A stretch of 32,000 nt of DNA from Blastocatellia bacterium (GTDB lineage: Bacteria > Acidobacteriota > Blastocatellia > HR10), in contig DATLZR010000093.1 in NCBI GenBank assembly GCA_035573895.1, positions 1-32,000 of the forward strand. The letters run 5' to 3'. How positions within the stretch are numbered: position 1 is the first letter of the stretch; every line of letters starts with the position of its first letter. The position numbers and the translations under genes are program-made. Shown here one piece after another: positions 1-32,000 of the stretch. The notes under the pieces are model-generated. The model worked only from the letters and a program-made list of their open reading frames with translations. It did no database searches and had not been told where the DNA came from.

Positions 1-2
1 GC

Positions 3-53
3 TTCTCCATCCCGGTCGAACCGGAGGTGATCCGGTCGGTGGTGCAGACCTGA
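3..53 (+). CDS. C-terminal end of an unknown protein (partial)
   Basis: An open frame enters from the left edge and ends at a TGA at 51-53, giving the last 16 residues (ending ...VIRSVVQT). The GC-rich third codon positions fit a real gene end, but the fragment is too short to identify. The bulk of the gene lies outside the window. It is convergent with the BtpA-family gene that follows on the minus strand. Confidence 0.4.
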   Translation, partial: FSIPVEPEVIRSVVQT

Positions 54-279
54 GGGGGAGCGGATGACATGAGGATCGGAAACGGGTATCCACTGACCCT
101 CGAGGGGAGCCGATTTCTCAGAGCATTCACAGTTCGGAGCGACGGCGCAAGACCAGTCAGGGGACTGACCTCCACAGCCGTGAGATTTTTTGGACACAGC
201 GGTGTGTCCGGGAGACGGGGAGGTGATTCCGTGGCGAAAGAGTGCACCATGAACCAGGAGCGGAAGTCACGCTAGCCCG

Positions 280-1173
280 CTATCGGACGGGCTTGCCAGG
301 AGGAGGAGACTTACGAGGAGATCCGCGACGTCCTGCGGGTGGAGTGGAACCCGCAACTCCGGTAACACCCGACTCCTGCCGCAGACGGCGAACAAGACGC
401 ATGAACGCCTTCACACGCTCCCTGTCCACGGGACGATGCACGACTCCATCCTGCTTGAAAAACGTACCCACGATCACTCCATCAGCTTCGTTGAGCACGC
501 GCGCCACGTTCTCGACCGTCACTCCACTGCCGACGAGCACCGGTGTATCGCGAGCGAGGACCTTCGCCTCCCGGACGAGTTCAAGCGGGGTCTCCTGTCC
601 CGTCATCGCTCCGGAAAGGATGATCGCATCGGCTCGCCCCCGCTCGATCGTCTCCAGAATCTCCTGCGAGAGATCGCGCGGGGCAAGCGGCGCCGAGTGC
701 TTCACGGCGACATCAGCGAAGACCTTCACCGGGCTTCCAAGCATCCGCCGATCGCGCAGCAGAAGATGCGCCGCTCCTGCGATCACTCCTTGATCGGTCA
801 CACGCACACCCGTGTAGATGTTGACTCGAATGAACTCCGCGCCGATGGCTGTGGCGATGGCCAGCGCACTGCGCGCATCGTTGCGCAGGACGTTTATACC
901 AAGCGGCTTGGCGAAAGACCGCTTCACTTCCGAGCCGAGCACAGTTAGAAAGGCCACCGTATGAGGAGGAACGCGGCGAGGATAGTACGGTGCGTCGCCA
1001 AAGTTCTCAAGCAGAAAGCCATCCACGCCCCCTTCGGTCAGCGCTTCCGCATCGGCCAAAACGCGCGCGCACACATGCGCCCAATCCCCATCGAATCCCG
1101 GTGACCCCGGCAAAGCCGGCACATGGAGCATGCCGATGACGGGCTTCTCGACTCCGAAGATACGGCTCAGCAT
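280..1173 (-). CDS. BtpA/SgcQ family TIM-barrel protein
   Basis: The product resembles the BtpA/SgcQ family. BtpA is linked to photosystem I biogenesis in cyanobacteria, and SgcQ sits in an enterobacterial sugar operon; elsewhere the biochemical role is unknown. Visible family features are the N-terminal strand with VIGMLHVPALPGSP, the segment GGVDGFLLENFGDAPY, the GINVLRNDA stretch, the FIRVNIYTGVRVTDQG stretch, and the C-terminal phosphate-binding-like motifs LVGSGVT and DGVIVGTFFK typical of TIM barrels. I chose the ATG at 1173 because family members begin directly before this first strand; the frame continues up to a GTG at 1224, which is the alternative. The last 30 or so residues are rich in Pro, Gly and Arg and fall outside the family domain. 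The gene stands alone, and nothing nearby indicates photosynthesis, so a photosystem role cannot be assumed. Confidence 0.8.
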   Translation of the reverse strand: MLSRIFGVEKPVIGMLHVPALPGSPGFDGDWAHVCARVLADAEALTEGGVDGFLLENFGDAPYYPRRVPPHTVAFLTVLGSEVKRSFAKPLGINVLRNDARSALAIATAIGAEFIRVNIYTGVRVTDQGVIAGAAHLLLRDRRMLGSPVKVFADVAVKHSAPLAPRDLSQEILETIERGRADAIILSGAMTGQETPLELVREAKVLARDTPVLVGSGVTVENVARVLNEADGVIVGTFFKQDGVVHRPVDRERVKAFMRLVRRLRQESGVTGVAGSTPPAGRRGSPRKSPPPGKPVR

Positions 1174-1224
1174 CACCGCGTCGCTCAGTGTACGATGCCT
1201 CACCTGAAGGCGCAAGTTCCACAC

Positions 1225-1778
1225 TCCGAATGCAGGAACTGCTCAATTCGAGAAGGAGCGATCAATCCGGGAGCTTAGCATGGAAATGGCATGGGGAGAC
1301 AGGGTGTAAAAGAAGGCCTCACGACAAAGGAAGAGGGGCCAACGAATCCGGAGCCCGGACCAGCACAAGATCGCTCAGTATGCCCAACGAATGCGTGATA
1401 GGCGGAAGGGTCTACAAATTCTGGTGATGGCGATTTTCCTGGTAATGGTCTGCAGGGGGCCTGGGAGCACTGGCATTTTTCAGCAATGGGCCAGAGGGCG
1501 TGGGAAAAAGTCCTCAACGGGTTTTCCCATCATCAGGCCAACGCGCGGTTTGACCTTCGGCAGGTTCACCCGGAATGGATAACGGCCAGCACCTCTAGTA
1601 CGATCATTCTAGGCCAACGGCGACTTCTACCACACAAGTGTCTCAGGTGCTGCCACATGTAGCCCGCGTCCAGGAGCGCTATCTGAAGGAATCACCGGGC
1701 TGGCATCACGTTTACAACCAGTGACGAGGCATCAGGATTTGACAGCGTGGCAGAGGCCAGAAGTCAAATACAGGCACT
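1225..1778. other. Gene-poor stretch with possible decayed coding sequence
   Basis: No convincing intact gene is seen. On the plus strand a basic, hydrophobic segment (RRKGLQILVMAIFLVMV, near 1395-1450) looks like a membrane-protein start, and two other plus frames stay open in turn after it, up to about 1610 and about 1855. Three successive partly open frames on one strand suggest an old gene broken by frameshifts. The translated pieces do not match a family I can name. Confidence 0.3.
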
Positions 1779-2127
1779 TCAAAGCCCTGATGCGATTCGC
1801 AGACACGCCTCGACAGCCTGTAAATCGCGAGGCGTCAACCGGCCCAGCTTATGGATGATCAACTTTCGATGTACCGTCGCCAGATGAGAACGCGTCCAAG
1901 AAGGTTGCTGTAACCCTGCCGCCTGCCAGTCCTACAACTGATAGTCAGTGACCGCTGAGTCTTCGGCAGAATCGAAGTGAGACCCACAACGAGCAACTCG
2001 TCCCAGTCATTGTGATAGATGTCCGTACTGATGACGACTGCCGGACGTTCCTTTTGCCCTGAGGCATCGCTGAAAGGAAATTGAATGAGGACCACATCCC
2101 CCGCTGATAGGGATGCCGCACTGCCAT
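1779..2127 (-). pseudogene. PemK/MazF-type toxin, frameshifted and interrupted
   Basis: MazF/PemK toxins are small mRNA-cleaving endoribonucleases. Pieced together across frames, the product has the family order: an N-terminal MAVRHPYQRG, then DVVLIQFPFSD, the KERPAVVIS strand, LLVVGLTS, then DWQAAGLQQPS, and a C-terminal HRKLIIHKLGRL with a final helix. The total is about 116 codons, normal for the family. Two frameshifts break it. One is at a run of five C on the plus strand (2098-2102), where one more base would join YQRG to DVVL. The other is near 1939-1954. An in-frame stop also lies at 1932-1934. The ATG at 2125-2127 follows the antitoxin stop by two bases, so the pair was one operon. 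It is almost certainly non-functional unless the assembly carries errors. Confidence 0.8.
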
Positions 2128-2129
2128 GA

Positions 2130-2375
2130 TTACTCCTCGGAGCCGTCCCAGTGCTCAGCGCTCAGATATAACCATCCAAGGCTTTCGGCCACCCGATACA
2201 ACTCATCCTCTTCGACCAGTCGCTGCAGGATCAAAGAGCCGAACGTGTTCGGTGGAAACTTGGATGGGCCTAGGGATCGGTGAATTGTCAACAGACCTTG
2301 CTCGGCCCAGGCCTCAATGATCTGAGGTGAAACGCCGATCCGAGCTGCCGCTTCTTCTACAGAGATCATAGCCAT
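2130..2375 (-). CDS. Small HTH antitoxin paired with the MazF-type toxin
   Basis: The 81-residue product begins MAMISVEEAAARIGVSPQII, a helix-turn-helix of the MerR/excisionase kind at residues 4-25, followed by an acidic C-terminal half (VEEDELYRVAESLGW, ending GSEE). Small DNA-binding proteins directly upstream of PemK/MazF toxins act as antitoxins that neutralise the toxin and repress the operon; that role is inferred from position. The ATG at 2375 is preceded by AGAGG at a workable distance; a GTG at 2384 is an alternative start. The frame is intact although the toxin behind it is broken, so this is an orphan antitoxin, possibly kept as a regulator or against a related toxin elsewhere. 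Confidence 0.7.
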   Translation of the reverse strand: MAMISVEEAAARIGVSPQIIEAWAEQGLLTIHRSLGPSKFPPNTFGSLILQRLVEEDELYRVAESLGWLYLSAEHWDGSEE

Positions 2376-2726
2376 TGGTATCACACCTCTTCGCCTATTT
2401 CATTCTGAGCCAAACCGGCGCTGAGATCAACGCACCATTTTTCAATCTGAGCCATCCGGAGTGATCCCCATTGAGGGCAGGAGGGACTGAGTGGCATCAA
2501 ATTCCCGTTCCCGTGCTCACGGCATATCCTCTCCCTGATTGAGTTGCTCAGCTCCCGCAATGGTTCCTGAGGCGTCCTTGACGAAATCTCCCGTCCGCCT
2601 CTTGGGATCGAACCAGATCCGACTTAGAGGTCCTTTTCGGGAAGTCCCAGAGAGGATGACAGAGGCAAAATTATCGTCCGAACAGCATGCGCTCAACCGA
2701 GTCCGAAAAGTAGCGGTGCCACAGGA
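2376..2726. other. Intergenic stretch, antitoxin promoter side
   Basis: These 350 bases separate the receptor gene end from the antitoxin start. They should carry the antitoxin promoter on the minus strand. A minus frame of about 34 codons (near 2530-2635) is open but has no ribosome-binding site or recognisable domain. I see nothing else definable. Confidence 0.3.
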
Positions 2727-2758
2727 GAGGGGATCCCACCGGCAACCGGGATCCCCTC
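2727..2758 (-). terminator. Hairpin terminator after the TonB-dependent receptor
   Basis: A perfect 11-bp inverted repeat (GAGGGGATCCC and GGGATCCCCTC) with a 10-nt loop lies 8 bases past the receptor stop. Read on the minus strand it is followed by a short, mixed stretch (TCCTGTGG) rather than a clean T run, so it may be a strong stem with weak intrinsic termination or an mRNA-stabilising structure. Confidence 0.65.
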
Positions 2759-2766
2759 GATGCTCC

Positions 2767-5700
2767 TTAGAAGAAGACCTTCACTCCAAATTGGAGGATG
2801 CGGGGATCGAAGGCCGAGGTGATCACCCCAAAGAGCGGCGTTCCCACAGTGATGTTCGGCCCACCGAAATTCGTTCGATTGAAAAGATTGAAGAACTCCG
2901 CGCGAAACTCCACGTACGCCGTCTCAGTCAACGTCGTCTTCTTGATCACGGAGAAATCGAAGTTGCTGAATCCGGGGCCGATGATCACGTTTCGCCCCGA
3001 GTTCCCGAACTCCCCGACCGGCGGCACCAGAAAAGCCCCCGTATCGAACCACTGTTCCCGTCGTCGTTTATCTGCGGGCAGATTCCCATCGCGAATTCGA
3101 TTGGGGCGATCCGTCAGCCCGCCGGTCAGGCTGCGGTCTCCGGAAACGCGCGGCGTCCAGGGCGTCCCGCTGGCCAACGTCCAAATCCCTCCGACCTGCC
3201 ATCCGCCGATCAGCTTGCCGAGGAATCCCGAGACGTTGGCAAGGTATTTTTGCCCGGGGCCTAGAGGCAGCTCGTAAATGCCGGTGAACGTCGCCCGATG
3301 GCGCTGATCGTAATCGGAATGGGCTCGCTCTGCCCGGAGATTGCGCGGATCCTGCGGGAAGAACTGTTCGCTTGCACCGCCCACAGCACCTGGCGAATCA
3401 TCAATCGAATGCGAGTAGGTGTAGCTCCCTATGAGCAGAAGACCTCGGGAGAGGCTCTTCTGCACATACAGTTGCAGCGCATTGTAGCTGGAGTTGGCGT
3501 GGCTGAATGTCGTCAAAAACGTCCCCCAATTCGGGAACGGTCGGAAGTACGGCGCCTTCGGCGTCCCTGGCACCGCTCCTTGATTCACCCACTTGATGTT
3601 GTCGAGATTGGTCCCCTTGTTTCCCACGTAGCTGAGATCCATTACCAGGCCCTCCTGGAACTGGTGCTGAATCCCGAAGCTCCACTGCTGGACGTACCCA
3701 TCCTTGAAGTCAACGGCCAGGTTCCGACCACCGGGGACGCCGACGACTCGCCCTTCCGGGAATGGCGCCTCGAAAGCGAGCAAAAGCCCTGCCGCTGGAT
3801 TCGCGCGAAACGTCTCGTCCACACGAAACGGGATATTGTTCCAGGCGAGGAAGATACCGTTCCAGAGGGCGAGGTTGTAGTAAATCCCATATCCCGTGCG
3901 CAGCACCGTCGTCCCCTTCCCCGTCAGGTCAAAGGTCAGTCCCAAACGCGGTCCCCAATTTCGGGTCGTGTAGGGGTAGAGCGAGCGATTGCGCCGACCA
4001 CGAAAGCCATTGTTCGGATCCCCGGCGATGAGGATCTTCCCGGGCTGTGGTGGGTCGAGATACCCATCGGGGACGAACACGCTCATGCGATTCTGCTTGT
4101 CCACAAACGGCTGATACAGTTCGTAGCGAATCCCGTAGTTTAACGTGAAACGCGGAGTCACCTTGTAATCGTCTCCAAAGTAGAACGCAAAGAGCGTCGA
4201 ACGCGCATCGGCGCGAGGGATCCCCCGCGTCCGTTGAGCAACCTGCGGCAAACCGAGCAGGAACTCCGGCAGCCCCGTCGAAGCTCCCGTCAGGAAGTTG
4301 GTGAAGGTGAAGACCCCGCGATTGAAGGCCAGCACGCTCACGTTATTGAACTGAAGCGGACGAATATCCAGACCGGCGCGAAACGTATGCTTCCCTCGAA
4401 TCGCCATGAGGTTGACGACGATCTGCTCGGAATTCTCCACACGCTGTTCGGGGGCAAACGAGAGGTCTCCGATCGTGGCGAACCCACTGATGCTCACGCT
4501 CGGATAGCCGTCCAGCTCCGGTGAGAGTGGTAGCAACCCCCGAATGCCCAACTGCTGCGTTCCCCGAAACTTCCCCACCTGTTCCGACGTGTTCAGGGCA
4601 CGCTCTCGGTTGTACCCCAGGCGCACCTCGGCGATCAGCGTGGGACGGAAAGTGTAGGTGTTCACAACGGCCACATTCTGAACCGTCAGCTTATTGAAGA
4701 GCCCAAAGCGCGGGATCGCTCCCGGAGTGAAGTCATCCGTATCGGACCAGGTGTAGCGCGCGAACAGGCGCCAGCGATCCGAAACGTTATGATCCACGCG
4801 GATGTTGAACAAATCTCCATCGAGCCGCCGACTTTGAAAATTGACGAAGTTCGGTCGCTGAAAGGGCGCATTGGGCAGCGGATAAAGGGCGATCAAAGCT
4901 CGAGAGATCGGATGGATCCGATCCGATGGGATCCGATTGTTCGGAAAGGGTTGTCCCGTCTGGGGATCCAGCACGGGTCTCGGATCGGCTGAAAAATCTC
5001 CCGCGCGCTCGGCCTCCGTGGGCACTTGAGCTGTCGCCGTCACTCCCCGTCGGAACCTGAGCCACTCCATGCTGGAGAAGAAAAACGCTCGATTTCGGAC
5101 GATCGGTCCTCCGAGCGTCCATCCGAACTGGTTCCTTCGGAAGGGGGGTGGCTCCTCCAGATCGAAGAAGTTGCGAGCATCCAACACGTCATTCCGAATG
5201 AACTCGAAGAGATTGCCGTGGACCTCATTCGTACCCGACCGGGTCGCCACATTCACCTGCCCATTGGAGAAGTACCCGTACTGCGGATCATAGGGAGAGG
5301 TCTGCACCTTGAACTCCTGCACCATCTCAATCGAAGGCTGCAAGCTCGTGTTCCGAAACCGGAATCCGGAGGATTCAACGCCATCAATTAAGTAGCTGTT
5401 GTTGCTTGCCCGCCCTCCGCTCAGTTGCAGCCCGATGTTGTTCGGTCCGGAGCCGCGCAACGTCACGTGCGCCTTGACCGCGGGAGCTGCTCCTGGCACC
5501 AAATAGGCGAGCTGCAGATACTGTCGGCCATTGAGCGGCAGCTCCAGCACCTCGCGCCGATTGATCACCGCCCCAATGTTCGCATTCTCCGTATTCACCA
5601 AAGGGACCTGACCGACAACGATGACCTCCTCCCTCACTTCCCCGGGCTGCAAGACGATGTCCAAACGGGCTGCCTGCGCAACTTCCAAGATGATCCCGCT

Positions 5701-5979
5701 CTGCACGAATGGGCGAAATCCCATACCCTCGGCCCGAAGCACATATTCCCCCGGCAGAAGATTGAGGACTCGATAAAGCCCATTCTCATCGGTGGTCACG
5801 GTTCGCGTCTCGTTCGTCCGCATGTTCCTCACCGTAATCGTGACGCCCGGGACGACCGCGCCTTTCACGTCCGTGACGATGCCCGTCAGAGAGGCCACCG
5901 TCGTCTGTGCCTCAGCGTGACAGAAGAAAAGCAACAAAAGAACGAGCGGATGAAAGATGCGCCACCTCATCATCGCCAT
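2767..5979 (-). CDS. Oar-like TonB-dependent outer-membrane receptor
   Basis: This 1070-residue protein is built like the Oar-type TonB-dependent transporters abundant in Acidobacteriota. It has a signal peptide (residues 1-24, ending HAEA), a carboxypeptidase-regulatory-like beta-sandwich (about 27-112, with GIVTDVKGAVVPGVTITV and GLYRVLNLLPGEYVLRAEGMGF), and a plug domain (about 115-260, with LPLNGRQYLQLAYLVPG and SYLIDGVES). A long beta-barrel follows and ends in the terminal-aromatic signature GVKVFF. Such proteins take up large substrates, often glycans or peptides, using TonB energy; the substrate here is not evident. The ATG at 5979 has a strong ribosome-binding site (GGAGGGG, 7 bases away) held in a small hairpin. 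The gene is monocistronic, with a stem-loop just after the stop, and diverges from a secreted beta-helix gene. The frame is intact and of normal length. Confidence 0.93.
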   Translation of the reverse strand: MAMMRWRIFHPLVLLLLFFCHAEAQTTVASLTGIVTDVKGAVVPGVTITVRNMRTNETRTVTTDENGLYRVLNLLPGEYVLRAEGMGFRPFVQSGIILEVAQAARLDIVLQPGEVREEVIVVGQVPLVNTENANIGAVINRREVLELPLNGRQYLQLAYLVPGAAPAVKAHVTLRGSGPNNIGLQLSGGRASNNSYLIDGVESSGFRFRNTSLQPSIEMVQEFKVQTSPYDPQYGYFSNGQVNVATRSGTNEVHGNLFEFIRNDVLDARNFFDLEEPPPFRRNQFGWTLGGPIVRNRAFFFSSMEWLRFRRGVTATAQVPTEAERAGDFSADPRPVLDPQTGQPFPNNRIPSDRIHPISRALIALYPLPNAPFQRPNFVNFQSRRLDGDLFNIRVDHNVSDRWRLFARYTWSDTDDFTPGAIPRFGLFNKLTVQNVAVVNTYTFRPTLIAEVRLGYNRERALNTSEQVGKFRGTQQLGIRGLLPLSPELDGYPSVSISGFATIGDLSFAPEQRVENSEQIVVNLMAIRGKHTFRAGLDIRPLQFNNVSVLAFNRGVFTFTNFLTGASTGLPEFLLGLPQVAQRTRGIPRADARSTLFAFYFGDDYKVTPRFTLNYGIRYELYQPFVDKQNRMSVFVPDGYLDPPQPGKILIAGDPNNGFRGRRNRSLYPYTTRNWGPRLGLTFDLTGKGTTVLRTGYGIYYNLALWNGIFLAWNNIPFRVDETFRANPAAGLLLAFEAPFPEGRVVGVPGGRNLAVDFKDGYVQQWSFGIQHQFQEGLVMDLSYVGNKGTNLDNIKWVNQGAVPGTPKAPYFRPFPNWGTFLTTFSHANSSYNALQLYVQKSLSRGLLLIGSYTYSHSIDDSPGAVGGASEQFFPQDPRNLRAERAHSDYDQRHRATFTGIYELPLGPGQKYLANVSGFLGKLIGGWQVGGIWTLASGTPWTPRVSGDRSLTGGLTDRPNRIRDGNLPADKRRREQWFDTGAFLVPPVGEFGNSGRNVIIGPGFSNFDFSVIKKTTLTETAYVEFRAEFFNLFNRTNFGGPNITVGTPLFGVITSAFDPRILQFGVKVFF

Positions 5980-5985
5980 AATCTC

Positions 5986-6001
5986 CCCTCCTTTCGGAGG
6001 G
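5986..6001 (-). promoter_or_regulatory. GNRA-loop hairpin covering the receptor ribosome-binding site
   Basis: On the minus strand the leader reads CCCTCC-GAAA-GGAGGG, a perfect 6-bp GC-rich stem closed by a GAAA tetraloop. The 3' arm is the Shine-Dalgarno sequence of the receptor gene. Folding would hide the ribosome-binding site, so translation could be limited or switched by temperature, a protein or an upstream alternative pairing. The structure is seen directly; regulation is inferred. Confidence 0.6.
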
Positions 6002-6346
6002 CGATCCTAGTTCCATTGGCCCGGGAAGTCAAACGAGAAGGCTTTATGGGATTGATAAAGATTCGTTATGTGGTCCGGGGATCACCGGTGGATCGCTGGA
6101 AGGAGCGCCGCTGGCATACGCTATTTCGTAGCCGAAGCGATGGCTACCCTCCAGAGATCCTCGGTCTGTTCTATATCCCGTTGCCACGGTGATGGAGGTC
6201 GCCGGGCCGATGGCCAGACCATTCGCTCGCCCCAGCCGACCATTGGCCATTAGCCCGAACGGGGATTCAACCCGCGGCCGGTATCAAGTGCTCCTCGCAA
6301 GCACTCTAACCAGTGAGAAGGCACAATTCAACGTGCGTTGGGAGCT
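6002..6346. other. Divergent intergenic region between receptor and beta-helix gene
   Basis: This region must hold the promoter for the receptor (minus) and part of the promoter region for the beta-helix gene (plus). No clear -35/-10 pair stands out. It includes a degraded tRNA-like sequence at 6252-6317 and no convincing gene. Confidence 0.35.
6252..6317 (-). other. tRNA-like remnant
   Basis: Read on the minus strand, three tRNA-like arms occur in order: a D arm (CTC-ACTGGTTA-GAG), a 5-bp anticodon-type stem (GTGCT/AGCAC with a 7-nt loop), and a T arm (CGGG-TTGAATC-CCCG) that lacks the usual TTCGA core by one base. The 5' acceptor strand does not pair with the 3' side, and the anticodon loop lacks T33. 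It is either a decayed tRNA, perhaps the scar of an integration event, or chance resemblance. Confidence 0.25.
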
Positions 6347-6462
6347 ATGAGGAGGTGTTGATGTCGCTCGGCAACGCCCGGAACCGATGAAAACCTGGGA
6401 GCGACCGCTTCCAGCGGACTTGGCCTTCAGCTCTACCGAGCACGCCGGAGGCGTGCGCTCCG
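6347..6462 (+). promoter_or_regulatory. Structured leader of the beta-helix gene with two tiny overlapping ORFs
   Basis: Three consecutive hairpins precede the gene: a 7-bp stem GTCGCTC/GAGCGAC (6363-6369 with 6399-6405), CCGCT/AGCGG (6405-6409 with 6413-6417), and GCACGCC/GGCGTGC with a 3-nt loop (6440-6456). A five-codon ORF (6347-6361, MRRC then stop) contains AGGAGG, which serves as a ribosome-binding site for a second ORF at 6361-6390 (MSLGNARNR) whose start overlaps the first stop. The second ORF runs through the first stem, so its translation would open that stem. A role as attenuator, riboswitch or leader-peptide control is possible but not shown; I could not match it to a known riboswitch. 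Confidence 0.4.
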
Positions 6463-6487
6463 GGGCATTTTCGGAGGAGAAAGCATT

Positions 6488-9400
6488 ATGTGGGACCGAC
6501 GACGGAGAAGCGCTTTCCTTTTAACAGTCATCTTGTGTCTTGCACCTCTACATGCAGCCGCTGAGCTGGCGGCGAACGGCGTGGTGCTTCAGCTTTCGCT
6601 GGCCGAGGGCAGTCCTTCGGACATGGAGGTCGAGCGCAACCAGCGCGATATCAGCATACTGAGATTGAAGCTCGAAAGCACGGGCGGCGAAGCCGCGGTT
6701 TCAGCTCTCACATTATCCCGACAGGGCACACCTTTGGCCTCTCAGGATTTCTGGAAGGTGTCCATCTTCGATGAAAGCCGCACCCCCCCGATCGAATTAG
6801 CCAGCGGCGATTTCGACATTGACCAGCAACTCAATGAGACGCTAATTCTGCGCTTTCGCTCTCCTTTGCGCATCAGTCCGAGCACTCCCCGCGTCCTTTT
6901 GCTCAGGGCCGATATCTCTTACAACGCCACACCGGGCGACACCCATCGTCTGGAGATTCGCTCGTTGGAGACGCAGGCGGCGGTAAGGGGGCTGGGCTTG
7001 AAGAGCGCCGAGATTCGCATACGGGATTTTTCCTGCTGTGGCGTGGGAGAGCCGACGCGCGTCCTCTGGGTGAGCGAGCAAGGCCGCGACACCCATGACG
7101 GCCGCAGTCCCCAACGAGCGTTACGGACCATTGCCGAAGCGGCTCGACGTGCGCAAGCGGGGACAGCCATTTACGTGATGCCGGGAATTTATCGAGAAGA
7201 GAACATCGCTTTTGCCCATGACGGCACTGAAGAGCGTCCGATCCTTTTGACCAAGGCTCCGAACACTGATGGTGCGGTGGTCCTGAGAGGATCGGTGCAT
7301 GCTTCTGATCTGGCCTGGGAACCGGTCAGCCCGGGCACCTGCCCCCGCCTTTTTCCCAACGCCCTGGGAGACTGCTTGCTCGGTCGGATTTACTCTACGT
7401 CACTCACCGTCACCCCGGACATGGCCCCGCGTTTTATCGTGGAGCTGGATGAAGCGGGGAATTTCCTCAGGCGGTATCCTCTGGCCCGCGAGCCGGATTG
7501 GACGGTGCCGCAGGATACTCCATGGAAATACAACCTGCTGTGGTGGACGGCTAGTGGGAGTGAGAACACCTACTCGAGTCGCTTTTTGACCGATATAGAA
7601 GATGACACCACCTGTGAGCCGAACGATGAGTGCCGGTCTACAGAACACGGCAACTTGACCTCCGACTTCTTGGGCGATCTCACTGGCGCGCGCATCTACA
7701 TTGATGGCCGGGATAGCTATGTACAGGAAGCCGTCATCAAAAGTCACAATCGCCGAACGGGGACGGTGGAGCTGCACCGCCCCCTTCTGTCGGATGAAGA
7801 TTGTGCGTCTGGCCGCCTCCCCCGGGACTATTGCTACGCTAATCCCATCGCTGACTATGGTGGAACGTATCCGCCCTTTGGCCGGTGGTCCAAATACTAC
7901 CTCGAAGACAAACCCCAGTTTCTCGATAGCGAAGGCGAATGGTGGTATGACAGGGCTAATCGCCGCCTCTATTTCTTTGCCCCCCGTGGCGTCAATCCCG
8001 GAACGCTCAACATAGAGATTTCCGTCCGTGACTCGGCCTTCATCTTCGGGGGCAAGTCGCACATTGTGCTGGAAAATCTGACGGTGGAGTATTACAACGG
8101 AAACCTTATCCGCGTTTCCAATCTTTCCATCCCCAGGGAACAAACGCGAAATCTGATCTTTCACAACCTGAAACTCCGCGGTGGGTTTGGGGGAATCTCG
8201 GTTGACGCCAGTTACGGCTGCTGGTTGCGGCAAAACTGCGACCCCCAACGGGACGTCCCAACCGACAGAGAATACAACATTGATGGGGTGCGAATCGAAG
8301 GCTCAGAAATCGCTTGGATGGACAATGCCGGGATAGACATCTCTGCTTACGATCATCTGTACTACTCCGACGTGTTTCACTACCCGCTGATCCGAAACGT
8401 GACGATTCGAAGGAACGCCGTTCACGATGTCTATTTGCACCGCAGCGCGCCTTGGGGAGGTGGCACACCCGGAATCCGCTTTTATCCGGTAGCGGATCAG
8501 GTGGTCATTGACGGCAACCACGTTTACAACATTGGTAGTGAGAGTGTCACCTTTGCGGAAACGGTGGTTGTGCAACGTGAGACAAAGGTTGGGAGCCTTT
8601 TGATCGCCGACAATGTAATTGAAAAGGCGTGCCTCCATGACGGCGACTGTGGGGCATTGCGGTTTTGGGGCTGGCCTCATGATATCTTCTTCGAAGATGT
8701 GCTGATCTACCGCAACAAGATCATGAACACCTTCGGGTGGGATTATTTGGGGTTCCGAAATAATATTCGGAACTCTTGGCCGCCAGAGTACGCCCCCTAC
8801 GCCGGCGGGGTAGGCAATTACCTCGATTGGGGGACGAACATCCACGTTTTCCGCAATATCTTTTTTAACAACGGGACCGGCATCGGGCCCTTTGAGGGCT
8901 ATCGTCTGGGCCGCGTCTATTACTTCAACAACACCGTCGTCAATAGTGGTCGTGGGCTTTCTTTGGGCTTTATAGGATCCGAGGGGGTGCCTCCCGACAA
9001 GGAGACGGTGATCAAGAACAACATCTTCGTCGCCAGCGGGGAGTGGGCCGGCGAGATTGCCGTGCTGCGCCGGAATGAGCAGGAGAATTACACCTACCAG
9101 GACCTGGATTACAACCTCTATTACTCCTACGGCTTTCTCCCTGACACGGAGACCAGGCTCCACGGCCTAGCCAAGGTTGCGCGCTGGACCCGTCGTTCCT
9201 GTGACGGAGAGGTAAAATGGTGCTGGGATGGCGACGATGTGTATGGGAGTCTCAGGGAGTTGCGAATGGCGATCCCTGTCTGGGAGCGGCATGGGCTTGG
9301 CGACGTCAACCCAATGTTTCGGAATTACCCAACAAACTACGAACGACACCGAGGCATCCTCAACTACACGGCATCCGATTTCGTCGTGCCCGACTTGCGG

Positions 9401-10147
9401 CTCGCGCCCAATAGCCCGGCCATTGATCGGGGGACCTCGCTGCATCCTTCGCTCAAAAGCTTGCTGGATCGGTTTCGGATTAAAGACAAGCCCTTGGGCC
9501 GGGGATATGACCTTGGGGCTTTCGAGTCCATTCCTCCGTTGCCGGCTTCCTCGCCCGCGGTCGCTTCGAGTTCTGTCCCAACAGCTACCGCTATCTCCGC
9601 TGTTGCTTCCACCGTTCCGCCTTCAACGGGCGACTCTGGATCTGACACCAGGATTAATTGCACCAGTAGCCCGAAGAATAATTCGGCTCTCCGGGTCCAG
9701 ATGTTTCGCCGCTATTTTAGCGCCATTAGCAGCTCCATTCGCTCGGTTCAGCCAGACGCTCAAACCGGCGCCAAGCCTGGAACGATAACAATCCCTGGAA
9801 GCGTGTACTCCCGGGTTTTCATCACTGATGACGTGCGTGGAGCACAGGCACGATTCCCTGGACTTTCGCACAGCCACTCAAGGCAAGCGGATCAGTTCGC
9901 GAAAATCCAGCGAGGGACGAACGTCCGTTTCCGTTCCCACGATCCGCCCTCGGTGATCAACCCAATAATAATTCGAGCCGCTTTCCACCTTGAACTCCTG
10001 ACCGGTGAGCGGGTCAACGACGTCTTCCACACCCAGCATAGCATTAGACCGTCGGCGACTGAGTTCGTCCTGCACCGACTGGCGGGTCCAGTACGTGTTG
10101 GAGATGATGTTGGAAATCTCTTGATGCGTTCGGGTGACAATCTGTGA
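6488..10147 (+). CDS. Secreted right-handed beta-helix protein with overrunning C-terminus
   Basis: The 1219-codon frame starts at an ATG with a good ribosome-binding site (GGAGGAG, 8 bases). It has a signal peptide (about residues 1-25, ending HAAAE) and a beta-sandwich-like region to about 185. A DUF1565/pectate-lyase-like parallel beta-helix opens with VSEQGRDTHDGRSPQRALRTI (about 195-215) and continues through many right-handed repeats (IRNVTIRRNAVHDV, VVIDGNHVYNI, HVFRNIFFNNG). It closes near residue 1010 with DRGTS and GYDLGAFES, the usual end of this fold. Such proteins bind or cleave polysaccharides; no catalytic set is certain here. A Ser/Pro/Ala/Thr linker follows (about 1015-1055), and then sequence of no recognisable family. 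The last 270 bases lie antisense over the end of the convergent gene, so the natural stop was probably lost by frameshift or rearrangement, and the true functional end is likely before about 9660. Confidence 0.8.
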   Translation: MWDRRRRSAFLLTVILCLAPLHAAAELAANGVVLQLSLAEGSPSDMEVERNQRDISILRLKLESTGGEAAVSALTLSRQGTPLASQDFWKVSIFDESRTPPIELASGDFDIDQQLNETLILRFRSPLRISPSTPRVLLLRADISYNATPGDTHRLEIRSLETQAAVRGLGLKSAEIRIRDFSCCGVGEPTRVLWVSEQGRDTHDGRSPQRALRTIAEAARRAQAGTAIYVMPGIYREENIAFAHDGTEERPILLTKAPNTDGAVVLRGSVHASDLAWEPVSPGTCPRLFPNALGDCLLGRIYSTSLTVTPDMAPRFIVELDEAGNFLRRYPLAREPDWTVPQDTPWKYNLLWWTASGSENTYSSRFLTDIEDDTTCEPNDECRSTEHGNLTSDFLGDLTGARIYIDGRDSYVQEAVIKSHNRRTGTVELHRPLLSDEDCASGRLPRDYCYANPIADYGGTYPPFGRWSKYYLEDKPQFLDSEGEWWYDRANRRLYFFAPRGVNPGTLNIEISVRDSAFIFGGKSHIVLENLTVEYYNGNLIRVSNLSIPREQTRNLIFHNLKLRGGFGGISVDASYGCWLRQNCDPQRDVPTDREYNIDGVRIEGSEIAWMDNAGIDISAYDHLYYSDVFHYPLIRNVTIRRNAVHDVYLHRSAPWGGGTPGIRFYPVADQVVIDGNHVYNIGSESVTFAETVVVQRETKVGSLLIADNVIEKACLHDGDCGALRFWGWPHDIFFEDVLIYRNKIMNTFGWDYLGFRNNIRNSWPPEYAPYAGGVGNYLDWGTNIHVFRNIFFNNGTGIGPFEGYRLGRVYYFNNTVVNSGRGLSLGFIGSEGVPPDKETVIKNNIFVASGEWAGEIAVLRRNEQENYTYQDLDYNLYYSYGFLPDTETRLHGLAKVARWTRRSCDGEVKWCWDGDDVYGSLRELRMAIPVWERHGLGDVNPMFRNYPTNYERHRGILNYTASDFVVPDLRLAPNSPAIDRGTSLHPSLKSLLDRFRIKDKPLGRGYDLGAFESIPPLPASSPAVASSSVPTATAISAVASTVPPSTGDSGSDTRINCTSSPKNNSALRVQMFRRYFSAISSSIRSVQPDAQTGAKPGTITIPGSVYSRVFITDDVRGAQARFPGLSHSHSRQADQFAKIQRGTNVRFRSHDPPSVINPIIIRAAFHLELLTGERVNDVFHTQHSIRPSATEFVLHRLAGPVRVGDDVGNLLMRSGDNL

Positions 10148-11389
10148 TGTAGCCGCCGTGAGATGCTGCTGCATCTGAACCCACTGGGGATTCAGTTGGA
10201 ACGTCGCGAGCAGGTGCTCCAGTGCCGCTTGTGCCTCGGCGACTCTGTCACTTGTGCTGAGGTAGCCGTAGAGTAGGTCCACATTCCATACCGCAATCTG
10301 ATACGCTTGCGATACTTTGGTAGCCGCGAAATAATAACCGTGCAGCGGCTGACCTTCCCGACGACAGGTGAAGGCGACTTCACCTGCCGTCCACCGGGTC
10401 GAGAATCCCGGCGCGCTGTATTGCCGCGCGATGGCATTGATGGCCTGCACGGCTTCGGGGCGACCGCGCGCATCAGTTATCTTCGCCTCCGTGCAGCCCC
10501 GCGCCGCCTTTGTCAGAGCATACTCCCGAGCAAAGTCTGTCCCCGCAACGTACTGCCTCACCATGAACGTGACGCCATACCCTGGTGAGTACCACGAGCC
10601 TTCACGGAATCCCGTCCATTCCAGCATCTGATTGGGAACGGCAAACCCCGGAATCTCCGCATCCCCGCCGGTGATGCGAATCTTCCCATCGGGGGAAGTC
10701 ACCTCCAGGGCCGGACGGACGTCAACTGAGGCGAAGCGGAACAGGCCACCGCTGGCCTTCCACCCTTCGGGAATTTCCACACTGAAGGCATTCTCGCGGG
10801 GATCCTGCCAGGTCACGTAGCGAAGGGGTCGCGGCTCCTCCGCTGGCGCCCCGATGAGGCGAAAGCTTTTCAGCAGTGTGGCGAACGTCTCCTCGTTCTG
10901 GCGATAGGCCGACCGGGGAGCAGCGAGCCCATAAACGTAGGCGGCTGTCCCCTTCGCGCTGGTGATCCAGGTCAGGAGCCCCATCGCCAGCCGATCCTGT
11001 TGGTGTCCCTGCATCTGAAGGGTTGTCGAGTTCACGGACTGTGGGGATTGCCAGCGGACATCGGGCCAGAATTTGACCACGAGATGCCGCAGCATCGCCG
11101 GGGCTGCCCGGGCCTCGAGCGCTCCAAAGATGAAGACCGGCCAGATGACAACCTGTTCCCCTTGATCACCTGCAATGAGAATCCGTCCCGACGAGCGATC
11201 CACCTGAACCTTCCAATTACGGGGCAGCTCAACGGAAAAACCGGCGGTATCTTCGAACTTAGTCCATCCCCGGGGCCGCTCGCTTCCTCCCTGACCGACA
11301 GACCAGTCGCCTCGACCCGCATGGTAAGCAATCCAGGCACCAAGAACAAAAGCGATTCCAAGAAGTCCCCACTTCGCGGATGGTTTCAT
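9878..11389 (-). CDS. Membrane-anchored protein with two PsbP-like repeats, unknown function
   Basis: The 503-residue product starts with a membrane anchor or signal anchor (about residues 6-24, WGLLGIAFVLGAWIAYHA) and is otherwise soluble and extracytoplasmic. Two related segments are visible: FEDTAGFSVELPRNWKV ... LLKSFRLIG (about 42-185) and DPRENAFSVEIPEGWKA ... LLATFQLNP (about 200-405). Both resemble PsbP/DUF1795-type folds. The C-terminal 100 residues contain a helical stretch and then LTGQEFKVESGSNYYWVDHRGRIVG. No enzymatic residues are evident. The ATG at 11389 has AAGGAGG nine bases upstream; the frame extends to 11413 but without support. The annotated C-terminus ends normally (LIRLP), which argues that this gene, rather than the overlapping plus-strand tail, is the genuine coding sequence in 9878-10147. 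Confidence 0.8.
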   Translation of the reverse strand: MKPSAKWGLLGIAFVLGAWIAYHAGRGDWSVGQGGSERPRGWTKFEDTAGFSVELPRNWKVQVDRSSGRILIAGDQGEQVVIWPVFIFGALEARAAPAMLRHLVVKFWPDVRWQSPQSVNSTTLQMQGHQQDRLAMGLLTWITSAKGTAAYVYGLAAPRSAYRQNEETFATLLKSFRLIGAPAEEPRPLRYVTWQDPRENAFSVEIPEGWKASGGLFRFASVDVRPALEVTSPDGKIRITGGDAEIPGFAVPNQMLEWTGFREGSWYSPGYGVTFMVRQYVAGTDFAREYALTKAARGCTEAKITDARGRPEAVQAINAIARQYSAPGFSTRWTAGEVAFTCRREGQPLHGYYFAATKVSQAYQIAVWNVDLLYGYLSTSDRVAEAQAALEHLLATFQLNPQWVQMQQHLTAATSQIVTRTHQEISNIISNTYWTRQSVQDELSRRRSNAMLGVEDVVDPLTGQEFKVESGSNYYWVDHRGRIVGTETDVRPSLDFRELIRLP

Positions 11390-11816
11390 CGTCGAAATCC
11401 TCCTTATCACCACGTGCGTCGCCGTCTTAATCTGCTTTGGCCGTTCGCCCTTCTCCCACCCTCACGGAGCTACCATTCTAACGTCTGGCAATTTCTCAGG
11501 CCATAGTGCAGGTTCTCTTGTCAGCTTCTTGTTCGTGCTTTGAGTTCTTTTGGCTCTCCGGTTTTCTCCGAGAAACATCGAAACTCAACTCATAAACTCG
11601 AGGGGGGCCGGGGGCGTGATGGAGTCGGTCACGCCACCATTTGCGAACTTCTCTCCGGAGATGTGCGCGACTTCGCGAGGATGTTTTCGGTCACAGCGAT
11701 GGATACTTCCCTACCCTGGTGCCACTCGGCTTTTTACGCCACTGTTTCTCGCTCCCTTCTGGAGTGAGGCCTCGCCATGACTTTTGTCGGCGTCACGTGC
11801 ACCTGCGCGAGCCTCC
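11390..11816. other. Intergenic stretch between kinase and 503-residue protein
   Basis: About 430 bases without a supported gene. The part near 11390-11500 should contain the promoter of the downstream minus-strand gene. Short frames in both directions have no ribosome-binding site or recognisable domain. Confidence 0.4.
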
Positions 11817-11836
11817 CTCCTCATGGCCCGGAGGAG
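11817..11836 (-). terminator. Hairpin just after the hybrid kinase stop codon
   Basis: A 6-bp inverted repeat (CTCCTC/GAGGAG, 8-nt loop) begins two bases past the kinase stop on the minus strand. No T run follows, so intrinsic termination is uncertain. Confidence 0.35.
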
Positions 11837-11838
11837 TT

Positions 11839-13641
11839 TCACCAGCAGGGGCCGTAATCGTCCATGTAGTCCTGTCGTACGACATTGTTTTCGCCTTTAT
11901 CGGGAGCCAATCGCGAGCGAGCCGAGGCGATATCCAGGCAAAGCCGCACGGTGCGACTGAGCGTGCGCAGATCATAAGGCTTATTCAATACACCAACGGC
12001 TCCCATCTGGAGCAATTCCGATGCTACCTCATTCCGACCATAACCGGTGACAAACAACACCCGTGTATTCGGACTCACCTGCCGCAACTGTTCCAGGACA
12101 TGCCGACCGTTCATCCGGGGAATCACCAGGTCCAGCAAAACGAGATCAAACTCCCCTCGATACCGACGATAAATCTCAACGGCCTCCGACCCATTCCTCG
12201 CCGTGAGCACCTCGTAGCCCAATGACTCCAGCAGCTTTTGTTCCAGTTCGAGAACCATCGGCTCATCCTCGACGACCAAAATGCGCTCGGTGCCTCGAGG
12301 GAATGTATCTTCCGGAAGCGAAAGCTCCGCTTTTTCAGCTACGGCCGCGCGGGGCAAAAAGATGTGAAATCGCGATCCTTGTCCGACGTTGCTCTCAACA
12401 TCAATCCACCCGCCATGCTCCTGCACGATCCGGTTGACGATAGAAAGCCCCAATCCGGTCCCTTTCCCCTTCCCCTTGGTGGTGAAGAACGGTTCAAAGA
12501 TGCGCGGACGGATCTCCGGGGGAATCCCTTGACCGGTATCGCTGACGGTGATCCGAACAAACGACTTCATCCGGCCAGTTGGAGAGCCACTGTTATCTCG
12601 CTCGGGGACATCCACCAGCTTTGTCTCAATCTCCAGGCGGCCACCGTTGGGCATGGCATCACGGGCGTTGACGGCCAGATTAATGAGTACCTGTTGCATC
12701 TGTGCGGGATTGGCTTCGACACACACGGTCTCCGCGACGGGCGCCACGCGAACCTCGATGTTCTCCGGCATCATCCGTTCAAGAAAGACCTTTAGTTCAT
12801 CCAGGCAGTCGCGCAGACGATAGGTTTCGCGTGGCGCGTCTGCCGGGCGGCTCAGGACGAGCATCTGTCGCACCAGTTGCCGGGCGCGATCACACAGTCG
12901 CAGCATCTCCTGCCACTTGCGTGACAGCGGATGCGAGCCCCCCATCTGCAGCCGGGCCAATTCGACGAACCCAATGATGGCCGCTAGAAGATTGTTGAAA
13001 TCATGAGCCGCCGCACTGGCCAGCATCCCGATGGTCTCCATCTTCTGAAGGTGAATATGCTGCTGCTGGAGAAGCTGGCAATGCTGGTGCTCCCGCTCGC
13101 ATTCCAACGCAAGCCCTAACCAGCGAGCAACGATCTCCAAGATCCAGACCTGCGGCTCGCTGAATTCCCCCGGACGGTCATCCAGTGCCCACACTACCCC
13201 CACTACTTCACCCACGGGGGTACGGATCGGCGTCCCAATATAAGACTCGATCTCCCAAGCTGTCAGCAAGCGATTCTCAGGAAACGCCTGATGTACTCCC
13301 CGGCAATAAAGCAGCGTCTGTTTCTGCTGCAGAACCTGAGCGGAAGGGTCATGCTCCAGCTCATAACGAACGCCGTGCTTGAGGTTGCCTCGCTCATAAA
13401 ACGCCAGGACTTCAAGAGCGTCACACTTACCCTTGCACTCGACTCCGGGGACTACTTCCTTTGGCGACGCCTCTTTCTCGATCTCTATCACCGACGGATC
13501 GACACCCACAAATACATATTTCATCTCCAGAACATCGGCCAGAAATTGAGCGGCCCGATCCATCAGGACATCCCGTCCCGCCTCCATCATCACTTGCTGT
13601 AGGTGAAGCAATTGCGTCTCGAACCAGTCTCTGTCAAACAT
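11839..13641 (-). CDS. Hybrid sensor histidine kinase (GAF, HisKA, HATPase, receiver)
   Basis: The 600-residue soluble signalling protein has no membrane segment. A GAF-like sensory domain occupies about residues 15-185 and includes a Cys pair (VECKGKC) and IGTPIRTPVGEVVGVVWALDD. The phosphoacceptor helix follows with AAAHDFNNLLAAIIGF (His213), then the ATPase domain with the N box (INLAVNARDAMPNGG), G1 box (DTGQGIPPEI) and G2 box (GTGLGLSIV). A C-terminal receiver domain has the acidic pair in ILVVEDE, phosphoacceptor Asp504 in LVLLDLVIP, and the Lys in LNKPYD. It would autophosphorylate and pass the phosphate to its own receiver and then to an unlinked partner. I chose the ATG at 13641 because the receptor-like domain begins there and AAGGGG lies eight bases upstream; the frame extends to 13884, but that extension is low-complexity and crosses a hairpin. 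There is no adjacent response regulator, so it is an orphan kinase. Confidence 0.9.
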   Translation of the reverse strand: MFDRDWFETQLLHLQQVMMEAGRDVLMDRAAQFLADVLEMKYVFVGVDPSVIEIEKEASPKEVVPGVECKGKCDALEVLAFYERGNLKHGVRYELEHDPSAQVLQQKQTLLYCRGVHQAFPENRLLTAWEIESYIGTPIRTPVGEVVGVVWALDDRPGEFSEPQVWILEIVARWLGLALECEREHQHCQLLQQQHIHLQKMETIGMLASAAAHDFNNLLAAIIGFVELARLQMGGSHPLSRKWQEMLRLCDRARQLVRQMLVLSRPADAPRETYRLRDCLDELKVFLERMMPENIEVRVAPVAETVCVEANPAQMQQVLINLAVNARDAMPNGGRLEIETKLVDVPERDNSGSPTGRMKSFVRITVSDTGQGIPPEIRPRIFEPFFTTKGKGKGTGLGLSIVNRIVQEHGGWIDVESNVGQGSRFHIFLPRAAVAEKAELSLPEDTFPRGTERILVVEDEPMVLELEQKLLESLGYEVLTARNGSEAVEIYRRYRGEFDLVLLDLVIPRMNGRHVLEQLRQVSPNTRVLFVTGYGRNEVASELLQMGAVGVLNKPYDLRTLSRTVRLCLDIASARSRLAPDKGENNVVRQDYMDDYGPCW

Positions 13642-13666
13642 AGGCCTATCCCCTTGTCTGTGAAAA

Positions 13667-13696
13667 TCACGGCTTGAGCACGGGCTCGGGCCGTGA
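13667..13696 (-). promoter_or_regulatory. Dyad-symmetric element upstream of the kinase gene
   Basis: A 7-bp perfect arm pair (TCACGGC/GCCGTGA) encloses a second pair (GAGC/GCTC) with a 4-nt loop. It lies 26 bases before the kinase start, so it could be an operator or a 5'-leader hairpin. No cognate regulator is identified. Confidence 0.4.
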
Positions 13697-13935
13697 AAAG
13701 CCATATTGAAAATTTCATCACCATCGGATCCACTGACAACACGAGCACTCCCCGGAATGCGCGGGGAGATCTGTCTCCTTCTGTGTCGCCTTTGACTCAC
13801 TTGAGAGCCTTTTTCCGACAGCATCTTCTTCCATTGCATAGAGCTAGCGCTGCATTCGCCCTCCGGCCATCTCTCCGCGAGCACCGGCCAGAGGCTACTA
13901 CGCCGGCTTTACCCTTTTTGCCCCTCTCCTCCATG
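13697..13935. other. Upstream region of the kinase, no gene seen
   Basis: This stretch should contain the kinase promoter on the minus strand. The open frames crossing it lack ribosome-binding sites and domains. Confidence 0.35.
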
Positions 13936-13942
13936 CACCTAA

Positions 13943-14040
13943 TATATTTTGCGTCCCGCCATTTTATTTGAGGCCGGGGAAGATTTTTTGAAAAAAATTT
14001 TTGCTCCCCCCTCAAATAAAATCGCCCGACGCAAAATATA
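13943..14040. repeat. 98-bp near-perfect palindrome
   Basis: The two 31-base arms (13943-13973 and 14010-14040) match in 28 positions when one is reverse-complemented; the mismatches cluster at two small patches. The core carries its own small palindrome (ATTTTTT-g-AAAAAAAT). Similarity weakly continues outward to about 13936 and 14049 (CACC near the ends). The arms are AT-rich (TATATTTTGCG, ATTTTATTTGAG) and unlike the surrounding GC-rich DNA. It could be a miniature inverted-repeat element, a strong bidirectional terminator, or a cruciform protein-binding site. No terminal duplication is obvious. Confidence 0.8.
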
Positions 14041-14054
14041 TATAGGGTGGATGA

Positions 14055-14196
14055 GGGCTGAGACCTTTCTGGGACAATGGAGCAAACGTGGGCTCAGGAG
14101 TGACAACTTACAGCTTCCAAGCGTGCTTGTGGCAGCCTCACTCCCCCCCCAATTCCGCATGGCTGCCCCCCTACAGCTCAGAAAAGGTCTCAGCCC
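14055..14196. repeat. Inverted-repeat-bounded structured element of about 140 bp
   Basis: The outer arms GGGCTGAGACCTTTCTG (14055-14071) and CAGAAAAGGTCTCAGCCC (14179-14196) pair with a single-base bulge. Inside, GGAGTGA (14097-14103) pairs with TCACTCC (14138-14144), and GGCAGCC (14131-14137) pairs with GGCTGCC (14161-14167). The last two pairings overlap in span and are mutually awkward, as in alternative folds. TTT follows the right arm. It could encode a small structured RNA on either strand, or be a second miniature element next to the palindrome. I do not recognise 4.5S RNA, tmRNA, RNase P or 6S motifs in it. Confidence 0.55.
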
Positions 14197-14477
14197 CTTT
14201 AAGATTTGCATTCGATCAGCAGGCTCGTTCTGGAGTTCGCCGCCCTTTTTACGAGAATCGCCCATGCGCTCATGCATGCCACGAGGAAGTGAAAACGAGT
14301 TCGCTCAACGGATAAAAAGGCCACCCGACAGTTTATTCGTTGGGATGATCGAAGGGGTTAGATTGAGTCAGTACAGCGCATGAAGCTTCGGGCTTTCAGC
14401 CTGTAACAGATTGCAGTTATTCATCTCAGATGCCCCCCACCAAAACGAACCAAACCACAAAAGGAGGAGGATAAAAA

Positions 14478-14654
14478 ATGACACTCATGCGATGGATCAT
14501 TCTTGCGTTGCTCATGAATCTGTTTCTGGCTCGTCCCGTTTTTGTTCCTCGCACCGATCTTCAGCCCATCGGCCAGGGGAATCAGGTGGAGGCAACCACA
14601 GATCCAATTATCGGCCCTGGATGCTGTGTCATGGGCCTTGATTGCTGCAAGTAA
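14478..14654 (+). CDS. 58-residue exported peptide with C-terminal double-CC motif
   Basis: This short gene is supported by a near-ideal ribosome-binding site (AAGGAGGAGG at 14461-14470, seven bases before the ATG) and a clean TAA stop. The product has a hydrophobic N-terminal segment (about residues 5-18, RWIILALLMNLFLA) that fits a signal or membrane anchor, a polar middle (about 24-42), and a cysteine-rich tail GPGCCVMGLDCCK (residues 46-58). Two adjacent Cys pairs separated by five residues could form disulfides, bind a metal, carry lipids, or be modified as in a processed peptide. No processing enzyme or paralogue lies beside it. It sits alone in a 2-kb region without large genes. I do not recognise the family. 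Confidence 0.65.
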   Translation: MTLMRWIILALLMNLFLARPVFVPRTDLQPIGQGNQVEATTDPIIGPGCCVMGLDCCK

Positions 14655-15006
14655 TTCCTGGTCAACAGCGCAAGATTTTTTGACATTTGCCATAAGCGCG
14701 GGGTGAGGCGGCGGGCAGTCGTTACTGGCTTGCATTCGGACCGTTAGGCCAGTTAGGGTTCGGATGAAAAGGTAAGGAGGCTCCGACCGGTTTAGGCGCT
14801 TCCGCATCCGGTTCAATCGCTCAAAGGTGTGAATGGCCCGGCGGTCCCGTCATCGTCCTGAGGTGGGCTGCCCGCGTGCGCGTTTCTGGAGTTTACCCGC
14901 GCTCACCCCAGGCCAGATTCGGACCGCCTGTTTTGCGGGCTCTCGAGCGAAATGGGGATTGACCTTTGGGCAAAGCCAACCCAGTTCACGCTGACGTATT
15001 TCCTAC
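14655..15006. other. Non-coding stretch downstream of the small peptide gene
   Basis: No supported gene. Weak hairpins occur, for example CATTCGGAC with GTTCGGATG near 14738-14770. A minus frame from 15298 to 14903 is open but lacks a ribosome-binding site and lies over repeats, so it is not called. Confidence 0.35.
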
Positions 15007-15237
15007 TGAGCCTGCAAGAGCAGGCGTTCGAGTCTAGCCTGAGGCGAAGTCCTGAGCCAGGCCCCATCAGAGGTTGATTTATTCCTTGAGCCTGCATCAG
15101 CAGGCAAGCAAGTCTAGACCGAAGTGAAGTTGTAAGCCGAGGCTCATTCAGGTTGTCGTGTTCCGTATTGAGCTCGCGGCAGCAGGCAACCGAATACAGC
15201 CTGGGGCGAGCAAAAATCGAGCCCCAGGACACCGGCC
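15007..15237. repeat. Three diverged tandem repeats of about 80 bp, each with a leading hairpin
   Basis: Units begin at 15007, 15087 and 15169 (80 and 82 bp apart; the third is shorter). Each opens with TGAGCCTGC-NNNN-GCAGGC or a variant, a 6-bp stem with a 4-nt loop in units 1 and 2, imperfect in unit 3. Shared downstream words are GAGTCTAGCCTGAGGCGAAG, AAGTCTAGACCGAAGTGAAG and CGAATACAGCCTGGGGCGAG, and each unit is preceded by a T-rich TTCC motif. Divergence between units is high, so the array is old. It has no clear reading frame. Confidence 0.7.
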
Positions 15238-15675
15238 CCACCCAATTCACCCCAAGTCCCATAGGGGGCCGGCCCATCGGCTGACGCTCACGGGCCAACG
15301 GAGAACATCATGCCCTTTGTCCTAATCCCCTTTGGGCCGCCCGCTCGTGCCCCATCCAGATTCTGACAGCCCCGGAAGCCCAAGATAGCGGGTGAGAAAA
15401 TTTTCCGACACTACGGCTCGCGCGATCTCATGAGACCCCCTGTGCCCTTAACTCAACGGCATAAGTCCTTCAGTTGTCCCCAATCGAGTTTGAGATTCGA
15501 CAGCTATCGTCCTCTTCATGAGAAGCCCTCTCATTGTGGATGATGCTACAAAGGCCACTTTATCCCCCTGGCCGCGCAGGCAGGACGTAAGAAGGCGGAC
15601 GCATCTAAAAACTAACACTGCGTTGAGGACGTGCGCAGGTAAAGCACGAAGAACGCTATAATGGCAGGCCCGCTC
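15238..15675. other. Non-coding stretch with an isolated TATAAT
   Basis: No supported gene. A perfect -10 hexamer TATAAT occurs on the plus strand at 15657-15662, but no matching -35 is seen at 16-18 bp. If used, it would give a transcript running antisense to the end of the CHAT gene. Confidence 0.3.
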
Positions 15676-15909
15676 TCACTCGCAAGATGCGAGCGGCAAG
15701 GGTACGGGCAATTGAAAATCTCTACAGGTCCTCCTGATCCCGCTTGCACCTCGCAGGGGAATTTCTGTGTCCCTTGTAAGATTAAGACCCTGTCCCTCGA
15801 TGACCAAACATGTCGCTCCTGACGGAGCTTGCGGCCCCTTGCAGTATACACATGTCTCCCCTGGACCGGAGTTCGCTGTCTGGAATCGGCAGATCAGGCT
15901 GAACCACAT
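15676..15909 (-). CDS. Possible 77-residue cysteine-containing hypothetical protein
   Basis: The frame begins at an ATG preceded by AAGG five bases upstream and lies 53 bases past the stop of the CHAT protein on the same strand. The product has six Cys (including CVYC) but no signal peptide, and matches no family I know. Two other minus frames are also open over the region, which lowers confidence. It may be a real small downstream gene or decayed sequence. Confidence 0.25.
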   Translation of the reverse strand: MWFSLICRFQTANSGPGETCVYCKGPQAPSGATCLVIEGQGLNLTRDTEIPLRGASGIRRTCRDFQLPVPLPLASCE

Positions 15910-15962
15910 TCACGCCTTGCACTACAGGTGGTAAATTCCCAGGGGGATCTTCAACACCCGCA

Positions 15963-18900
15963 CTACCGCGGCGATCCGATGAGCACAAACGGAGCCCAGG
16001 CAACCGGCCATGCTCCCCGACGGAGAAATTCAATCTTGGCCCGTTGTAACGCCCGCGCAGGACCGAGGCCGGCATCGAGCATCCCCCGATAGAACGCCGC
16101 CATCAGCCTCTCCGCCGAAGGATCCTCCACTTTCCACAACGATCCGCACACGCGGCGTGCTCCAGCGAGCATAAAGGCCCGGCTGAGCCCGATGACTCCC
16201 TCGCCGGATGTCATCTGTCCGACTCCCGTCTCGCAGGCGCTCAACACGACGAGATCGGCATTAATTCTCAGTCGGGCAATTTCGGCTGCCGTGAGCACCC
16301 AATCATTTTGTCCCTGGTCGCCGCTACCGGAAAAGATGAGCGCAGAGAGTTCCCCATCTTTTTCGTCAGCAACTCCATGCGTAGCCAGATGCAGCACGCG
16401 ATAGGTTGAAAGATCGGCTCGGGTGAACTTTTCCTTTCTCGCCTCTTGTCCCAGCCACAACGTCGGCCGCCACCGTCGTTGTCTGGCCAGGCGGGCGATC
16501 TCCACAACTTCCTTCCTCGTTGAGGGAATTCGCTGCAAGCCTGAGCGCAGTCGGGACGGGTCGGTGATTACGCTGAGGGAGTTTGCCTGTATTGACGACG
16601 TGACCTTCACCCACGAAGAGATGTTTCTAAGAAGCGAGGTCAACAGCGTTTGGAAGCGCGCCGTCAAGGCGAGATGTTGGTCCCGCTCGCCGATACCGCG
16701 TTGCTTGGCGATGTCCGCCCCACCGGAAGGCGACGACTGTCGGGGTATCGGCTCGCCGAAAACGGGGTCGCCGACAAGCAGTACCTCTTTTCCCGCTTGC
16801 ATTGGAGGACGGCGGTCAATCTCGGCCAGAACCGAGATGGAGGGCGCGTAGGTTACAGCATGATCCTCGATGAGGTAACGCGGAGCCTGCCCGTGATCAT
16901 CAGGCCCACTGCTGACGAGGGCTTCAAAGGCAAGGTTGTGGAGCATCCGATCCGGTACGATGATCAGGTCGCGGCCGCGAATTAGATCGGCGGCCGGCTT
17001 CACCAGCATCCTGTAAAGCTCGTGGGCAATATGCAGATAATCGCGCCACGCTTCCGCCGTCCGCTCGTCCGGGTTTACCTGGCGGCGAATTTGCGCCCGC
17101 CATTCGGTCACCGCCTTTCCGATCGTCGCCCAGTCGGGCAACTTGAAGAGGTATTCGCCCTGGCGCGTCAGAACGATGAGAAAGCTCTCCTGAATCCCCA
17201 ACTGATAAAAGAGAATAGCCGCGTTGGGATAGGCGGCGAGATAGTGCTCGCGGACCTCCTCGGCAGTAAGAGGCGAAACACTCGAAACCTCCAACCCGCC
17301 GGCCTGAGCCCTCAATTGGGCCCCCAACTTCAGCCGCTCGGCGATAAGTCGCTCTCGCTCTTCTTTGAGCCGGCCGATATCAGCAACATCAACGCCGATG
17401 CCGGAACGGGCCAGCACAATCCGCCGTCCAAAAGCAGAAATTTGCTCCAGAAGCTGCTGCTCCTGCCCGAGAAGTTCGGGATCAACCGTTGGTCGTGACT
17501 GCCGATTCAACGCTGCTAGATGTACAAGAAGCGCGCGGCTCCGACTGCGTTCAGCAAAATTGAACGCCTGGCGGATGTATTCGCGGCTCGGCTGCTTTGT
17601 ATTCAGCGCGTTCAGAATTCGGAGAATCTGTACGGAAATGGCCTTTGATTGGGCCAGGAAATCCTGTCGTAAATCTTCGGCCGGTTCGCGCAACCAGGCC
17701 GATTCGGTCGTGTGCCAGGCTTCCAGACACAGGCGCAGAGCCTCTTCGTAATTTCCCCGAAGCATCTCGCCCGTGGCTTGCGTCTGAAGCGCAATCCGTC
17801 GCGGCTCCGGATCCTCATCCTCAGACGTGGTGAGAGCGGCGGCTTCGCGGGCAGCGTGAACCATTTCGTCCAAGCGATTGAGTTTGTAGTAGGTCATGCT
17901 CATGAGCGTGAGGATGGAGATTTCCTCCGCCCGATGACCGAGGCGATGAGCCGCCTGACGAGCTTCCTGAGCTAACCGCAATCCCTCTTCAAATTTCCCC
18001 GTCGCAGCCAACCCCCACGCGAGCGTGTAGGTGCTTCTTACCTGTTGGGATGCGCTCACCTTCTCCCGCAGCGTGTAGGCGCGGTGAGCATAGGTGAGGG
18101 CTTTTTCCTGATCCTGACCGAAATAGAAGCCATAGAGCGAGGCGTAAACGCGCACCAAAGCCGAAGGCGATCCCGACTGTTCGGCCAGGTTGAGGGCCCT
18201 GCGGTAATGAAGTTCGGCCAGGTCGCGCTTCTGAATGACGTGATAGAGATCGCCGAGTTGAGCGCGAACCATAGCTTCTGCTTCGCCGGCGGCACGAAGT
18301 CGAGCGCTGAGTGTCAACGCCCGTTCCAGTTCGCCAAGCGCCTCATCATAACGGCGTCGGTCGGTGAGCATGGTTCCCCGTTCGAGGGCCACGGCCCACT
18401 GACCAAAGAGAAATCCCGCCTGTTCGGCGACCTGTCGGCTACGGGCGAAATAGATCTCGGCCTGTTTCCATTGACGCCGCTCGCGGAAGAATTGACCCAG
18501 CGCGAGATTAAGCAAGCTGATGGCCCGCTGGCTGCGGCGTTGTTCGGCCCATTGCCGACCGCGCTCGTAATAGGCCCGGACGCGGTCTTCATCCCAGGGC
18601 CTTGCATGGTGACCCGCTCGCAATGACAGGCGATAGCTTCCATAATGATCGGCCATTGCCCCGGAGACGATCACCGTATAGCGCCCGGTCACAGGCAGCG
18701 TCGTGCAAATCTGGGCGTTGAAGAACCAGCCCTCGTCATCGTTCCAGGCAATCTCACGACCTTTGGGATCGAGCAAAACGAGGTAGGTGTCGAACTCGTA
18801 GGACTCAGCCGTGAGAGTAATCGGCTGGCCTTGCTGACCATCGAACCGCCAGCGATGTTCGTGCCCGAGCGGAGGCCGGCGCCTCAGCGGATCGGATTCC

Positions 18901-19025
18901 GTGAGAACAGCATCGTAGTGTTGGTCGAGGTGAATGGTGAACGGGCGATAGGGGACATGATCTCCCGCCACCGTACAGATGGTCAGAAAGAGCGTGGAAC
19001 CAACGAACCTCCGACCAACTCTCAC
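15963..19025 (-). CDS. PPC-TPR-CHAT domain protein (caspase-like protease fold)
   Basis: The 1020-residue product starts at a GTG with AAGGAGGG six bases upstream. An N-terminal signal-like segment (about 8-20) is followed by a PPC-type beta-sandwich (about 35-135, with WRFDGQQGQPITLTAESYEFDTYLVLLD). A long array of tetratricopeptide repeats (about 150-480) and a helical linker come next. The C-terminal CHAT domain (about 690-1020) keeps the caspase-like dyad: His883 in LHLATHG and Cys931 in LSACETG, with GEGVIGLSRAFMLAGA and SLWKVED after it. CHAT proteases are often set off by TPR-sensed partners, and in several defence or cell-death systems they cleave dedicated targets. Here the leader and PPC domain suggest an exported or envelope form, as in many acidobacterial copies. 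No gasdermin, Csx/Cas or other defence gene is adjacent, so the target is unknown. Confidence 0.9.
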   Translation of the reverse strand: MRVGRRFVGSTLFLTICTVAGDHVPYRPFTIHLDQHYDAVLTESDPLRRRPPLGHEHRWRFDGQQGQPITLTAESYEFDTYLVLLDPKGREIAWNDDEGWFFNAQICTTLPVTGRYTVIVSGAMADHYGSYRLSLRAGHHARPWDEDRVRAYYERGRQWAEQRRSQRAISLLNLALGQFFRERRQWKQAEIYFARSRQVAEQAGFLFGQWAVALERGTMLTDRRRYDEALGELERALTLSARLRAAGEAEAMVRAQLGDLYHVIQKRDLAELHYRRALNLAEQSGSPSALVRVYASLYGFYFGQDQEKALTYAHRAYTLREKVSASQQVRSTYTLAWGLAATGKFEEGLRLAQEARQAAHRLGHRAEEISILTLMSMTYYKLNRLDEMVHAAREAAALTTSEDEDPEPRRIALQTQATGEMLRGNYEEALRLCLEAWHTTESAWLREPAEDLRQDFLAQSKAISVQILRILNALNTKQPSREYIRQAFNFAERSRSRALLVHLAALNRQSRPTVDPELLGQEQQLLEQISAFGRRIVLARSGIGVDVADIGRLKEERERLIAERLKLGAQLRAQAGGLEVSSVSPLTAEEVREHYLAAYPNAAILFYQLGIQESFLIVLTRQGEYLFKLPDWATIGKAVTEWRAQIRRQVNPDERTAEAWRDYLHIAHELYRMLVKPAADLIRGRDLIIVPDRMLHNLAFEALVSSGPDDHGQAPRYLIEDHAVTYAPSISVLAEIDRRPPMQAGKEVLLVGDPVFGEPIPRQSSPSGGADIAKQRGIGERDQHLALTARFQTLLTSLLRNISSWVKVTSSIQANSLSVITDPSRLRSGLQRIPSTRKEVVEIARLARQRRWRPTLWLGQEARKEKFTRADLSTYRVLHLATHGVADEKDGELSALIFSGSGDQGQNDWVLTAAEIARLRINADLVVLSACETGVGQMTSGEGVIGLSRAFMLAGARRVCGSLWKVEDPSAERLMAAFYRGMLDAGLGPARALQRAKIEFLRRGAWPVAWAPFVLIGSPR

Positions 19026-19293
19026 GACCCGCCCTCCTTCACTCTGCTCACGCGCGGCTCCCGATGATCGGCTTACAGCTCACCGAAGGTTTGGATACGT
19101 CACCTCTGCTCTCGTCATCATGAACAGTTGGAAGCTCTAGCTTACCAAAGCGAGAGACATCTTGCAACCGTTCAGTGAACAAGCAAGTCCTGGAGCCATC
19201 GGGCTGAGATCCTCGCCCAACGAGCCAGCAGCGAGCAACCATTAACTCAGCATGACCCCCGCCAGGGCAACCCGGCAAAGCCCAGCGGGACCT
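19026..19293. other. Divergent intergenic region, CHAT gene and atp cluster
   Basis: This 268-base region separates the CHAT gene (minus) from atpI (plus) and must hold both promoters. I see no clear promoter pair, hairpin or small gene. Confidence 0.35.
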
Positions 19294-19767
19294 ATGGACA
19301 AATCACAGGGGGCACAGTATCATTCCCGGCCTTTGAAAGTCGTCATGGGGACGCCTGTAATAGTCGAAGAAGACGCTCAGGAGGAGCGTCTGCGGCGACG
19401 GTTGGAGCGCAATACCTGGCTCGTCTTCGGAGGGATGGTTTTTGTGGCAGCCGTCGGCGGGGATTCTCGCTTGATCCTCGGGGTGATCCTGGGGGGTCTG
19501 CTTGGCTGGTTGAATCATCGTTGGTTGGCGTCGAGCTTGAAGGCCGTTCTCGCTACATCGGCGACAGCCGGGACCATTCCCCAACGTCAGGTTGCTTTGT
19601 TCGCCCTGCGACTTATTGTTGTCGCCGGGGCAATTGCCCTGGCACTCTGGAGCAGGCATTTTCATCCGCTGGGTATTGTTGCCGGATTCTGTGCCCTGAT
19701 TGGTGCTGTGATGTTGGAAGCGGGGTATCAGCTTGTCCTTATTTTAGCGGGGAAGGACCAAAAGTAA
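19294..19767 (+). CDS. atpI: ATP synthase subunit I
   Basis: The product is a small membrane protein of the ATP synthase I family, thought to help assemble the c-ring. A charged N-terminal segment (EEDAQEERLRRRLERN) leads into four predicted membrane helices: about TWLVFGGMVFVAAVGG, LILGVILGGLLGWLNH, ALFALRLIVVAGAIALAL and LGIVAGFCALIGAVMLEAGYQLVLIL. Its place directly ahead of atpB supports the call. The start is uncertain: the ATG at 19294 has no clear ribosome-binding site, and an ATG at 19345 (MGTPVIVEEDAQ) or an ATG at 19252 are alternatives. The stop is about 110 bases before atpB, a gap filled by a nested palindrome. Confidence 0.75.
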   Translation: MDKSQGAQYHSRPLKVVMGTPVIVEEDAQEERLRRRLERNTWLVFGGMVFVAAVGGDSRLILGVILGGLLGWLNHRWLASSLKAVLATSATAGTIPQRQVALFALRLIVVAGAIALALWSRHFHPLGIVAGFCALIGAVMLEAGYQLVLILAGKDQK

Positions 19768-19851
19768 CGCAGGCTTTCCAGTCCGCGGAGGTAGCGAAAG
19801 CGCAAGCTGGAAAGCTGGCGCTACAGGTCGCGCGGACTTTCCCGTCTGCGT
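19767..19851. repeat. REP-like nested palindrome between atpI and atpB
   Basis: Three concentric arm pairs are seen: ACGCAG/CTGCGT (19767-19772 with 19846-19851), GTCCGCG/CGCGGAC (19781-19787 with 19831-19837), and GTAGCG/CGCTAC (19791-19796 with 19819-19824). The centre carries CAAGCTGGAAAGCT. It has the look of an extragenic palindromic unit that could be present in many copies. It lies in the mRNA between two co-directional genes and could alter stability or expression ratio. Confidence 0.65.
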
Positions 19852-19876
19852 CTTTGGCCGCAGGGAGGGGAGAATC

Positions 19877-20746
19877 ATGCCGAGTATGAATCTTCTCGCT
19901 CTCATGCTGAGTGTAGAAGCTGGTGAAGGCAACGCAGCTCATCACGTCCCATTCATCGCTGAATGGGTCAACCATGTTTTCGGTCCCGCCGTCTATCGCC
20001 TGCAGCAAGCCATCATGCCGAAATTCTACGGGCTCTTCGGAGCCGAATGGCAAGGCAATCCCGACATGCCCATACCCACGCATATGGTTATGTTTTTCAT
20101 CGCCGTGTTTATCACCACGGTCGTTCTTCGACTCCTGCGCGGGAAGCTGTCGGTCGAAAATCCGAGCCATCGGCAACAATTCTTCGAGCTTGTCATCTCC
20201 GGTCTGCGCGCGCTGATGCGCGACATCATCGGGCAGCACGGAGCGCGTTATTTCCCGGTGATTGCGACGTTCGCCGTGCTCATCGGGACCTGCAACCTGA
20301 TGGGGCTCATTCCCGGGCTGGAAGCGCCGACGGCCAACTATAATGTTCCGATCGCGCTGGCTCTTCTCTCGTTTCTTTACTACAACTACGTCGGTATCCG
20401 GGAGAATGGGGTGATCGGGTACCTCCGCCATTTTGCCGGGCCGGTTTTAGCGATCGCGCCGCTTTTCTTTCCCGTGGAAATCATCAGCAACTCGGCGCGG
20501 ATCGTGTCCCTCTCGATGCGACTTTTCCTCAACATCTTCGTTGACGAGACGCTCGTGAAGGTTTTTTCCCAGATCATCGCCTGGGGGATTCCGGCCATCC
20601 TCATGCCTCTCGGTTTATTTGTCGCATTGATGCAGACCTACATTTTCGTCCTGCTCTCGATGATCTACATCAGTGAAGTCACACATCACGCCGAGGCGCA
20701 TGAGATCAGTACCGTCGCGCCCCTTAGTGCTGAGGCGGAAGCATAG
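19877..20746 (+). CDS. atpB: ATP synthase F0 subunit a
   Basis: Subunit a forms the proton half-channels of F1F0-ATP synthase beside the rotating c-ring. The 289-residue product has the usual membrane helices and the key Arg215 in LSMRLFLNI (equivalent to the essential Arg of helix 4), followed by FVALMQTYIFVLLSMIYIS, which supplies the conserved Gln of the last helix. NLMGLIPG and PVEIISNSAR are also typical. The ATG at 19877 is preceded by GGGAGGGGAGA, a strong ribosome-binding site. It lies between atpI and atpE on the same strand, but the later F0 and F1 genes are absent here. The extended N-terminus (about 60 residues before the first helix) is longer than in many species. Confidence 0.95.
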   Translation: MPSMNLLALMLSVEAGEGNAAHHVPFIAEWVNHVFGPAVYRLQQAIMPKFYGLFGAEWQGNPDMPIPTHMVMFFIAVFITTVVLRLLRGKLSVENPSHRQQFFELVISGLRALMRDIIGQHGARYFPVIATFAVLIGTCNLMGLIPGLEAPTANYNVPIALALLSFLYYNYVGIRENGVIGYLRHFAGPVLAIAPLFFPVEIISNSARIVSLSMRLFLNIFVDETLVKVFSQIIAWGIPAILMPLGLFVALMQTYIFVLLSMIYISEVTHHAEAHEISTVAPLSAEAEA

Positions 20747-21145
20747 CCGAAGCGTGGAACACAGGATGTATGCGGAGACGATTCGGACGAGGTCACGGAG
20801 AAAGTGACCGGGATTCACCGCAGACCGAGGTTGGGTCGTGCAGGTGGCCGATCTCAACAGTGGTCCCCCTCGTGCCGACTGATAGGGGGTTTTCCGGTGC
20901 ATCTTGTGTTCTACGCTTCGGGCGTAGCAGGAGCGGGCTTGAGAGCCACGAGCGCCCGGGCGAAGCGTCTGCCGATTCCCTCCCCACGGAGAGACGGAGT
21001 GATGACGGTCTCGCCCACGGGGCTCTGAGTACTACTGCCGATGTCGCATGGAGCTCACGTCGTAAGGGGGTGGCGGGAGTATACCTGGCATCGGCGCAAT
21101 CATCTGCTCCAACCGGCTCCTGGACATTACTACAGGAGGAACATC
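20747..21145 (+). other. Long atpB-atpE spacer with hairpins
   Basis: The 399-base gap is unusual inside an atp cluster. It contains a terminator-like hairpin (20865-20893) and a 6-bp stem with a TTCGG loop (CTACGC/GCGTAG, 20911-20927). Short open frames over it have no convincing start or domain. A separate atpE promoter downstream of the terminator is likely but not clearly visible. Confidence 0.45.
20865..20893 (+). terminator. Intrinsic terminator-like hairpin between atpB and atpE
   Basis: CCCCCT (20865-20870) pairs with AGGGGG (20884-20889) across a 13-nt loop and is followed by TTTT. The short U run suggests partial termination of the atpI-atpB transcript. Confidence 0.55.
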
Positions 21146-21466
21146 ATGACTCACATCAGGCGATTTCTCATCATGGGTCTGTCATTGCTTCTCGCCGCAC
21201 CGTCGGTGCTCGCTCAAGCTGAAGGGGCACAGACCGGAATCACTGACACGACGTTCAAATATCTGGGCGCAGCCTTTGGCATCGCCATTGCGGCGGCTGC
21301 CGCAGCGTATGGCGACTCCCGGGCTATTAGCGCCGCCTGCGAAGGCGTTGCGCGAAATCCCGGAGCGGGCGGGCGCATTCAAACCATGATGCTCATCGGC
21401 GTCGTCTTTATCGAGACGCTCGTGCTGATCACTTTCGGTGTCATTTACGTGGCGCTGGTCGCCTAA
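21146..21466 (+). CDS. atpE: ATP synthase F0 subunit c with N-terminal signal peptide
   Basis: Subunit c forms the rotor ring of F0. The 106-residue product has a cleavable-looking signal sequence (MTHIRRFLIMGLSLLLAAPSVLAQA, residues 1-24), then two hydrophobic helices joined by the polar loop ARNPGAGGR. The ion-binding carboxylate is Glu90 in VVFIETLVLI. Opposite it, helix 1 has AAYGDSRA where sodium-type rings usually carry Gln, so a proton ring seems more likely; that is an inference from a hand alignment. The ATG at 21146 has AGGAGG six to seven bases upstream. The mature part, about 82 residues, is normal size. No atpF, atpH or F1 gene follows; the next gene is on the other strand. Confidence 0.93.
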   Translation: MTHIRRFLIMGLSLLLAAPSVLAQAEGAQTGITDTTFKYLGAAFGIAIAAAAAAYGDSRAISAACEGVARNPGAGGRIQTMMLIGVVFIETLVLITFGVIYVALVA

Positions 21467-21484
21467 CATCGCACCGAATTCTGG

Positions 21485-21521
21485 GGGAGCACGACCCGTG
21501 AGAGCTGCCGGGCGTGCTCCC
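21485..21521 (+). terminator. Strong hairpin after atpE
   Basis: A 9-bp perfect stem (GGGAGCACG/CGTGCTCCC) continues into CCCG/CGGG with one bulged A. It lies 18 bases past the atpE stop. The following sequence is not a clean T run, so it may be a stabiliser as well as a terminator. The stem could act in either direction. Confidence 0.6.
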
Positions 21522-21711
21522 ACATCTTCGAGAAAAATTTCCTTTGTCCTTACGTGGGAGCCCCATCCGAACCCGCTTGATCTTCCACAAAGAGACCCGT
21601 TACCTCGCTCTGCGGGAGAGAACATGTAGTTCATCTTTTCAACCCTGAACCCGTCACCTTCCCTAACATGGACTATGTGCACAGCAGGGATGAATCCGAC
21701 GGGCGAGAAAT

Positions 21712-22386
21712 TCAAGGTGAACGGGGCCCCGCTCGCAACGCGATCACCTGTTGGGCGCGCCGGTAATCGTCTGGCGTGTCAATATCCAGAAAGAAATAGG
21801 ACGCGCCGGGGAGGCTGCATATCTCAGCAAATGGGATGAAAGAGACTGTAAGGGCCAGAAGCAGAGAGCGAAGGCTTCTCTCTCCCTTGCGCAAAAGGTC
21901 ACTCACCACGGGCAAGCACGTTCGGGAATAAAGGGCGCACAGTGGCTGAGGCTGATCCACGGCATCTCGGGGAACAACAGCTTCGCATCCCGACCAAGCC
22001 CGTGTGAGAAGAAGTTTCAGAAGATCTTCTGTCACGAACGGAAGGTCGCAGGCAAGATTCAAAGCCCATGACGTGGGACAGTGCGTGAGAGCCGTTGCCA
22101 GACCTCCCAGAGGGCCACACCGGGGTTGTAGATCGGGCAGGATGGGGAGTTGAAGGAATTCAAAATTCTCCGGATCATTGGCGATAACGATGATTTGGTC
22201 GGTCACCCGACGGGCAGCCTCAACAACATACTCGATACAGAGGTGAGAACCGAGCGAGAGACGGGCCTTGGCAAGACCCAGGCGCCGGCTCTCGCCGCCC
22301 GCTTGGATGAAAGCCGTAACGTCATGGGCTGAAGCACCGGCTTGGGAGGGAGAATGAACGGTTGCTCCTGGCTCCTTCATGCTCAT
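21712..22386 (-). CDS. mobA: Molybdenum cofactor guanylyltransferase
   Basis: MobA adds GMP to molybdopterin to form the guanine dinucleotide cofactor of enzymes in the DMSO-reductase family. The 224-residue product shows the nucleotidyltransferase signature QAGGESRRLGLAKARL (a form of the LAGGxSxRxGxDK loop, with the conserved Lys), GPLGGLATAL, the metal-binding ACDLPFV, and QPLCALYSRTCLP, in family order and at the usual length. The Asp of the consensus loop is replaced (GLAKA), a tolerated variation. About 25 extra residues precede the first strand. The start is uncertain: ATG at 22386 or the next at 22380, both with weak ribosome-binding sites. It is a single gene with no molybdoenzyme beside it. 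Confidence 0.88.
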   Translation of the reverse strand: MSMKEPGATVHSPSQAGASAHDVTAFIQAGGESRRLGLAKARLSLGSHLCIEYVVEAARRVTDQIIVIANDPENFEFLQLPILPDLQPRCGPLGGLATALTHCPTSWALNLACDLPFVTEDLLKLLLTRAWSGCEAVVPRDAVDQPQPLCALYSRTCLPVVSDLLRKGERSLRSLLLALTVSFIPFAEICSLPGASYFFLDIDTPDDYRRAQQVIALRAGPRSP

Positions 22387-22675
22387 AACTGCGGGGAAGC
22401 GTTCAAGGCGGCATCTTACCGGGTGGCGATCCCAAGGTCAAGCGTGAGCTTTCGCCCACAATGGAAAAGTAGCATCCACCGCGATCCCGCTGCGCGACAA
22501 CCCAGATACGTTGCTGCTACTGCCTTTGGGGCTATCCTGGTGATCTGAAAAACCTGGTGGCCGTATTCGCCAGACGGCCCTATAGCCTCAGGCGCCTTAG
22601 GCGAGACAGGCAACTAATTGGAATGGTATTAAACCGAACCCAGTTCGCCACTATTCTGTTGAAGAGGCGGAGTGA
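22387..22675. other. Divergent intergenic region, mobA and the polysaccharide operon
   Basis: This region must contain the polysaccharide operon promoter (plus) and the mobA promoter (minus). A 16-base near-palindrome (CCTCAGGCGCCTTAGG, near 22587-22602) lies about 75 bases ahead of the first operon gene and could be a regulator site. No clear -35/-10 pair stands out. Confidence 0.35.
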
Positions 22676-23473
22676 ATGAATTCAACACATAGTGTTAAGT
22701 TAAGTAAGGTGGGAGTGGTCGTAAGGGTTGAGAAATGGGAGAACGTATGGAGGCAGGTCCGATTTCCTGCTCTTCCGTCCAGGTCCAACATCGCGGAATT
22801 AACCATCGTTCAATCTCCTGTTGAATTGCTGACCGACATCCCAATGGTCGCCCTTTCGCCGGTATCGGTCGAAGAGGTAAAGCTCTGGGTGAAACGGGTC
22901 GGCGATGCAGTCGGTGCCCTACTATTGCTTATCATTTTGTGGCCAGTTTTCCTGGTGATCGCTGCGCTCATCAAACTGACATCAGCGGGGCCAGTCTTTT
23001 TCCGGCAAGAGCGACTCGGATTGAACCGACGCCCGTTCATGATATGGAAATTTAGGACCATGGTGCCCCAGGCGGATAAGCAGGAAGCTGAGTTACTTCA
23101 GGCACATCGTGGCCTCTTTTTTAAGATTCCGGACGATCCCCGTGTCACCCCTTTGGGACGCGTGTTACGCAAATACAGCCTCGATGAACTCCCACAGCTT
23201 TTCAATGTTCTCAAAGGAGAGATGAGTTTAGTCGGTCCCCGGCCGATCCGCGACATTGAGCTTCGTCGGTTTCAGACCTGGCAGCAGCTTCGACGATTCA
23301 GCATGAAGCCCGGGTTGACCTGCCTGTGGCAGATCAACGGTCGGAGCAACACTTCCGACGAAGATCGCATGCGGTACGACCTGGAGTACGTTGAGAACTG
23401 GTCGCTATGGCTGGACATCAAGATTGTCCTGAAGACCATTCCGGTCGTTTTGCGCGGTGACGGAGCTATGTAG
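22676..23473 (+). CDS. Initiating sugar-phosphate transferase of exopolysaccharide synthesis
   Basis: The enzyme belongs to the bacterial sugar transferase family (WcaJ/WbaP/PglC type). It moves a sugar phosphate from a nucleotide sugar to undecaprenyl phosphate at the inner membrane, starting each repeat unit. Seen in the sequence are one membrane helix (about 80-102, [20 protein letters not shown]), then [48 protein letters not shown] with the catalytic Asp-Glu pair, and [13 protein letters not shown]. Full WcaJ-like members have about 450 residues with four more N-terminal helices. Here only the tail of that N-terminal half remains (DIPMVALSP, about 54-62), so the protein seems to be a shortened form. 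An ATG at 22676 with GAGGCGGAG upstream opens the operon. Confidence 0.9.
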
Positions 23474-23483
23474 GAGGACCATC

Positions 23484-24128
23484 ATGAATTCTTTCACCCT
23501 CATTCGTGTTGTAGGACGATCCTGGTGGGTCATCGGTTTGACACTGATCGTCGGATTGAGCACAACCATCTATTTCACGCGCAGACAACCACCCATATAT
23601 CAGGCGACAACGACAGTTGTCATTGGCCCCAGCGGAAGGCTCACCGAAGTAAGCCAGATCGTAAACAGCCTGAATGCCTTAGATCGTCGCAGCGTAGTCG
23701 CCACGTACGCTAAGATCCCAACGAGCCGCACAGTACGAGATCGGACGCGCGAGCAGTTAGGTCTTTCTTCGAGCCAGATGCGGTTATATCGGGTGAAGAC
23801 CGCGATCGTACCTGACACCAATATCCTCCAAATCATAGTTGAAGGACCCGACCCACGCCTGGTGGCCGACGTTGCCAACGCGATTGCCGAGCAAACGAAA
23901 AACTACGCTCCGGAATTCTATGGCATCTTCGGATTGAGCATCTTAGATCGGGCCCTCCCGCCAACTCGCCCGGTAGCGCCGGAACTTGCGCGCAACGTGA
24001 GCCTCGGAGCCGTCCTCGGACTGCTGCTAGGGATTGGTCTCGCATTACTCATCGAGTACGGACGGCGATGGAAACACGCTTCTACCAAAGAGCCTGCGCC
24101 CGAACCCCCGGCTGAACTCTACGTCTGA
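23484..24128 (+). CDS. Wzz-like polysaccharide chain-length protein
   Basis: The 214-residue product has the polysaccharide copolymerase layout. An N-terminal membrane helix (about 12-30, SWWVIGLTLIVGLSTTIYF) is followed by a periplasmic domain opening with PPIYQATTTVVIG. The domain contains LDRRSVVATYAKIPTSRTVRDRT and VEGPDPRLVADVANAIAEQT, and a second helix (about 175-195, LGAVLGLLLGIGLALLIEYG) follows the Pro-rich ALPPTRPVAPEL motif. Such proteins set the length of the polymer made by Wzy. It lacks the cytoplasmic tyrosine kinase part found in some relatives. The ATG at 23484 has TAGGAGG upstream and follows the sugar transferase stop by 10 bases, so the two are coupled in one operon. The domain is short compared with many Wzz proteins. 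Confidence 0.85.
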   Translation: MNSFTLIRVVGRSWWVIGLTLIVGLSTTIYFTRRQPPIYQATTTVVIGPSGRLTEVSQIVNSLNALDRRSVVATYAKIPTSRTVRDRTREQLGLSSSQMRLYRVKTAIVPDTNILQIIVEGPDPRLVADVANAIAEQTKNYAPEFYGIFGLSILDRALPPTRPVAPELARNVSLGAVLGLLLGIGLALLIEYGRRWKHASTKEPAPEPPAELYV

Positions 24129-24142
24129 TGGGGGGAGACACC

Positions 24143-25681
24143 ATGAACCGCTTGTCCGCAGACATTTCCGGACTGTTTTCTCCCTCTGACCTCCGGCCTC
24201 GCAGCCACACGGGGTTTCTGGCTGGGGCCGTATGTCTGCTGGCGATGGCTCTTGGGTATTATGTCAGCCTGGACCCAGGCTGGTTGCGCGTTTGGATTGA
24301 CCTCACTCGCGCGTCCCACTGGCTGGGTGTACTGATTGGAGCTGGTGTCTTTCTCGTCATCCTGCGGTGGCCGGGTGTCGGGTTGCTTTTGCTGGTGGCA
24401 ACTATTTACACGAATATCTCGGAGATCGGGGTGCGCCATTATCAGTGGCCTTCCCTCCTACAATTGGTGATGCCTCTGCTGGCTCTGGCAATCCTGGGAC
24501 GGCAACTGGTGTCAAGCCGGCCAAGGCTCGTTGTGGACGCTCTGCTGGCACTCCTCATTTTGTACACTGTGGTCATCTTCGCCTCTTCGGTCCGAGCGGT
24601 CAATCCTGAGCTGGCGGATGAAAGGTTGTTTGATCACCTCAAGAGCCTGGCCATCGTTCTGGTGGTGATCAACCTCATGACCTCACGGCTTGATCTGCGA
24701 CACGTGACCTGGGTGTTGGTATTGGTGGGAGCGTTCCTGAGCACGATCAGCATGTATCAGGTCGCCACCTCAGCATACACCCAGGAGTTTGGTGGATTGG
24801 GTCGGATTAAGGTGGCCCACATTGTGGATCGTGTGCGTCAGCCACGCATCGCCGGGCCGGTCGGCGATCCCAATTTCTATGCTCAGATTTTAGTGCCGCT
24901 GGTTCCACTGGCGTTCTATCAGTTGTGGAAGGAGCCCTCGCTGAGGCTCAAGCTAATTGCAGCCTATAGCCTGAGTATGATCAGCCTGGCGCTCGTCTTT
25001 ACCTACTCCCGAGGCGGCATTCTCGCCCTAGCAGTAGTCGTGCTGCTGGCAGTAATCATGAAGAAGATCAAGCCCCGACATCTCGTTCTTGGATTCATCC
25101 TCTTCCTCCCGCTCTGGCTTGTGGTTCCCAGAGAGTTTGAAGGCCGCTTGAGCACCCTCAAGCAGCTCATCCCCGGAGCCGATGAAACGAGCATGGATGT
25201 GGATACCTCTTTCCGGGAACGGGTGCTCTTGATGCAGGTGGCCTGGGAGATGTTCAGAGATCATCCCGTCCTCGGAGTGGGAGCCGGAAATTATTCGGAG
25301 CATTATGAGGATTACGCTCAACGGATCGGCTCGACCGTGAGTAGCTATGAGGATTTCGGCCAGCGGCGATTCCCCCACAGCCTCTACCTGGAAATTGCCG
25401 CTGAGACGGGGCTGGTGGGGCTGCTTCTCTTTGCGGGCATCGTGGTTGTCACTTTCTTACGGGCGCGTTCGGCCATTCGCCTATTTACAAAAGCTGGAGA
25501 TATCCACTCAGCACACATAGTGACAGCCCTGGCGCTGGGATTGGTGGGCTACCTGACCTCAAGCGTGTTTCTCCACGGCCATTATCTCCGTTATTTCTGG
25601 CTGCTGGTGGCCCTGATGGTAGCGGCCCGACGCATTGGCTCAGCAGAAAGAATGGACAAACCCTTATCCTTCTCCGGGTGA
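24143..25681 (+). CDS. O-antigen ligase/polymerase family membrane protein
   Basis: The 512-residue protein has about ten to twelve predicted membrane helices and the signature of the O-antigen ligase/Wzy family: a long periplasmic loop ending in GVGAGNYSEHYEDYA and PHSLYLEIAAETGLVGLLLF. Next to Wzz and Wzx genes it most likely polymerises repeat units at the periplasmic face (Wzy role); attachment to an acceptor (ligase role) is the alternative. The ATG at 24143 has GGGGGGAGA five bases upstream. An earlier in-frame ATG at 24128 overlaps the stop of the Wzz-like gene but has a poorer context. Arg residues in the loop (VDRVRQPRIAGPVGD) fit substrate binding seen in the family. Confidence 0.88.
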   Translation: MNRLSADISGLFSPSDLRPRSHTGFLAGAVCLLAMALGYYVSLDPGWLRVWIDLTRASHWLGVLIGAGVFLVILRWPGVGLLLLVATIYTNISEIGVRHYQWPSLLQLVMPLLALAILGRQLVSSRPRLVVDALLALLILYTVVIFASSVRAVNPELADERLFDHLKSLAIVLVVINLMTSRLDLRHVTWVLVLVGAFLSTISMYQVATSAYTQEFGGLGRIKVAHIVDRVRQPRIAGPVGDPNFYAQILVPLVPLAFYQLWKEPSLRLKLIAAYSLSMISLALVFTYSRGGILALAVVVLLAVIMKKIKPRHLVLGFILFLPLWLVVPREFEGRLSTLKQLIPGADETSMDVDTSFRERVLLMQVAWEMFRDHPVLGVGAGNYSEHYEDYAQRIGSTVSSYEDFGQRRFPHSLYLEIAAETGLVGLLLFAGIVVVTFLRARSAIRLFTKAGDIHSAHIVTALALGLVGYLTSSVFLHGHYLRYFWLLVALMVAARRIGSAERMDKPLSFSG

Positions 25682-25717
25682 TGGCCCACGGAGTCGCCGA
25701 GCCGAGGTTGCAGGAGC

Positions 25718-28060
25718 ATGGCCTTTGAAACTCACGTGACAACAAAAACGGTGGAGCCGGCGTCACCGGCGGTGGGTTCGCCGGTCGCCTACATCATGTC
25801 TCGCTTCCCGCGCCTGACCGAGACGTTCATCCTGCGCGAAATACTGGAACTGGAGAGGCAAGGTCAACCGGTCATCATTTTCCCGCTACTTCGCGTTCAA
25901 CAACCGATACGACATGCCGAAGTTGATCAGTTGATCTCCCGGGTGCACTATACACCTTTAGTCTCCGGTGCCATCCTTTCGGCCCAGCTTCATTATCTGA
26001 GGCGATCACCGCGACAATACTTGAAAGCGTTGTGGGCAGCCTTAAAAGGCACATGGGGTTCGGCGAACTTGTTCATCGGCGCCATCGGGATTTTCCCGAA
26101 GTCGGTGTATCTGGCCCGCTTGATCGAGCAGAGAGGCATTAAACATGTTCACGCCCACTTCGCCACGCATCCGGCGCTAGCAGCGTTGATTATTTCCGAG
26201 TTGACCGGCATTGGTTTCAGCTTCACCGCCCATGCCCATGACATTTTTGTTCACACCCGAATGTTGGCCGAGAAGATGGAGAAAGCTCGCTTCGTGGTGA
26301 CTGTTTCGGAGTTCAATAAGAGATACTTGTTGCGAATCTGCCCGCAGATACCCGCGGATAAGATCATCGTCATCCGCTGCGGCATCGAGATCGAGCGATA
26401 CGGTAGCGATGCATCTCCGAGTTCTCTTGCTTGTCCTGAACAATCACCTAAGAGCCGGAAGGGCAATCCATTCACGATCGTGTGCGTGGCTAGTCTGCAG
26501 CCGTACAAAGGGATCGAATATCTGGTAAGGGCCTGCGCTCTGCTCCGACCGCGGCTTCCCCACCTGCGCTGCCTGATTGTGGGCGAGGGTGAACAACGAA
26601 AAAGGATCGAGCGTCTGATTCGCCAATTAGGCCTGTCTCAAACCGTGCACCTGCTGGGCGGTCGGCCACAGCATGAGGTCGCTGCGTTGTTGGCTCAAGC
26701 GGACCTTTTCGTCTTGCCGAGCGTTGTCGCGCCAAACGGCCAAATGGAGGGCTTGCCGGTTGCACTCATGGAGGCGATGGCCAGCCGCCTCGCCGTCGTA
26801 GCGTCTCGACTGTCCGGAATCCCGGAGCTGGTGGAGGATGGCATCACGGGTCTACTTGTCCCGCCGGGAAATGTGGAGGCTCTGGCCAGAGCGATCACCC
26901 AACTCGCCGAATGTGAGTCTCTGCGTCTGGAGATGGGACGACGCGGGCGAGAGGCAATTGCCCGGGAATTTGATCTGACCCGCACCGTCGCCAAGCTGCG
27001 CGCGTTGTTTTCCGCCGCTATGGATCAACCATCGCAGCCGATGAATGGGAAGGTCGCGCTCGAAGACGAAATCAGGAACAGAGTCGGCAGCTACCATTCT
27101 CCCCTGACAAGCACGGGCTGCATGAATGTGACGTTGAGCCCGCTCCAAAGCAGCCAGGATTCACAAATTTATGAAATAGCCCTGGCCAACGAAAAGCGAT
27201 GGATCCTTAAGCTGCACCGCCCAGCAGGAGTTCCGCTGGAGAAAATAACCCAGCGAGCGAAGAGATGTGCCGAGCGAGAGTACGAAGCACTGTCATTCTT
27301 CTGGCGCGAGTTCTCCCAGCGTTCTACCCGATTGGCCGTGCCCAAGCCGCTGGATTATTTTCCCGAGCACGCGGCGTTAGTGGTTGAAAAGTGTCCGGGC
27401 GAAAAGTTGAGTCGCTCGCTCCGGTGGGCTCGTTGGCTCCAGACGACCGCGGGACGGAGGCGGCTGTGTCAACAGGTGAAAGCGTGTGGACAGTGGCTGG
27501 CACTCTTTCACCACATAACCCAACGCTCAGCAGATCCATCGGTCATTTATCGGCGGATCGAACGAGAGTTCTACCGGAATCTCGAGATCTGCGAGGTACG
27601 TGGTCTTGACCCGGCGCTGGCGGCTCAGATCGCTGTTTGGTTTGAGCGGAAGAAGTCCGCCGCTTTCACCGGCGACCATCAGATCGTGGGCCATCACGGT
27701 GATTTCGGTCCCCACAATGTGCTCGTCTCACCGGAGAAGATCACCGTCATAGACTTCGAGGGCTGGCAGGAGGGAATCCTTTATGAGGACCTCTGCTATT
27801 TCCTGGGCTTGATCGAGGCGATGCCGTCCTATCACCTGAGTCATGAACTGGTCCAGGTGATCAAAGAGAATTTCCTGCAAGGGTATGGTCAGCCGGAGAA
27901 ACTCGATTCGAGATCACTGGCCGTTTTCATGCTCACAGCGATGGTGAAGATCATGGCCCATAGTCCGGTGCTCAAGCCCGGGACTACCTGGCTCCATGCC
28001 TGGAAGCGCCAACGGCGATTGGCGTTTTACACGAGGTGGCTGAGGGAATACATCACATGA
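25718..28060 (+). CDS. GT4 glycosyltransferase fused to an APH-type kinase domain
   Basis: The 780-residue protein has two catalytic halves. Residues about 20-425 form a GT-B glycosyltransferase of family 4: SRFPRLTETFILREI, HAHFATHPA, TAHAHDIF, VASLQPYKGIEYL, and the E-x7-E motif (Glu344 in MEGLPVALMEAMA to Glu352). Residues about 440-780 resemble aminoglycoside/choline kinase-like phosphotransferases: an ATP-binding Lys in WILKLHRP, the catalytic loop HHGDFGPHNVLV (Asp662, Asn667), and the metal-binding VIDFEGW (Asp679). The natural substrate is unknown; phosphorylation of a sugar or of a glycan being built is possible. It lies between the polymerase and the flippase in the operon. The ATG at 25718 has GCAGGAG just upstream. 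The fusion is one uninterrupted frame, and its end overlaps the next start (ATGA), so the next gene is translationally coupled. Confidence 0.88.
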   Translation: MAFETHVTTKTVEPASPAVGSPVAYIMSRFPRLTETFILREILELERQGQPVIIFPLLRVQQPIRHAEVDQLISRVHYTPLVSGAILSAQLHYLRRSPRQYLKALWAALKGTWGSANLFIGAIGIFPKSVYLARLIEQRGIKHVHAHFATHPALAALIISELTGIGFSFTAHAHDIFVHTRMLAEKMEKARFVVTVSEFNKRYLLRICPQIPADKIIVIRCGIEIERYGSDASPSSLACPEQSPKSRKGNPFTIVCVASLQPYKGIEYLVRACALLRPRLPHLRCLIVGEGEQRKRIERLIRQLGLSQTVHLLGGRPQHEVAALLAQADLFVLPSVVAPNGQMEGLPVALMEAMASRLAVVASRLSGIPELVEDGITGLLVPPGNVEALARAITQLAECESLRLEMGRRGREAIAREFDLTRTVAKLRALFSAAMDQPSQPMNGKVALEDEIRNRVGSYHSPLTSTGCMNVTLSPLQSSQDSQIYEIALANEKRWILKLHRPAGVPLEKITQRAKRCAEREYEALSFFWREFSQRSTRLAVPKPLDYFPEHAALVVEKCPGEKLSRSLRWARWLQTTAGRRRLCQQVKACGQWLALFHHITQRSADPSVIYRRIEREFYRNLEICEVRGLDPALAAQIAVWFERKKSAAFTGDHQIVGHHGDFGPHNVLVSPEKITVIDFEGWQEGILYEDLCYFLGLIEAMPSYHLSHELVQVIKENFLQGYGQPEKLDSRSLAVFMLTAMVKIMAHSPVLKPGTTWLHAWKRQRRLAFYTRWLREYIT

Positions 28061-29559
28061 GACCGCACGGGTTCACATCAATGCCTCTGAGTGATCTGCG
28101 ATCCGCTAGCGGCGAAATCCTGGCTCGGGCCGTTGGGAGCGTGATTTGGACTTACGTTTCGTTGGGTGGCAGTAAGCTGTTAGTATTTGCCAGCAGCCTC
28201 ATTCTGGCGCGGCTATTGACGCCTGCCGAGTTTGGTCAAGTCGGATTCGCGCTACTGGTTATCAGCTACCTTGATACCATCGGCGACTTAGGCGTCAGTG
28301 CGGCGTTGATTTACGAACAGAAACGACCAGAGCAAGCAGCTCATGTTGCCTTCATCATCAGCCTGATCATGGGCATAGTGTGGTTCGTGCTGGCGATGCT
28401 CGGCGCACCGCTCATCGCCCGGTTCTTCAAAGATCCAGCAGTTGTGCCCCTCGTTCGTGTGCTGGCGTGGATTTTTGTCCTCACGGCGTTGGGCAACGTG
28501 CATGATGCGCTGCTGCGGCGCGAACTCGATTTCAAGCAGCGATTGATCCCTGATCTGGCACGGGCGCTCCTGAAAGGAACGGCGTCGGTGCTGCTGGCGC
28601 TTTTGGGCGGAGGAGTGTGGAGCTTGGTGTGGGGACAATTGCTGGGAGCTGCTGCTTCAACGCTGGCACTATGGATGATTGTGCCCTGGAGACCGCGTTG
28701 GCGGGTCTCCTGGGACCTCCTCCGCGAAATGTTACGCTATGGCAGCCAGATTGTTTCCGTCAATGTGCTGTCGGCCATTATTCATCACGCGGACCACGTG
28801 ATCGTTGGCCGGTTGTTAGGGAGCGTCGCCCTGGGTTTCTACGGCATGGCCTCTCGCCTCCCGGAGTTCTTCGTCACCATGGTCATCTGGGTTGTGGGGA
28901 ATATTGCCTTCCCCGCCTACGCTCGATTGCAAGGAGACCGTCCGACACTCCAACGGGCGTTTCTTGTTACGCTGCGCTACTTATCGCTGGTGACAGTGCC
29001 CACTGGCGTAGGACTGGCGGTATTAGGAGCGCCAGTCATCTTAACGTTGTACGGTCCTCAGTGGGAACCCTCAATACCGGTGCTTCAGGCCTTGGCCCTG
29101 GCGGGCTGTCTCCGATCACTTGGCTCACATGCCGGTGATGTCTACAAAGCCGTCGGTCGGCCGGATATTTTGGTGCGGGTAGGACTGGTGCGCGCGGTCG
29201 TTTTAGTACCGACACTGGTGTGGGGAGCGGGCGGGGGCATCGGAACAGTGGCGCTTGCGCAATTGACGATCACCGGCGCCAGCACGCTGCTCAATCTCTA
29301 TATTGCCAGTCGGGTTCTGACCCTGCCGCTAAAAACTCTCCTTGCCCAATTCAAGCCAGCAGCGATTAGCACAGCAGTAATGCTGATGGGGCTGCACCTT
29401 CTGCCACCTCTGCTCGGGAGTTGGCCGAATGTGGTTCGGTTGACTGTTTCCGCCGCGCTGGGATTCGGGATCTATGCGACTTGCCTCTGGCTAATCAGTC
29501 CGGAGGCAGTCCGGCAGGCCCGAGCGGCGATTGCGTTCTCCCTTCGCAAAGCCATCTAG
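28057..29559 (+). CDS. Wzx-type polysaccharide flippase
   Basis: The 500-residue protein is a MOP-superfamily exporter of the polysaccharide transporter type, with about twelve to fourteen hydrophobic helices. It includes the typical LTPAEFGQVGFALLVISYLDTIGDLGVSAALI near the N-terminus and HADHVIVGRLLGSVALGFYGMASRLP midway. It would flip lipid-linked repeat units from the cytoplasmic to the periplasmic face for polymerisation. The ATG at 28057 overlaps the previous stop (ATGA), a mark of coupling. A second ATG 24 bases later is possible. No breaks are seen. Confidence 0.9.
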   Translation: MRPHGFTSMPLSDLRSASGEILARAVGSVIWTYVSLGGSKLLVFASSLILARLLTPAEFGQVGFALLVISYLDTIGDLGVSAALIYEQKRPEQAAHVAFIISLIMGIVWFVLAMLGAPLIARFFKDPAVVPLVRVLAWIFVLTALGNVHDALLRRELDFKQRLIPDLARALLKGTASVLLALLGGGVWSLVWGQLLGAAASTLALWMIVPWRPRWRVSWDLLREMLRYGSQIVSVNVLSAIIHHADHVIVGRLLGSVALGFYGMASRLPEFFVTMVIWVVGNIAFPAYARLQGDRPTLQRAFLVTLRYLSLVTVPTGVGLAVLGAPVILTLYGPQWEPSIPVLQALALAGCLRSLGSHAGDVYKAVGRPDILVRVGLVRAVVLVPTLVWGAGGGIGTVALAQLTITGASTLLNLYIASRVLTLPLKTLLAQFKPAAISTAVMLMGLHLLPPLLGSWPNVVRLTVSAALGFGIYATCLWLISPEAVRQARAAIAFSLRKAI

Positions 29560-29577
29560 CAACATTTGGAGGTCCGT

Positions 29578-30090
29578 ATGAACAACCGTTTCTTCATCAT
29601 GGGAATTATCCTCGTGGTGCTTGGTGCCTCGACACCTCTGATGACACTCCAACTGCCGCAGCCGATCACAACAATTCAAGTCCGCATCGTCACGGGCAAT
29701 CGTCCGGCTGCCGGAACCGATGACCCCGTTTTCCTCGGTCTTGGGGGACGAGAGTTCCGGATTCAGGATCAGAATCTGGCATTTAATGATTTCGCCAGCG
29801 GCAGCGAACACACCTACACGTTCGGCGCGGCCAGCTCTGTCAGCCCAGCAACGCTCAATGATCCCCGTGATCCGCAACTGACGACCGACGACCTGTTTGC
29901 CTTCCCCGTGTACATCCGAAAGAACGAGGATACGGCGAGTCAGTCCGTTTCCAGTTGGAATGTTGAGGAAGTCACGGTTACCGTCAACCCGGGTCGAAAC
30001 CAGATTGTTTATTCAGCGCTGGAAGGACCGGCCAATATCTGGCTCACCAATGATGCCGGCTTGATCCTCTACCTGAAGCGCCGGCGGTGA
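29578..30090 (+). CDS. Small exported PLAT-like domain protein
   Basis: The 170-residue product has an N-terminal signal or anchor (about residues 5-22, FFIMGIILVVLGASTPLM) and then a beta-sandwich-like domain whose opening resembles PLAT/LH2 domains: IQVRIVTGNRPAAGTDDPVFLGLGG, LAFNDFASGSEHTYTF, then VEEVTVTVNPGRNQIVYSALE. PLAT domains bind lipids, sugars or partner proteins. An envelope role linked to the polysaccharide is likely from its place in the operon but is not shown. The ATG at 29578 has GGAGGT five bases upstream; the frame before it is open but unsupported. It follows the flippase by 18 bases. The stop TGA is followed in the same frame by the next coding sequence. Confidence 0.75.
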   Translation: MNNRFFIMGIILVVLGASTPLMTLQLPQPITTIQVRIVTGNRPAAGTDDPVFLGLGGREFRIQDQNLAFNDFASGSEHTYTFGAASSVSPATLNDPRDPQLTTDDLFAFPVYIRKNEDTASQSVSSWNVEEVTVTVNPGRNQIVYSALEGPANIWLTNDAGLILYLKRRR

Positions 30091-30138
30091 GAAAGGGCGA
30101 AGGACCTTAGGGGTGTTCCTCTTTTTAGGTGCGACAGT

Positions 30139-31467
30139 TTGCTGCTCCTCGATGACCGTGAGGGAAAAGTGATCGAAGCGGTGACACAACCGGGCACGGA
30201 GGTCCGTTATGGCTGGCATGATCGCTATAAAATTCCTCTCGATCACCCGGCCGCGTTCCGCTTTTACCTGGATTACCTGCTGGTTCCGCACTCGCGGCGG
30301 GAGATGATATGGGCCACCCTTGCGCGGGCGTCCTCGCGGATCGGACGGATCCTGTTGTTGGCTGAAGGCTCATCGAGCACTAGCGCTTTCCAGAATTCGC
30401 CTCATTCTCACGGAGAAGATGGCGCTCCTGGTGGCCTGTCCGACGCCGAACGATCATGGGCAGACCTTTTGGCCCCGCGGCTGGAAGAATGCTTACGACG
30501 GGCCGGAATAGCAGTGCACGGGCCGTTAGCTTTTCTCATGCTCGATGATTACCGCCATTCGGTCCGCCGACAGATGGTATTCTTTCTCTTTGATCGGGAG
30601 TCAGCCCTGCCCCGGGCAGTGGCGAAAGTCGCTACTCAAGCAACTCAGCAGACAGTGCTGGAGCACGAGTATGCGGCACTTTGGACGCTTCATCAACGGC
30701 TCGACGATGACCTGCGGGTGACCCTACCCCGTCCGCTGGGGCTCATCCATGTTGGCGCAACGACGACACTGCTGGAAGGATTTCTTCCGGGACGCTCCCT
30801 CTATTGTGAACTGCGCAACTGCTGGCGCCCCCATCACTGCGCATCGGAGCATTTTCGCCTGGCGTGCCGGTGGCTCGTGCGATTTCATCAGGCCACCCGC
30901 TGGGAGTCAGTCTCCCTGAACGAGGAGTCGGTGGATCGTTATATCGTCCAGCCGCTAAACGCCTTTCAGCGAGACTGCGACGCCTCTGCTGCCGAGCGTG
31001 ACCTGATCTCTCACATCATCACCTTGGCAAAGGAACTTCCGAACGAGCCTCTTCCCCTCGTCGCACGACAGGGTGATTTCTGGGCGCGTAATGTGATCCG
31101 GTGCGGTGAGTTGGTCGGAGTGGTGGATTGGGAGCAGTTTCACTGGCGCAGCACGCCGTTTGAGGATCTCTTCTTGTTCGCCACAAGCTATGGGCTGAGC
31201 TACCCCTGGAAGTTGGGACGCTGGGCTACGCCAGCAGCAGCGTTTCGCGCTACCTATTTAGAAGTAAGCTGGCTGGCTCAACTCGTGCGCGACTATCTGC
31301 TGTCCTATTGTGAAGCGATGGGGATCTCGCCAAAGCTGCTTGAACTGTTCTTTCCCGTCTTTCTGGCCGAACGGGCATGGAAAGAGCGAGAGCACTCGGG
31401 GATCAAGATATGGAGAACCCTGTTTCAGACGTATGCGCATCGAGACGGACCCGCCTGCTTTTGTTGA
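30139..31467 (+). CDS. Second APH-type phosphotransferase
   Basis: The 442-residue product has a C-terminal half like aminoglycoside/choline kinases: ALPRAVAKVATQ (ATP-binding Lys), EHEYAALWTLHQRL, LVRFHQATRW, the catalytic loop RQGDFWARNVI (Asp313, Asn318) and VVDWEQ (Asp330). The first position of the usual HGD loop is Gln rather than His. The N-terminal 130 residues (YGWHDRYKIPLDHPAAFRFYLDYLLVP and a helical stretch) do not match a domain I know. The start is uncertain. TTG at 30139 has AGG eight bases upstream; the frame is open back to the previous stop at 30090; the first ATG is at 30304, within the N-terminal region. Possible substrates include a sugar, an alcohol headgroup, or a glycan intermediate; antibiotic resistance is unlikely from context. 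Confidence 0.75.
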   Translation: MLLLDDREGKVIEAVTQPGTEVRYGWHDRYKIPLDHPAAFRFYLDYLLVPHSRREMIWATLARASSRIGRILLLAEGSSSTSAFQNSPHSHGEDGAPGGLSDAERSWADLLAPRLEECLRRAGIAVHGPLAFLMLDDYRHSVRRQMVFFLFDRESALPRAVAKVATQATQQTVLEHEYAALWTLHQRLDDDLRVTLPRPLGLIHVGATTTLLEGFLPGRSLYCELRNCWRPHHCASEHFRLACRWLVRFHQATRWESVSLNEESVDRYIVQPLNAFQRDCDASAAERDLISHIITLAKELPNEPLPLVARQGDFWARNVIRCGELVGVVDWEQFHWRSTPFEDLFLFATSYGLSYPWKLGRWATPAAAFRATYLEVSWLAQLVRDYLLSYCEAMGISPKLLELFFPVFLAERAWKEREHSGIKIWRTLFQTYAHRDGPACFC

Positions 31468-31508
31468 ATCAGGGGCTCAGCGTAGAGGCACCGGTTGAAC
31501 GGAGGCGG

Positions 31509-32000
31509 GTGCAAAACCTTTCCCATCGCCCTGAACGTGACGGGCTCCCTCTGATCTTACTGAGCAGCCTGGCCACGGGTGGGGCCGAACGCGTCACCGT
31601 CTCGTTCTTGCGCCGGTTGCAGCAGAGAGGTATGGAGGCGCTGGTCTGTACTGTGACAGCTCGGCACGATGGCCCGCTTGCGGCTGAACTCTCATCCTCC
31701 GGTGTGCGACGGTATGATCTGGGAGCGCGGCGGCTGGCCGATCCATTAGCAGCGTGGCGACTTCTGCGATTGCTCAGGCGGCAGCCGATAGCTCTTGTAC
31801 ATGCTCACGGACAGGACGCTTCGATCCTGGGCGCGGCGGTTCGATCCCTGGTGGGCGTACCGCTGATCATCACCCGACATGTGCTCGATGAGCCTTCGGT
31901 CACGTGGCGTCAACGCCTTCGGGCCCGGTTAGCGCTCTGGGCCATCCGTCAGGCTGACGCCGTTGTGGCGGTATCATCAGCAGCGGCCGATCGGCTGGCG
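31509..32000 (+). CDS. GT4-family glycosyltransferase (N-terminal part)
   Basis: The frame runs off the right edge after 164 codons. The start GTG at 31509 has GGAGG three bases upstream; longer in-frame starts such as TTG are possible. The product shows the N-terminal Rossmann half of GT-B enzymes: LPLILLSSLATGGAERVTVSFLRRL, a basic stretch, VHAHGQDASILGAAVRSLVGVPLIITRH, and DAVVAVSSAAADRLA. The GGAER signature points to retaining family 4 transferases. It continues the polysaccharide operon, 41 bases after the kinase-like gene, and would add a sugar to the lipid-linked repeat. The catalytic C-terminal half is outside the window. Confidence 0.85.
   Translation, partial: MQNLSHRPERDGLPLILLSSLATGGAERVTVSFLRRLQQRGMEALVCTVTARHDGPLAAELSSSGVRRYDLGARRLADPLAAWRLLRLLRRQPIALVHAHGQDASILGAAVRSLVGVPLIITRHVLDEPSVTWRQRLRARLALWAIRQADAVVAVSSAAADRLA

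Follow-up and report, generated by a model that had tools for sequence, protein, structure and literature searches.

A 58-residue mini-protein family with a C-terminal CC-x5-CC motif and its genomic link to a TPR-CHAT protease subfamily in Acidobacteriota

We analysed a stretch of 32,000 nucleotides (hereafter the window), contig C93 of a Blastocatellia genome of 3.9 Mb in 184 contigs, and found that a 58-codon ORF within it is a real gene under strongly purifying substitution. Its product represents a genuine new mini-protein family, previously unnamed. The gene is strictly linked in the genomes to a TPR-CHAT (caspase-like) protease, usually together with a sigma/anti-sigma pair, a link that the preliminary description of this DNA did not include, and the peptide probably serves a cell-envelope signalling pathway as its small ligand or substrate.

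Conservation and features of the peptide gene

The ORF runs from the ATG at 14478 to the stop codon at 14652–14654 and translates as MTLMRWIILALLMNLFLARPVFVPRTDLQPIGQGNQVEATTDPIIGPGCCVMGLDCCK, ending in the tail GPGCCVMGLDCCK (Table 1). Reading it directly confirmed the ribosome-binding site, the hydrophobic N-terminus and the CC-x5-CC tail named in the preliminary description. Our first homologue search, in which the single peptide sequence was compared with 58 genomes, gave weak matches that were clear homologues once inspected. Ten homologues were found in Acidobacteriota, comprising one in each of the five sister-genus genomes, two copies in G008 (G008a plus one more), which belongs to another family of the same order, and three in another class of the phylum, where a profile search of 396 genomes detected two in G166 and one in G181. 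A profile search across the class produced no convincing additional homologue, and the matches at E 0.004–0.1 in other genomes were too weak to be counted. Profile matches in G361, G243 and G276 (E ~6e-4) were also rejected; they had no CC-x5-CC motif and overlapped a larger, annotated-looking ORF on the opposite strand.

Table 1. Features of the window bearing on the peptide gene and its neighbours
Feature	Position	Strand	Basis
CDS of exported (predicted) CC-x5-CC peptide, 58 aa	14478..14654	+	ORF reading, homologues, purifying selection
Ribosome-binding site AAGGAGGAGG	14461..14470	+	Read directly, 7 nt ahead of peptide ATG
N-terminal hydrophobic segment, residues 3–18	14484..14531	+	Hydropathy in 11/11 members
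CC-x5-CC motif (C49, C50, C56, C57)	14622..14648	+	Four Cys invariant, 11/11 sequences
Hybrid histidine kinase/response regulator, possible accessory gene	11839..13884	-	Pfam GAF/HisKA/HATPase/RR
Dispersed repeat sequence, part of the 1.3-kb peptide–protease gap	15099..15470	.	Partial copies elsewhere, 69–77% identity
Partner gene: exported/anchored (predicted) PPC-like beta-sandwich + TPR + CHAT (caspase-like) protease	15963..19025	-	Pfam, fold model, synteny

Across the alignment of all 11 members, neither the start Met nor any of the four Cys varied and W6 was present in 10 sequences, while the linker and the rest of the tail were variable; a purine-rich SD motif preceded the gene in all 11 members. 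For the five sister-genus orthologues, which share 82–90% nucleotide identity, pooled pN/pS of the peptide frame was 0.165. No value this small arose in 500 column permutations of the alignment (mean 0.80), and pN/pS in the remaining five frames of the region ranged from 0.33 to 7.5. The antisense ORF at 14421–14816 was rejected as a true gene on the basis of the higher pN/pS in the reverse frames. The homologues with conserved Cys and ribosome-binding site and the dN/dS below 1 that the preliminary description had asked for were thus both present, and a search for frame-breaking indels, which it had named as evidence to the contrary, found none.

No member of the family matched Pfam at E<=10 (0/11). 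The best NCBIfam match (E 0.0026) was weak and far from convincing, PADLOC gave no credible match, and full-text searches returned no literature on the peptide; the family is therefore still without a name, as had been stated at the outset. Residues 3–18 probably form a Sec signal peptide or an N-in membrane anchor, as predicted from the sequence, and hydropathy analysis placed a single basic residue before the hydrophobic core in 11/11 members. The presence of this predicted segment throughout the family supports the earlier suggestion of an exported peptide. In an AlphaFold2 model, residues 3–17 formed a helix (mean pLDDT 85 across residues 1–10) and the rest was disordered, a combination of helix and disorder that is uninformative. 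The alignment contained no lipobox Cys after the signal segment, every Cys being located in the C-terminal motif, and the CxxCH heme motif was likewise absent from the peptide. Disulfide bonding of the Cys pairs is plausible, and metal, heme or lipid roles are possible.

The preliminary description had portrayed the gene as isolated and flanked by palindromes. The interval 13642–15962 indeed contains no large gene, provided that the hybrid histidine kinase begins at its likely start, an internal ATG at 13641, but in relatives the peptide gene is fixed beside the CHAT-protease gene. Its apparent isolation in the window arises because dispersed repeats occupy part of the 1.3-kb gap. The palindromes were found as described, namely an imperfect AT-rich hairpin at 13942–14041 (48-nt arms, 79% complementary, 4-nt loop), of which no second copy was detected in the genome, and exact 14-nt palindrome arms at 14055/14183.

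The repeat family at 15099–15470 was also present on several other contigs, and three degenerate tandem units of ~80 bp (GAGCCTGC..CAGCAGGC) were located beside or inside it at 15007–15190. Directly upstream of the peptide gene, 14248–14345 is a dispersed repeat of ~98 bp with about a dozen further genomic copies at 78–83% identity and no strong DNA fold (z -0.26). Just upstream of the ribosome-binding site, the genomes of the sister genus share a conserved block (CCTTGATTTTT..) along with a short hairpin (L010 8588–8705 and its equivalents in G002–G005); these are a possible promoter or leader structure, and only two pairs of the hairpin showed double changes among the five sequences. At another locus (L016), the ORF at 14508–14942, ~6 kb from a peptide copy, encodes an exported-looking protein of 144 aa whose tail (TCANTCQSTCSNTC...) is very rich in Cys and Thr. 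Neither Rfam elements nor tRNAs were detected within the window.

A TPR-CHAT protease and sigma/anti-sigma genes as genomic partners

The peptide gene and the CHAT gene were convergent (tail-to-tail) in 10/10 assembled loci, the G002 locus being split at a contig edge. In relatives, the stop codon of the CHAT gene was located 21–163 bp from the peptide gene, compared with 1308 bp in the window. Using thresholds of E<1e-5 for the peptide profile and >800 bits for the CHAT subfamily, we found the two in the identical six genomes and in no others of the 396-genome phylum sample. Copy number was also matched, with two peptides and two CHAT subfamily genes in both G008 and G166. G006 and G007, from the same order, had neither gene, and G009 contained two N-terminal CHAT-subfamily fragments cut by contig ends, with no peptide recovered. 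More distant CHAT genes had no CC-x5-CC peptide next to them in the loci that we scanned; in the larger surrounding regions, the survey covered ORFs of 120 aa or more.

The partner protein has roughly 1000 residues. It begins with a signal or anchor, which is followed by a PPC-like beta-sandwich and a TPR superhelix, and the CHAT domain is at the C-terminus. Pfam CHAT (PF12770) matched at E=1.6e-64 (218.6 bits, cutoff 24), together with TPR_12 and, weakly, PPC. The putative catalytic codons are those of His (16377–16379) and Cys (16233–16235); both residues, in the contexts ATH and SxCETG, were invariant among 10 CHAT orthologues, proteolysis itself being predicted, and the Cys aligned with the Craspase CHAT Cys with a weak score. 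In the fold model of the partner protein the CHAT domain was only moderately modelled; Foldseek matches of the model included TPR proteins, the Craspase TPR-CHAT protein, separase and the Myxococcus anti-sigma factor DdvA. Because the CHAT protein carries an N-terminal signal or TM segment and a PPC-like beta-sandwich, the peptide and the protease are predicted to share one compartment.

Upstream of the CHAT gene in relatives, contigs permitting, were genes for an ECF sigma factor (TIGR02937 at 60.8 and 46 bits, cutoff 42.9) and an anti-sigma-like protein. The latter has an HxxxCxxC motif, one TM helix and a C-terminal TPR region, with the motif and the TM helix found in 9/9 proteins; the zf-HC2 match in Pfam was weak and under the cutoff. 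In the window's genome, the pair is on contig C54, where it adjoins the end of a kinase/response-regulator gene and not the CHAT gene (anti-sigma homologue, 267 bits), and therefore tight linkage of both genes is not essential. Inspection by eye found no ECF promoter shared by the peptide gene and the sigma operon. The hybrid histidine kinase gene is divergent from the peptide gene, an arrangement also found in G008a, G166b and G181. Since hybrid kinases abound in these genomes and only in G181 was the neighbouring one the best match, membership of the kinase in the module is tentative.

Other CHAT operons of the order (L082, L083 and L086) were also accompanied by sigma and/or anti-sigma-like genes. 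Some of them were followed by a different gene, whose product has 509 aa and Cys in its tail in L082 and 629 aa in L086; this suggests an interchangeable partner slot.

A candidate envelope signalling module and alternative readings

We propose, with moderate confidence, that the oxidised Cys-pair tail is recognised by the TPR-CHAT protein, whether as ligand, inhibitor or substrate, and thereby gates the anti-sigma/sigma pair. The module would comprise the peptide, the exported TPR-CHAT protease, the membrane anti-sigma factor with its zinc finger inside and its TPR domain outside, and the ECF sigma factor. The peptide, with its short hydrophobic N-terminus, disordered linker of 17–27 residues and C-terminal CC-x5-CC knot, would be exported or membrane-anchored. 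Because both the peptide and the protease bear predicted export signals, they could meet in the envelope, into which the anti-sigma TPR domain would also project. The Cys pairs are likely oxidised, given that a VKOR-DsbA fusion is encoded in the window's genome; VKOR was undetected in G166 and G181, and DsbA in G181. Peptide binding is common among TPR domains. In the scheme that we infer, the disulfide-bonded tail would dock on the TPR-CHAT protein or on the anti-sigma TPR domain, and the docked peptide, in whichever direction regulation runs, would determine protease action on the anti-sigma factor; such action would free the ECF sigma factor. The linker has no conserved basic residue or other cleavage-site-like position, and G008a lacks any basic residue, so a ligand or inhibitor appears somewhat likelier than a substrate. 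The peptide gene is convergent and not co-transcribed with the protease gene, which counts against this module.

Among known systems, a close parallel is the output arm of Craspase. There, an ECF sigma factor is held back by Csx30, which the TPR-CHAT protein Csx29 cuts, so that the inhibition is lifted; activation reaches the CHAT active site through the TPR part (PMC10028731). In both the type III-E arm (Csx29, Csx30 and CASP-sigma) and the genes described here, a TPR-CHAT protease with a His/Cys dyad is encoded alongside an ECF sigma factor and an inhibitor of sigma. Unlike in Craspase, the protease here has a signal or anchor and a PPC-like domain, a membrane ZAS-TM-TPR protein takes the place of Csx30 as inhibitor, and an exported Cys peptide is added. 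Inspection of the large ORFs at these loci revealed no Cas7-11/gRAMP and no CRISPR/crRNA. The CHAT partner is not Craspase, because it scored 28.3 bits against the Csx29 model NF041237, far under the cutoff of 300. By analogy, the CHAT module may nevertheless work like the Craspase output arm.

The CHAT model also matched DdvA of Myxococcus xanthus, the membrane anti-sigma factor of the ECF sigma factor DdvS (8rw5 and 8rot; Foldseek E ~3e-9), with a TM-score of only 0.13, and the TPR repeats may carry the match. An antiphage island is under the control of DdvS (PMC12288465). The two systems share an ECF sigma/anti-sigma setting, but here the anti-sigma and TPR-CHAT parts reside in different proteins, accompanied by a Cys peptide. 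As in ECF anti-sigma pathways of the RseA/RsiW type, in which envelope proteases bring about release, a single-pass membrane anti-sigma factor combines a cytoplasmic sigma-binding part with an extracytoplasmic sensor part; unlike in those pathways, the candidate envelope protease is CHAT/caspase-like and not DegS or PrsW, its proteolytic role being putative. Outside bacteria, the precursors of framework V (T-superfamily) conotoxins from cone snails consist of a signal, a pro-region and a C-terminal CC-x5-CC tail. The likeness is one of layout alone. The peptide has no Pfam match, is bacterial and has a fixed protease partner, and we treat the likeness as convergence or coincidence. We regard the module as a new variation on the protease/anti-sigma theme with a putative function. 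In its most specific form, this would be a CRISPR-independent extracytoplasmic switch, in which the peptide triggers or plugs a TPR-CHAT protease that cuts the membrane anti-sigma factor and releases the ECF sigma factor; we put this version forward only tentatively.

Other readings of the same genes can be weighed against this proposal. The invariance of two adjacent Cys pairs in 11/11 sequences would suit a metal or redox sensor or scavenger, with the four Cys binding a soft metal (Cu, Zn, Hg or As) or switching between the thiol and disulfide forms, a state that the CHAT/sigma module would read. An oxidative stress response is known for some zinc anti-sigma factors (PMC8999054), in favour of this reading. 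We consider it unlikely, as no metal transporter or metal-resistance gene was conserved beside the peptide and the alignment held no further conserved metal ligand (His, Met). The peptide could instead be a secreted disulfide-rich effector or signal, for instance an antimicrobial or a pheromone. Its maturation would then depend on the CHAT protease and its detection on the kinase or the anti-sigma factor. A caspase-like protease is encoded next door and the layout is precursor-like (signal, variable linker, Cys-knot tail), but selection was purifying instead of diversifying, the linker has no conserved processing site, and ORFs and selected Pfam scans revealed no conserved neighbour recognisable as a dedicated exporter gene, an immunity gene or a gene for RiPP modification, which makes this role quite unlikely.

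The short helix, the invariant basic residue, the almost invariant Trp and a signal-peptidase site that is only weak in some members are what a membrane-anchored adaptor would display. Its segment would remain uncleaved and its Cys tail would tether or dimerise the protease at the inner membrane, with no regulatory proteolysis of the anti-sigma factor. The segment, however, is short (~12–16 hydrophobic residues) and nearer to a signal peptide, and the CHAT protein has an N-terminal anchor or signal of its own; we judge an adaptor very unlikely. Finally, the small size of the ORF and its repeat-rich intergenic setting are compatible with a spurious ORF with chance cysteines, a reading that is refuted by in-frame conservation across genera and classes, purifying selection and the fixed neighbour.

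TPR-CHAT proteins are widespread, with, to our knowledge, few partners and triggers known outside CRISPR, and our full-text searches on them returned solely Craspase-related or incidental papers. The one-to-one co-occurrence of the peptide with one TPR-CHAT subfamily, alongside a sigma/anti-sigma pair, gives a concrete partner candidate that can be tested, in a size class of mini-proteins (58 aa) that escapes family libraries. Under the proposed gating of the protease by the peptide, caspase-type signalling would extend to the bacterial envelope, and the peptide would be the first known member of a new protease-gating mini-protein family.
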